DNA of 52,757 nt from Verrucomicrobiota bacterium (lineage in GTDB: Bacteria > Verrucomicrobiota > Verrucomicrobiia > Opitutales > Seribacteraceae), in contig JAOLZO010000016.1 in the NCBI GenBank assembly GCA_028343845.1, positions 1 through 52,757 of the forward strand. The letters run 5' to 3'. Under the pieces are notes generated by a model. That model was not told the DNA's origin. It worked only from the letters and a program-made list of their open reading frames with translations, and did no database searches. Position 1 is the first letter of the stretch. Every line of letters starts with the position of its first letter. This document shows positions 1-52,757 of the stretch, piece after piece. The position numbers and the translations under genes were made by a program.

Positions 1-1044
1 ATTGGGTTCCTCGGCCAAAATCGAGTTTTCATCCGAGCGGGTCAAGTTGACTTTTGTCTTAACCCCCTCGTCGCCCACCCAATAGGCGTAGATCCCAGTC
101 TTTTCTTCTTTCTCCGAAAGGGCAAAGGCCGTCTTTCTGACCTTGATCGGTTCCCCGGCCAAATGTTCTCTCCAATCCTGCGGATTGCTTACGTCATAGG
201 TATCCAGCAACAAGGGCTTCTTGAGAATCCATACGGTTTCGTTGCTATCCGCCGGATCAGGCAAACCGATCAGGGGATGAGCGTAGGAACGTTCTCGCAA
301 GGGTTTCGATTCACCGAGAAGCTTGTCCGTCTTGACCACCTTTTCATAATCCTCCCACGCATTGTCCAAGGAGCCGTATGGCTCGGCTCGGTCCTCCTTT
401 AGAATCCCGTCAGGAACCCCAAAGAGGTTCTCCATGGATTGGAAAATTCCACCGGAAGAAAAAATTCCCAGCTTTTTCTGGTACCCTTCGTTTCCACTGA
501 CCAACCAAGCAACCTCGACCTCCGGGTGCGGATCATAATCAGTGTCGTACATGGTCTCCCGATTGCCAACGTTTCCGGTTTCCAAGTTCTTGGGCGTCGG
601 GCTGATTCCAGGGGTAGAGCCACCGTTACTGGCCCGGTGTTTCCAAACTCCCGTCCAGTACCTCTGCCCGAAAGGCAGCTTGTCAATCTGTCCGTTTTCA
701 TTCAGGTCAATGCCTTCGGTCGGAGTGACGGACGGATCGTATGGATTTTCGGTATATTGGGCGGTCGTTTCTATCCTTTCGTCAAGCAGATCGGCCGTAC
801 CGGAGACTCTGGTGTCCGGCCCAAGATGTTTTTGGAGCTCACCAAGGGCAACCATCATCCCCATTCGGGCATTCGCCTGAGACAAGACCCTTTGTTTTCT
901 AAGCTCCGCCAAACTAAGGTCAGTCCCCACCAAACTTACCAAAGAAACTACCAAGAGAAATACAAGGCTCATCAAGGCAAGGGCCAAGACGAGGGCAAAT
1001 CCTCTTCTTTTGTTATCTGACAAGGCTAAGGGAACTGAAGGCAT
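1..1044 (-). CDS. Pseudopilin-like membrane-anchored protein, partial (C-terminus cut by window edge)
   Basis: The open frame starts at the ATG at 1044 and runs without a stop to base 1, giving 348 residues of a longer protein. The N-terminus has basic residues, then RRGF followed by an uninterrupted hydrophobic helix (about residues 16-40). This resembles a type IV pilin/pseudopilin leader, but the +5 position is Ala rather than Glu. After the helix comes a region rich in Gln, Leu and Gly typical of large Verrucomicrobia pseudopilin-like proteins, then a soluble domain of unknown fold. By analogy it could belong to a type II secretion or pilus-like assembly, with the second pseudopilin at 5205 as a possible partner. 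No Shine-Dalgarno sequence precedes the start. The family link is inferred from the N-terminus alone. Confidence 0.7.
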   Translation of the reverse strand, partial: MPSVPLALSDNKRRGFALVLALALMSLVFLLVVSLVSLVGTDLSLAELRKQRVLSQANARMGMMVALGELQKHLGPDTRVSGTADLLDERIETTAQYTENPYDPSVTPTEGIDLNENGQIDKLPFGQRYWTGVWKHRASNGGSTPGISPTPKNLETGNVGNRETMYDTDYDPHPEVEVAWLVSGNEGYQKKLGIFSSGGIFQSMENLFGVPDGILKEDRAEPYGSLDNAWEDYEKVVKTDKLLGESKPLRERSYAHPLIGLPDPADSNETVWILKKPLLLDTYDVSNPQDWREHLAGEPIKVRKTAFALSEKEEKTGIYAYWVGDEGVKTKVNLTRSDENSILAEEPN

Positions 1045-1110
1045 GTTCTGCGAGCTTACCATACAAGGAAGCCCGAAAGGACAGATTGCGCAACCTAAAA
1101 AAAGTATGCA

Positions 1111-2841
1111 CTAGCGCTGCAGAATCGATTTAAAGTCCTCCTCCGTAGGCCAATATTTCTCAATTTCCTCAACGGGGGGAATTTCAAGTGGTCGAATTAC
1201 ACGGAAACCGACAAAGATGGCATCGGTGTGATACCATACGCTCTTGGGAATTTGCGGGTCTTGTTGTTTCCATGCCTCTTCCGATCCGATACGGGCAGCG
1301 CTTCGGTGACTTGAAGCACCATCATCCCAGGAACCACCCTTGACCACCCTCGGATAGACGGTATTCGGGGCGACGAGAGGATTGACTTTCAATGTTTTGG
1401 GGGCTGCCTGCGGAGGAGGCGCGTACTGATCGAGAACCCACTCCCAAACATTTCCATGCATATCATAAAGCCCGAGCGGATTAGGCGTTTTCTGACCAAT
1501 TTTCTGATATTTGAAGCGGCTGTTTCCGACATGCCAGGAATGAGTGGACAGTTCTTTGGAGTCATCGCCGAAACTGTAGGCGGTCTTGGTACCGGCCTTG
1601 CAGGCGTATTCCCATTCCGCCTCGGTAGGCAATCGATAGAATTTCCCCGTTCGGGCACTCAGCCACATGGAGTACATTTTGGCCGAGAGTTGTGTCATGC
1701 AAATCGCAGGATGACCACTCTTCCCCATGCCAAAAGACATGTCGACATAGGGAGGAGTAGGCTTCGTCACGGCATCGACAAGCTCATCTCTCTCGGTCTT
1801 TTTCGTCTTGTTGTACTCGCGGTTGCTCTTGTCCAGGCTGAGCATCCAAAGTTCGTACTCGTCCCAAGTCACTTCATGTTTGCCCATCCAAAAGCTGGAA
1901 ACCTTGACCGGATGAGCCGGAAACTCGTTTTTTCCACGCTTGGGATCATCGGCGGAGCTTCCCATGACAAATTCACCACCCTTGACAGGAAGCATTTCAA
2001 AGCTAACCCCAGAGGTCTTTATATCCTCCTTATAACCGGTGAATTCCTGCTTGTCCTTTCCTACCGAAAAGCCAAGTTCGCGATACAAATCCTTTGGCAA
2101 CATTCCCAGAACAGAGGAGTTTTTCTTCTTCGGGAGTAACTTGGCGGATTCCGGCCAATCGGCCCCTTCCTCAATCCAACGCCGGAGCATGAACAGGTCG
2201 GTCGCGGAAAGAGGATCGTTGCCCTCGGGAGGCATGACCAGTTCGTCATCTTCAGGAAGCGTGCACAAGACCCAAAAATCACTATCAAGGGGTTCACCTG
2301 GGACAAGCACCGTTTCAGAAGCGAAGGCATGCTCGAAGGTATCGAGCCTGAGTTTCCCCTTCACCTTCTTTTCATAATGACAGGCGACGCAATTGAGCTC
2401 AAGGATGGGTTGCACGTGTTCGACAAAATCCACCTGCTTGGGAAGCCTTTTCTGGGGCGTAAGTTTTTCCTTGTCCGGCCACTTCGCCCCTTCCTTGATC
2501 CAATCGCTGAGAATTTTTTTCTCGAACTTAGTCAAGGGGTAATCCTTGTCCTCATGCTTGACCGGGGGCATGACAAGATCGTCATCTGAGGGCAGGGTTG
2601 TAGTCCAATAAAGCGAACTGTCCTCAGGCTTGCCCGGGACAATGACTTCGTCGCCCGCAAAGGCGGACGCTTTGTTATCAAACCGGATCTTTCCTTTGGC
2701 GTTGTCTTCACGGTGACAACTTACGCAGTTGTGCTCCAAGATTGGCTTAACGTCCCTGAGGAACTCGATTTCACCAAGGGCGCTTACAACGGAAAAAAAG
2801 AAAAAACAGGCTATGTGCCAAGAGAAAATGGGATATTTCAT
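1111..2841 (-). CDS. Secreted protein with two PSCyt1 heme domains and an FGE-like domain
   Basis: This 576-residue protein begins with a signal peptide (hydrophobic residues about 9-22). Two planctomycete-type cytochrome C (PSCyt1) modules follow. Each has a CxxCH heme motif (Cys39-His43 and Cys151-His155) and a downstream MPP motif. From about residue 280 to 555 there is a formylglycine-generating-enzyme (FGE-sulfatase/DUF323) domain, recognisable by GGEFVMGSS, RLPTEAEWEYA, GNVWEWV and VVKGGSW. The Cys pair that SUMF1-type enzymes use just after the GGSW motif is missing (DDGASSHRSAAR), so sulfatase-activating chemistry is unlikely; a binding role is more plausible. PSCyt1 domains occur in secreted Planctomycetes/Verrucomicrobia proteins often linked to polymer degradation. 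A promoter lies directly upstream, divergent from apbE. Confidence 0.85.
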   Translation of the reverse strand: MKYPIFSWHIACFFFFSVVSALGEIEFLRDVKPILEHNCVSCHREDNAKGKIRFDNKASAFAGDEVIVPGKPEDSSLYWTTTLPSDDDLVMPPVKHEDKDYPLTKFEKKILSDWIKEGAKWPDKEKLTPQKRLPKQVDFVEHVQPILELNCVACHYEKKVKGKLRLDTFEHAFASETVLVPGEPLDSDFWVLCTLPEDDELVMPPEGNDPLSATDLFMLRRWIEEGADWPESAKLLPKKKNSSVLGMLPKDLYRELGFSVGKDKQEFTGYKEDIKTSGVSFEMLPVKGGEFVMGSSADDPKRGKNEFPAHPVKVSSFWMGKHEVTWDEYELWMLSLDKSNREYNKTKKTERDELVDAVTKPTPPYVDMSFGMGKSGHPAICMTQLSAKMYSMWLSARTGKFYRLPTEAEWEYACKAGTKTAYSFGDDSKELSTHSWHVGNSRFKYQKIGQKTPNPLGLYDMHGNVWEWVLDQYAPPPQAAPKTLKVNPLVAPNTVYPRVVKGGSWDDGASSHRSAARIGSEEAWKQQDPQIPKSVWYHTDAIFVGFRVIRPLEIPPVEEIEKYWPTEEDFKSILQR

Positions 2842-2851
2842 ATATTGGAAT

Positions 2852-2879
2852 ATAATAGGCTTGTAGTAGAATATCTCAA
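2852..2879 (-). promoter_or_regulatory. Candidate sigma70 promoter of the PSCyt1/FGE gene
   Basis: On the minus strand TTGAGA (2874-2879) and TATTAT (2852-2857) are separated by 16 bases in an AT-rich divergent intergenic region. Transcription would begin near 2845, only a few bases before the ATG at 2841, which implies an almost leaderless mRNA. This is motif-based inference. Confidence 0.45.
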
Positions 2880-2929
2880 AATTAAACCTTTAGGAAAAGA
2901 ACAAAGAAGCTGTTTACGTCGTTTTTATT

Positions 2930-3895
2930 ATGCAATGCGGAATTTTATTACTGTTTTTCGGTTTTTTGATAACTTGCCATGGGTATCAAGTTTTCGAAAA
3001 GGATTGCATGGGCACGAAGTTCATCGTGCTTATCGACGAGGATGACAAGAAAAAAGCCGAACAAGGCGCCGCAGCAGCCTTCAAGGAAGGACAGAGACTC
3101 AATATGGTGCTCAGTGATTACGAGAGCGCGAGCGAGCTTTTTCGGTTTTCAGAAAGTTCCGGATCCGGGACGAAATTCGCGCTTTCCGGTGACCTGTTCA
3201 AGGTTCTAAGTCACGGGCAGGAGTTGTCCCGTCAAACCGACGGTAGCTTTGACGTCACGGTCGGACCGCTTTCCCGTCTCTGGCGGATTGCCCGTTTGCG
3301 CAAGAAAATGCCTCCCAAGGAAAAACTGACCTCAGCGAAGAGGCGAGTTGGGTACCAGAACCTGCTGCTTTCCGCAAAGAACCGAACGGGTTCGCTGACT
3401 ACCTCCGGCATGGCGCTTGACCTCGGGGGTATTGCGAAGGGCTATGCCGCGGACATAATGCTGCAAACGCTAAGGAACAAAGGCTTGGAAAGATGCATGA
3501 TCGATGCCGGGGGCGATCTGGTGGTGGGATCTCCGCCTCGAGGGGAAAAAGGATGGAGGGTGAAGATCGGTGGTCGAAAGCACCCGGACTTGCCAACCCT
3601 CCACCTATCTAACGTCGCGGTAGCTACTTCCGGAGATTTGGAACAGTTCGTCCACTTGAATGGAAAACGGTACTCCCATCTTATCGACCCGGTCTCCGGG
3701 CTCGGATTAACCTCCCAATGCCAAGTCACGGTTATCGCCCCCTCCGGAATGGAGGCGGACTCACTGGCTTCCGCATGCTTGGTTCTGGGACTGCCAAAAT
3801 CAAAAACACTACTTGAGCGCAAAGATGGGGCAAGCGCCTATTACCTCACGAAAGATGATGCTGGCACAAACTGTACCCAAATCGGAATGAAGTGA
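2930..3895 (+). CDS. apbE: FAD:protein FMN transferase ApbE
   Basis: ApbE transfers FMN from FAD to Thr/Ser residues of periplasmic flavoproteins such as Rnf and NQR subunits. The 321-residue protein has a short N-terminal signal sequence (hydrophobic residues 4-17). The ApbE core is recognisable by DGSFDVTVGPL, DLGGIAKGYAAD (about residues 164-175), IDAGGDL (about 191), TSGDLEQF (about 233) and HLIDP (about 250). Length and motif order match the family. It is divergent from the PSCyt1/FGE gene with 88 bases between them. Its flavoprotein substrate is not in the window. The predicted start is the first ATG with a signal sequence; no strong Shine-Dalgarno is visible. Confidence 0.93.
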   Translation: MQCGILLLFFGFLITCHGYQVFEKDCMGTKFIVLIDEDDKKKAEQGAAAAFKEGQRLNMVLSDYESASELFRFSESSGSGTKFALSGDLFKVLSHGQELSRQTDGSFDVTVGPLSRLWRIARLRKKMPPKEKLTSAKRRVGYQNLLLSAKNRTGSLTTSGMALDLGGIAKGYAADIMLQTLRNKGLERCMIDAGGDLVVGSPPRGEKGWRVKIGGRKHPDLPTLHLSNVAVATSGDLEQFVHLNGKRYSHLIDPVSGLGLTSQCQVTVIAPSGMEADSLASACLVLGLPKSKTLLERKDGASAYYLTKDDAGTNCTQIGMK

Positions 3896-3911
3896 GGGAA
3901 AGCATTTTCTC

Positions 3912-3938
3912 TTGTCATCAATGTAACATTTGTACATT
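3912..3938 (+). promoter_or_regulatory. Candidate promoter/operator upstream of rpmB
   Basis: TTGTCA at 3912-3917 is followed 15 bases later by TACATT at 3933-3938. The second element is also the right arm of a perfect inverted repeat, AATGTA (3920-3925) and TACATT, with a 7-base spacer. The short spacing makes the promoter assignment uncertain. The leader to the rpmB ATG would be about 20 bases. Confidence 0.3.
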
Positions 3939-3962
3939 TTGTGCCTTTACCCTCAATTTACT

Positions 3963-4193
3963 ATGTCAAGAATTTGCGCAATAACAGGAAAACGGCCCCG
4001 AGTAGGCGGGCGTATCATACGTAAGGGAGTCAGCAAGAAATCCGGTGGCATTGGCTTGCAGCTCGTCAAAGTCAACAAAAGGAAATTCCGGCCCAACGTG
4101 CAACGCATTCGGGTCAAGCTTCCCAGCGGTCAAGTAAAGAGAATGTGGGTTTGCGCCAAGGCGATCAAAGCGGGCAAGATCCAAAAAGCCTGA
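3963..4193 (+). CDS. rpmB: 50S ribosomal protein L28
   Basis: L28 is a small basic protein of the large ribosomal subunit. The 76-residue product starts MSRICAITGKRP, the hallmark beginning of the family, and is rich in Lys and Arg throughout. The same frame is open upstream to an ATG at 3930, but those extra residues (MYILCLYPQFT) are not part of L28, so the ATG at 3963 is chosen. There is no Shine-Dalgarno sequence in front of it. L28 is often next to rpmG; here it stands between apbE and psd. Confidence 0.95.
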   Translation: MSRICAITGKRPRVGGRIIRKGVSKKSGGIGLQLVKVNKRKFRPNVQRIRVKLPSGQVKRMWVCAKAIKAGKIQKA

Positions 4194-4241
4194 GGCGTCA
4201 AGCTACCCTCCTTGCGGTTTTCACGTTAGGAAGGCCTCGTC

Positions 4242-5144
4242 ATGAGTGAGGAGATTCGTTACATGCACCGCTACAAGGGATGCATGGAAACCGAATTGGT
4301 ACTGGGAGACCGTTGGCTAAAGATCATTTACGCATCGCCTTTCGGACGCCTGCCTCTTTGGCTGGCCATCAAAAGAGCTTGGTTTTCAAAGTGGTACGGA
4401 AGAAAAATGAGCCGCCCGGAAAGCAAGTCCAGAATAGCCCCTTTTATTGAAGAATTCCAAGTCGACGAGGAGGAATTGGCGGAACCGGTTGAGACCCATG
4501 GCTGCTTCAATGATTTTTTCATCCGCAAGCTTAAGAAAGAAGCCCGTCCGATATGCAAGGGTCACGATGAGATCGCATTTCCTGCCGACGGCCGGCATTT
4601 GGGGTTTCAGCGCATTTCCGAGACATCCTCTATTTTCGTCAAAGGTCAAAATTTCGACCTTCCCTCGCTCTTTGGTTCTCAAGATCTCGCAAAGCCATAT
4701 GAAAAGGGCTCTTTGGTCATCAGCAGGCTTTGCCCCGTCGACTATCACAGGTTTCATTTCCCCGTCGACGGCTTCGCATCCAAGCCTGACTTGATCAACG
4801 GCCCGCTATACTCAGTCAACCCGATAGCCCTCAGAAAAAATATCTCCATTCTTTGGAAAAACAAGCGCTATCTCAACTTCTGCGACAGTCCTCAGGTAGG
4901 CCGAGTCGCTCAATTTCTCGTTGGAGCAACCTGCGTGGGCTCGGTTACTCTCACCGCCGATCTGCCTTGCGAGGTCAGTAAAGGAGAGGAATTCGGGTAT
5001 TTTTCTTTCGGAGGCTCCACTGTCTTGACTTTATTCGAAGAAAATAAGGTCGCTTTGAGTAACGATCTCCTGGAATGTTCTTCCCGATGCATTGAGCTTT
5101 ACGCGCGCATGGGAGATGAGATGGGAACGCTCTGCCAAAAGTAA
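4242..5144 (+). CDS. psd: Phosphatidylserine decarboxylase proenzyme
   Basis: This enzyme converts phosphatidylserine to phosphatidylethanolamine on the inner membrane. It is made as a proenzyme that cleaves itself, turning a Ser into the pyruvoyl cofactor. The 300-residue protein shows FPADGR (about 113-118), RLCPVDYHRFHFP, SVNPIAL, and FGGST near the C-terminus with the presumed cleavage Ser at residue 259. GGST instead of the classical LGST occurs in the eukaryote-like/type II group, as does the N-terminal extension of about 90 residues. It is co-directional with rpmB, 48 bases downstream. GGAAGG precedes the ATG at a longish distance. Confidence 0.92.
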   Translation: MSEEIRYMHRYKGCMETELVLGDRWLKIIYASPFGRLPLWLAIKRAWFSKWYGRKMSRPESKSRIAPFIEEFQVDEEELAEPVETHGCFNDFFIRKLKKEARPICKGHDEIAFPADGRHLGFQRISETSSIFVKGQNFDLPSLFGSQDLAKPYEKGSLVISRLCPVDYHRFHFPVDGFASKPDLINGPLYSVNPIALRKNISILWKNKRYLNFCDSPQVGRVAQFLVGATCVGSVTLTADLPCEVSKGEEFGYFSFGGSTVLTLFEENKVALSNDLLECSSRCIELYARMGDEMGTLCQK

Positions 5145-5204
5145 TCTCTCTCCTTGCGCAAAAGCAAAGATCGAAGTAAGGATTAGGTAACCGCCAACGC
5201 CCGA

Positions 5205-6308
5205 ATGCAAAATTTGATGACCGCCAAATCACAAAGTCGTGGGTTTACCCTCCTCGAACTGCTCGTCGCCGTCTCCGTAACCGCGCTACTTGCAGCCATG
5301 CTTTTGAACATAACCTCCCAAGTCTTGACGAGCCAAACCCAAGCATCCGGAGATTTGGAGACCAACCAGGCGGCTCAGTTCATCCTGGACCGCATACAGG
5401 AAGACCTTCAGTGCGCCGTTTATCGCAACGACGGAAACGTCTGGTTAGCCGCCACCATATTGAATGACACCGAAAACAGCGGTAGCTGGAACAATTCAGC
5501 TGGAGCAACAAAGCCCAGTACGACATCAGTCCGGCTAACTACTGAGGATTGGGACGACGCCCCGGAAGACCCAATTGCCGAAGCCAACAACCAATGGCCC
5601 TTGATCGACTCGAGATTCGGGGTAGGGGGTACTTGGTTGCGCTTTTTTTCTCAAGCCCCTGAACTGGACCCCAATGCAGAGAACACCGGCGGAGTACGGG
5701 CAATTGGATATCAAATCCTGCGATACGGACTTACGGGTTCGAAAACCTCAATGCCTAAATACCAACTTTTCAGGTCAGACGTATCCACCGCGAAAACCTT
5801 TGAAGCAGGCTATAACCTTCACCCTGTTGAGGGGGCTTATCTCTCCAGTGCAAAGGATGGTAGTCGGGTGCCGCAAAATATCGTAAACCCCATTTTCAAT
5901 GACGGAAGCAGTCCTTCTACTGATTTTTCCCTGGCCGCCAATGTCATAGACTTCGGAGTCCGAGCCTATTTGATTGAGAAAAACAATGAGGGCACGGGGT
6001 TCCTTCGGCAAATCTTCCCTGACGTAAACGCTACATCTTCAGGAAACGCATTGAGTAGCCAGTTGCTGGCAACCAACAACCCGACCTACAGAACCAATGC
6101 AAACGAACAGCTTTACGCCTTCCCTGAGGTTGTCGACATAATGGTGAGAATCCTGACCACTGAGGGCGCATCCGCTATCTCGGCCTATGAAGAGGGTCTG
6201 GTCAAGGCACCCGACGGTTTTTCTTCAGACGAATATTGGTGGGACATTGCCGAGCGCAATTCCGAAGTATACGTCCGCAGAATAAGAGTGCTCCCGTCAG
6301 GCATCTAG
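5205..6308 (+). CDS. Prepilin-type N-terminal cleavage/methylation protein (pseudopilin)
   Basis: The N-terminus carries a textbook type IV prepilin leader: a short basic leader ending in RG (Gly13), then FTLLELLVAVSVTALLAAMLL with Glu at +5 of the mature protein. Cleavage and N-methylation by a PilD-type peptidase are expected. The remaining roughly 330 residues are a globular domain, much larger than a normal minor pilin and similar in plan to the large pseudopilins found in gene cassettes of Verrucomicrobia (Verru_Chthon type). The partner genes of such cassettes are not adjacent here. Function within a pilus or secretion pseudopilus is inferred from the leader. The gene is convergent with the AraC-type regulator downstream. 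Confidence 0.85.
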   Translation: MQNLMTAKSQSRGFTLLELLVAVSVTALLAAMLLNITSQVLTSQTQASGDLETNQAAQFILDRIQEDLQCAVYRNDGNVWLAATILNDTENSGSWNNSAGATKPSTTSVRLTTEDWDDAPEDPIAEANNQWPLIDSRFGVGGTWLRFFSQAPELDPNAENTGGVRAIGYQILRYGLTGSKTSMPKYQLFRSDVSTAKTFEAGYNLHPVEGAYLSSAKDGSRVPQNIVNPIFNDGSSPSTDFSLAANVIDFGVRAYLIEKNNEGTGFLRQIFPDVNATSSGNALSSQLLATNNPTYRTNANEQLYAFPEVVDIMVRILTTEGASAISAYEEGLVKAPDGFSSDEYWWDIAERNSEVYVRRIRVLPSGI

Positions 6309-6325
6309 TTCGGTAAACTGCGGAT

Positions 6326-7099
6326 TTATACAAAGCCCTTCTGTTTGCGATATTTAAGCGGGGTAACCCCCATTTGCTTACGGAAATGTTGAGTAAAGGA
6401 GCTTTGGTCGTAAAACCCATTGTCCTTGGCAATGTCAGAGAGTTTGTTGCCGGTAGTCAATAAATCGTCGCAGGCGGCTTCAATTCGCGTTCTCGTAATG
6501 AATTGCATTGGTGCCACACCGAAAAGTTCGACGAAACCACGATGAAGCTTTCGGTGATTAAGTCTGGATACCTTGATAAGATCGGCTATCGCCAACTCAG
6601 TCCTGAAATTCTTGCGAATATAACTAACCGCCCGTCCGATCTCATCGTCCCGTTCCCATTTCAATTCGCCGTCTCCGTAAGGTCGAACGGTACCGATGAT
6701 TCCTACAACCTCGCCATTCCGGTCAAACAAGGGGTACTTGTTCGTTAGATACCAATCAGGCAGTCCTTGGCTATTGAAAACCAACTCCAAGATGTTGAGC
6801 ATCGGCTTTTTACTTTCAATGACCAAGCGGTCATCCCGGCGGAAGTGCTCGGCCAACCTGGGAGGAAACAAATCGAAATCGGTTTTCCCTAACAATTCCC
6901 GTTCGCTCGAAAGCCCGAGCCGAGGAAGAAACCCTTCGTTTACTGAAACTAACCTATGGTTAACGTCCTTAACAAAAAAGGACACTCCGGGAATGTTATC
7001 GAAAAGAATCTTTATCTGAACGGAATCACAGTTAGAGGATTCGAACCAATCCCCTAAAATACAAGGAGTCGTCCCGGGAATAGACTTTTCGGCATTCAT
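6326..7099 (-). CDS. PAS domain-containing AraC-family transcriptional regulator
   Basis: The 257-residue protein has a PAS sensor domain at about residues 28-140 (FDNIPGVSFFVKDVNHRL, FDLFPPRLAEHFRRDD, GLPDWYLTNKYPLFDRNGEVVGIIG). A C-terminal AraC/XylS DNA-binding domain with two helix-turn-helix motifs follows at about 155-252 (AIADLIKVSRLNHRKLHRGF and LSDIAKDNGFYDQSSFTQHFRKQMGVTPLKYR). It probably senses a small ligand or redox signal and regulates transcription. Targets are unknown and none of its neighbours forms an obvious regulon. A perfect TGTCA-N4-TGACA palindrome sits just upstream of its start, suggesting autoregulation or control by another factor. Confidence 0.9.
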   Translation of the reverse strand: MNAEKSIPGTTPCILGDWFESSNCDSVQIKILFDNIPGVSFFVKDVNHRLVSVNEGFLPRLGLSSERELLGKTDFDLFPPRLAEHFRRDDRLVIESKKPMLNILELVFNSQGLPDWYLTNKYPLFDRNGEVVGIIGTVRPYGDGELKWERDDEIGRAVSYIRKNFRTELAIADLIKVSRLNHRKLHRGFVELFGVAPMQFITRTRIEAACDDLLTTGNKLSDIAKDNGFYDQSSFTQHFRKQMGVTPLKYRKQKGFV

Positions 7100-7106
7100 T
7101 TTTTTA

Positions 7107-7137
7107 TGTCAATACTGACAATAGATAAAATTGGCAA
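7107..7137 (-). promoter_or_regulatory. Candidate promoter with overlapping palindromic operator of the AraC-type gene
   Basis: Minus-strand TTGCCA (7132-7137) and TATTGA (7109-7114) lie 17 bases apart. The -10 element is inside a perfect palindrome TGTCA-atac-TGACA (7107-7120). A factor bound there would block the promoter. The start codon at 7099 is about 3 bases from the predicted transcript start, so the mRNA would be essentially leaderless. Motif inference only. Confidence 0.4.
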
Positions 7138-7495
7138 TAACTTTTCAAGGATGCACCAACGAAGTAATGCCTGATTTTCAATATAAAACCGAGAAAATAA
7201 TTACACCCATTTCTAAACTCATTAAATTATACAAGAGCAACTTACACAATCCCAAAGGTGCTTATGCTGCTTAAAACGGCACCACCCAAAGGTAAAAACG
7301 TCATATGAAAATAATTTTGTCTTATCCCCTTTTTTTATGCAATTTCTAGCCTTCGCAATCCACCCATCCAACGAAAAATGGTACGGCTAGCATTTTTTAT
7401 TCCAGCAGTTTCGACCTGCTAATGCGGATTGAACCAAGATAGGGTTCAACTGGGAAACCGGAGCCCCGAACGTTCCGGGCTTTCGCCCAAGGCCT
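7121..7495. other. AT-rich intergenic stretch with several consecutive stem-loops
   Basis: This is the only long gene-free stretch in the window. The left part is AT-rich without a credible reading frame. The right part contains successive inverted repeats: AGCAG/CTGCT (7404-7420, with an outer GCATT/AATGC), TTGAACC/GGTTCAA with a 7-base loop (7429-7449), AGCCC-GAAC/GTTC-GGGCT with one mismatch (7462-7481), and GGGC-GAAA-GCCC read on the minus strand (7477-7488). The last two could form a 3' structure of the msrA transcript, but there is no U-run. A small RNA or other structured RNA is possible. No known riboswitch consensus was recognised. Confidence 0.5.
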
Positions 7496-8161
7496 TTATT
7501 CCAGGTTGAGTTTTTTCAGCTTGGGCCGGATCACAAAGGTGCAATATCCTTCGTTCGGATTTTTCTTATAGTAATCCTGATGGTAGTCCTCTGCAGGATA
7601 AAATACCGGAGCCTCGACAATTTCGGTAACCACCGGATCAATGAATTTATCGGTGAGTTTTTTCTTCCAGGCAACCGCAAGTTTTCGTTGCTTCTTACTC
7701 AAATACATAATGGTTGAACGATACTGAGTACCTACGTCAGCTCCTTGTCTGTTCAAGGTGGTAGGATCATGGCACTCTCCAAAAACAGAGAGGATTTTTT
7801 GGAAACTTATCACGGCCGGGTCATAAACAATCTTAATCACTTCCGCATGACCGGAAGTCCCGGTGCAAATTTCCTTATAAGTCGGGTTTTTCGTAGCTCC
7901 TCCGGCGTATCCGGAAACGACTTCCTTTACACCATCGAACATTTCGAAAACAGCTTCCGTACACCAAAAGCATCCGCCTCCAATAATTGCGACTTCCTCC
8001 TTCTTTGGCACTTCTCCGGATGACTTTTTTGTCTCGTTATTCATAATTTCAGGGTCTCGCCCAAGTTCTTGGTTTTCCAGCGATAATTGTTCGTCACCTG
8101 TTTTGCATGAAACCAACGTCATCAAACCAAGCACAAAGATTCGTATCAATATATCATTCAT
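7496..8161 (-). CDS. msrA: Peptide-methionine (S)-S-oxide reductase MsrA, predicted lipoprotein
   Basis: MsrA reduces methionine-S-sulfoxide in oxidised proteins using thioredoxin. The core is clear from GGGCFWCTEAVF (catalytic Cys64), VVSGYAGG, GHAEVIKIVYDP and the C-terminal AEDYHQDYYKKNP. The start at 8161 is preferred over an in-frame upstream start because it forms an ATGA overlap with the zwf stop codon and begins a lipoprotein signal (hydrophobic stretch, then LVSC with Cys19). The enzyme is therefore probably anchored in the envelope, with a linker of about 35 residues. Coupling to zwf is notable because glucose-6-phosphate dehydrogenase supplies the NADPH that ultimately feeds thioredoxin-dependent repair; this link is inference. 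Confidence 0.93.
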   Translation of the reverse strand: MNDILIRIFVLGLMTLVSCKTGDEQLSLENQELGRDPEIMNNETKKSSGEVPKKEEVAIIGGGCFWCTEAVFEMFDGVKEVVSGYAGGATKNPTYKEICTGTSGHAEVIKIVYDPAVISFQKILSVFGECHDPTTLNRQGADVGTQYRSTIMYLSKKQRKLAVAWKKKLTDKFIDPVVTEIVEAPVFYPAEDYHQDYYKKNPNEGYCTFVIRPKLKKLNLE

Positions 8162-9708
8162 TGTCCGTACTCCTTTCCCGTAATCCATTCGTGACCACTT
8201 GTTAATAATAATTTATCAGCTGCCAAAGGCCCCCATGTTCCGGCAGAATAACTTTCCAAGCCCCGTCTTCCTTGGCTTGACCAATATTCCAGGACAGGGC
8301 TAAGCAAACCCCATGAGGTTTCGGCTTCGTCTCCCCTAATGAATAGCGTACCATCCCCATTAAGCGCATCAAGGATCAACCGCTCGTAAGCTTCGGGGGT
8401 ATTCGATCCGAAAGTAGTTTCATAACCAAAAGCAAGCTTGATGGGTTGAAGCTTCGTTTCCAGCCCCGGGGTTTTGGAATTGAGGTAAAGGGTCACGCCC
8501 TCGTTAGGTTGGATTCTTATGACCAACAAGTTGGGCGCTACGTTAAAACGCTTTCCTTCGCCGAAAAGAATGGCTGGCGGCCTGCCAAACTGAACGACGA
8601 TCTCACTCGCCTTCATGGCCAGCCGCTTTCCTGAACGAATGTAAAAAGGCACGCCCTTCCACCTCCAGTTGTCCAAGGACAGACGCAGCGCAGTATAGGT
8701 CTCGGTAAAAGAATCCTCCGGAATTCCCTCTTCCTCCAAATAACCGTTAGCCCTTTTGCTTCCAACCAGTCCCTCGGTATAGACCCCTCTTACGACTTCC
8801 GGGTCGTCTCCCTCCAAAGCAAGAGGCTTCAAGGCCTTCAAGGCCTTCACCTTCTCGTCCCTGATGGCCTCCGGGTCAAGGGAGGACGGAGGTTCCATGG
8901 CAGTAAGAGCGAGGAGTTGCATAACGTGATTCTGAATCATGTCACGCATGGCTCCGCTCCTGTCATAATAACCACCCCGGCTGCCTACTCCCAAATCTTC
9001 GGAAACGGTGATTTGAACACTCGAAACGTAATGTCTATTCCATACGGGTTCGAAAATCGCATTGGCAAACCTTTGCACAAGGAGGCTCTGAACGGTTTCC
9101 TTGCCCAAGTAGTGATCTATGCGAAAAACCTGAGACTCGTCGAATCTACGGTTGATCACCTCATTAAGTTCATGGGCGCTCGTCAGATCCCTCCCGAAAG
9201 GTTTTTCGATAATTACCTTGGACGCAGTATTTTGGCCTTGGTGACGCTTGGCCAGGCCGCTGGCGCCAAGATTTTCCAAGATAGGCATAAAGACGCCGGG
9301 AGGCGTGGATACGTAAAAGAGGCATTGGGCGGGCGAACCGATTGCTTTCTCAATGACGGAGATCTTTTCCTCCAGCTTCTCAAAACTTCCCAAATCGTCG
9401 TAGGGACCCGCATGAAAAGAAATATTTGCCGACAGCGAATTCCAATTTTCTTCTTCGATTTTTCTTCTGGAATGGGATTCCAGGGATTTTTTCAAGTACT
9501 GCCGGAAGGCATCGTCACTCATTTCGGAGCGACCGTAACCAATCAGATGACAGCAACTTGGCAGCAAACCGTCTTTGGATAGGTTGAAAATCGCAGGGGC
9601 GAGTTTTCTTGCCGTCAAATCACCCGAAGCACCGAATATTACGATTACCGTCGGAGGCGTTGCCTGCGTTGAACCGGAAGGAGTGGAGTGAGAATGCGAA
9701 CTCGTCAT
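8158..9708 (-). CDS. zwf: Glucose-6-phosphate 1-dehydrogenase
   Basis: This enzyme oxidises glucose-6-phosphate to 6-phosphogluconolactone and makes NADPH, the entry step of the oxidative pentose phosphate or Entner-Doudoroff pathway. The nucleotide-binding motif FGASGDLT lies at about residues 25-32 and the substrate-binding signature RIDHYLGKETVQ at about 195-206. The length of 516 residues is normal. The first 20 residues are Ser/Thr/His-rich and not part of the fold. An in-frame TTG lies 6 bases upstream; the ATG at 9708 is preferred. It is the third gene of a minus-strand run hrpB-yraN-zwf-msrA, 26 bases from yraN and overlapping msrA by 4 bases. Confidence 0.96.
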   Translation of the reverse strand: MTSSHSHSTPSGSTQATPPTVIVIFGASGDLTARKLAPAIFNLSKDGLLPSCCHLIGYGRSEMSDDAFRQYLKKSLESHSRRKIEEENWNSLSANISFHAGPYDDLGSFEKLEEKISVIEKAIGSPAQCLFYVSTPPGVFMPILENLGASGLAKRHQGQNTASKVIIEKPFGRDLTSAHELNEVINRRFDESQVFRIDHYLGKETVQSLLVQRFANAIFEPVWNRHYVSSVQITVSEDLGVGSRGGYYDRSGAMRDMIQNHVMQLLALTAMEPPSSLDPEAIRDEKVKALKALKPLALEGDDPEVVRGVYTEGLVGSKRANGYLEEEGIPEDSFTETYTALRLSLDNWRWKGVPFYIRSGKRLAMKASEIVVQFGRPPAILFGEGKRFNVAPNLLVIRIQPNEGVTLYLNSKTPGLETKLQPIKLAFGYETTFGSNTPEAYERLILDALNGDGTLFIRGDEAETSWGLLSPVLEYWSSQGRRGLESYSAGTWGPLAADKLLLTSGHEWITGKEYGQ

Positions 9709-9734
9709 GATCAAACCTGATATTAATGAATCAG

Positions 9735-10190
9735 CTAACGAAATATGGCAACGTTTTCATGGTGAAAAATTTGAGGTTTTCCATCTTGGAGAACAGGCAG
9801 ATCGATTTCAATAACGTCAAAACGATAGTTTTCGGGAGAAGGCTCGGTGAAGGAAAGATATGCCTTGAAGGCGCGAAGCAGAGTCTTTCTCTTCCGCTTG
9901 TCAATTGAATGAAAGCCTTTGACCAAAGCGAGTTGCGATCTAGCCCTGATTTCCACAAAGACAAGAACTCCTTCCTTAAGGCAAACAACGTCAATTTCCA
10001 ACCGCCGGTCCAAAGGACTCCTCCAGTTTGCCACCTTGATTGAGAATCCCTTGGATTTCAGAAATTTCCTCCCCAACCATTCACCATATCTTCCGCTAAA
10101 AGAGGAATCTCCACTTTTCGGACGTTTTCCCAAAGACCAAAAAGTTCTTTCAAGCGCATGCCTGAACCGAGCCTGGAACCTTACCGCCAT
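9735..10190 (-). CDS. yraN: YraN/UPF0102 family protein (endonuclease-like fold)
   Basis: UPF0102 proteins have a restriction-endonuclease-like (Holliday-junction-resolvase-like) fold, but their biological role is not settled. The 151-residue product shows the family pattern: GRYGEWLGRKFLKSKGF, then LEIDVVCLKEGVLVFVEIRARS with the conserved acidic residues, then basic RKRKTLLRAFKAYL. It begins 10 bases before the end of hrpB, so translation is probably coupled. An extension of about 30 basic residues precedes the core; the true start could be internal, but no better ATG is evident. Confidence 0.88.
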   Translation of the reverse strand: MAVRFQARFRHALERTFWSLGKRPKSGDSSFSGRYGEWLGRKFLKSKGFSIKVANWRSPLDRRLEIDVVCLKEGVLVFVEIRARSQLALVKGFHSIDKRKRKTLLRAFKAYLSFTEPSPENYRFDVIEIDLPVLQDGKPQIFHHENVAIFR

Positions 10191-12709
10191 TCGTGCTTGG
10201 GATACCTGCCCGAGAGTTCTTTTTTAATCTGCGGGTAGGAACCCTCCCAGAAAGCGGGCAAATCCGAAGTCAATTGGCAACTTCTGCCATTAGGCGCAAG
10301 AATATCGATAACCAAATCATATTTCCCATACACGATCTTCGGGTTTTCGGCTATATCATACAGGTCCTGAAGATAAGCTGAAACTTGAGCATTTTGGGCG
10401 TCGTATTTCACGGGATAAGGCCTTTTCCCGTTTTTCAGATCGATAACCTCCGGAACGGCATCGTCGAGGACGAGCAGTTGATCATCTCCGTAAGAACGTT
10501 TGACATAAGGCAAAACCTCTTGGTTGCGGATCGATTTCCAACTGGTTTGCCCCGTGCAAATTTCATGATATAACAAGTTTATGGACTCCTCATCCAGTGG
10601 TTCGATTTCATATTCAGGAAAATTTTGATGCAGAAATTCAATTCTTGCGATAAACCTCTGAACTTGAACGTTCCAGTTTTTCAATACCAGTTCGCCGGCA
10701 GACAAGGCTTTTGCATAGGCAACGGTAACTTCCTCATCCGAGACGTCAAAGGACTCCTTCACCGAGAACTTTTGCGTGCCGATCTTTGAATATTTCCTGC
10801 TTATTACTTTTCTAGAATCCAAATCCAGATAAACGTCCGATTGCTCAGTGATTTTATCATCAAAAACTTCCCTGATCCAATCCTCTCGAATTTCCGAAAC
10901 CCATTCCATTTGAAGAGAGACCTTACCCTTGAGCGATTTCTCGACTATTCGCAGGGGCAATACCCATTGGGAACCGGAAATTAACGAGTTGCCGGAAAGA
11001 TGAACGTTCCGGCCTTCAGTAGTTTCGTAAAGGTTTGTACCCCTGCTTTTTAAAAAACAAAGATTCTGAGGAAAAGCTTCCAGGAGAACTTTGAAGAATG
11101 GTTCGTTTTCCGGAAACTGGAATGAAAATTCTCCCCAACCTACTTGCCTGCACATTTGTACGGCTATTTTTTCCGCTTCCATACAACGGAGACCGTGAAT
11201 TCCTTCATCTCGGCATTTGTCGGGAGAGAAATGATTGGCTTTTGCATAATCGTATGCACGCAACAAGACAAACAGGTCAGACACGGCATCCTTTTCGTCA
11301 TGCGCATACCATTTGCGATTGGCGTAGTCAGATGCAATTCGGTTACCCGAAAGCGGACCACGATTTTCAAGCATGGCAAAGGTGAGCGCGATTGCCGGCA
11401 AGCAATCACGTTCCCTTCCTTCAATCAAGGCCAAGGCAAGACGTGGATGAAGCGAACATTTGGACATCTCAAGACCCTTTTCGGAAATCCGTTCGCCTTC
11501 CGTCATGGCACCGATTTCAATCAACGCGCAGAGAGCGGATTGAAAGGAGACGTCGGGCGGAGCTTCAAACCAATCGAAGGTACTGAGCGTTATTCCGAGA
11601 GCGCTTAGTTTGAGAAATATTTCAGATAAATCCAACCGTCGGACCTCGGGCAGTTCATATTCGATTCTTCTTTCATGCTCGGCAGCCCCCCACATCCTCA
11701 GGCAATACCCCGGAGCCGTTCGCCCAGCTCGACCCGACCTTTGCTCGGCCGAGCTCTTGCTTATCGGCAGCGAAAGCAAAACGTTTACCTTGCGGTTTTG
11801 ATCGAAGCTCGACTTCTTTGCCCTGCCCGTATCAATCACTACCGTCACGCCTTCGACGGTAACGGACGTTTCTGCAATGTTCGTACTGACAATGACCTTG
11901 CGCCTTCCAGATGGTCCCAGGGCCAAGTCCTGGTCTTCAATCCTCATCTCTCCATACAAACCACGAACCTCAAGTCCAGAAGACCAGGAAGCATTATTTA
12001 TCTCTCGGATGGTCCGGGAAATCTCGTAGGCTCCATCCATGAAAATAAGGACGTCCCCGTCATGAAGGAGAAGCAGTTTCTTGAGCTGATTTGAAACTTG
12101 GTTCCATATCGGATCCCTTGAATTCGGAGTGGCATGGGCAACCTCAACTGGATAAGAGCGGGCAAAAAGCTCGATCGTGCCGCAATCCGAAAGATATTCC
12201 GTAATACCCGGAAGTTCCAAAGTGGCAGAAGTTACGATTAGGCGAAGGGAAGGGCGCTGATCCAGGCAGATTCTCTTGGCCAACGCAAAAGATGCATCTA
12301 ACTGCAAACTGCGTTCGTGAAATTCATCAAAAATAATCAAGCCCACCCGTGAAAGCGTGGGGTCGGAAAAAAACTTTTGGAGCAAAACCCCATCCGTGAG
12401 ATAAATAATTTTGGTTTGGGGGGAGACCTTGTTCTCAAATCGTACTTGATACCCGACCTCTTCTCCCACCCCGCATCCAAACAACCTTGACACTCTCCGG
12501 GCAAGCAACCTCGCCGCCACTCTTCTAGGCTGTACTACCAGTATCTGTCCTTCGACCAATTTGTTTTGAGCAAGCAGGAGAGGTAACCCGACAGACTTGC
12601 CCGAGCCGGTGGGTGACTTAATTGCCAAATGCCTAAAGTTGGCCCACGCCTTTTGAATTTCATCAAACTGCGCCGCGACCGGCAAATCATCAAATCCCTC
12701 TACTCCCAT
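10181..12709 (-). CDS. hrpB: ATP-dependent helicase HrpB
   Basis: HrpB is a DEAH/DExH-type RNA helicase-like ATPase of bacteria whose exact substrate is poorly defined. The 842-residue protein has Walker A SPTGSGKS near residue 32-39, a DEFH Walker B motif (about 125), the SAT motif VTSATLE, and QRSGRAGRTAPG in the second RecA domain. The helicase-associated region and the HrpB-specific C-terminal domain follow. Length and order match the family. It is separated from hsp20 by a strong terminator, so it probably has its own promoter, and it leads the hrpB-yraN-zwf-msrA run. Confidence 0.94.
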   Translation of the reverse strand: MGVEGFDDLPVAAQFDEIQKAWANFRHLAIKSPTGSGKSVGLPLLLAQNKLVEGQILVVQPRRVAARLLARRVSRLFGCGVGEEVGYQVRFENKVSPQTKIIYLTDGVLLQKFFSDPTLSRVGLIIFDEFHERSLQLDASFALAKRICLDQRPSLRLIVTSATLELPGITEYLSDCGTIELFARSYPVEVAHATPNSRDPIWNQVSNQLKKLLLLHDGDVLIFMDGAYEISRTIREINNASWSSGLEVRGLYGEMRIEDQDLALGPSGRRKVIVSTNIAETSVTVEGVTVVIDTGRAKKSSFDQNRKVNVLLSLPISKSSAEQRSGRAGRTAPGYCLRMWGAAEHERRIEYELPEVRRLDLSEIFLKLSALGITLSTFDWFEAPPDVSFQSALCALIEIGAMTEGERISEKGLEMSKCSLHPRLALALIEGRERDCLPAIALTFAMLENRGPLSGNRIASDYANRKWYAHDEKDAVSDLFVLLRAYDYAKANHFSPDKCRDEGIHGLRCMEAEKIAVQMCRQVGWGEFSFQFPENEPFFKVLLEAFPQNLCFLKSRGTNLYETTEGRNVHLSGNSLISGSQWVLPLRIVEKSLKGKVSLQMEWVSEIREDWIREVFDDKITEQSDVYLDLDSRKVISRKYSKIGTQKFSVKESFDVSDEEVTVAYAKALSAGELVLKNWNVQVQRFIARIEFLHQNFPEYEIEPLDEESINLLYHEICTGQTSWKSIRNQEVLPYVKRSYGDDQLLVLDDAVPEVIDLKNGKRPYPVKYDAQNAQVSAYLQDLYDIAENPKIVYGKYDLVIDILAPNGRSCQLTSDLPAFWEGSYPQIKKELSGRYPKHEWR

Positions 12710-12748
12710 GAGTAAAAGGATTTTAGAACTCGACCCAAATTTACAACC

Positions 12749-12778
12749 AAAAACGGGGGAGGGCGCGACTGCGCCCTC
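12749..12778 (-). terminator. Rho-independent terminator of hsp20
   Basis: GAGGGCGC (12759-12766) and GCGCCCTC (12771-12778) form a perfect 8-bp G+C-rich stem with a 4-base loop. On the minus strand it is followed shortly by a run of five T (12749-12753). It lies 27 bases after the hsp20 stop codon. Confidence 0.85.
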
Positions 12779-12804
12779 CTATCCGATAACCAGAACCAGC
12801 TGAC

Positions 12805-13221
12805 TTAAGCGATCTTAACTTGGACAGCTTTGGGTTTCTTGCTTTTGGGCAGAACCACTTTCAGTATACCGGATTCTAGTTTCGCAGTGACTTTACCCTT
12901 TTCGCAGGAGTCAGGAACTTCAATGCTATGGTTAAACGGTTTCTTACCAAACCCTTCCTCGCTTTCCATTTCCCCACAAGAGGCCGAAACCGTTAGGTTC
13001 GAACCTTCCAATGAAACGGATATTTCCTTCCTGCTAAAACCAGGCAACAAGAATTTAACTTCGTAAAGGTCCTCTTGTTCAAGCACCCTGTAATTCGCCG
13101 GTCGCGCAGATTGAACCGGTTCTTCAGAAAAGAACCATTCAGAAGGCTGACGCGTTCCATCCATCGCTCGTAAAAACGAATCAACGGCTAGGGAGAGTGG
13201 ATAGTTTTTATTTATTTTCAT
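12805..13221 (-). CDS. Small heat shock protein, Hsp20/alpha-crystallin family
   Basis: Hsp20 proteins hold unfolding proteins in a refoldable state without ATP. The 138-residue protein has an N-terminal arm of about 45 residues and an alpha-crystallin domain with YEVKFLLPGFSRKEISVSLEGSNLTVSA, a central negatively charged loop, and the conserved AKLESGILKVVLPK strand near the C-terminus. A short IxV-like tail (VKIA) may mediate assembly. It stands alone between a terminator and a 195-base upstream AT-rich intergenic region (13222-13416) in which no classical CIRCE element was found. GCAT-TTT-ATGC at about 13262-13272 is a small hairpin in that region. Confidence 0.92.
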   Translation of the reverse strand: MKINKNYPLSLAVDSFLRAMDGTRQPSEWFFSEEPVQSARPANYRVLEQEDLYEVKFLLPGFSRKEISVSLEGSNLTVSASCGEMESEEGFGKKPFNHSIEVPDSCEKGKVTAKLESGILKVVLPKSKKPKAVQVKIA

Positions 13222-13416
13222 AATATTTATTGGATTAAGTTAGAATTCAAAGGCTTAGTTGCATTTTATGCGCCGTCCCATAAAAACCATAAGCAACTGA
13301 TAGTCTAATCTTTACAATATTTCCGAAAAACGGGAATGCGCCTTGTTGTCACACTTATCTCCTTCAGATTGAACGAGCGTGCCATAGCGGCACCATTCTG
13401 GCGGTCGAGGTTTCCC

Positions 13417-14610
13417 TTAAAAAAGGGATTTGTAAGTCTCAAGCAATCGTTGGGCTGTTTTATCGCCCTTTTGGGCCGCTACGCTCAACCATTCCTTCGC
13501 TATGGCAGGGTTTCTCTTTGCTCCCTTTCCGGTCAATGCCATCAAGCCCACAAAACGAGCGGCGACCGGATTACCCCCCCTCGCCAGAGGCAGAAAAAGC
13601 TCATGTGCCTTTGCATAGTCTTGTGGCAACCCGACACCCGTATAATATTTTCGAGCCCTTGCCAGAACCTCTTCATCATTCAAGGATGAATTCACGGTCG
13701 TCGCGCCCTGTGGCTGGGTCGAAGGTTGTGATATCTTCGATGGATCAAAGCCTTCCCGTTTCTTCAAATACTCCTTTGCCATTACGTGGTCTTGTGACGC
13801 AGCTTCCTTTAAGAGCCTCAACCCTTCGTTCGTATTTTTGCGGATTCCGCCTTCTCCTTCAATCAGAAGAAGACCCAGGGAATATTTTGCCTCGGAAAAA
13901 TCCTGCATAACGGCGAGCTTCAACCACTGAGAGGCCTTCAGGTCATCCTTGGGAACACCATCCCCGTTATAGTATGCCATTCCAAGGTTGAACCGAGCGG
14001 TCAGCGACTTTGCGACCACGGCTTTGGAAAGCAAAGTGATGCCTTCCTTTATATCTCTCTTCAATAACCCGGGCAATCCCTTCAGGTAAAGTGTCCCAAT
14101 CGTTGCCTGCGCTTGAGGATAGCCCAACTCGGCTGACTTCTTAAATCGCTCAAGAGCCCGCTTGACGTCGGTAGGTATGACCTGAAAATTGATTTCGCCC
14201 ATACAATACATGGCCACAGGGTCACCGTCGGAGGCCAATCGAGGCAAGCGCAGGGCGGCGTCCTGATAAAGCCTTGTGGCACCTTCGAAATCCCCTTTTA
14301 GCATAGCCAGGTTAGCCAGGTTATAGGACCCGAAGGGATGTTGCTTTGCGTAGGCAGCCTCAGACCACTGGCGCGAAAGCTCGACGTTAACTTTCGATCC
14401 CGCTTCCCCGGAACGAAGATAAATTCCAAGCAAGCCTTGGTAGTAAGCGCTACCTGCTTGAGCCTTTGAGACAATTTCGTTGTAGCTTATCTTTGGCGAC
14501 CATCTCTCCGCACCCCAAACCGTGTTACTTATATTCGAGAATGCAAGGAGGGAGAGGCTAAGCAAAATCTTGAAGGTATTGAACATTCGCAGATGATTAC
14601 TTTTTTGCAT
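13417..14610 (-). CDS. Secreted Sel1-repeat protein
   Basis: The 397-residue protein has an N-terminal signal peptide (hydrophobic residues about 12-28, cleavage probably after VWG-A). The rest consists of tandem Sel1-like repeats (a TPR subclass), visible from recurring patterns such as A-x-Y-x-L-G-x-Y-Y-x-G-x-G-V-x-K-D and AA-x-x-G-x-x-x-A. Roughly seven or eight repeats are present, with a low-complexity break near residues 280-300. Sel1 proteins act as scaffolds; the partner is unknown. The start at 14610 is preceded by GGAAG and is preferred over an in-frame ATG at 14586. It is divergent from the TPR gene at 14662. Confidence 0.85.
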   Translation of the reverse strand: MQKSNHLRMFNTFKILLSLSLLAFSNISNTVWGAERWSPKISYNEIVSKAQAGSAYYQGLLGIYLRSGEAGSKVNVELSRQWSEAAYAKQHPFGSYNLANLAMLKGDFEGATRLYQDAALRLPRLASDGDPVAMYCMGEINFQVIPTDVKRALERFKKSAELGYPQAQATIGTLYLKGLPGLLKRDIKEGITLLSKAVVAKSLTARFNLGMAYYNGDGVPKDDLKASQWLKLAVMQDFSEAKYSLGLLLIEGEGGIRKNTNEGLRLLKEAASQDHVMAKEYLKKREGFDPSKISQPSTQPQGATTVNSSLNDEEVLARARKYYTGVGLPQDYAKAHELFLPLARGGNPVAARFVGLMALTGKGAKRNPAIAKEWLSVAAQKGDKTAQRLLETYKSLF

Positions 14611-14661
14611 GCTTCTTCCAAGCTTGAAAACAATCTCTTAATCAGAGATCATGTCCGATCC

Positions 14662-15780
14662 ATGCGCATTTCATTCCACCTTGTGCTTCTATCGATATGC
14701 CAGGCCTTGCTCCTGCCCTTTGCTTTTCCTGCACCGGAAACGAAAACTGCAAATGAACCGATCACTTTATCCAGCCAGAAACTGGGGCGGATCATCGACA
14801 AGCAAATTCGGTTTTTCAAGTTGTCGGGCAACGAGGGCAAGCGCAACAACACGGAACTGACTAGAAAGGCTCAGGAAATCGTGTCCGACTATGAAGTTTA
14901 TCTCGGCGAGAACCCCAAAGACACAAACGCGCTTATCCTCTATGGGAAATTCCTTCGCAAGGTCGGTCAGGAACAGCATGCCGTTGAATATTTTCTAGAA
15001 GCCGATTCGATCAACCCCAAGCTTGCGGTGGTCAAGCAACAGCTCGCAAACTACCTGATTGAAGAAGGGCGCCCCGTCGATGCTTTTCCCTTCTTGATCA
15101 TGACCATCGAGCTAGCTCCTACGCAACCGGACTACCACTTCCACCTCGGTAATTTCTTGTTTCTCTTCGAAAAGAAGTTGGTACAGGAGAAAATAATCTC
15201 CAAAGATCGCGCTGGTTCCTTCATGCACAAGTCTTTCGGGCAGGCGGCCAAGCTGGCGCCCACCAACTTCGACTATCAGCTAAGGTACGCCCAAAGTTTT
15301 TTCGATTACCCCGATTCAGGCAAACAGGAGGCCCTTGAGGCTTGGAACAGGCTTGACCGGAAGTTCACCGACCGGTCGAGCACCGAGAAGGATTATTTCA
15401 AGCTTTGCAAGGCCCGGGTTCTTTTGGAACTAAATCGAAAATCCGATGCAATGACCTTACTGAATTCGGTTTCTTCAAGCGCTCTCGATTCAGCCAAGAA
15501 GTCCCTTATCCTTCAGGTAAACGACAAGGCAAAGACAAAGGAGAAGGAGGAAGAGGTGGACGGGAAGCAAAGCAAACTGGAAGTCGACCACCGTTTCTTT
15601 ATTCCCGATGACCCGCATTTGCAAAGACTCAAGGAATTGACCACCCGTATCAAAGAGGAAAAAATGCTTACCGAACTGAAAGCTGATGCGATCAAGGCCC
15701 GTTTTGACGAGGATGGTGAAATTAAAATCGATTTGTCGCAAAAGAATGGACCGGAGCCTTACAACAATGCTTTGAGATAA
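14662..15780 (+). CDS. Secreted tetratricopeptide-repeat protein
   Basis: From the ATG at 14662 the protein starts with a signal sequence (hydrophobic residues about 5-22). In-frame ATG codons further upstream would bury it, so they were not used. Residues about 60-290 contain TPR-like helical pairs (NTNALILYGKFLRKVG, AVEYFLEADSINPKLAV, PLIM-type helix pairs). The last 80 residues are highly charged (KEKEEE... RIKEEK). It is 15 bases upstream of an M50 protease and then a rhomboid protease on the same strand, so it may be an adaptor or substrate-presenting factor for them. That role is inference from context only. Confidence 0.8.
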   Translation: MRISFHLVLLSICQALLLPFAFPAPETKTANEPITLSSQKLGRIIDKQIRFFKLSGNEGKRNNTELTRKAQEIVSDYEVYLGENPKDTNALILYGKFLRKVGQEQHAVEYFLEADSINPKLAVVKQQLANYLIEEGRPVDAFPFLIMTIELAPTQPDYHFHLGNFLFLFEKKLVQEKIISKDRAGSFMHKSFGQAAKLAPTNFDYQLRYAQSFFDYPDSGKQEALEAWNRLDRKFTDRSSTEKDYFKLCKARVLLELNRKSDAMTLLNSVSSSALDSAKKSLILQVNDKAKTKEKEEEVDGKQSKLEVDHRFFIPDDPHLQRLKELTTRIKEEKMLTELKADAIKARFDEDGEIKIDLSQKNGPEPYNNALR

Positions 15781-15795
15781 AGAGCGGCCCTCTCC

Positions 15796-16488
15796 ATGAG
15801 TGATTTATTCTCCCTTTGCTCCGCAGGAATCAATGAACAAAAGATCATTTTGTTTTTGGTTTTACTTGCCAGCATAAGCATTCACGAATGGGCTCATGCT
15901 TTTGTCGCCGACAAACTCGGGGATCCCCTCCCTCGCTTGCAAGGAAGAGTTACGCTTGATCCTAGGGCGCACATTGATCCTTTGGGGACTGTTCTCATCC
16001 CCCTTGTCATGATCTTTCTTTCTCCTGGGTTTGCTATTCTTGGTTGGGGAAAACCAGTGATGATTTCGCTCCCCAATCCCAAGACCCGTACCCGGGATGA
16101 TCTTTTGATTACCATGGCCGGACCCCTCTCCAACCTTCTTATTGCATTGGCCGCCACCGCGTTGTTTGCAGTTTGGGCTTCATTTGCTCCTGTTTCGCAA
16201 AATATAGCAAACCTCTATACCTTGGTGGTTTACCTAAATTGCATACTTTTTGTATTCAACCTGATTCCCATCCCTCCGTTGGACGGTTCTCACTTCCTGA
16301 AACATGCGATTAGGATGAAGGACGAAACCTATCGTAATTTGGCGAGATATGGGTTTTTGATCTTAATAGTCTTGATCAATCTAGATCCTTTCCAAAAGTT
16401 CTTGGGAATAATGATCATAACTTGTTGCGGAATGTTCGGAATTGATGAACAAGCTCTGTATGAGCTCATTGTTTCATTGCAAAGCTAG
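15796..16488 (+). CDS. Site-2 protease family zinc metalloprotease (peptidase M50)
   Basis: This is an intramembrane zinc protease of 230 residues without a PDZ domain, similar in plan to small bacterial YwhC/S2P-like proteins. The catalytic HEWAH (His30-Glu31-xx-His34) lies in the first membrane helix, and the third metal ligand is expected in NLIPIPPLDGSHFL. Four to five hydrophobic helices are visible. Substrates are unknown. It sits 15 bases after the TPR gene and 9 bases before the rhomboid gene, giving a tight three-gene operon with two intramembrane proteases of different mechanism. Confidence 0.92.
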   Translation: MSDLFSLCSAGINEQKIILFLVLLASISIHEWAHAFVADKLGDPLPRLQGRVTLDPRAHIDPLGTVLIPLVMIFLSPGFAILGWGKPVMISLPNPKTRTRDDLLITMAGPLSNLLIALAATALFAVWASFAPVSQNIANLYTLVVYLNCILFVFNLIPIPPLDGSHFLKHAIRMKDETYRNLARYGFLILIVLINLDPFQKFLGIMIITCCGMFGIDEQALYELIVSLQS

Positions 16489-16497
16489 GGACTAGAA

Positions 16498-17382
16498 ATG
16501 CGCAAAGCTGGGGATTTCAATGAACAGAAAAAAGCTCTTCGCTTTTGGAACTACCTTAAGGCAAAGGGGGTAGATTCTTCCTTGGAAGAGGACGATGGGG
16601 AATGGACCGTTTGGGTTGCGGACGAAGACGACTTGCAAATCGCCACCGAGGAATTCAACGAGTTTGCCGAAACACCCGACGACCAGAAATTCACCACTGC
16701 AACCCCCTTGCAAAAACCACAAAAGGAAGAGCAAGACCCCAAACCCAAAGGTCCTGCCCAAGGGTTCAGTGAACAGAACTTGAGAGATCGCTGGCAAAAA
16801 CGGGAGCGAAGCTCAGGCGTGCTTACCATGTCTTTGCTCATCACTTCGGTGGCCGTTTACCTTCTCTCCGGAATGGGCACAAACAAGGAGATATTGAAAG
16901 GCTTTTACATTAGCTTGCAGAGCGAAGGCTTAACTGAAGTTTTGAACGGACAATTTTGGAGGCTCTTCACCCCTATCTTTCTTCATTTTTCCCCTCTCCA
17001 TATTCTTTTCAATATGTATTGGCTTCATGTTTTGGGTAGCCAGATCGAAAGATTGAAAGGATCGAAATTTTTCATCACCTTTGTTCTTGCCCTCGCCCTT
17101 TTTTCAAACTTGGCCCAATTCTTTATGAGTGGCCCTCTATTTGGAGGCATGTCCGGCGTCGTATATGGTTTGTTCGGTTATGTTTTTATCAAATGCAAAT
17201 TCGACCCCGGTGACGGGTTTTACATTGATTCCTTTACCGCAAACATCATGTTCGGCTGGTTTGCACTTTGCTTTCTAGGCGTTTTTCCAAGCATTGCCAA
17301 TTGGGCTCACGCTGGTGGGTTGCTTGTCGGGTTGGCTTGGGGATACGGGTCAGCCCTGCGGTGGAATAGGGGAAAGCGGTAG
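16498..17382 (+). CDS. Rhomboid family intramembrane serine protease
   Basis: The 294-residue protein has a soluble N-terminal domain of about 100 residues (GlpG-like, with an acidic segment and a Pro/Lys-rich linker), followed by about six transmembrane helices. The catalytic pair is visible: Ser219 in GGMSGVVYGLFGY and His271 in NWAHAGGLLVG. The oxyanion-region HILFNMYWLHVLG is also present. It cleaves membrane helices within the inner membrane; substrates are unknown. The gene ends within a strong terminator, so it is the last of the TPR-M50-rhomboid operon. Confidence 0.93.
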   Translation: MRKAGDFNEQKKALRFWNYLKAKGVDSSLEEDDGEWTVWVADEDDLQIATEEFNEFAETPDDQKFTTATPLQKPQKEEQDPKPKGPAQGFSEQNLRDRWQKRERSSGVLTMSLLITSVAVYLLSGMGTNKEILKGFYISLQSEGLTEVLNGQFWRLFTPIFLHFSPLHILFNMYWLHVLGSQIERLKGSKFFITFVLALALFSNLAQFFMSGPLFGGMSGVVYGLFGYVFIKCKFDPGDGFYIDSFTANIMFGWFALCFLGVFPSIANWAHAGGLLVGLAWGYGSALRWNRGKR

Positions 17383-17398
17383 GCTCGGCCTACTTTTT
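17379..17398 (+). terminator. Rho-independent terminator overlapping two convergent gene ends
   Basis: GTAGGC (17379-17384) and GCCTAC (17388-17393) form a perfect 6-bp stem with a TCG loop, followed by TTTTT (17394-17398). The hairpin contains the rhomboid stop codon and the last codons and stop of the convergent metX-metW gene. It lacks a T-run for the minus strand, so it terminates mainly the plus-strand operon. Confidence 0.8.
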
Positions 17399-19192
17399 GG
17401 TAAGTTCGTATATGGCCAAGCCGGCCCGAAGGTTTGGCAAAACGGAGCATGTCTTCACCCAGTCACCCTGGTGATAGACTTTCCTTCCAATCTCGAAGGG
17501 GCGCAGATCTCCTTGGCGGTTTTTGCAAAAGTTTTCGAATTCGGAAATGGAAAAATGATTCCGAAGATCACTCTTTTCCCAGTTATCGGGATATACGTCA
17601 TTCTTGATCCTGATTCCCTTACGCAGAAAGTGAATGCGGTTACGCCAATACCCGTAGTTCACAAAACTCAAGGCAACGCGCTTGCCCACCCGGAGAGCTT
17701 CCAGAATGACCGACCCCGGTTCCGGGAGCTCCTCGATCATCCGGGAAAAGATAACCCAGTCAAAGGAATCATCCCCTAGGTTCTCCATGGCTTTGCGTAT
17801 GTCCGCTTGGTAGACCGCAACCTCACGGGCAATGCACGAAGTTGCCTTCGCCGTATCATAGTCTACCCCTAGGCCTCTCACTTGCTTGGAATCCCTCAGG
17901 TACTCCAGGAGCATCCCCCGACCGCACCCCAGGTCCAAAACACTCTCTGCGGGTTTCACCCAATGATCAATTACCTTGAAATCCGCTTCTTTCTTAACCT
18001 CATAACGATCTTCGACCTTGCGAAAGCGGTCGACGTTCTGCTCGCTCTTCTCTTTTTCATCAAGTCCATTGAGAAAAACACGCACGGCGCGGAGGAAGGA
18101 ATTGGACTGAATCAAAAAGGAATCATGTCCATGCGGGTGATCGATCTCGAGATAGGAGGCCTCCTTTCCAAGTCTATGGAGAGCCTCCACAATCAATTTG
18201 TTCTGGGCAGGCGTGTAGAGCCAATCGCTCGTAAAGGAAACGACCAGAACCCTGGCAGAAACGTCCTTAAACGAATTCTCCAACCCGTCCTCCCCGACAA
18301 GGTCAAAACGGTCGAGGGCCTTGGTCAGCTTCAGGTAGGTGTTCGCGTCAAATCGGTCAACGAATTTGGCCCCTTGGTAGTCCAGGTAGCTCTCCACGCT
18401 GAATTCAAATTTATTATTTTGAGACGCTCCGAGATCCCGTCCGAACTTTTCCTCCATTCCCTGATCCGAAAGGTAAGTAATGTGAGCCATCATCCGGGCG
18501 ACCGCCAAACCGTCCCTCGGACCTTCCCCCTCAAGATAGTTTCCGTCCTTCCATTCCTTGTCCGAGCGGATGGACCGGCGTCCAACCTCGTTAAAGGCAA
18601 TCGTTTGGGCATTGTGGCATGGCGTGGCCGCAATCACCAGAGCCCGCTTGACGAATTCGGGAAATTCAACGATCCACTGCAAGGCCTGCATCCCCCCCAT
18701 GCTTCCTCCCACGATGGCATGGAGAGATTGTATGCCGAGAGAATCCAGCAGGTGCTTTTGGGCACGCACCATATCCTTGATCGTCAAGTCCGGAAAATTC
18801 ATGCCATACGGTTTGCCGGGGGTTTGCGGATTCTCGCTGGCCGGTCCGGTCGATCCCTTGCATGCGCCCAGGCAATTCGAGCAAACCACGAAAAACTCTT
18901 CGGTATCAACAGGCTTGCCTGGGCCAACCACGTGGTCCCACCAACCAGGATGCCGGTCATCCTTTGAATAAACTCCAGCTACGTGATGATCACCGGTAAG
19001 AGCATGGCAAATGAGAATGGCATTCGTCCCGTCCTCATTCAATTTTCCGTAAGTTTCGTAAATCAGTTGGAATTTATCAAGCGCGCCGTTTTCCATTTCG
19101 AATGTCCGGTCATGCTGATAAGTTTGGGCGTTCACGACGCCAACATGCCCTTTCTCGGGATCAGGGTTTTGAAATTCGTTTGATTTGCTCAT
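17390..19192 (-). CDS. metX: Fused homoserine O-acetyltransferase MetX and methionine biosynthesis protein MetW
   Basis: Residues 1 to about 385 are an alpha/beta-hydrolase homoserine O-acyltransferase (MetX). The motifs are ALTGDHHVAG, the nucleophile elbow GGSMGGMQALQW (Ser164), CHNAQTIAFNEVGRR, and the C-terminal DHPHGHDSFL with the catalytic His. It activates homoserine for methionine synthesis. Residues about 405-600 are MetW, a SAM-methyltransferase-like protein, with VLDLGCGRGMLLEYL and VIFSRMIEELPEP. In most bacteria metX and metW are separate neighbouring genes, and MetW is required for MetX activity in some of them. Here they form one continuous frame joined by a charged linker of about 20 residues. 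No frameshift or internal stop is seen. Confidence 0.93.
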   Translation of the reverse strand: MSKSNEFQNPDPEKGHVGVVNAQTYQHDRTFEMENGALDKFQLIYETYGKLNEDGTNAILICHALTGDHHVAGVYSKDDRHPGWWDHVVGPGKPVDTEEFFVVCSNCLGACKGSTGPASENPQTPGKPYGMNFPDLTIKDMVRAQKHLLDSLGIQSLHAIVGGSMGGMQALQWIVEFPEFVKRALVIAATPCHNAQTIAFNEVGRRSIRSDKEWKDGNYLEGEGPRDGLAVARMMAHITYLSDQGMEEKFGRDLGASQNNKFEFSVESYLDYQGAKFVDRFDANTYLKLTKALDRFDLVGEDGLENSFKDVSARVLVVSFTSDWLYTPAQNKLIVEALHRLGKEASYLEIDHPHGHDSFLIQSNSFLRAVRVFLNGLDEKEKSEQNVDRFRKVEDRYEVKKEADFKVIDHWVKPAESVLDLGCGRGMLLEYLRDSKQVRGLGVDYDTAKATSCIAREVAVYQADIRKAMENLGDDSFDWVIFSRMIEELPEPGSVILEALRVGKRVALSFVNYGYWRNRIHFLRKGIRIKNDVYPDNWEKSDLRNHFSISEFENFCKNRQGDLRPFEIGRKVYHQGDWVKTCSVLPNLRAGLAIYELTKK

Positions 19193-19233
19193 CGATGAAA
19201 GAAACGCAGACGATGCCAGCGACTGAACAAAGA

Positions 19234-19986
19234 TTAGCCGTTTATGGATTCGAGCAAAGCCTCGTCTATGTCATAATTGCTGTGCACAGCTTTCACGTCC
19301 TCGAGTTCGTCCAGGTTGTCGACGAGTTTCAGAACCTTTCGGGCAACGTCTTCATCGGTAACGGAAATCAAATTTTCCGGCAAGTACGCCAACTCGGAAG
19401 AATCCGGACTGACTTCAATTTTTTCAAAGGCATCTGCGAGCTTGTCGTACTGACTCGTCTCACAAATAACTTCATAATGATCTTTTTCCGTGATCACGTC
19501 CTCGGCATCATTTTCAAGGGCCAGTTCGGTCAAGGCATCTTCATCCATCTTGTCCCTTGCCAAGAGAAATTGCCCCTTGCGCTTGAAATTGAAGGCGAGG
19601 GCGCCTGCTCCGGCCAAATTGCCTCCGCCCTTGGAGAAAGTACTGCGTATTTCAGATGCGGAACGGTTCTTGTTATCCGTGGTAACTTCCACGATCAAAC
19701 CGACCCCTCCGGGGCCATACCCTTCGTAGAGCAGTTCCTCGATCGTAATGCCTCCCAATTCCCCCGTACCCTTCTTGACTGCCCGATCGATGTTATCGGC
19801 AGGCATATTGGCCTGCTTGGCCTTTGCAATCAAGGTGCGAAGCCGGGGGTTGAATTCCGGATCTTTTCCACTGTCCCGGGCGGCCAAGGTTATTTCCTTG
19901 CTGATCACGCTGAAAATTTTCCCGCGCTTAGCATCAACGGCGGCTTTGTGCCGCTTGGTCGTCGCCCATTTGCTGTGTCCTGACAT
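19234..19986 (-). CDS. yebC: YebC/PmpR family DNA-binding translational/transcriptional regulator
   Basis: The protein has 250 residues and the family's usual length. It begins MSGHSKWATTKRHKAAVDAKRGKIFS, the highly conserved YebC start, and continues with NMPADNIDRAVKKGTGE and YEGYGPGGVGLIVEVTTDNKNR. The family has been described both as transcriptional regulators and, more recently, as factors helping ribosomes through difficult sequences. It stands between metX-metW and yidC on the same strand with about 40-base gaps, so co-transcription is possible. Confidence 0.95.
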   Translation of the reverse strand: MSGHSKWATTKRHKAAVDAKRGKIFSVISKEITLAARDSGKDPEFNPRLRTLIAKAKQANMPADNIDRAVKKGTGELGGITIEELLYEGYGPGGVGLIVEVTTDNKNRSASEIRSTFSKGGGNLAGAGALAFNFKRKGQFLLARDKMDEDALTELALENDAEDVITEKDHYEVICETSQYDKLADAFEKIEVSPDSSELAYLPENLISVTDEDVARKVLKLVDNLDELEDVKAVHSNYDIDEALLESING

Positions 19987-20030
19987 CTTGAAGTTTAAAA
20001 CCTAGAGGCAAAAAAGGAATGCCGCCCGTG

Positions 20031-22088
20031 TCAAGAGTGCTTATCCACCCGGTCCAGAAGAAATTGGTACGCCTTTTCCAGTCGATCTTTCTTTTCCAAG
20101 GCTTGTTCCTTCTTGGACGGACTCATTTGGGAAAGTTTGCCCTCGCTGTAATTGAGCAACCTCTCCTGATAATTTTTCTCCAACTGCTTTCCGTCGACCG
20201 GCCCCTTGGCCCGCAAACCCATCAGGTTTCTATATCTCCTTTCTTCGTCCGACAGTTCAAGCCTCGCAGGAGTTTCGTCCTCATCCTCCGATGCTGAGCC
20301 TGAATCGATGGGTTGAGCTAATTCGCTTGGCAACGGATCTCTCTTGGTAATGAGGGTCTGGAAAATCGTCATCAGGTTCTGAACGGTCCAGTAAAGAACC
20401 AAAGCGGAGGAGAAGAAGTACAAAAAGATAAGGAACATGAAGGGCATAAACCTCATCATCTTCGCGTTGATACGGGCCGCATCGCTCATATCCGGTCCCA
20501 TCTGCATGGGGTTGAGCTTCATTTGATACCATTGGGTCGCCACCATGAGAAGAGGGAGCAGATTGATGGAGAATCCTTGCTGAACGCTAATGCTATCCTG
20601 TTCGGACAAGTCCGAAGCCCAAAGGAAACTCTGTCCATAAAGCTCGGCCGCGGAGCGCAACATCCAGAACATTCCCAAAAAGATCGGGATTTGAATAAGG
20701 ATCGGCCAGCAACCGGCAAAGGGATTAACCTTGTTCTCCTTATAAAACTTCATCATCTCCTGATTGAGCTTTGAGGGATTGCCCTTGTGCTTCTCCTTGA
20801 GTTTTCCCATTGGGCCTTGCAATGCCTGCATCTTCTTTTGCGACCGGGTTGCTTTGGCGGTAAGTGGCCAGAGGAGTAACTTGACCAAGATCGTAAGCGC
20901 AATGATGGCCAAGCCATAATTGCCCAGAAAACCTCGTAGCTTATTCAGCATCCAGCTGAACGGTTCAGATATCCACCAGAATACGCCGAACTGCATGACC
21001 TTTTTCTGATCGGACCCTAGTTCGGTCAAACCGACGTAATCCTTAGGCCCTGCATAAACCTGGAATTCAAAACTCTTTGTCTGATTGGGCTGAATCAAGC
21101 CCACGGGAAAAGAGAGGCCACCTTCCACTCCTTTGATTTCTGCCTCAGGTGTGGAATCGCTTCTCTTCACGTTCCGACCGCTAACCCAAGCATTGGACAG
21201 ATCCGTCACCGGACGAACGATGCTCACGAAAAACTGATTGTTCACACATGCCCACCGGGCTAAAGAAAGCTTCCTTGTTTCCATTTTTCCGGTAGCGCCC
21301 ATTTCGTTATATTGGAAGAATTCTTCTTCCTCCCCATCGATGCGGTTACTGCATTTGGCGCAGGAGCATCCCTCAGCAAGAGGTGCTCCGGAATTGTAGT
21401 ACCCGACGTTCAAGTAAGTTTCCGATCCGTCAAATGGGTTATATAGCCTGGGAATCTGAAAGGCTGAACCGAGGTGAAGCCTTAGGCGTTCAAAAGCCAA
21501 AGGATTGGAACCCAAATTCGTAATGCTCGTCTTGTGATCAAAAACGTAAGTGCTGTTCCCCTCCCGAATGTATTCGCGCTCGATCCTCAAGGCACCTGGA
21601 GATTCCCATCGGTAAAGAACTTTACCTTGGGTTTTTTCGATCAACCGGAAGGCTCTGGGGTTTGGAATGATGCCTTTGAGTTCACGGCCATTTTCATCTT
21701 CAAAAGTGAGCGAAAGAAGAGGATCCCCCTGATGGATCATTCGATACCCCTTGCTCAGGCGATCGTGTTTATTCAGGACAACTTCGCGAAGTCCGCCCGT
21801 ATGGTTGGAAAACACGAGCGAGGAGTAGGGGGTTTCCAAAGCGGTTACGTTTTGCTCTAGTCCGAGAACAACTGGTTTTTCAACCGGAAGGACCGGTGTA
21901 GCGTTGCTCTCGGGAAAGACTGTCGGATTGGAGATCGTAACGTTTGGATCTGCGGCATTATAGGCGGGCTCTGCTGGCACGGTCCTGTTTGCGTCCTGCC
22001 TGGCCAGATCCATTTGCTGGGCACCCTGCCTCCATAACAGAAAGAAGGCCAGAACAAGAAGGATGATACCGATCAGATAATTTTTCAT
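20031..22088 (-). CDS. yidC: Membrane protein insertase YidC with an unusual J-like C-terminal extension
   Basis: YidC/OxaA inserts proteins into the inner membrane alone or with SecYEG. The 685-residue protein has an N-terminal membrane helix (residues 4-20), a large periplasmic domain, and the conserved five-helix core from about residue 360 (NYGLAIIALTILVKLLLWPL, NPFAGCWPILIQIPIFLGMFW, VQNLMTIFQTLI). Two features are odd. A CSCAKC cluster lies at about residues 240-245 of the periplasmic domain. The last roughly 70 residues (617-685) form a helix-loop-helix layout like a DnaJ J-domain, with SEG where HPD would be. It overlaps rnpA by 4 bases, and the usual yidD gene is absent between them. 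Confidence 0.95.
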   Translation of the reverse strand: MKNYLIGIILLVLAFFLLWRQGAQQMDLARQDANRTVPAEPAYNAADPNVTISNPTVFPESNATPVLPVEKPVVLGLEQNVTALETPYSSLVFSNHTGGLREVVLNKHDRLSKGYRMIHQGDPLLSLTFEDENGRELKGIIPNPRAFRLIEKTQGKVLYRWESPGALRIEREYIREGNSTYVFDHKTSITNLGSNPLAFERLRLHLGSAFQIPRLYNPFDGSETYLNVGYYNSGAPLAEGCSCAKCSNRIDGEEEEFFQYNEMGATGKMETRKLSLARWACVNNQFFVSIVRPVTDLSNAWVSGRNVKRSDSTPEAEIKGVEGGLSFPVGLIQPNQTKSFEFQVYAGPKDYVGLTELGSDQKKVMQFGVFWWISEPFSWMLNKLRGFLGNYGLAIIALTILVKLLLWPLTAKATRSQKKMQALQGPMGKLKEKHKGNPSKLNQEMMKFYKENKVNPFAGCWPILIQIPIFLGMFWMLRSAAELYGQSFLWASDLSEQDSISVQQGFSINLLPLLMVATQWYQMKLNPMQMGPDMSDAARINAKMMRFMPFMFLIFLYFFSSALVLYWTVQNLMTIFQTLITKRDPLPSELAQPIDSGSASEDEDETPARLELSDEERRYRNLMGLRAKGPVDGKQLEKNYQERLLNYSEGKLSQMSPSKKEQALEKKDRLEKAYQFLLDRVDKHS

Positions 22089-22447
22089 GATTGCGCGGAA
22101 AGCTTTCCAATCGCTCGGACAAACCTATCTTCAAAAGATGCGAAGGATGCTTTGAACATCGCCCTGCGGGGCAAAACGACAAGGTCGAAACCCTGCAAAA
22201 AAGTACTTTGGTTCCTTCGGAAAGCTTCCCGGATTATTCTCTTCGCCCGATTTCTGAGTACGGCGCAACCGAATCTTCGGGAAGCGATGATCCCAAGTTT
22301 AGGTGTATCGGGCGATTGACCGGTTTTCATCAATTGCATCCAGAAAAAATGATCCTTCAACCTCTTGCCATTCTTCTTAACGAGGCGAAACTCATAGGTC
22401 TTCCGCAGTCTCAAGTCACGCGGAAAGCGTTGGGTCGCCGACTTCAA
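22085..22447 (-). CDS. rnpA: Ribonuclease P protein component
   Basis: RnpA is the basic protein subunit that assists the RNase P RNA in maturing tRNA 5' ends. The 120-residue protein carries the N-terminal LRKTYEFRLVKKNGKR segment and the signature RFGCAVLRNRAKRIIREAFRRN. It is the middle gene of rpmH-rnpA-yidC: it starts 24 bases after rpmH and its stop codon overlaps the yidC start (ATGA). The RNase P RNA gene is not in this window. Confidence 0.94.
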   Translation of the reverse strand: MKSATQRFPRDLRLRKTYEFRLVKKNGKRLKDHFFWMQLMKTGQSPDTPKLGIIASRRFGCAVLRNRAKRIIREAFRRNQSTFLQGFDLVVLPRRAMFKASFASFEDRFVRAIGKLSAQS

Positions 22448-22471
22448 AAAAAGGAGAGGGCTCTTGATTAT

Positions 22472-22627
22472 CTAGCGGAAGCGGCGGGCGACGGAAGCAC
22501 TCAAGCGAGCCCGGCCCTTGCGGCGCCGATTACTCAAAACCTTACGACCTGCACTTGTCTGGTTGCGTTTACGAAAACCAAATTTTCGCGCACGGCGTAA
22601 TTTGGAGGGATTGTAGGTAGGTTTCAT
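22472..22627 (-). CDS. rpmH: 50S ribosomal protein L34
   Basis: This 51-residue protein was found by reading the minus strand upstream of rnpA. It starts [20 protein letters not shown] and ends [11 protein letters not shown], the standard L34 pattern, with more than a third Arg and Lys. It opens the rpmH-rnpA-yidC operon, which in many bacteria lies near dnaA and the origin of replication, but no dnaA or DnaA-box cluster is seen here. A good promoter lies about 15-40 bases upstream. Confidence 0.95.
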
Positions 22628-22641
22628 TGGAAAAATTGACT

Positions 22642-22669
22642 AAAATAGATCATCCGTTGGTAAAGTCAA
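22642..22669 (-). promoter_or_regulatory. Sigma70-like promoter of rpmH-rnpA-yidC
   Basis: On the minus strand TTGACT (22664-22669) and TATTTT (22642-22647) are separated by 16 bases. Transcription would start near 22635, about 8 bases before the rpmH ATG at 22627. This is the best promoter match in the window. Confidence 0.6.
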
Positions 22670-22744
22670 ACCTTGAGGATTATGATTGCAAGATAGTTTG
22701 CACTTGCGAAACGTAGACTTTTCGAACAAAATGGTTCCTTTGTT

Positions 22745-22822
<78 letters not shown>

Positions 22823-22853
22823 TTTCTCAAGAAGTTTTCTTGCCATTGCCATT

Positions 22854-22869
22854 TCGGTCGATAGACCGA
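22854..22869 (+). promoter_or_regulatory. Hairpin immediately before the uvrA start codon
   Basis: TCGGTC and GACCGA form a perfect 6-bp stem with a GATA loop, ending 4 bases before the uvrA ATG at 22874. It occupies the place of a ribosome binding site and could restrain translation. A second stem, CAAGAA-GTT-TTCTTG (about 22828-22842), lies between it and the tRNA. Confidence 0.45.
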
Positions 22870-22873
22870 TCAA

Positions 22874-25800
22874 ATGAAGCAAAACCGCCCCCCCAGCATA
22901 CTTCTCCGCGGAGCGCGCCACAACAACCTCAAAGGCATTGACCTTGAGATTTCGCCTGGGGAACTGGTTGTTTTCACCGGACTGAGCGGCACAGGAAAGT
23001 CGACCTTGCTCTTCGACGTTCTTCATGCGGAGGGGCAGCGAAAATACGTCGAAACCTTCAGTCCGTACGTCAGGCAATTTCTAGAAACCTGCCAAAGACC
23101 GGAAGTGGACTCGATCGAAAACATACGCCCATCCATTTCCGTCGAACAAAAGAACACCATCCGTAATTCTCGTTCCACAGTAGGAACGATGACTGAAACT
23201 TGTGACTACTTCAAGGTATGGTTTCCTCTGGTGGCCAAGTTATCCGACCCCGAAAACGGCAAGCCACTGCGTTTCGAAACCTTCGAGTCTCAAGCCCGAT
23301 CAACCCTCCTGAAGTTTAGCGGGCAAAACCTCGTTATTGGCTTTCAGGCCACAAGACCTTCCGCCTTACCTCCGAATGAATTTCTAAAGTTCCTAACTCA
23401 AGCCGGACACGTGCGGTCTCTCTCAGGAAAAACCTTTCGTCGGATCGAGGACCTCATTGAAACGAAATGGCGTGAGGATTCCATATTCGTTGTAACGGAC
23501 AGGATTCCTGCAGAGAAGAAAAACAAAGGGCGATTGACCGAGGCGATTGCGAATGCCATTCGGCATGGACAGGGCCTTGCCCAAGCAAGGGATTTCAATG
23601 GCAAGTTGCTCCAAAATCTGCACGAAGGTCTGCGCTCCCCGGTTAACGGCAGGAAATTTTGCCTTCCGGTTCCGCCAGCCTTTTCCTTCAACTCACCAGT
23701 CGGAGCCTGCCCGACCTGCAAGGGTTTTGGGCGGGTGATCGAAATCGACCCTCGACTGGTAATTCCAGATGAGACGATCCCGTTATGCCAAAATGCAATC
23801 AAGGCATTTTCAGGAAAAGTATACGGACATTGCCAAAATGAGCTGGAGCTCGCATGCCGCAAGAAAGGAATAAACCTCAAAAAATCCTGGAAGCGGATTT
23901 CTCAAAAGGAACGTAATTTCATCTGGAACGGGGATCCCGAATACAAAGAGGGAAACAATAAATGGTATGGGATACAGGCTTTCTTCAACTGGTTGGAAAA
24001 GAAAACCTACAAGATGCACGTAAGAGTATACCTTTCGAAATACCGGGGCTATTTCGAATGCCCTGAATGCAAGGGGTTAAGACTCAGGGAAGAATCACTC
24101 TGCTGGAAATGGCGTTCTCTCAGCTTGCCCGAGCTTTATGCACTTCCGGTTGACGTGCTCTTCGAGAAGATCTCGAAAGTACCTCTGTCGGGAAATCAAA
24201 AACTGGATCTGCCTCTTCAAAACATTCTTTCGAGACTCAAGTACCTGAGGGAAGTCGGATTGGGCTACCTGTCTCTGAATCGTTCGGCAAGAAGCCTTAG
24301 CGGAGGCGAAACCCAAAGGGTGAATTTAACCGCATGCCTGGGCGCTTCCCTTACGGATACCCTGTTCGCATTGGACGAACCCACCATCGGTCTTCATGGC
24401 CGGGACGTCAAAAAACTGATTGGGATCCTCAGGGCTTTGGCAAATGCAGGGAATTTCGTTTGTGTTGTCGAACATGACGAACAAGTGATAAGGGCAGCGG
24501 ACAAAGTTGTGGAGATCGGACCATTGCCGGGAAAAAAAGGTGGGGAGATTTCCTTTCAGGGAACGGTTTCACAATTGCTCCGCTCCAAGAAATCACTAAC
24601 TGGTAAATGGTTGGCCAAGCGCCCGGAAGCGTTTGAGGAAATCAAGAATCCGAAGAAAACCTCCCGAAACAAATTCTTCCTCCACTTGCAGGGCTTGAGC
24701 AGGCATAACGTCAAAAAGCTGACGGCCAAACTTCCTCTTAACAAATTCGTTTGCATTGCCGGAGTTTCAGGGTCTGGAAAATCAACTCTTCTCCATGACC
24801 TCATATACGAGGAAATGTCCCGGCACCAAGAATCGAAAAGAGTGATTTCCGACCTCACCTTCTCCGAGGCGGTGATGATCGATCAAAGTTCGGTCGTCCG
24901 AACCCCGCGCTCCAATGCCGTGCTTTATTCAGATGCATGGGGGCCGATCAAGGAAGCGTTTTCCAGAACGGACGATGCCAAGCGCTTGGGGTTTTCCTCC
25001 TCGGATTTTTCTTTTAATGCAGGTAATGGACGTTGCGAAACCTGTTCGGGGCTAGGCTATGAGGTCGTTGAAATGCAATTCCTTTCCGACCTTCAGATAC
25101 CCTGTGGCGAATGCGAAGGGAAGCGCTTCAAAAAGGAGATTCTGGAAATCCAGTTGGAAGGAAGGAGCGTATCCGAAACGCTTGACCTGACGGTCGAGGA
25201 GGCCTCCGGGATTTTCCATTATTTACCCAAAACCAAAAGAAAACTCAGCGCTCTTGAAAAAGTTGGGTTGGGGTACCTGACGTTGGGCCAACCGCTGAAC
25301 ACACTCTCAGGGGGAGAATCCCAACGCCTAAAGCTCGTCAAATACATGACGGCTTTGAAAAAAGGTCTGTCTCCTTCCATTTTGCTGATTGACGAACCGA
25401 CCACCGGTTTGCACATGCAGGACGTTTGCAGGTTACTCGATTGTCTTCGCGAAGTCGTTCAAGCAGGGCATTCTCTCTTTGTCATTGAGCACAACCTGCA
25501 AGTCCTTCAAGGGTGCGAATGGATTATTGAGCTTGGGCCGGGGGCAGGTGACAAGGGAGGAAAGATAATCGCACAGGGTTCGCCCGCTTCCTTTAGCAAA
25601 CGATCTACCCCTACCTCCAAAATCCTGAAATCACCCGGTACGAATGGCTCGTCCGGAAAAAAGGAGCTTGCCCCCCAGCGATGGAGGGGCAGATCCGATT
25701 TAAAGATCCTCGGCGCCCGGGAAAACAACCTGAAAAACATAAGCCCGGACATCCCTCCAAATAAGTTTGTCGTCGTGACCGGGCCCTCGGGCTCCGGAAA

Positions 25801-28285
25801 GTCCTCACTGGCTTTCGACGTGATCTTTGCGGAGGGACAGAGACGCTTCATGGAATCCATGTCCTCCTACGCCCGACAATTCGTCGAGCAACTCAGCAAG
25901 CCCGATGTCGATGACGTAACGGGAATCTCACCGGCCGTTGCAATTGAACAAAGAGTCAACCGGGGAACCCGCAAGTCAACCGTTGGGTCAGTGACCGAAA
26001 TCGCCCAATTCCTAAGACTTCTTTACGCTCGTGTAGGAACGCAACTAAGCAGAGGAAACCAAGCCCCCTTAACGGTCAACTCCGAATCTGGCATTAGCAG
26101 GAGCCTTCGCGCCGAATGGGCCGAATGCAAGCCGAGTCCAAGAAAACCCGCACTCCTTCTCGCCCCCCTCGTATCGGATCGCAAAGGACATCACAAGCCG
26201 ATCGTAAATTGGGCTCGAGAAAAAGGATTTGAAGAAGTCCGATGCGACGGAACCTTATCCGATATAAACGAATTTCAAGGACTCGATCGCTATCGGTTGC
26301 ATAACATAGAGGGAGTGATTGGAAAATGGTCCTCATTGCCGGACGGGAAAGAACTCTTGGAAGCGACCAGAAAAGCCCTTGCTTTCGGGAAAGGCCGCTT
26401 ACTTTCCCTTTCCGGCAACGGTCAGGAACATTGGCATTCCACCTCGCGGGTAGATCCTTCCACCGGGGAAACTTATCCAGAGATCGAACCTTCCTTGCTT
26501 TCTTGGAACTCCCCAAAGGGATGGTGTCCTTTTTGCCGGGGTTATGGAAAGATTTATGAAAAGATGAAGGAGCACTTGCCGGCTAACGGAAAATGGTGGT
26601 CGCTCTCAGACGGCGAAACATGCCCAGAGTGCCAAGGCGAGCGACTGAATGAAATAAGTCGCAACATTGTCCTTAACGGCCCGAAGGGAACCCGCATGTC
26701 CCTCCCTCAAATGCTTGCTCTCACTCCTCTAGCCGTCGGGGACTTTCTCAAGAAGCTAAAGGTAGGGGAAAGCCAAGGGCCCATTGTACAAGCTATATTG
26801 CCGGAAATCCTCGAACGGTTGAGCTTTATGGGAAAGGTCGGGCTGGACTATCTTTCCCTTGATCGCGAAACTTCTTCTCTTTCCGGCGGGGAATCCCAAA
26901 GAATCCGGTTGGCCGGACAGCTCGGCTCAAACCTTTCAGGTGTTCTTTACGTGTTGGACGAGCCGTCCATCGGCCTCCACCCAAAGGACAATCAAAAGTT
27001 ATTGGAGTCCCTTCAAGATCTTAAAAACAAGGGAAATTCCCTGGTTGTGGTCGAGCATGATCAGGAAACCATATCGCAAGCGGATTACTTGATAGACATC
27101 GGGCCGGAAGCGGGCGAAAAAGGCGGCGCGATTATCGATGCGGGAAAGCCGTCAAAGGTCGCCAAGAACAGACTTTCATCCACCGCAGCCCATATGAGGG
27201 GAGGCTTCAAGCATCCACTCAAGGGAAAGTGGCGAGGGGTGCCTGTCAAAAGTAAGGAGAATTGGCTTTGCCTCTCTGGCGTGACCTTTAGAAATCTCAA
27301 GAATTTATCCATACGAATCCCTTTACAACGGCTGACTGTTTGCTGCGGGGTCTCCGGATCCGGAAAATCATCCCTTGTTCGTGGTGTAATGCTCGAAGAA
27401 GTCAAACGCTCTCTTGCCCAGAACAAAGATCTCATCCATGAACCTCAATATTGCCTGAAAAACGGAAGTTCCTTTAATCGCGCCATTGAAGTCACCCAAG
27501 ACCCAATTGGAAAAACATCCAGGTCAACCCCGGCAACTTATCTCGGGGTTTGGGACAGAATCAGGACCTTGATTGCATCGCTTCCAGAAGCAAAGAGAAA
27601 GGGTTTGGGTCCGAGTGACTTTTCTTACAACGTAAAAGGAGGAAGGTGTGAAATTTGCAAGGGGGCGGGGAAGGTAAAGATAGAGATGAACTTTTTACCC
27701 AATTCATACGTCCCCTGCGAGGAATGCGGTGGGAAGAGGTATCGGGATCAAGTTTTGGAGCTCGAATGGAACGGAAAGAACATAGCAGACATCCTTGATT
27801 TCACTTTCGAACAGGCTACTGCATTTTTTGCCTTCGATCACTACTTGAGAGACACCTTCTCCCTTATGGTTGAGACCGGCCTTGGCTACTTGAGGCTCGG
27901 ACAGATTTCACCCACCTTGTCAGGAGGTGAGGCCCAACGCCTAAAGCTTGCCTCGGAACTCGCCCGCGGGATCGACAAAGGCAAACACGGGCGTAAACCA
28001 AGATCCAAGCCAAACCTTTACGTCCTTGAAGAACCCACTATCGGACTACATCCATCCGACACCCTCAAACTGATCAAGATGCTACATCGTATCGTGGACG
28101 AAGGAAACACAGTCGTCGTGATTGAGCACGACGTGGATGTGATCGCCGAAGGCGATTACCTGATCGAGCTAGGTCCGGAGGGGGGAGAAAAAGGGGGATT
28201 CTTACTTCATCAAGGAACGGTTCGGCAAACCCTGACCAACAAGAAAAGCAAGACGGCTCCCTTTCTCCAGGATAGGTTAGGCTAG
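22874..28285 (+). CDS. uvrA: Excinuclease ABC subunit A, tandem-duplicated (double UvrA)
   Basis: UvrA finds DNA damage for nucleotide excision repair and loads UvrB. Normal UvrA has about 940 residues and two ABC modules; this one has 1,803 residues and four. Walker A motifs lie near residues 37 (GLSGTGKST), 629 (GVSGSGKST), 968 (GPSGSGKSS) and 1492 (GVSGSGKSS), each with its own SGGE-QR signature and DEP/EEP Walker B. Zinc-finger CxxC pairs occur in all four modules, for example CPTC near 279. The two halves, about 1-920 and 940-1803, are clearly divergent. Chlamydial UvrA has the same double layout. The last Walker B reads LEEPTIG instead of LDEPTIG. The gene ends 4 bases inside convergent tyrS. 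Confidence 0.96.
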
Positions 28286-29466
28286 GCAAGAAACCTGATA
28301 AATAGTTTTTTTCCAGATTTTACGATAACGCCATTCTCATTGGCAGACAGGTCCAACCTTTCATCGCAATCTTCCTTCTTTTCACCATCCATTTTGATCG
28401 CGCCTTGTTTGAAAAGCCTCCTGATCTGTCCCTTCGATTCAAAAAGCTCAGTCTGAGCAAATACGTTAAGCAATGTCTGGGCGTCTGGTTCAAGGGATAG
28501 TTCGCTTAGCTTGAATGTTGGCATTTCATCGGGCGTTTGCCCCTTCGAAAAGACCTGCGAAAAGGAAGCTGCCTCTCTTTGCGCTATTTCATTTCCAAAA
28601 AATGTAGCGGTCAGTTCCGTCGCCAGCCTCTTTTTTGCCTCCATGGGGTGACCGCCCTTCAACTCCTCAATGCAATTTTCTGATTCCAAAAGGAGCAACT
28701 TGAAATAATCCCACATTGCATCGTCCGAAATAGACATGGTTTTTCCAAAGATATCCTTAGCGGGATCATTGAATGCGATGTAATTGTCATAACTCTTGGA
28801 CATTTTCCGGTTACCATCCAAGCCAACGAGCAAAGGCATGGTCAGAACGGCTTGAGGACTGAGCCCTTGATCCTTCTGCAAGGTTCTACCGACCAGCATA
28901 TTAAAGAGCTGATCACTTCCACCCAGTTCAATGTCTGACTCAAGGACGATGGAGTCGTAGCCCTGGATCAACGGGTACATAAATTCAACCATTGAAATCG
29001 GCTGGTTGGATTGGAAGCGTTTTTCGAAATCATCCCGTTCCAGCATGCGGGCCACAGTCATTTTGCGCGAAAGGTTCAAGGCATCTGCAAAAGTCATGGC
29101 GCCAAACCATTCACTATTCCTGCGGACGACGGTCTTGTCAGGATCAAGAATGCGAAAGGCTTGGTCCAGATAGGTCTTCGCATTCTCGCTTACCTCCTCT
29201 TCGGTCAATTCAGGGCGCAATTCGGATCTGCCACTTGGATCGCCTATCCTTGCAGTATAATCGCCTATAAGCAAAATTGCCTCGTGACCGGCATCCTGAA
29301 ACTGTTTCAGTTTGTTGAAAACAACCAAATGTCCAAAGGTAAGATCCGGACGCGTAGGATCTACCCCAAACTTAACTTTGAGTTTCGGGCCAGCGGCAAG
29401 TTTCTCGGCAAGTTCTTCCTCCCCAATGACAACTTCCGTATTACTTAACAATTTTTCAAGGTTCAT
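28282..29466 (-). CDS. tyrS: Tyrosyl-tRNA synthetase
   Basis: TyrRS charges tRNA-Tyr with tyrosine. The class I catalytic core is shown by VGEEELAEKL-type N-terminus, KFGVDPTRPDLTFGHLVVFNKL (HIGH-like motif in TFGHL), ELGGSDQLFNMLVGR and the KMSKS loop in GNRKMSKSYDNY. An S4-like RNA-binding domain follows at the C-terminus (RRLFKQGAIKMDGEK). The frame opens at a TTG at 29481, but the ATG at 29466 (MNLEKLLSN) is the more credible start. The gene is convergent with uvrA, with a 4-base overlap. Confidence 0.96.
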   Translation of the reverse strand: MNLEKLLSNTEVVIGEEELAEKLAAGPKLKVKFGVDPTRPDLTFGHLVVFNKLKQFQDAGHEAILLIGDYTARIGDPSGRSELRPELTEEEVSENAKTYLDQAFRILDPDKTVVRRNSEWFGAMTFADALNLSRKMTVARMLERDDFEKRFQSNQPISMVEFMYPLIQGYDSIVLESDIELGGSDQLFNMLVGRTLQKDQGLSPQAVLTMPLLVGLDGNRKMSKSYDNYIAFNDPAKDIFGKTMSISDDAMWDYFKLLLLESENCIEELKGGHPMEAKKRLATELTATFFGNEIAQREAASFSQVFSKGQTPDEMPTFKLSELSLEPDAQTLLNVFAQTELFESKGQIRRLFKQGAIKMDGEKKEDCDERLDLSANENGVIVKSGKKLFIRFLA

Positions 29467-29494
29467 TAAAATGACGTGCAAAAACCAAATGCAT

Positions 29495-29523
29495 ATATTC
29501 TAAATGCGCATTCTTCGAGCCAA
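29495..29523 (-). promoter_or_regulatory. Candidate sigma70 promoter of tyrS
   Basis: Minus-strand TTGGCT (29518-29523) and GAATAT (29495-29500) are 17 bases apart. The expected transcript start is near 29488, a leader of about 22 bases. The inverted repeat 29524-29544 abuts the -35 element. Confidence 0.45.
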
Positions 29524-29544
29524 GAATTGGATTTCTTCCAATTC
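29524..29544. repeat. Perfect 8-bp inverted repeat in the tyrS/peroxiredoxin divergent region
   Basis: GAATTGGA and TCCAATTC are separated by TTTCT. The repeat lies next to the candidate tyrS -35 element and upstream of the peroxiredoxin gene. It may be an operator or a transcript hairpin; it matches no regulator consensus that I recognise. Confidence 0.6.
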
Positions 29545-29621
29545 AGATGTGGATTCCGCTTGCTTTCGAGGGCAAGAGCGTTAGCAAATTTATGATTTAA
29601 AACCCCTAGCCAAAAACCGAC

Positions 29622-30092
29622 ATGACCTTAGCCATCGGTGCGGAAGCGCCAGACTTCACCCTCAAGACAAAAGCCCCGGACGGACTGAATGACGTCTCCC
29701 TATCCAGCTTCAGAGGAAATCAGAGCGTGGTGCTCCTGTTTTTCCCTTTTGCATTCACAGGCGTATGCACAGAGGAAACCTGCTCGGTTCGCGATGACCT
29801 ATCCTCTTACGAGGAATTGGATGCTCAAGTTTTGGGAATCAGCGTGGACAGCCCCTTTGCCCAAGAAGCGATGGCCCTGAAGGAAGGATTGAACTTCCCT
29901 CTCCTGAGCGACTTCAATAAGGACGTCTCAAAGGATTATGGGGTTCTTTACGAAGACTTTATCGGATTCCAGGGCGTCTCCAAGAGATCCGCCTTCGTGG
30001 TTTCCAAGGAAGGCGCCATCACACACTCCTGGTCTTCGGACGACCCGAAGCAATTACCTGATTTTGAGGCGATCAAAAACGCTTTGCGCTAA
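29622..30092 (+). CDS. Peroxiredoxin (AhpC/TSA, BCP/AhpE-like)
   Basis: This thiol peroxidase reduces hydrogen peroxide and organic peroxides. The 156-residue thioredoxin-fold protein has the active-site segment FFPFAFTGVCTEETC, with peroxidatic Cys49. Cys54, five residues later, is positioned like the resolving Cys of BCP-type enzymes, so an intramolecular disulfide mechanism is plausible. It is divergent from tyrS across a 155-base region. The frame begins at an ATG without a clear Shine-Dalgarno. Confidence 0.93.
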   Translation: MTLAIGAEAPDFTLKTKAPDGLNDVSLSSFRGNQSVVLLFFPFAFTGVCTEETCSVRDDLSSYEELDAQVLGISVDSPFAQEAMALKEGLNFPLLSDFNKDVSKDYGVLYEDFIGFQGVSKRSAFVVSKEGAITHSWSSDDPKQLPDFEAIKNALR

Positions 30093-30128
30093 AATCCAAA
30101 TCACCTCTTTCATGCTACCCTGCGCTCT

Positions 30129-30157
30129 TTGGCAAATTATAGTCAAACCGGAATAAA
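30129..30157 (+). promoter_or_regulatory. Candidate promoter of the STAS-phosphatase pair
   Basis: TTGGCA (30129-30134) and AATAAA (30152-30157) are 17 bases apart, about 30 bases before the STAS gene start. The -10 match is only moderate. Confidence 0.3.
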
Positions 30158-30190
30158 CTGGTAACACCACGTTTCCGCATTGAAGCCAGC

Positions 30191-30694
30191 ATGAACAAAG
30201 AAACTCATTATAAAGTTCATGTTACTCCGGAAAATGCCTTTGTACGCGTCTTTCAAAAAGCCTCCTTTTTAAATTGCGCCCCCCTTCGTTCGTTCTTTGA
30301 GGAATGCATGGTGGTTGGACGGAGAAACTATGTCGTCGACTTTAAGGAATGCAGCAGCATGGACAGCACCTTCCTGGGCATTCTTGTCGGATTGGCGATG
30401 AAGCTTAGGAAGTTCGAAGACGAAGGCCGCCTAACGCTTGTTAATCTCCAAGACAGAAACCTGGAAACGGTTCAAAACTTGGGAATTCATAAGATTGCCG
30501 ATGTCAACCCGGACGACCGTTCTTCCGATGCCCCCGAACTCAATGACCTGGACAAAGGCGAAGGCCGTCAAGCCGTTGGCTCGGAAGCTATTTTCCAGGC
30601 CCACAAAACCCTCATGGAACTTAACGAAAAGAATGCCAAAATGTTTTGCGACGTGGTAAACTTCCTCGAGCGACAAGAGGAAGACTCCGATTAA
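30191..30694 (+). CDS. STAS-domain protein, putative anti-sigma factor antagonist
   Basis: The first 110 of 167 residues form a STAS domain. The segment CSSMDSTFLGILVGL contains the Ser/Thr environment that anti-sigma kinases phosphorylate in SpoIIAA/RsbV-type proteins. The remaining 55 residues are a charged helical tail not found in the minimal family. It is 12 bases upstream of a PP2C/SpoIIE-type phosphatase, the enzyme class that dephosphorylates such antagonists, so the pair probably forms half of a partner-switching module. The matching anti-sigma kinase and sigma factor are not in the window. Confidence 0.85.
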   Translation: MNKETHYKVHVTPENAFVRVFQKASFLNCAPLRSFFEECMVVGRRNYVVDFKECSSMDSTFLGILVGLAMKLRKFEDEGRLTLVNLQDRNLETVQNLGIHKIADVNPDDRSSDAPELNDLDKGEGRQAVGSEAIFQAHKTLMELNEKNAKMFCDVVNFLERQEEDSD

Positions 30695-30706
30695 TTTTGC
30701 CCACCG

Positions 30707-32155
30707 ATGATAAATCACTTCCTCTTCTTTATAGCAGGTGCAACCATCGGACTGGTGGCATGGTTTTACCATAGAAAAGCTTCACAAACAAAATTGGCCG
30801 CTCTTCGGGACGAGGAGGTTCGTCTGCAAAAAGAGAAACAAATCATAGTAGACTTCATGCATAACCTTGCGGTCGCCATTGGAGAGGGCGTTGCAAGAAA
30901 AGAGCTATGTCAACGAATCGTCCACACTGCAGTTATTACGACCGGAGCCATGAGCGCGTGCGTCTACGAAAAGCTAGGGAATGGGAAACTGCAGGGAATT
31001 GCGACGGAGGGCCTGTTCCCTCCGCAACGCAAAATGAGGGATTCTCTGGGAGAAGAGTCCACGACGAGAGCCCGTTTTCTTGAAAAGATTCTCAGTTCTG
31101 AGGTTTTGGAGGAGGGAGAGGGCATCGTTGGTGAAGTGGCCAAAACAGGCAAACCCGTCTTCGTTGCCAATGCTCAAAATGATCCAAGGATACCCAAACA
31201 CCCGGACCCCGCTTTGGCCATCCGTTCGATGGTTTATTCCCCTCTTATCCATGACGATTCAATCCTCGGTGTCCTTGTAGTGGCAAATCCATCCAGCGGG
31301 CTCACTTTCTCCGAGATGGACCTGTCCCTCGTCAATTCGCTAGCCGAGCAAGCTGCTTTGGCGATCAAGAATTCCGATGCTATGAACCTTCGTTTGGCTA
31401 AGACAAGAATGGATTCCGATCTAACCCTGGCCAAGGAAGTGCAAGAGCTTTTTCTCGCTCAAAAGTCTCCTGAATGCAAAGGCTTGGATATTGACGCGCA
31501 GTATCTTCCCTCCTCTCAGGTTGGTGGAGACTTTTACGATTTCTACAAATTATCTTCCACCAAATTCGCTCTTTGCGTTGCGGACGTATCCGGGAAGGGT
31601 GTTCCCGCTTCGTTGTTGATGGCAATCTGTCAAACCAGCCTTCGGCACTACGTTAACAAATCACGCATGCCTTCCGCGGTTCTCAAGAAGCTCAACCAAG
31701 ATCTTGAAATGCGCATTCGCGAGGATATGTTCATTACCATTTTTCTCGCCATCATCGACACCCAGGCGAACACCTTAACCTATGCCCGCGCAGGTCACGA
31801 GTCCGCCCTTTTGGCAAAAGCCAAAAAGAAGGGTGATCTTTCGATAGAAAAGCTCCACGGAAGCGGAATGGCCTTAGGCATGGTTCCCTCGGATCTTTTC
31901 GAAGAAACGATTGAAGACCAAACCGTTCCCTTCGAGACTGATGACCTTCTGGTATTGTTTACCGACGGAGTGACGGAGGCGGAAAACGAAGAAAAGGAGG
32001 AATTCGGCATAGACCGTCTATGCGAAACCCTTGCCTCGTCCACTTCCTCAAAGGCCAATGTCTTTAACCGAAAGCTTCTCTCCGAACTTGACGATTACTC
32101 ATCCGATTCCTTTGAGCGGGACGACTTGACGATCGTTGCCGTCAAAAGAGTCTAG
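30707..32155 (+). CDS. Membrane-anchored GAF domain PP2C/SpoIIE-type serine phosphatase
   Basis: The 482-residue protein has one N-terminal membrane helix (residues about 4-22) and a short charged linker. A GAF sensor domain follows at about 60-225 (GIVGEVAKTGKPVFVANAQNDPR, LGVLVVANPSSGLTFSEMD), then a RsbU/SpoIIE phosphatase domain at about 260-480. Metal-binding motifs are visible: QVGGDFYDFYK, VADVSGKGVPASLLMA, FTDGVTEAENEE and DDLTIVAVK. It likely dephosphorylates the upstream STAS protein in response to a GAF ligand. The genes are 12 bases apart. Confidence 0.92.
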   Translation: MINHFLFFIAGATIGLVAWFYHRKASQTKLAALRDEEVRLQKEKQIIVDFMHNLAVAIGEGVARKELCQRIVHTAVITTGAMSACVYEKLGNGKLQGIATEGLFPPQRKMRDSLGEESTTRARFLEKILSSEVLEEGEGIVGEVAKTGKPVFVANAQNDPRIPKHPDPALAIRSMVYSPLIHDDSILGVLVVANPSSGLTFSEMDLSLVNSLAEQAALAIKNSDAMNLRLAKTRMDSDLTLAKEVQELFLAQKSPECKGLDIDAQYLPSSQVGGDFYDFYKLSSTKFALCVADVSGKGVPASLLMAICQTSLRHYVNKSRMPSAVLKKLNQDLEMRIREDMFITIFLAIIDTQANTLTYARAGHESALLAKAKKKGDLSIEKLHGSGMALGMVPSDLFEETIEDQTVPFETDDLLVLFTDGVTEAENEEKEEFGIDRLCETLASSTSSKANVFNRKLLSELDDYSSDSFERDDLTIVAVKRV

Positions 32156-32169
32156 CTCAAATATTCGGG

Positions 32170-32631
32170 CTATTGGATTTTTCTTTCGTCAAAATCAATC
32201 ACGTCTGCAAACGATCTGAGATCACTCCTGGCACTTGCACCTAAATCAGCCTTGATCTCCTCCAGTTTTTCCAGCGCCATGTCCGACATACCCATCTGCA
32301 CGACCTTTCGATTCCAAACATGTGCCTTTAGATTCTCGGGGAACAGGCTCTTGAGCCCATCGTTTAATTGGGCTTCCGAAGAAGATTTCTTCACGCAGTC
32401 AACCACCTCTTGCGGATCGACACCCAAATGCAAACACAAAAACCCATCAAAGCCCTTCGTAAAATTCCTCTGATAGCTAGGGGGAAGCTTGCCTTGAAGA
32501 TGCTTGCGGATCTTGGCAAGAAAGCGGGGCAAGTGCAACAAACCGCAAGGATGCGCTTGATAAGGGGAAGGAAGATCAAGGAGGATGGCTCCCGTCGGGC
32601 CATCCTCAATATTGTCGTCGATGTTTGTCAA
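32170..32631 (-). CDS. DUF5069 family protein
   Basis: The 153-residue protein has the DUF5069 pattern: LPSPYQAHPCGLLHLPRFLAKIRKHLQGKLP near the N-terminus, then KGFDGFLCLHLGV, and a helical C-terminal half. The family is widespread in Verrucomicrobia and Planctomycetes and has no established function. The only in-frame start before the conserved region is a TTG at 32631. The gene is convergent with the phosphatase and divergent from the ABC exporter. Confidence 0.82.
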   Translation of the reverse strand: MTNIDDNIEDGPTGAILLDLPSPYQAHPCGLLHLPRFLAKIRKHLQGKLPPSYQRNFTKGFDGFLCLHLGVDPQEVVDCVKKSSSEAQLNDGLKSLFPENLKAHVWNRKVVQMGMSDMALEKLEEIKADLGASARSDLRSFADVIDFDERKIQ

Positions 32632-32673
32632 ATTGGTAGAATGCGATTTGCTTTAAAAGTTACCTGAACCGTC

Positions 32674-34434
32674 GTGAAAAGAAATCAAAGCAATAACGTG
32701 ATACGCAGGGTAGGGGTCTATCTGTTCGAGCACAAGTTTTTGTTCCGGATGACCCTTGGTCTCGCCTGTGCCATGACGCTTTTGACGGTCTTGGTTCCCA
32801 CCGTCATCCAACGTGTTCTTGATAGAATATTCTCCTCCGGGCTGGGAACGGACAATTATCTAATTAAGGGCATTATCCTCATCGCTCTGCTCTTTCTAGG
32901 CAGGGAAATACTCAATTGCCTGCGGATCAGGACAAACAATAAACTCGAACAAAAAGTTATTCTCAAGCTTCGCCGGGACCTGCACGACAAGCTTCTTGAA
33001 TTACCCATCAGTTTTTACGACAAACGAAAAAGCGGTGACATAGCGTCCCGTGTGGTCGAAGACGTGCAAAACGTCGAAAGAGCCATTCTCGACGGAACCG
33101 AGCAAGGGGTCGTCTCGGTACTGACTCTAACCGGGGTAACGACCATGATGTTTGCTCAGGAACCGAGGTTGGCCGCCTTGGTGTTTCTTCCCTTGCCTAT
33201 TCTCATCATCATGGCCATCCGTTATTCCAAAGTTTCCAGAAAAAACTGGAAGGCCGTAAGGGAGACCTCCGGGGAATTGAATTCTCTGCTCGTCGAAGAC
33301 ATCCAAGGGAACAGGCTCATACATTCCTTTGCCCTCAAGGATCGTGAAAAGGATCGCTTCCAAGCCATCGGGAAGGAACTGGAAACGCGCAACCTTCGAG
33401 CAATGTATCGATGGTCTGTACAGGGGCCTGGCGCAAGCTTCACTTCCTCTTTGGGAATTCTCGCGGTGGTAGGGATGGGTGCCTATTTGCTCCAGACAGA
33501 CCCCGGATTTACCATCGGCCAATTCTCGGCTTTTCTAATCTATGCAAACATGTTCTACGAACCGGTGCGCCAGCTTGTCTCGATCAACAACTTGGTCTCG
33601 GCTGGCAAAGCGTCCGGAGAGAGAGTTTTCGAGGTTCTTGATGAACCCGTTGAAATATGCGACCCCGATTCACCAAAGGAGTTTCCGGAAATTCCTCACC
33701 ATGTCCGCTTTCATTCCGTCACCTTTTCCTACAGCGAAAGGAAACCCATCGTGGACAACCTCGATTTTTCCATGGAGCACGGTACCACCACCGCCCTGGT
33801 AGGTCCCACAGGGTCAGGCAAGAGCACCATTGCAAACCTGCTCTTGCGCTACTACGATGTCAACCAGGGTGCCGTGACTATCGGAGGGACGGACGTCAGG
33901 GAGATCCAGTTGCAACAGCTTCGGCAGGGAATTGGTCTGGTTTCCCAAGACCCCTTCCTCTTTGATGCTTCGGTCAAGGAAAACTTACTGTTAGCTCACC
34001 CCGAAGCAAGCGACGAAGAAATTGAAGCGGCTCTAGGGGTCGCCCAAGCCTTGGATTTCGTCAAGCGTCTTCCCGAAGGATGGGACACCCTCATCGGGGA
34101 ACGGGGCATTCGCCTGAGCATGGGAGAAAAGCAAAGGATTACCATTGCCCGGGCAATGTTGAAATCCCCGCCCCTAATGGTTCTGGACGAGGCCACTTCA
34201 AGCATCGACGTCGAGACCGAAAGGCAAATCCAGCTGGCCCTGACAAGGCTGGTCAAAAATCGGACCACCCTCATCATCGCCCATCGCCTCAGCACCATCC
34301 GCCAGGCAGACCAGATCATCTTTCTCGAGCAAGGAAAAATCGTCGAGCAGGGTAGCCACGCGGAGCTACTCAAAAAGTCCGGGAAATACGCTGCATTCTG
34401 CAGTTATCAGGAAAACATCTTGCCCGCAGATTAG
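32674..34434 (+). CDS. ABC exporter, fused membrane and ATPase domains (MsbA-like)
   Basis: The 586-residue half-transporter has a six-helix membrane domain (about 20-320) followed by an ATPase domain. The ATPase shows Walker A GPTGSGKST, Q-loop SQDPFLFD, signature LSMGEKQR, Walker B LMVLDEATSSID and H-loop IAHRLST. The signature has Met and Glu where LSGGQ is standard. MsbA-like exporters work as homodimers and move lipids or drugs; the substrate cannot be told from sequence. The start is GTG at 32674. Its end overlaps the convergent small membrane protein gene by 4 bases. Confidence 0.93.
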   Translation: MKRNQSNNVIRRVGVYLFEHKFLFRMTLGLACAMTLLTVLVPTVIQRVLDRIFSSGLGTDNYLIKGIILIALLFLGREILNCLRIRTNNKLEQKVILKLRRDLHDKLLELPISFYDKRKSGDIASRVVEDVQNVERAILDGTEQGVVSVLTLTGVTTMMFAQEPRLAALVFLPLPILIIMAIRYSKVSRKNWKAVRETSGELNSLLVEDIQGNRLIHSFALKDREKDRFQAIGKELETRNLRAMYRWSVQGPGASFTSSLGILAVVGMGAYLLQTDPGFTIGQFSAFLIYANMFYEPVRQLVSINNLVSAGKASGERVFEVLDEPVEICDPDSPKEFPEIPHHVRFHSVTFSYSERKPIVDNLDFSMEHGTTTALVGPTGSGKSTIANLLLRYYDVNQGAVTIGGTDVREIQLQQLRQGIGLVSQDPFLFDASVKENLLLAHPEASDEEIEAALGVAQALDFVKRLPEGWDTLIGERGIRLSMGEKQRITIARAMLKSPPLMVLDEATSSIDVETERQIQLALTRLVKNRTTLIIAHRLSTIRQADQIIFLEQGKIVEQGSHAELLKKSGKYAAFCSYQENILPAD

Positions 34435-34748
34435 GCTCTTCCTTTTCGAAGAAGCTTGAGCGTGACCCTCAGGGCAAACGAAAACATATAGGGAAAGGAG
34501 AGGAAGAAAACCCTGCTCAATGACCTCAAGCCTCCGTCACCCAAAGGGCCGTAGACTTTCTGTTCCGCCCAAACGCGCAGTCCCATACTAGTAAAATATT
34601 CAAAGCCAAGTGCCTGACCCAAGTAATAGACCATAAGCGGCCAAATCGTAAAGCCGATGCACAAAAACAGAAGGGCGAACCAAAGTTCCCTTCCCCAATC
34701 AATAAATTCGCATATTCTCAATTCGTATCCTTGCCATGAAACATTCAT
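34431..34748 (-). CDS. Small hypothetical membrane protein
   Basis: The 105-residue product has a hydrophobic helix at about residues 22-46 and a second membrane-prone segment near 80-97. They are separated by a conserved-looking loop (MGLRVWAEQKVYGPLGDGGL). It ends in basic residues. I do not recognise the family. Support for a real gene is the ATG start, the membrane-protein composition and the fit between neighbours. It overlaps the ABC exporter end by 4 bases and is divergent from the cytochrome-type gene. Confidence 0.65.
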   Translation of the reverse strand: MNVSWQGYELRICEFIDWGRELWFALLFLCIGFTIWPLMVYYLGQALGFEYFTSMGLRVWAEQKVYGPLGDGGLRSLSRVFFLSFPYMFSFALRVTLKLLRKGRA

Positions 34749-34800
34749 TGCCTATAAAACATAATCCAGCCATTTGAAATCCCATATACCTAACCACGTT

Positions 34801-36231
34801 ATGAAATTTTCGCAAACGACATATTTCCTCGGTTTGTCCTTTTTTCTTCCTTTCGCTTTCGCCCAAGCAAAAGAAGAATCATCCAAGAACGTCTTCACAC
34901 ACCTTATCAAACCCGTATTGGACGCAAAATGCGTCCAGTGTCACGGAGCAGACAAAGACAAAGGCAAGCTTCGCCTCCACACGAAGGAAGATTTTCTCAA
35001 GGGGGGCAGGGAAGTCGGCAAGGATATCGTGATCAAGGGCAACGTCGAAGACAGCGAGCTCATTTATCGCATTACCTTGCCCAAAGACGAAGACGAGGCC
35101 ATGCCTCCTTTCAAGGATAAGGAACACTATAATCCCGTCACCCCTCAGGAGCTTCAGGTCATGAAGGCTTGGATTAAACTAGGGGCCTCCTTCGACTTGC
35201 TCGTCTCGGGCCTTGACGAAGCCGGTCAAAAGGCCGCTTCTCACGTTTTTAAAAACATGCCCAAAAAGGTTCTGCCCGCATCCGCAAAACTCCAACCGCA
35301 ATTGCCCAACGTGCCTCCGGCCGACCCCAAAGCCTTGGCCGCGCTCAGAAAAGCAGGCGTACTCGCCATGCCCATCGCCCAGAACACCAATGCCATTTAC
35401 GCCAATGCTTCCTACGCCGGCAAGGCTTTCGACGATAAGAAACTGCAGCTGCTCAATCCGCTATCCAAGCAATTGCTTTGGCTTAACCTTGCCCGCACCG
35501 GAGTTACCGACAAGGGAATCGAGTCACTTTCAAAGTTCACTTTGTTAAGCCGTCTTCACTTGGAAAACACCTCCATCACGGATGCAGCGGGACCGCACCT
35601 TTCGAAACTCAAGGAATTGAAATATCTTAATCTTTACGGGACAACTCTTTCGGATGCATCCACGAGTCATCTTGCGAAGCTTAGCAAACTCTCCAAGATT
35701 TTCCTTTGGCAAACTAAATTTACGGACGCAGGAGCCGAAACGCTGAAGAAAAGCTTTGTAGACCTCGGGAAATACAATTCTTTGAGTGCGGAGCAGAAGA
35801 AGCTGAAGGCAACCCTCGAACAGGTCACGAAATCCGAGAATGCCAAGCTCGCAAAACTCGAAGAAAAGAAAAACAACATTGCCAAACAAACCTCTGACAA
35901 GAAAGCCATCAACGCGAAATGCCCTGTATCAAACAAGGATTTGGACGAGACCAAGGTCTCTACTCTCGAAGGTCGAAAGATTGGTTTCTGCTGTGACAAG
36001 TGCAAAGGGAAATTTGATGCGAATCCGCAGTCCTTCAAGGCCAAGATCAAGGATTTCAAGCCTTCCGATGCGTTTGCCAAGGCAGAAAGCGACTTGGGCA
36101 AGGCAAAACAGGAATCCACTGCCAAAACAGATGAAATCCAAACAAAGGCAAGCAAGGTCGCGGGAGAGCTGAAAAGCTTGGGTCCCGAAGTTAATTTGGG
36201 TTGGAAACAGCCCGTCGCCGAAAAAAAATAA
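34801..36231 (+). CDS. Secreted PSCyt1 heme protein with leucine-rich repeats and a TRASH/YHS-like Cys cluster
   Basis: The start at 34801 gives a signal peptide (hydrophobic residues about 8-21). A PSCyt1 domain follows with CVQCH (Cys44-His48) and a later MPPF motif. Residues about 195-315 hold four or five leucine-rich repeats (LLWLNLARTGVTDKGIESLS, LLSRLHLENTSITDAAGPHL, LKYLNLYGTTLSDAS), then a Lys/Glu-rich coiled coil. A metal-binding-like cluster comes next: Cys374 in KCPVSNK, then Cys397, Cys398 and Cys401 in FCCDKC, followed by FDANPQSF, as in YHS/TRASH domains. A second charged helix ends the protein. PSCyt1-LRR proteins are known in PVC bacteria; the function here is unknown. Confidence 0.85.
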   Translation: MKFSQTTYFLGLSFFLPFAFAQAKEESSKNVFTHLIKPVLDAKCVQCHGADKDKGKLRLHTKEDFLKGGREVGKDIVIKGNVEDSELIYRITLPKDEDEAMPPFKDKEHYNPVTPQELQVMKAWIKLGASFDLLVSGLDEAGQKAASHVFKNMPKKVLPASAKLQPQLPNVPPADPKALAALRKAGVLAMPIAQNTNAIYANASYAGKAFDDKKLQLLNPLSKQLLWLNLARTGVTDKGIESLSKFTLLSRLHLENTSITDAAGPHLSKLKELKYLNLYGTTLSDASTSHLAKLSKLSKIFLWQTKFTDAGAETLKKSFVDLGKYNSLSAEQKKLKATLEQVTKSENAKLAKLEEKKNNIAKQTSDKKAINAKCPVSNKDLDETKVSTLEGRKIGFCCDKCKGKFDANPQSFKAKIKDFKPSDAFAKAESDLGKAKQESTAKTDEIQTKASKVAGELKSLGPEVNLGWKQPVAEKK

Positions 36232-36258
36232 CCGGCTTCAAGTGACTTTCCTTCTTTC

Positions 36259-36276
36259 CCGGCAAGGACTTGCCGG
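36259..36276 (+). terminator. Hairpin after the PSCyt1-LRR gene, possible terminator
   Basis: CCGGCAAG and CTTGCCGG form an 8-bp palindromic stem around GA, 28 bases after the stop codon. No T-run follows, so if it terminates transcription it is not a classical intrinsic terminator. Confidence 0.35.
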
Positions 36277-36326
36277 AGTCTCCCTGATTGAATTCAGTTG
36301 CCTAATTTCCTAACTTGAAAAAAGTG

Positions 36327-36902
36327 ATGGTGATGAATTCTTCGGACAAAGAAGTCCTTTCAATCTTCAAGGAAACCAAAGCCCTTCTGACTGGTCATTT
36401 TATTTTGCGATCGGGCTTGAGAAGCGGACATTTTTTCCAATGCGCGCAGGTCTGCCAGCACATGGACAAAGTCACCCGGTTGGCTGAATTGTTGATTGCC
36501 AAGATTGCGCACCTCAAGCCCACCACCATTGTCTCACCCGCAATGGGAGGCCTGGTCATCGGACAAGAAATTGCCCGGCAACTCAACTGTCGTTTTCTAT
36601 TTCTGGAAAAGGAGAACGACAGGTTGGTCATGAGGAGAAATTTCAATTTGACTGCCGAGGACAGGGTTCTGGTAGCCGAGGACGTAGTTACCCGGGGCGG
36701 TCGGGTCCGTGAAGCCCTCGATATTCTTAGTGAAACTCCTTCGATACTTTGCGGGGTGACCTGCCTAGTTGACCGCAGTGCGACAGCCCCAGACTTTCAA
36801 ACGCCTTTCCTCCCTCTGATGAAGATGGATTTTCCAACCTACCCAGCTGACAACCTCCCAGATGAGCTAGCCGCGATTGATCCTGTAAAACCAGGCAGTT
36901 GA
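36327..36902 (+). CDS. pyrE: Orotate phosphoribosyltransferase
   Basis: PyrE joins orotate to PRPP to make OMP in pyrimidine synthesis. The roughly 190-residue protein has the type I PRTase fold: GHFILRSGLRSGHFFQC at the N-terminus, TIVSPAMGGLVIGQEIA, the flexible-loop FLEKEND, and the PRPP-binding motif VLVAEDVVTRGGRVREAL. The frame is open from a TTG at 36315, with ATG codons at 36327 and 36333; the exact start is uncertain. It is convergent with htrA and only one gene away from prs, which makes its PRPP substrate, although on the other strand. Confidence 0.93.
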   Translation: MVMNSSDKEVLSIFKETKALLTGHFILRSGLRSGHFFQCAQVCQHMDKVTRLAELLIAKIAHLKPTTIVSPAMGGLVIGQEIARQLNCRFLFLEKENDRLVMRRNFNLTAEDRVLVAEDVVTRGGRVREALDILSETPSILCGVTCLVDRSATAPDFQTPFLPLMKMDFPTYPADNLPDELAAIDPVKPGS

Positions 36903-36918
36903 CAAAAGCTTTCGGAGA

Positions 36919-38325
36919 TTAGGGAATCCGGTAGGCAAGGTATTGAAATTTGTTTCGATACCAAACTTGAAACCTGTTGATCCCGCGCCTAAGCAAACGC
37001 TCCGCATCAGATACGCTGGTTATCGGATACCCATTGATTTCAACCAAAACAACCCCAGCCTTGAAGGTTTTCGCCTCACCCGTAGATTTGGTCACCACTA
37101 CCCCAAGGACTGAAGGCGGCACTTGAAATTGTTTCCGGTTCGAGACATCCAAAGGCTCAAGCAAGACCCCGGGAATGGGGGATGCGCTAGAATCCTCTCG
37201 CAAATCCAAGGTGACGTAAAAATCCATTTCCGCTCCGTCCCTCAGAACTTTGACAAGCATTCTTGTTCCTGGGGATGTTTGAGAAATCGCAACCCTCAGC
37301 TGGTTAAAGGACGTCACCGGTTTTCCTCCTGCATTTACAATGACGTCACGAGGTTTAATCCCTGCTTGATCCGCAGGACTGTCCGCCTCTACCCGGTCGA
37401 CAATGGCACCTTGAACGGAAGGGTTCGGGGCATCATCTAGAATTACCCCTAGAAAACCTCTTTTCAGTCCGCCTCCCTTGACCAAATCGTTCAAGACATT
37501 TTTTACCATATTCACAGGGATCGCCAAACCAATTCCTATGCTAGCGCCTGTTTGAGATATGATCGCCGTATTGATCCCAATCAAGCGGCCTTTTGCATCT
37601 AGCAATGCGCCCCCGGAATTGCCGCGGTTTATCGATGCATCCGTTTGAATGAAATTCTCATATGCGCCTTCCTCCAAAACGCCTAATTCGGATCGCCTAG
37701 TGGCGGAAATAATCCCCATTGTAACCGTCTTGCCTATTCCCAGCGGGTTGCCCACCGCAAAAACCACATCACCTACTTCAAGAAATTCACTGTTGGCTAG
37801 TATGGCATATGGCAACGTATCAGGTGCGGAGATTTTCAGGACTGCAATGTCAGTCGATCGATCAACCCCTATGATCTTGGCCTCGTATTCCTTCTTATTG
37901 GAAAGTTGGACTGTCACTTCCTCAACAAGGGATCCGGTTCTGGGATCGGTGATTACGTGGGCATTCGTTATGACATGCCCTTGAGGGGTAACGATTACGC
38001 CCGAACCAATACCTGCAGGAACCCTTTCTTCTTCGAAACGGGGTTGGTTGCCTCGAGAAAGGCCGTAATAACGCCTCAGGAAATCTTCGAGGGGGTCAAC
38101 CACTCCTCGCCGAACCAATTGTTTTGTAGTGACTGCAATCACCGCAGGTGTGGCTTTCTTTAGTATTCCGGAGTAACTGACCACTGGGTTTGCCTGCGCT
38201 CGCTCAAGTTTCGAGTTGTCATATTTGGGGGTGAATCCAGTAGCGACAGAATCCTTGGCGACCAAGAAAGGGTTCACCAAGATCCCGAAAACGAAAAGGC
38301 CGAGGTAAACATTCTTCCGGTTCAT
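36919..38325 (-). CDS. HtrA/Deg-type periplasmic serine protease with two PDZ domains
   Basis: These proteases degrade or refold damaged envelope proteins. The protein has a signal sequence (residues about 6-22) and a trypsin-like domain with the catalytic triad His123 (TNAHV), Asp159 (STDIAVL) and Ser237 (GNSGGA). A first PDZ domain lies at about 290-380 (GFLGVILDD, DSPADQAGIKPRDVI) and a second, more degenerate one lies at the C-terminus. The ATG at 38325 is preferred over one three codons upstream. It follows prs on the minus strand, after outer-membrane assembly genes, which fits an envelope quality-control role. Confidence 0.93.
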   Translation of the reverse strand: MNRKNVYLGLFVFGILVNPFLVAKDSVATGFTPKYDNSKLERAQANPVVSYSGILKKATPAVIAVTTKQLVRRGVVDPLEDFLRRYYGLSRGNQPRFEEERVPAGIGSGVIVTPQGHVITNAHVITDPRTGSLVEEVTVQLSNKKEYEAKIIGVDRSTDIAVLKISAPDTLPYAILANSEFLEVGDVVFAVGNPLGIGKTVTMGIISATRRSELGVLEEGAYENFIQTDASINRGNSGGALLDAKGRLIGINTAIISQTGASIGIGLAIPVNMVKNVLNDLVKGGGLKRGFLGVILDDAPNPSVQGAIVDRVEADSPADQAGIKPRDVIVNAGGKPVTSFNQLRVAISQTSPGTRMLVKVLRDGAEMDFYVTLDLREDSSASPIPGVLLEPLDVSNRKQFQVPPSVLGVVVTKSTGEAKTFKAGVVLVEINGYPITSVSDAERLLRRGINRFQVWYRNKFQYLAYRIP

Positions 38326-38392
38326 GATATACACAAAGCGTTGCTAGAACTGTCTATTGTCTAGAATCAAGAATGACGGAACTGGGAAACCA

Positions 38393-39343
38393 TTAAAAAC
38401 CCTTAACTTGGAACAAACTGGATATACTGCTATCGGTGTGGGTCCGGCGAATTGCTTCACCCAACAACGGGGCAACACTCAGTCTACGAATGGGTAGATC
38501 CTCAGTTTCCATATCGACGGTGTTTGTTGTTATGAGCTCGTCAAGAAAGCCCTGTCTCAACCTCTCCATTCCCGTATCATTCAAAACACAATGGCTCACC
38601 AACGCGCTGACCGACTTAGCTCCTCGTTCCTTGAGAAGATTTGCGGCGGCTGTAAGAGTTCCTGCCGTTTCGGTCATATCGTCCACTAACAGAATTTCCC
38701 TTCCTTCCACTTCTCCAACGAGATTCATCGCTTCTACTGTGGAAGCTCCCGTTCTTCGTTTGGCCACAAAACCAATGGGACAACCAAGGACTCCCGAGTA
38801 GGCGCTTGCCATTTTCATTCCGCCGACGTCCGGGGAGAAAATCGTCATGTTTCCGGGGTCTTTGTTTTTCAAATCTTCGAAAAAGACCGGGGAAGCATAA
38901 AGGTGATCGACGGGTATGTCGAAAAAACCCTGTATTTGCTGGGCATGCAAGTCCATGGTCAACACGCGGTTCGCCCCAGCCGCAACCAACAGGTTTGCCA
39001 CCAGCTTGGAGGTAATGGGGACGCGGGGTTGATCTTTTCTATCTTGCCGGGCATATCCGAAAAACGGAAGGACTGCTGTCACCCGGGCTGCCGATGCCCG
39101 TTTGGCTGCATCAATCATGATGAGCAGTTCCATCAAATGCTGGTTGGCGGGAGGAGAGGTCGATTGTACGAGAAAAACATCCGCACCCCTAATGTTTTCA
39201 TTGAAGCGAACGAAGCTTTCGCTGTCTGGGAAAGTAGTAACCAAAGCATCACCCAAAGGTATGTCCAGATACTCACAGATTTCCCGAGCTAGTGGTTGAT
39301 TCGAATTGCCGCTGAAGATCTTTAGGGTCGTTCCGTTTTGCAT
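38393..39343 (-). CDS. prs: Ribose-phosphate pyrophosphokinase
   Basis: Prs makes PRPP from ribose-5-phosphate and ATP for nucleotide, His and Trp synthesis. The 316-residue protein shows FSGNSNQPLA, FPDSESFVRFNENIRGADVFLVQST, the ATP-binding PFFGYARQDRKD and the PRPP-binding motif ILLVDDMTETAGTL. A GTG at 39352 is in frame directly after the lpxD stop, but the ATG at 39343 gives the standard N-terminus. The gene follows lpxD with a 9-base gap. Confidence 0.96.
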   Translation of the reverse strand: MQNGTTLKIFSGNSNQPLAREICEYLDIPLGDALVTTFPDSESFVRFNENIRGADVFLVQSTSPPANQHLMELLIMIDAAKRASAARVTAVLPFFGYARQDRKDQPRVPITSKLVANLLVAAGANRVLTMDLHAQQIQGFFDIPVDHLYASPVFFEDLKNKDPGNMTIFSPDVGGMKMASAYSGVLGCPIGFVAKRRTGASTVEAMNLVGEVEGREILLVDDMTETAGTLTAAANLLKERGAKSVSALVSHCVLNDTGMERLRQGFLDELITTNTVDMETEDLPIRRLSVAPLLGEAIRRTHTDSSISSLFQVKGF

Positions 39344-39352
39344 GATTATCAC

Positions 39353-40384
39353 CTACTTGGTACTTGGATTCTCCGCAAACCTATTGAACAATTCAGGCAA
39401 TTTTCTTTGTAAAACGGAGATTCTTTGAGCCAACTGAAACGGCAGGGCAGGGTTGCCTTTGAGAAAAGCTCCCGCCTCGACATCCTTTGTAATTCCTGCT
39501 TGCCCGGCGATTTTGGCTCCTTTTCCAACTTTCAGATGTCCGGCAAACCCAGCTTGCCCGCCCACCACAACGTAATCGTCGAACTCAACGCTTCCGCTTA
39601 TGCCAACTTGAGCGACAATCAAGCAACCTTTGCCAATTTTGACGTTATGACCGATCTGAACCAAATTATCTATTTTCGTACCTGTACCGATACGCGTCTC
39701 ATCAAATCGCGCCCGATCAATACAGGTATTGGCCCCGATTTCCACATCCTCTTCAATCACTACCTTGCCTAGATGCGGAACCTTTTCATGTACCTCTCCC
39801 ACCTGATCGAAACCATAACCCTCGGAACCGATGACCACGCCTGCATTCAGAATCACACGGTCGTGTATATTGCACCTCGATAGAATCTTGACGCCAGGGT
39901 GCAGTTTGCAAGATTCCCCAATTTCAACATGGTCTCCCAAGTGGCAATGCGAGCCTATCGTGGAGTTGACTCCAACCTTCACATCGCTCCCAACATAGCA
40001 AAATGGCCCAACTGAACCCCCCCTGCCGATTTCCGCACTGGGATCGACGAATGCCGTTTCATGAACCGTCGGAGGAGAAGGTGGAAAAACCCGATCCTCA
40101 AGAAAACGGCACAGGGTTGCCAAACCCCGGGAAGGTTCCTTCATTCGAAGGTAGAGTTGATTGGGGTTGGGTTGCCCGGAATAGTCCTGGGGCAAAAGGA
40201 CGACGGATGCTTCCGTAGAGGCTACAAAGGATTTGTATTTCGAGTTGCCAAGGAAAGAAAGATCCCCGGTTTTCGCTGACTCCAATGACGCAATCCCCGC
40301 TATCTCTTCAAGGGGAGTGGCACCTTCGGTTTCTGCCTCGGGAACCAGTTTGAAAATCTCATCAAGGGTCAGCCTTAGGTTCAT
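39353..40384 (-). CDS. lpxD: UDP-3-O-(3-hydroxyacyl)glucosamine N-acyltransferase
   Basis: LpxD adds the second acyl chain in lipid A synthesis. The 343-residue protein has an N-terminal uridine-binding domain and a left-handed parallel beta helix of hexapeptide repeats (from about residue 110). The conserved segments [28 protein letters not shown] and [15 protein letters not shown] contain the expected active-site His. A helical tail follows. It supports a lipopolysaccharide-bearing outer membrane. It follows the Skp gene and precedes prs; fabZ and lpxA, which often come next, are not here. Confidence 0.95.
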
Positions 40385-40418
40385 TTCTATTCCCGAGCTA
40401 TCAAACCCGTTGCTTAAT

Positions 40419-40973
40419 TCACTGCTTCTTTTTACCCAAGGCGTTCAGGGTGACGATTACCTCTTCGGTAACGTCGAATTTGTCACCTGCGTAAAAAACT
40501 CCCAATTGGCTCTCGGAAGAGTTTAAAACTATGTCAAAACCCTTTGCTCCGGAAACTTTTTGAACAGCCGACCGAATGTCAGCCAAATGTTCGACCAAAA
40601 GATTCCTTTGCCTTTGGGCGATCGTTGCCTTGGCCCGCTTATCGTAGGCAACCATGTCATCCTGCTTTTCCTTAGCCTCCTTTACCTTGGCTTGGTATTT
40701 TACCTTCAGCGCAGTGCTTTCAATGTTTGGATTCTTCAGCTTGGCCTCCATGTCCTTGAGTTCATTCACGATCTTCCCAAGTTCATCCCGGTAAATTTCG
40801 AGCTCTTCCATGGCAATCTTCTTCGATCCGTCCAGGCGCTCGCGAGCCTCTTTGACCTTTTGGTAGCCATCAAAAACCTTCTGGATGTCAACGACCGCAA
40901 CCTTCTGCGAATACGAGATTGTATTTAAGCCAAGAAAGGCAAACGTGATTAGCAAACGAATGTAATGAGACAT
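40419..40973 (-). CDS. skp: Periplasmic chaperone OmpH/Skp family protein
   Basis: Skp holds unfolded outer-membrane proteins on their way to BamA. The 184-residue protein has a signal peptide (residues about 5-22), then [26 protein letters not shown], and long charged helices that form the Skp tentacles, ending with the DIVLNSSE region. It lies between bamA (30 bases) and lpxD (34 bases), the classical arrangement. Confidence 0.92.
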
Positions 40974-41003
40974 TTTGGAATAATTTTAGGTTAGAGAAGA
41001 CGA

Positions 41004-43370
41004 TTAAAATCGGGTTCCCCCGGAAAAATGAAATTGAGGGGATCCGCCTGTATCGGAAGGGTCTGATATGGGAAAACCAAGATCAAGTCGCAAGGGCATG
41101 CCCATGACCATGACCCGGAGACCGAGACCCCAATTGTCATGCCAGCCCTGCAATCCATCACCAGGGAAAAACTTGAAGTCGCCCGTTCGCAAAAAGCCTC
41201 CGTCGTAGAAAAAGGCAAAGCGCAGGGGATCGGCCAACTGAAAGGTATACTCGGCGCTCAAGTAACTATAGGAGTTTCCACCCCTCGGCTCACTCGATTC
41301 CCGAGGCCCGGCATCACGATAATCCCATCCCCTCAAATTGTATGGACCTCCAAGAAAGAACTTTTCAAAGAACGGAACGTTGGCATCTTTGCCATCGTAA
41401 CGACCGAGGGTTCCCGTCCGCCCGCTGACGGTAAGGACCTGATTCATGGCATCAAAAGTCTTGAAGAAACGGGCTCCTTGCAATTCTGCCCTTCCGTAGT
41501 CGGCATCTCCACCGAAAGGGCCACCTGCAAATTCTTTGCGAAAGGTCACGATACTGCCTTCGGAGGGAAACAATATGCTGTCCCTGGTATCTCGGGTTAG
41601 GCTGAAACCCAACTTGGATATCGTCAAATCCTCTTCCTCTAGCCATGGGATATTATCTTTAGCGTATTGGCTGATATCATCGATCACCACATCCTCCAAC
41701 CGGTAGAAAACACGACCTTCCACCAATTCAAACAGTCGCTTTCTGAAGTACAGTTCGAAACCAGCCCTCAGTTCATCGTAGTAGGAACTGTAGTAATCCG
41801 ATTTTTCACGGAACAATTCAAATCCAGCGGCCACCCTCCGATTCAGAAACCACGGTTCCTCCAAGGCTAATCTAGCTTCATTGCTGCGCGATCCAAGTTT
41901 AAGGCGAAGACGGAACTTCTGCCCGTCACCCTGAAGACGATGGGGGGCCCGCCAGCGCATGATGTCAAAATTTCCTTGCCGGAACTCGGCAAACATCATC
42001 GCTTTTTCCAGCGTGCTGAAACCAACACCAAAAGAAACATGGCCCGTTCGACCTTCTTCCACATTCACCACCAGATTTCTGCGGGTGTTTTGCAGTTCCG
42101 GATCCTGCGAAGTAATCGGTTCGTCATCCAAATTGACTTTCTCGAAGAAACGCGTGTTTCTCAAGCGGGTCTCGCTCGTCTCCATGCGAATAAGATCAAA
42201 GGTTTCTCCAGGGGCCAAAGCGAGTTCCCGTATAATTGCAATTGTTTTGGTCTTATCATTCCCGCGGACCTGGATGGAATTGACCGTAAACTTATTGTTT
42301 TCGGTAATCTCGAAACGCATGTCAATTTGACTGGTTTCCAAATTGGGTTTTCTGAAGGAACTTACGCGGGCATCCAAATACCCCTTTTCACCATATCTCT
42401 TACGGATGCGCTCTCTTTCTTCGCTCAAGAGGGTCGGCGAATAAGGATCCCCACGCTTGATCTTGGTGTCGCCAAGTAACTCCTCGCCAGACATCACGGC
42501 ATTCCCAACCAAAAGGGCTTCTCCAAAATAAGATCTTTCCCCTTCAACCACCTTGATTGTAAGGTTTAGGTTCTTTTTCCCCTCGGGTTCAATGGCCACT
42601 CCGTTCTGTTCAATTTTGACATCAAGAAAACCTTCGTCCCGATAAATTCCACGCAACGCGTTCAAGTCTTCTTCCAAGATAGATGGCCTGTACCGCGAAC
42701 GCTTGGACCAAAACCTCCAAAAGCGCCAAGGCGCGGTTTCCATTTCCTTGGTGAGCTTCTTCCCTGTTATGTTCTCGTTTCCGTCAAAGGATATTTCCCG
42801 AATTTTCCTTTTTTCATTCTCCACTACGCGAAAGACCACCGTGACGTTTCTTTGGTCGGGCGACGGCTTGACATCCGCTTCAACACTGGAATTCCAAAAC
42901 CCTTTTTCCAAATACAGTTTCTCAATCTCAAGCTGGTCGGATTTGATCTCCGCCTCGTCAAACAATTCACCCACGCTACTCTCTATGGACTTCTCGAGCT
43001 TTCTGTCCGAAAGTTCATCGTTACCCGAGAAAAGAATTTCTCCTATTCTCGGCTTGGTTCGAACCTTGAAAACAAGCGCGACATTATCCTCATTGGAGTT
43101 TTCGGGATCAATGAAGACCTTTACGTCGTCTATTGCCCCCGTAGCCATCAGATTGCGAATGGACTTGTCTATTGCAGATCCGACATAGGGTATTCCGGTC
43201 TCGATTTGCAGGTTCTGCAAGATGAATGATTTGCCCAACGTGTTGGGTCCTTCCAACTCAATCTTTATAGCCGATATGGTCTTCCCGTCAGGTTGACCAA
43301 CTTGCGACCAAAGCAAGGCCAAGCTTGGCAGAAGAATCAAAAACGGGAACAGTGAACGAAAAAATCTCAT
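41004..43370 (-). CDS. bamA: Outer membrane protein assembly factor BamA
   Basis: BamA folds beta-barrel proteins into the outer membrane. The 788-residue protein has a signal peptide and five POTRA domains in the first about 420 residues (for example IKIELEGPNTLGKSFI, EILFSGNDELSD, EISFDGNENITG, NSIQVRGNDKTKT). A 16-strand barrel follows with GGPYNLRGWDYRD-type motif and ends in an aromatic residue (GGTRF), the usual C-terminal recognition signal. The start is 4 bases after the dnaB stop, so envelope assembly genes directly follow replication and ribosome genes in one cluster. Confidence 0.95.
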   Translation of the reverse strand: MRFFRSLFPFLILLPSLALLWSQVGQPDGKTISAIKIELEGPNTLGKSFILQNLQIETGIPYVGSAIDKSIRNLMATGAIDDVKVFIDPENSNEDNVALVFKVRTKPRIGEILFSGNDELSDRKLEKSIESSVGELFDEAEIKSDQLEIEKLYLEKGFWNSSVEADVKPSPDQRNVTVVFRVVENEKRKIREISFDGNENITGKKLTKEMETAPWRFWRFWSKRSRYRPSILEEDLNALRGIYRDEGFLDVKIEQNGVAIEPEGKKNLNLTIKVVEGERSYFGEALLVGNAVMSGEELLGDTKIKRGDPYSPTLLSEERERIRKRYGEKGYLDARVSSFRKPNLETSQIDMRFEITENNKFTVNSIQVRGNDKTKTIAIIRELALAPGETFDLIRMETSETRLRNTRFFEKVNLDDEPITSQDPELQNTRRNLVVNVEEGRTGHVSFGVGFSTLEKAMMFAEFRQGNFDIMRWRAPHRLQGDGQKFRLRLKLGSRSNEARLALEEPWFLNRRVAAGFELFREKSDYYSSYYDELRAGFELYFRKRLFELVEGRVFYRLEDVVIDDISQYAKDNIPWLEEEDLTISKLGFSLTRDTRDSILFPSEGSIVTFRKEFAGGPFGGDADYGRAELQGARFFKTFDAMNQVLTVSGRTGTLGRYDGKDANVPFFEKFFLGGPYNLRGWDYRDAGPRESSEPRGGNSYSYLSAEYTFQLADPLRFAFFYDGGFLRTGDFKFFPGDGLQGWHDNWGLGLRVMVMGMPLRLDLGFPISDPSDTGGSPQFHFSGGTRF

Positions 43371-43373
43371 TTA

Positions 43374-44846
43374 TCAATTTAGCCTTGGGTCACCTTCCAT
43401 AGTATCAAATCTTGTGTACTTGCGACGAAAGGCAAGGTTAACTCTTCCCGTCGGTCCATTTCTTTGTTTGGCCAAAAGCAATTGAATGGGCTCAAAGTCT
43501 TCATCGCCTTCCTGCTGTTCTTGATCCGCCTCCCTTATATCCTCGCCTTTGCGGTGCTTGCCCAAAAGCATTACGATATCTGCATCCTGCTCGATTGAAC
43601 CAGATTCCCTAAGGTCGGAAAGTCTCGGATCTCTCTTTTCCTTTTCGGAGTCTCTATTGAGCTGGCTAAGCACGACAACCGGTACGTCCAATTCCTTGGC
43701 CATTGCCTTGAGCCCCCGGGATATGTCGGAAATTTGATTCTCCCTGGAAGGGGATCGAGTATCTCCCGAAATCAATTGCAAATAGTCCACCACGATCAAG
43801 CTCAAGGGGTTTCTGGTCTTGACTCTTCTGGCCTTTGCCCGGATCTGGTTTATGGTCAAACCACTCGTGTCATCAACCCAAATCGGAGCCTCTTGAAACC
43901 CTTTGCTCGCATCATTAAGCTTTTCCGCATAGTCCTTGGCTATGAAGCCTCTGCGCAAATCATTCATGTTGACCCGCGCTCTTCCACAGATCATGCGCAT
44001 GGCGAGAGAAGCTGCGCTCATTTCCAAGCTAAAGACCAAAACGTTTTTGGGGTCATCAACGTATTTTGGAGAGAACGCAATGTTCTCGACAATATTCATG
44101 GCCAAACTGGTCTTGCCGACCGAGGGCCGAGCTGCGATGACAACCATTTCTGCAGGCTTGAGCCCATTTGTCAAATTGTCCAAATCCTTATAACCGGTAA
44201 GCAATCCGTCTGAATCTTCCTTCGAGAGCATTCTCTTGATCTGCGCCATGGCGTCACCAATGGGCTCCTTGAAGGGAATGGACGTTCTGATGCTATGCTC
44301 ATCGCTCAACGAACACACTCTCTGCTCCATGTTCGAAAGGAAATCGTCTACCTCACCCTGCAAGTCGTTCGCTCCGTCAATAATGTCAAATGCAACGTAG
44401 ATGCATCTTCTGAGGAGGGCTTTTTGCTTAACGATATCCAGCCAAAAGGAAGCGTGGCCGGTCGTATCTATCCTCGAGGTCAGCTCGATCAACCCTTCCT
44501 GCCCGCCAACCTGATCAAGTTGTCCGCGGCTGGATAGTTTTTCGGCAAGCAAAATCTCATCCGCTTCTTTGTTCTCTCTATGCAGATCAAGCAAAGCCTC
44601 AAAGATCAGCTGATGCTTAAAGTGATAGAAATGATCGGATCCGAAGGACTGCTCGATACAACGCCCGATTACTTCGCCCGAGGCATCCATGATGCATGCG
44701 GCCAACAAACCTTGCTCAGCGTCTTGGTTGCTAGGAAGCGGATTTCCTTCTATCGCCTGACGATCCGCAACTTTCTTGTTTGCCGAAGCGGTTCCTTCTT
44801 TTTTGGAAAATGAATTTTCTTTCTTGGAAGAAACTGCTGTTGCCAT
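43374..44846 (-). CDS. dnaB: Replicative DNA helicase DnaB
   Basis: DnaB is the hexameric fork helicase. The 490-residue protein has an N-terminal primase-interacting domain (PLPSNQDAEQGLLAACIMD) and a RecA-like domain with Walker A ARPSVGKTSLAMNI, FSLEMSAASLAMRMI, VVDYLQLI and LSQLNRDSEKEKRDPRLSDLRESGSIEQDADIVM. No intein is present. GAGG lies about 7 bases before the ATG. Its position after rplI is the usual one in many bacteria. Confidence 0.96.
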   Translation of the reverse strand: MATAVSSKKENSFSKKEGTASANKKVADRQAIEGNPLPSNQDAEQGLLAACIMDASGEVIGRCIEQSFGSDHFYHFKHQLIFEALLDLHRENKEADEILLAEKLSSRGQLDQVGGQEGLIELTSRIDTTGHASFWLDIVKQKALLRRCIYVAFDIIDGANDLQGEVDDFLSNMEQRVCSLSDEHSIRTSIPFKEPIGDAMAQIKRMLSKEDSDGLLTGYKDLDNLTNGLKPAEMVVIAARPSVGKTSLAMNIVENIAFSPKYVDDPKNVLVFSLEMSAASLAMRMICGRARVNMNDLRRGFIAKDYAEKLNDASKGFQEAPIWVDDTSGLTINQIRAKARRVKTRNPLSLIVVDYLQLISGDTRSPSRENQISDISRGLKAMAKELDVPVVVLSQLNRDSEKEKRDPRLSDLRESGSIEQDADIVMLLGKHRKGEDIREADQEQQEGDEDFEPIQLLLAKQRNGPTGRVNLAFRRKYTRFDTMEGDPRLN

Positions 44847-44875
44847 CTCCTAACCTCAGTAAAACGAAAAGGCGA

Positions 44876-45355
44876 TTACTCAGTCGTTTCCGACTCAATA
44901 GGGTTTTCGGACACGACCTCCACTTCAACCTCCGCCTCCACTTCCTTGTGGAGTTGAAGGGTCACGCTTTTCTTGCCCAATTCCTTGATCGGGCTAAAAG
45001 AAACAAAATGCTTTTTGTCCAAGGTAAAGCCACTCTCGCTTAGTTTTTCGAGAATATGGTTTGCCGTCACCGAACCAAAGAGCTTTCCTCCGGCACCGGT
45101 CTTAACGGCTACGGCAATATTTACGTCCTTTAGTTTGGTCGCGAATTCCTGAGCTTTTTGCAATTCATCCGATTCACGCAGTGCCCGGGCTTGCTTAAGG
45201 GAATCGAGCCTCTTTTTGTTCGCCAAATTAAGAGGCAGGGCTTTCTTCTGCGGGATTAGGTAGTTTCTGGCGAAACCAGGACGAACGGCAACCACATCGC
45301 CCTCTGATCCAAGTTTATCAATGTGTTCTACGAGTAAAACTTCTGTATTAGCCAT
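44876..45355 (-). CDS. rplI: 50S ribosomal protein L9
   Basis: L9 binds 23S rRNA at the base of the L1 stalk. The 159-residue protein starts MANTEVLLVEHIDKLGSEGDVV and contains VRPGFARNYLIPQKKAL, the family signature, then the long connecting helix and the C-terminal domain. An acidic Glu/Val tail of about 20 residues follows the fold. The same frame is open further upstream inside ssb, but that extension is non-homologous and was dropped. It lies 19 bases after ssb; rpsR is not between them. Confidence 0.96.
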   Translation of the reverse strand: MANTEVLLVEHIDKLGSEGDVVAVRPGFARNYLIPQKKALPLNLANKKRLDSLKQARALRESDELQKAQEFATKLKDVNIAVAVKTGAGGKLFGSVTANHILEKLSESGFTLDKKHFVSFSPIKELGKKSVTLQLHKEVEAEVEVEVVSENPIESETTE

Positions 45356-45374
45356 AATGTTTTTGGGGTCGGTA

Positions 45375-45854
45375 TTAAAAGGGTACGTCTTCTTCCAGTT
45401 CAGGATCTGATTGAGTTGATGCAGAAGATGGAGTTTCGGTGTCAGTACTAGCTGCGGTTTCAGTTGCGGGAGAATCCTTGGGCGCTTCATAGGGTTTTGC
45501 TCCTTGGGACGGAGCGGAGTCCTGCTTGGAATCGACAAACTCAAAATTATCGAGCACCACCCTCAATGCGCTCCTTTTTTCTCCTTCTTTCGATTCCCAT
45601 TGATCGAGCTTCAATCGCCCTTCTACGAAAATCGCTCTTCCTTTGGTAAAGAATCTTCCAACAGCCTCGGCTCGTGGGCCGAAACATTCGACGTCCACGA
45701 AAGTCACCTCTTCCTTACGGTTGCCCTCGGCATCCTTATAGGAACGATTGAGGGCGAGACCGAAATTACATACGGGTCTGCCGTTGGTCATGACACGCAC
45801 ATCAGGGTCGCGGGTCAGATTGCCTATGAGGAGTACTTTGTTGAGGGATGCCAT
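45375..45854 (-). CDS. ssb: Single-stranded DNA-binding protein
   Basis: SSB coats single-stranded DNA and recruits repair and replication proteins. The 159-residue protein has an OB fold (SLNKVLLIGNLTRDPDVRVMTNGRPVCNFGLA, FVDVECFGPRAEAVGRFFTKGRAIFVEGRL) over about 105 residues. A Ser/Thr/Ala-rich linker and the conserved acidic tip EEDVPF follow. It sits between rpsF and rplI as in many operons. Confidence 0.96.
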   Translation of the reverse strand: MASLNKVLLIGNLTRDPDVRVMTNGRPVCNFGLALNRSYKDAEGNRKEEVTFVDVECFGPRAEAVGRFFTKGRAIFVEGRLKLDQWESKEGEKRSALRVVLDNFEFVDSKQDSAPSQGAKPYEAPKDSPATETAASTDTETPSSASTQSDPELEEDVPF

Positions 45855-45891
45855 CTGAAGATTTGGTTCGAAAAAAAAGAATGCAACTACA

Positions 45892-46182
45892 CTACTTGCG
45901 CTCGATCAGCACTCGATCAACCTTTTTCTCCAAACGCAGTTTATCTTTAAGCCTTACGGGCATTTCGGTATCACCTGAAATTTCAAATTGCAGATAGGTT
46001 CCCGCTTTCACTTCCTTGCTTTGAGGATAGGCAAAGTCATGGCTTCCCTGATTTTCGACTTTCGTCACTTCGCCCTCAACGCCACGAATGATTTCACTCA
46101 GTCTTGGGATCATTTCATCCGAAGCGCCATCTGCTCCATGGGCATCGTAAACGATAGTTGCTAGGTAATTTCTTTTGTTCAT
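45892..46182 (-). CDS. rpsF: 30S ribosomal protein S6
   Basis: S6 binds 16S rRNA together with S18. The 96-residue protein starts MNKRNYLATIVYDAHG and has the alternating strand-helix layout of S6, with AYPQSKEVKAGTYLQFEI in the middle. The start at 46182 overlaps the pth stop codon in an ATGA. A longer in-frame reading would run through pth and is not homologous. Its usual partner gene rpsR is absent from this cluster. Confidence 0.93.
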   Translation of the reverse strand: MNKRNYLATIVYDAHGADGASDEMIPRLSEIIRGVEGEVTKVENQGSHDFAYPQSKEVKAGTYLQFEISGDTEMPVRLKDKLRLEKKVDRVLIERK

Positions 46183-46772
46183 ATGGTTTCCGAATCTCGG
46201 TTGGTTTGATTGACAATATTCATGGTTGCATCCTCTCCGTGGTCCAAAAGATGCAAAAGGGCTTTGCTTAGACGATCCTTGCAAGTTTGAAGGAAGGTCC
46301 ATTCTTGCTTGCTTAGTTTTGATAGAACGAAATCCGCAAGTTTGACTTCAGGGTGGGGCTTCATTCCGATTCCGACACGAAAACGAACGAAGGAAGAGCC
46401 TATGGATGACATTATGCTTTTCACGCCATTGTGTCCACCCGCTCCTTTGTTTCGAGAAATTTTCAAATGACCCAAAGGGAATGCCATCTCGTCATGAACG
46501 ACAATTGAACGGCCAGGCTCACAGTCAAAATACGAAAGCAAGGGGATAAGGAATTTGCCACTCTCGTTCATATAACTCAACGGCTTGACGAGCAGAAAAT
46601 TCTTGCCGTCTCTTTGCATGTGGCTGATTTGCGCATGGAATTGCTTGTTTTCCTTGAACGTTAGTTTTTCTTGTTCCGCCAGGGCGTCAACAAGCCAAAA
46701 TCCCATATTGTGACGGGACTTTTGATATTCCGGGCCGGGATTGCCCAACCCAATGACCGCAAGCTTCTCCAC
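46179..46772 (-). CDS. pth: Peptidyl-tRNA hydrolase
   Basis: Pth recycles peptidyl-tRNA released from stalled ribosomes. The 197-residue protein has GLGNPGPEYQKSRHNMGFW with the catalytic His21 and Asn-rich surround, KPLSYMNESGK, VVHDEMAFPLGHLKISRNKGAGGHNGVKSI and a helical C-terminus. It follows rplY by 18 bases and overlaps rpsF by 4 bases. Confidence 0.96.
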   Translation of the reverse strand: MEKLAVIGLGNPGPEYQKSRHNMGFWLVDALAEQEKLTFKENKQFHAQISHMQRDGKNFLLVKPLSYMNESGKFLIPLLSYFDCEPGRSIVVHDEMAFPLGHLKISRNKGAGGHNGVKSIMSSIGSSFVRFRVGIGMKPHPEVKLADFVLSKLSKQEWTFLQTCKDRLSKALLHLLDHGEDATMNIVNQTNRDSETI

Positions 46773-46790
46773 ACTCGACGAAAACCATGG

Positions 46791-47477
46791 TTATTCCTCT
46801 TCTTTTCCGCCCTCCTCGGCAGAGCCTTCACCTTCACCTTCACCTTCGCCACCTTCGCCTTCTCCCTCTTCTCCTTCCGCTGCCTCTTCATCTTCTGCAT
46901 CAGAACGACCACCGGCACTGCCCACGCAGGAAACAAGCACAGCATCCTCACCCGCAGTAAAGACGACTCCCTCTATTTCGGTCAAGTCCTTGACTTGGAG
47001 GTTTTCTCCTAGCGCAAGCTCGGTAATGTCCAGATCAATTTGGGTAGGAAGATTACTGGGGCGGCAACGAACTTCGATTTCATTTGCCAGAACCTCCAGA
47101 ATGCCTCCCTCCAGCTTTACACCCTCGGCCTCACCGCTCAAAACGAGTGGGATTTTGGTCTGCAGATCTTCTCCCCGGTTCACCTGAATGAAATCGATGT
47201 GCAGAATGCTGTTTTTGATCGGATCGGTCTGCAATTCCTTAATCAAGACGAGCTCGTCTTCTCCCTGCTCTCCCAATAGACGCAACAGGGAGGTTGTTCC
47301 AGATGCTTGACGCAATAGAATGCGCATTTCACGATCATCAAGGGAAAAGGACTTGTTAAGTTCCTTCCCGTACAAGACTGCGGGGATTCTTCCGGAGGAA
47401 CGGAGCTTATTGCAAGCCTGACGACCAGTATGCTCACGAGGAGCAACGTTTATGGTAAGATCACTGAGTTCTGACAT
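46791..47477 (-). CDS. rplY: 50S ribosomal protein L25/general stress protein Ctc, long form
   Basis: L25 binds 5S rRNA. The 228-residue long (TL5/CTC) form has an N-terminal L25 domain (RKTGRQACNKLRSSGRIPAVLYG-like region, residues 1-95), and a C-terminal beta domain ending in AVLVSC. The last about 36 residues (193-228) are almost only Glu and Gly with some Ala and Ser. This acidic tail is encoded partly by a hexanucleotide tandem repeat. Rplp-type adjacency of rplY and pth is conserved in many bacteria. A candidate promoter lies 40-65 bases upstream. Confidence 0.94.
   Translation of the reverse strand: MSELSDLTINVAPREHTGRQACNKLRSSGRIPAVLYGKELNKSFSLDDREMRILLRQASGTTSLLRLLGEQGEDELVLIKELQTDPIKNSILHIDFIQVNRGEDLQTKIPLVLSGEAEGVKLEGGILEVLANEIEVRCRPSNLPTQIDLDITELALGENLQVKDLTEIEGVVFTAGEDAVLVSCVGSAGGRSDAEDEEAAEGEEGEGEGGEGEGEGEGSAEEGGKEEE
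46825..46848. repeat. Hexanucleotide tandem repeat inside rplY
   Basis: CCTTCA occurs three times in tandem and is followed by CCTTCG, with two more near-copies a few bases on. On the coding strand it reads as Glu-Gly dipeptides. Slippage would change tail length without shifting the frame. Confidence 0.7.
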
Positions 47478-47515
47478 GATATTTGGAGGGTAGAAAATTG
47501 AAGGTAAGCGATCAG

Positions 47516-47543
47516 AAATAACATTTCACGATTCTCGTTGCAA
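47516..47543 (-). promoter_or_regulatory. Candidate promoter of the rplY-to-htrA cluster
   Basis: Minus-strand TTGCAA (47538-47543) and TTATTT (47516-47521) are 16 bases apart. The predicted leader is about 32 bases. The remaining 47544-47648 holds no evident gene. Confidence 0.4.
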
Positions 47544-47648
47544 GCACTTTACCCTATCAGGTTGCCATTCGGATTACGAGGAAGGGATGAACCGAAGTGA
47601 CCCTTTCCCCGTCGCCTTCTTCATTTAGAAAAAAGCTCTTTTTCGGCT

Positions 47649-48470
47649 CTAGTTTTCGAACCGGTTGACGAACTTCAGCAAATGTCGGAATGCAGGAGCA
47701 GCCATCCCGCCATGATCAAAGCCTTCCAGTTCGAGAATCGAAGCCCTCGGGTGACCTGACACCTTGAGCATTCTCCAAAAGTACGCATTTTCCTCATACC
47801 TTCCCAGCATTTCCAATTCCCGGTCTCCCGTAATGATCAAGATGGGCGGCGCTTCTTTTCGAAGGTGGGATATGGGGGCAAACTTATCCACCACGACCTG
47901 TTTTTTGGATATTCCGCGCTCCTCCCTCGGAGTAAAATGCGTGATCGTGTGTCCGCTGAAGGGAATCAAACCCGCTATCCTGTCGGCATCAATGCGATGC
48001 TTGCCAAGATAGGACTTGTCCAGGCCAACCATGCTCGTCAGGTACCCTCCAGCAGAATGCCCGGAAACAAAGATCAATTCCCGGCTCCCACCGAACTTAG
48101 GGATATTCAGGAATGTCCAAGCCACGGCTGCCGCGGCATCCTCCAGATATTCGGGGCATTTGGCCTTCGGGAAAAGCCTGTAGCTAGGCGCAACGACTGC
48201 AATTCCTTGTTTTCTCAATTGCTTGGGAATGGATCTCTCGCCAGATCGCAGCCCGCCGCCATGAAACCAAACGACGGTGGAAAACTTTTTTTTCGAACGT
48301 GGATAGTACAAATCGAGTTCACAACGCTTTGTGCGGTAAGGATCGCCAGTCCCGTTTTCACCCAAATAAGAAACGTTCTTTTTCAATTCATAGACAATTT
48401 CGCCGCCTTCCTCCGTTTCCCCGAACAGAAGACTTGCGAATGCCAAAAGGAATAGGGTGAACGTTTTCAT
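47649..48470 (-). CDS. Secreted alpha/beta hydrolase, carboxylesterase-like (BD-FAE type)
   Basis: The 273-residue protein has a signal peptide (MKTFTLFLLAFASLLFG) and an esterase fold: the oxyanion motif WFHGGG (about residues 68-73), nucleophile elbow SGHSAGG with Ser139, an Asp in ITGDRE (about 216), and a His in FDHGG (about 253). Such enzymes remove acyl groups from small esters or sugars; the substrate is unknown. It is 27 bases downstream of the PhyH-type dioxygenase on the same strand. Confidence 0.88.
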   Translation of the reverse strand: MKTFTLFLLAFASLLFGETEEGGEIVYELKKNVSYLGENGTGDPYRTKRCELDLYYPRSKKKFSTVVWFHGGGLRSGERSIPKQLRKQGIAVVAPSYRLFPKAKCPEYLEDAAAAVAWTFLNIPKFGGSRELIFVSGHSAGGYLTSMVGLDKSYLGKHRIDADRIAGLIPFSGHTITHFTPREERGISKKQVVVDKFAPISHLRKEAPPILIITGDRELEMLGRYEENAYFWRMLKVSGHPRASILELEGFDHGGMAAPAFRHLLKFVNRFEN

Positions 48471-48497
48471 CTTACTAGGCCTAATTGAAAGATATTC

Positions 48498-49442
48498 CTA
48501 TTGAGCCAAGGTCTTGACTGTGGGGATTTGAGACAAGCCCTCTCCCAGCTCTCCCACCGAATCAAAGAGGCGCGGGTAATACTGTCCGCTCATCTTTTGC
48601 CCTGCGGGCACTTTCGGATAGTTGTCCGCGCCCGGGGCATTGGAACCGTCGTCATCCCGGCTGCTTTTCACTCCATCGGCAAAAACGTTGATCAAGGTGG
48701 CTCGGCGGCGTCTTTCGGAACGATTCTCATAGGAACCATGCATCAGCAAAGGATGGTGAAAACTAGCCTCCCCCTTATTCATTTCCACCGGAACCTTGTT
48801 GTCAAAATCGGCGACTTGACCGGGCTCAAGGGATTCCCTAATCGCGTCCATATCGCCCGCAATGGGCTTTTTTTCAAGCAGGCCCCAATGGTGGCTCTTC
48901 GGAACATAGTACATGCAACCATTTTCCGTGCTCACGTCATCCAATCCAATCCAGCAAGTCAAGTGGGACATAGGAGTTGTCCAAGTCCAGTAGGAATAAT
49001 CCTGATGCCAGGCCACCACCCCGCCATGCTTGGCCGGCTTGCTAAAGAGCTGGTCATGAAAAAGCCTGCAGTCAGCTCCTAACAATTGATAGGCCGCCAT
49101 CAGAAAAGCGGGGTTCCACAGGACGTCATGAAAAGCCGGGCGAACTCTCCATGCTCCCAAGGCGTGAAAAAGCACGTTGTCCGGGTTTTCCGATTCGTTC
49201 GAATGGTATTCGTAAAAAAATTCGCGGCCCTCGTGATCGGGATCCACCATTTCCTCAAGCTGTCCTCCGAGAGCCGAGACCTGTTCGTCGTTGAGAAGGG
49301 GAACCCCATGGAGGTAGCCCTTTTCGTGGAAGTGCCTGACCTGCTCCTCGCTCAGGGCATGATCCATCCACTCCTCGAGGCAAGAAGGTTGGGTAAACAA
49401 GTCGGTTAGCCGTCCGTGATTCTTTCCTAAGTCCTCTGGCAT
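48498..49442 (-). CDS. Phytanoyl-CoA dioxygenase (PhyH) family protein
   Basis: PhyH-like proteins are Fe(II)/2-oxoglutarate-dependent hydroxylases acting on many small molecules. The 314-residue protein has the metal-binding HxD (His146, Asp148 in WHQDYSYW) and a distal His (about 235, LMHGS). An Arg for 2-oxoglutarate lies near 247 in RRRATLINVF. The length is normal. Large PhyH families are common in marine Verrucomicrobia and Planctomycetes, so the substrate cannot be guessed. It is divergent from the DUF4349 gene with about 100 bases between them. Confidence 0.9.
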   Translation of the reverse strand: MPEDLGKNHGRLTDLFTQPSCLEEWMDHALSEEQVRHFHEKGYLHGVPLLNDEQVSALGGQLEEMVDPDHEGREFFYEYHSNESENPDNVLFHALGAWRVRPAFHDVLWNPAFLMAAYQLLGADCRLFHDQLFSKPAKHGGVVAWHQDYSYWTWTTPMSHLTCWIGLDDVSTENGCMYYVPKSHHWGLLEKKPIAGDMDAIRESLEPGQVADFDNKVPVEMNKGEASFHHPLLMHGSYENRSERRRRATLINVFADGVKSSRDDDGSNAPGADNYPKVPAGQKMSGQYYPRLFDSVGELGEGLSQIPTVKTLAQ

Positions 49443-49545
49443 GGGACGAGATTAGAGACACGCAATGAAAGAAGCAAGGAATTGAGGAATAGCCCCTTTC
49501 ACGGCAAGACTTGCCCGCGCGTTTATCTTCTTGTACGATGAGAAC

Positions 49546-50499
49546 ATGAAGAATCGCATCCCATTCCTATCATTTCCCGAATTGGCCTCCCCTCGGACCT
49601 TTGCTCCGGTCTTCCTCATATGCTTTGCAGCCTGCTTAATGGGGTGCAGTGATGAGAGTGACTCGGATGGCGCATATGGACGCCCGGAGACATCGGTGGC
49701 AAGCCTCCAATCCAGCGGAAGCGAGGGCCTCTTCGTTTCCGAAACGGAGGAAGCGTCTTCCGGTTCCGTCGCTGACGCCACCCAATCCGTGGAACGGAAG
49801 ATCATCTACTCTTCCGACGTCCACCTAGTCTTGAAAAAGACTAACTTCGAGGAGTTCGACAAGGAGATAAGGAGCCTTTTGCAAAAGCACGAGGGACACC
49901 ACTCGCTCGTCACTTTCGAGGGGAACCAAGGATACGGCAGGTCGGGGAAATGGGTTTTGCGCGTACCCGTGAGGCACTATCAGGCCTTCGTTGCCGCCGT
50001 TAAGGACTTGGGCGTACCCGAACTGGTCCAGGAAAACTCGCAGGACGTCACGGACGAGTTCGTGGACCTGGACGCCCGACTGGCCAACCAAAAGCGGTTG
50101 GAGGAAAGGATCCTTCAGGTACTGGATCAGGTAAGCGGCAAGATCGGGGAAGTTCTCGAGGTCGAACGCGAACTGTCCAGGGTAAGGGAAGCAATCGAAC
50201 GAATGGAAGGAAGAATGCGCCAACTCAAGGACCGGGTTTCCATGACCACAGTCAGGCTCTTCGTTCGGGAGGATGAGGACTACGAGCCGCCCCAGGCCCT
50301 TTCCTTCGGGGAGGAGATGGGGGAATCCTGGTCAGGCTCGATTGCCGCCATGAAGAATTTTTTCAAGGAATTGACCCTCTTCGTCATCGCCCTTGCTCCT
50401 TGGCTTCTCATTCTCTTCGGTCTCTTGCTTTTGATCCGCCGCCTCTTCCGCAGGCTCCTCACCAAGCGTAGAAAAGATTCCCCCGAGAAGACCACCTGA
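49546..50499 (+). CDS. DUF4349 domain-containing lipoprotein
   Basis: The protein starts at the ATG at 49546 (an upstream in-frame TTG at 49531 is less likely). It has a lipoprotein signal with Cys in CLMGC (about residue 34). A DUF4349 region follows: KIIYSSDVHLVLKKTNFEEFDKEI, then WVLRVPVRHYQAFVAAVKDLG, a long coiled coil with DLDARLANQKRLEERILQVLD, and a C-terminal membrane helix (about 273-295) with a basic tail. The family's function is not established. Having both a lipid anchor and a C-terminal helix suggests it is held at the inner membrane with its body in the periplasm. Confidence 0.85.
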   Translation: MKNRIPFLSFPELASPRTFAPVFLICFAACLMGCSDESDSDGAYGRPETSVASLQSSGSEGLFVSETEEASSGSVADATQSVERKIIYSSDVHLVLKKTNFEEFDKEIRSLLQKHEGHHSLVTFEGNQGYGRSGKWVLRVPVRHYQAFVAAVKDLGVPELVQENSQDVTDEFVDLDARLANQKRLEERILQVLDQVSGKIGEVLEVERELSRVREAIERMEGRMRQLKDRVSMTTVRLFVREDEDYEPPQALSFGEEMGESWSGSIAAMKNFFKELTLFVIALAPWLLILFGLLLLIRRLFRRLLTKRRKDSPEKTT

Positions 50500-50627
50500 C
50501 TGGACGCAAACTAACTCGACCGATTAACGCGCACCCTCTCGGGCAAGGCAAAGCGCCTCCTGAAAAATTATATCCCTGAACTTTTTGGTTGGCTCTTGCT
50601 CCGTGATCAAGAACGATCTTCAGGATC

Positions 50628-52562
50628 ATGCTTAAACAGACCCTGTTCCTTTCCTTCGTCTTGGCTCTTTTTGTTTCGGGCTCTCATGGCGAGAGTCCCG
50701 AAAGCCTCCGTTTCGCCAAGATTTTAAGCGATAATGTCGTCCTGCAACAGGACAAGCCGATCACCGTTTGGGGTTGGGGTAAACCGGGAACTCAAGTTGA
50801 GGTGACCCTTACTCAAGATGCGACCACTGGACATAAGGCCGAGACCGAGGCCGATCTGGAGACCAAGCAGGATGAAAGCGACGACTACTCGGTCAGCGTG
50901 CGCTACTTGGAGAAGAACCCGCCGCGCCTGCAGGAGAAGAACCTGTCCGCTCAGATAGACAAGCAAGGGCGCTGGTCGGTTTCCTTTCCTCCGGCCAAGG
51001 CCAGTTTTAAGCCGACTTGGTTGATCGCCCGCGGAGGTGACGAAACGGTTGTGGTCCGCAACGCACTGATCGGCGAAGTCTGGATTTGCGCCGGACAGAG
51101 CAACATGGGCTGGAGCAACTTCAACCGCAAGGCACGGGAAGGGGCCTCGGCCGACTTTCCTGGTCTGCGCTACGTGGCGTGGGAGGATTCTTGGTACAAG
51201 CCGCTGGACGAGGTCCGCAATAAAATTGGCTGGAAGGAATGCACGCCGGAGAATACCCAACGCTTTTCCGCCGTGCCTTACCTCTTTGGCACTTTTCTTC
51301 ATCGCTACCTAAAGGTCCCCGTTGGCATCATCAACGTAGCCCGTGGCGGCACCCTCGGGCAGACTTGGTGCCTGCGTAGCGAACTGAAGTCCATCGACGA
51401 CAAGATCATCAAGACCGTGCTGGCAGACTATGATGCCGAAACCGCTGTCTGGGACGACCCCAAACAGGTTGCCGCTCTCATGAAGCAATGGGAACGGGAT
51501 TGCGACAAAGCCAAAAAAGAGCACGAAGGCAAGATTGCCAAGGCTAAGGCCGAGGGCAAGAAGCCCCCCCGATTGCGTCTGCCCAAACAACCCGGAGACG
51601 CCAGGAGCGCCTGGAGCCCACCGGCCGGACTCTTCAACGCCACCGTGATGCCGATTCGCGATCTCGCCTTGCGCGGGGTGCTCTACTACCAAGGCGAGAA
51701 CAACAACTTCATGCGCTGGACCCGTTACGAGCGCACTTTCCCCAAGGTGCCGGTCTCCTTTCGCAAAGCCTTTCGCGACGCCACCCTGCAAGCCCGCTAC
51801 CTTAGGGGAGCGTTCTTTGACAAACCCTTCACCATCGGCAAATACGAAGGCGCGCGCACACGCGTCGCCATTGCCGAGTTGGCTGCCAACGGAGGAGCGC
51901 CCATGGGTTTCTATGCGCGGTTCAGCGATCCCGCTGCCCGCGAAGTGTTCGCACGCTACTATCAATTCATCCATCGCAATGATAACCTTTTCCGTGGCAA
52001 CTCCCCTTACGCCGAGGCGCTTCTTCTCTTCCCCCGGAAAGCAATTCGTCAAGGCACCCTCGAACCCTTGGACGTCTTCCGCAAGCTTGGCAGAAAGCTA
52101 TTGGACCGACATATCCTGTTCGACGTTCTGCCCGACGACTTGGCGACGCCGGAAATACTGGCCAAGTACCAAGCCAAAATTGATCCTATCCGGGGCTCAT
52201 TGCCTTCAGGAGTCGGGTTCAGCCGCTTTGACGCGCCCCCTACCTTGCGCGTATGCGCCAACCGTCCGGCCAAGGGAAATGAAATCGATCTGCACTTTGT
52301 CAACTATGATCGAGACGAACTCCCCAAGCGAGCCAACGGCAAACCAAATCCTGGCCGTGGCCCTGCCGATGAAAGGCCCAAGGCCGTGTCGGGAGCCGAG
52401 GTGTCCTTCGTTCTTCCGGCGGGGGTAAAGGTTAGCGAGGTGGAAGTGATCTCGCCGGAATACGAGAAACCTCTCCATCCCGACTTTCGATTTACCGATG
52501 GCAGAATCTCCTTCACCATGCCCAAATTCCTCGTCTACGCAGTAGCCAGGCTGAAGCCTTAG
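50628..52562 (+). CDS. Apparent chimera: sialate O-acetylesterase N-terminal part joined to a different C-terminal region
   Basis: The 644-residue protein has a signal peptide. Up to about residue 385 it is a SASA-type sialate O-acetylesterase: AKILSDNVVLQQDKPITVWGWG, WICAGQSNMGWS with the nucleophile Ser, GIINVARGG and RGVLYYQGENN. After FPKVPVSFRKAFRDA the expected continuation, with the catalytic Asp-x-x-His, does not come. Instead it reads AIAELAANGGAPMGFYARFSDP, AEALLLFPR and LLDRHILFDVLPDDLATPE. This looks to me like the C-terminal part of a glycoside-hydrolase-like protein with a trimerisation-type domain. The frame stays open. G+C is clearly higher than in the neighbours (70% by hand count at 51601-51660). 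It may be a recombination product, a novel fusion, or an assembly join. Confidence 0.75.
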   Translation: MLKQTLFLSFVLALFVSGSHGESPESLRFAKILSDNVVLQQDKPITVWGWGKPGTQVEVTLTQDATTGHKAETEADLETKQDESDDYSVSVRYLEKNPPRLQEKNLSAQIDKQGRWSVSFPPAKASFKPTWLIARGGDETVVVRNALIGEVWICAGQSNMGWSNFNRKAREGASADFPGLRYVAWEDSWYKPLDEVRNKIGWKECTPENTQRFSAVPYLFGTFLHRYLKVPVGIINVARGGTLGQTWCLRSELKSIDDKIIKTVLADYDAETAVWDDPKQVAALMKQWERDCDKAKKEHEGKIAKAKAEGKKPPRLRLPKQPGDARSAWSPPAGLFNATVMPIRDLALRGVLYYQGENNNFMRWTRYERTFPKVPVSFRKAFRDATLQARYLRGAFFDKPFTIGKYEGARTRVAIAELAANGGAPMGFYARFSDPAAREVFARYYQFIHRNDNLFRGNSPYAEALLLFPRKAIRQGTLEPLDVFRKLGRKLLDRHILFDVLPDDLATPEILAKYQAKIDPIRGSLPSGVGFSRFDAPPTLRVCANRPAKGNEIDLHFVNYDRDELPKRANGKPNPGRGPADERPKAVSGAEVSFVLPAGVKVSEVEVISPEYEKPLHPDFRFTDGRISFTMPKFLVYAVARLKP

Positions 52563-52623
52563 CCGGTTCCGGCAACGATCGAGATCATAAATTCACAAGG
52601 TCCTGCGGCGCTCAAACAAGGGA

Positions 52624-52757
52624 TTACTTCTTGCGCATTCCCTTGAGGCTTGCCCTCATGGCATCCAGCTTCGGAAGCAATTCGGGATCATGGTCCTTGA
52701 GTTGGCGGGAAAGCCAGGCATCGGTCTCGAACTCTTCGAGGATGGAGTCGATGCGGA
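52624..52757 (-). CDS. C-terminal end of a gene cut by the right edge
   Basis: Reading the minus strand from the edge gives 44 codons ending at TAA (52624-52626). The end is RIDSILEEFETDAWLSRQLKDHD and then LLPKLDAMRASLKGMRKK. The sequence is helical and charged with a basic terminus. The family cannot be recognised from this fragment, and it is also possible that the frame is accidental. It is convergent with the chimeric esterase gene, with 61 bases between the stop codons. A small hairpin GCCG-GTTC-CGGC lies at 52563-52574. Confidence 0.5.
   Translation of the reverse strand, partial: RIDSILEEFETDAWLSRQLKDHDPELLPKLDAMRASLKGMRKK

Follow-up and report, generated by a model that had tools for sequence, protein, structure and literature searches.

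The window, the whole stretch of 52,757 nucleotides analysed here, encodes a YidC membrane protein insertase whose C-terminal tail has the order of a J-domain, the module by which co-chaperones activate Hsp70, but reads SEG where the activating motif HPD is expected. The locus raises two questions: whether this tail is truly a J-domain, and what such a domain would do on an insertase once its HPD motif is gone. An initial annotation of the sequence had proposed a J-domain on YidC with HPD lost, and this proposal is backed by structure prediction, fold comparison, sequence profiles and relatives that keep HPD. In the reading favoured here, to which a probability of roughly 0.6 is assigned, the fused domain originally served to recruit DnaK to YidC and became a docking module after the loss of HPD.

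The yidC locus and its domain layout

The yidC gene is flanked by yebC (19234-19986) and rnpA (22085-22447). Its product matches TIGR03592 in NCBIfam with 207.6 bits (cut-off 84.3) and, in Pfam, both YidC_periplas (PF14849; E 3.7e-14) and 60KD_IMP (PF02096; residues 391-583, E 6.5e-58), and thus has the periplasmic domain and the conserved core of a YidC/Oxa1 insertase. The J-domain-like stretch that the initial annotation had placed at the C-terminus is present there, covering residues 617-685 and ending at the stop codon. The features of the gene are listed below.

20031..22088, minus strand: yidC, encoding a membrane protein insertase fused at its C-terminus to a J-domain (685-aa open reading frame)
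20253..20342, minus strand: acidic variable linker from the last membrane helix to the J-domain, residues about 583-612 (charge, pLDDT, pN/pS)
20037..20252, minus strand: HPD-less J-domain fold, residues 613-684 (AlphaFold2, fold comparison, profile matches)
20223..20249, minus strand: J helix I, residues 614-622 (DSSP of the models)
20148..20192, minus strand: J helix II, residues 633-647 (DSSP of the models)
20139..20147, minus strand: SEG at the HPD position, residues 648-650 (alignment A1, where L023-L026 and L029 have HPD in these columns)
20037..20120, minus strand: J helix III, residues 657-684 (DSSP of the models)

Two further genes of the window have unusual layouts. At 17390-19192 (minus strand), a 600-aa protein fuses an alpha/beta hydrolase (residues 57-360, MetX-like by reading) to MetW (residues 403-596). 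At 22874-28285 (plus strand), a UvrA-like protein of 1803 aa is about double length, with UvrA_inter in two stretches and matches to UvrA_DNA-bind and ABC_tran.

Evidence that the tail is a J-domain

AlphaFold2 predicts a J-fold for the window YidC tail with confidence (pLDDT 91.8). In the predicted model, helix I packs against an antiparallel hairpin of helices II and III, the hairpin on which the initial annotation had staked its claim. The solved folds nearest to the modelled tail are J-domains, HscB first. The AlphaFold2 model of full-length YidC is poor (pLDDT 66.2, pTM 0.52), with pLDDT below 50 over residues 544-611, a stretch that is poorly modelled in its core portion too. The J-tail still folds in this model, in a placement relative to the insertase core that carries no meaning.

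The sequence evidence comes chiefly from the family. Pfam DnaJ has no match in the window YidC, whether the whole protein or the tail alone is searched, and the window tail matches the NCBIfam models ActJ (E 0.0019) and HscB (E 0.0025) far under their curated cut-offs. In relatives, PF00226 (cut-off 27.8 bits) gives the YidCs of genomes G227 and G197 scores of 36.3 and 32.3 bits; the YidC of G198 reaches 27.4 bits, or 27.8 with neighbours in frame, and those of G200 and G196 stay slightly under the cut-off at 27.4 and 27.3. DnaJ-type sequence homology is thus found at the family level, with three relatives at or above the PF00226 cut-off and a profile of HPD-less tails that leads to HscB.

This profile, A3, was built from 29 HPD-less tails to avoid reliance on the HPD-bearing rows. 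Its top two PDB sequence matches are the HscB proteins of E. coli (1fpo, E 0.0017) and V. cholerae (4it5, E 0.0034), and the remaining two up to E 1 are both a DevR response regulator (0.2 and 0.33). With the wider profile A1, which includes the HPD rows, a DevR response regulator ranks behind five J-domain proteins among the PDB sequences (E 0.017). Searched at E ≤10 against the host genome (63.7% complete), A3 matches, apart from YidC, a single protein, which has a J-domain (E 9.9e-5). When the 29 HPD-less tails are searched singly at E ≤0.1, 26 match NCBIfam ActJ, three HscB models find 21, 19 and 18 of them, and 3 match DjlA; Pfam DnaJ is matched by 5/29 (best 1.8e-4), and eight other Pfam families are listed, with one member each.

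The initial annotation had treated the lack of a J-domain profile match as decisive against it. That lack holds for the window sequence on its own, which Pfam does not recognise, but not for the family, whose profiles match J-domains. Because A3, which contains HPD-less tails only, finds HscB first, the likeness of the tail exceeds chance. Descent from a J-domain is almost certain. The idea that the tail is a helical hairpin of other origin, resembling J-domains by coincidence, could appeal to Pfam's silence on the window tail, but its probability is negligible, as homologous tails at the same position read HPD and three of them stand at or above the Pfam DnaJ cut-off.

Distribution of the fusion

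A scan of the genome collection yielded 62 loci, of which L001-L035 are close relatives from the Verrucomicrobiota and L036-L062 match parts of the core only. The tail is reached in 34 of the 35 close relatives, and these 34 tails are alike; the exception, L032, runs off its contig at residue 469, before the tail. L022 was omitted from A1 and A3 for ambiguous bases in its tail, and A2 comprises 26/35 distinct sequences.

Among the 42 genomes of the host family, 35 encode YidC through the tail, one has a YidC that breaks off at residue 469, and the remaining six show no YidC, four of them with no match and two with a separate J-protein only. The tail is consequently carried by every family YidC that is not truncated before it (35/35). 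This universality rests on the 42-genome search and not on the set of 35 distinct YidCs, because that set had been filtered for alignments reaching residue 660.

In a sample of the order, the tail profile (E ≤0.001) matches 42 of 273 genomes, comprising 33 from the family and nine others, in which the matching frames measure 146-386 aa and so could not hold a YidC-J fusion. In a sample of the phylum, 16 of 288 genomes match, namely the host genome and 15 others with frames of 138-362 aa. Outside the family, no YidC-length frame with a tail-profile match was found in the 273 order and 288 phylum genomes, a search that an unlike J-domain could escape. The fusion is seen in the host family (marine bacteria of the Opitutales) only, with the reservation that unlike fused J-domains elsewhere could be missed.

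Loss of the HPD motif

The initial annotation had asked whether any relatives keep HPD. Five of the 34 tails read do so (L023-L026 and L029), as YHPDK or FHPDK, and residues 648-650 of the window protein align with their HPD, confirming that SEG stands in its place. The window protein accordingly lacks the HPD motif expected of a class C J-domain protein that functions as an Hsp70 co-chaperone. After removal of near-copies, 35 distinct family tails, including the window's, divide into 5 with HPD and 30 without.

The history of this change was traced on a tree of the insertase core, excluding linker and tail, with 35 family rows and 12 outgroup rows. The 30 HPD-less YidCs form one clade (100/99), which all 200 bootstrap trees recover. 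The HPD-bearing rows branch outside this clade, L029 first and L023-L026 next; L029 is a long branch, and its joining with the outgroup may be false. Of the family's four genera, g113 and g114 keep HPD, and g1 (the genus of the window) and g112 have lost it. In a J-domain tree that holds 15 of the 35 tails, the YidC tails group together (100/94), apart from DnaJ, DjlA-like and L064-type J-proteins (see below), these labels being assigned by eye; this tree has 76 columns, its deep forks are weak and its bootstrap is unsettled, and it singles out no donor of the fused domain. Very probably, the simplest history applies, in which a J-domain with HPD was gained once and HPD was lost once, in the common ancestor of g1 and g112.

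Genus g114 also holds a separate J-protein of 117-119 aa (L132 and L134) with one N-terminal hydrophobic stretch, which strongly resembles the YidC tail. A J-protein of this kind is a possible donor type for the fusion.

Partners and proposed function

A DnaK-type match (E ≤1e-20) is present in 36/42 family genomes and in 14/14 of the more complete, clean ones. In the host genome, at 63.7% completeness, DnaK is the only Hsp70 at the same threshold. Work by Peschke in 2018 is said to link DnaK and YidC in the biogenesis of tail-anchored proteins. The family also encodes DnaJ, a DjlA-like J-protein and an L064-type J-protein, the last being the best host-genome match to the YidC tail profiles after YidC itself. 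L064 lies on host contig C13 at about 52474-52671 (minus strand; Pfam DnaJ 4e-10) and has a C-terminal J-domain with HPD; features seen by eye are hydrophobic stretches near the N-terminus and a glutamate-rich acidic linker. Each of the family's four genera has L064-like proteins. No link between the loss of HPD and that of a stand-alone J-protein was seen, as the L064-type J-protein accompanies both tail types.

The C-terminus of YidC is in general cytosolic. Because of this location, the ancestral tail would have recruited DnaK to membrane proteins still being made or not yet fully inserted. In the lineage of the window, the HPD-less domain would no longer stimulate Hsp70, and the J-fold would now most likely give the insertase a docking site with no catalytic role. 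Its partner could be another J-protein, as Pam18 is for Pam16, or a partner on the side of the ribosome or the client. Docking instead of Hsp70 stimulation is the most likely present role, at about even odds. A more specific version, by analogy with Pam16/Pam18, would pair the HPD-less J-domain of YidC with the L064-type membrane J-protein so as to station DnaK at the insertase; this pairing is doubtful. If it were true, the HPD-bearing YidCs of g113 and g114 would show the one-protein state ancestral to a two-protein state.

The main rival holds that the tail is chiefly a ribosome-binding extension, the J-fold having replaced the basic tail of other YidCs in the class and HPD having been lost since Hsp70 was not the main partner. 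The YidC tails read from other families fit this idea, being basic and without HPD: they measure 12-36 aa with a net charge of +3 to +9 (20 rows from 19 genomes), and those with the furthest-reaching alignments 36-58 aa with +5 to +11 (8 of 10 read; L209 and L211 excluded). The J part is basic as well, at +10 to +13 in the five HPD rows and +6.5 on average (range -1 to +11) in the 30 HPD-less rows. This lower mean without HPD is, however, contrary to a gain of ribosome binding, and in the window a J part of +5 and a linker of -6 leave the extension as a whole about neutral. The charges do not favour a ribosome role in the window's lineage, and this explanation, although the foremost alternative, is unlikely.

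Continued cooperation with DnaK in a non-standard manner, without HPD, is improbable. Residue positions are given here in E. coli DnaJ numbering. The HPD-less rows retain Y25 (27/29) and K26 (19/29) in helix II and a K or R directly after the motif (29/29), as such cooperation might lead one to expect. Yet H33 is replaced by S, T or E in all 29 rows, P34 is kept in 3 and D35 in 1, and R27 has become E in 22, although R is also absent from four of the five HPD rows. Moreover, even conservative changes of HPD abolish Hsp70 stimulation, according to a 2026 review (PMC13254874).

That the HPD-less domain is a decaying, functionless relic is very improbable. The tail is present in all 35 untruncated YidCs of the family; ten columns are invariant across the 29 HPD-less rows, and seven columns of A1 (12, 27, 37, 46, 50, 51 and 74) are fixed or nearly so (at least 26/29) to residues unlike those of the HPD rows. 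Selection was assessed by a codon comparison of seven pairs. Its five independent HPD-less pairs were drawn from 14 single pairs, the others being excluded as partly saturated at synonymous sites or as sharing branches. For the HPD-less J part, pN/pS is 0.166 (57 nonsynonymous changes over 886 sites, 85 synonymous over 218; Fisher 2.1e-30). In the same pairs the ratio is lowest in the insertase core (0.032), stands at 0.112 in the periplasmic part and peaks in the linker (residues 584-611) at 0.355. The HPD-bearing J part gives 0.034 in two pairs, which come from an unsettled fork and may share branches. The HPD-less domain is therefore under purifying selection, yet less constrained than the HPD-bearing form. 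The higher ratio (0.166 vs 0.034) is what a relic would lead one to expect, whereas the strong purifying selection is not, and the codon comparison speaks against neutral decay.

Relation to known systems and significance

The reading of the tail as a former recruiter of DnaK that became a docking module finds partial parallels elsewhere. By profile and fold, the closest J-domains are those of HscB, DjlA, AtcJ/ActJ and small membrane-anchored bacterial J-proteins. Unlike the YidC tail, these have no insertase fusion, and those aligned from the family genomes have HPD. YidC1 and YidC2 of S. mutans and Alb3 resemble the window protein in joining an insertase core to a C-terminal tail for partner binding. 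The S. mutans tails interact with DnaK and are described as positively charged (PMC8546722). The tail of Alb3 is bound by a cpSRP43 chromodomain. In the descriptions consulted, none of these tails is a folded J-domain.

J-domains are also found at translocation machines. Sec63 carries a J-domain that recruits an Hsp70 at a protein-translocation machine (PMC13261788), and in this respect it resembles the HPD-bearing relatives only, whose tail may be regarded as its cytosolic counterpart. In contrast to Sec63, which recruits ER-lumenal BiP as a separate subunit, the YidC J-domain is located within the insertase, is probably cytosolic and, in the window copy, is HPD-less. In the import motor of mitochondria, Pam18 has as its partner Pam16 (Tim16), whose J-domain is likewise without HPD; like the window YidC, Pam16 places a pseudo-J-domain at a translocase (PMC13254874).

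No report naming a YidC-J-domain fusion was found in the open-access literature searched, subscription papers being outside the scope of the search. YidC tails, J-domains at translocons and pseudo-J-domains are known; their combination, together with a traceable loss of HPD, looks new. The fusion makes, or once made, a domain of Hsp70 co-chaperones a built-in part of a membrane insertase, whereas the published link met with here between DnaK and YidC is an interaction of separate proteins in S. mutans (PMC8546722). Whether HPD-less J-domains are evolutionary accidents or were selected is still posed as a question in a 2026 review (PMC13254874). The host family offers a test of accident against selection within one orthologous protein, with HPD-bearing members, one inferred loss and an HPD-less clade that is under constraint.
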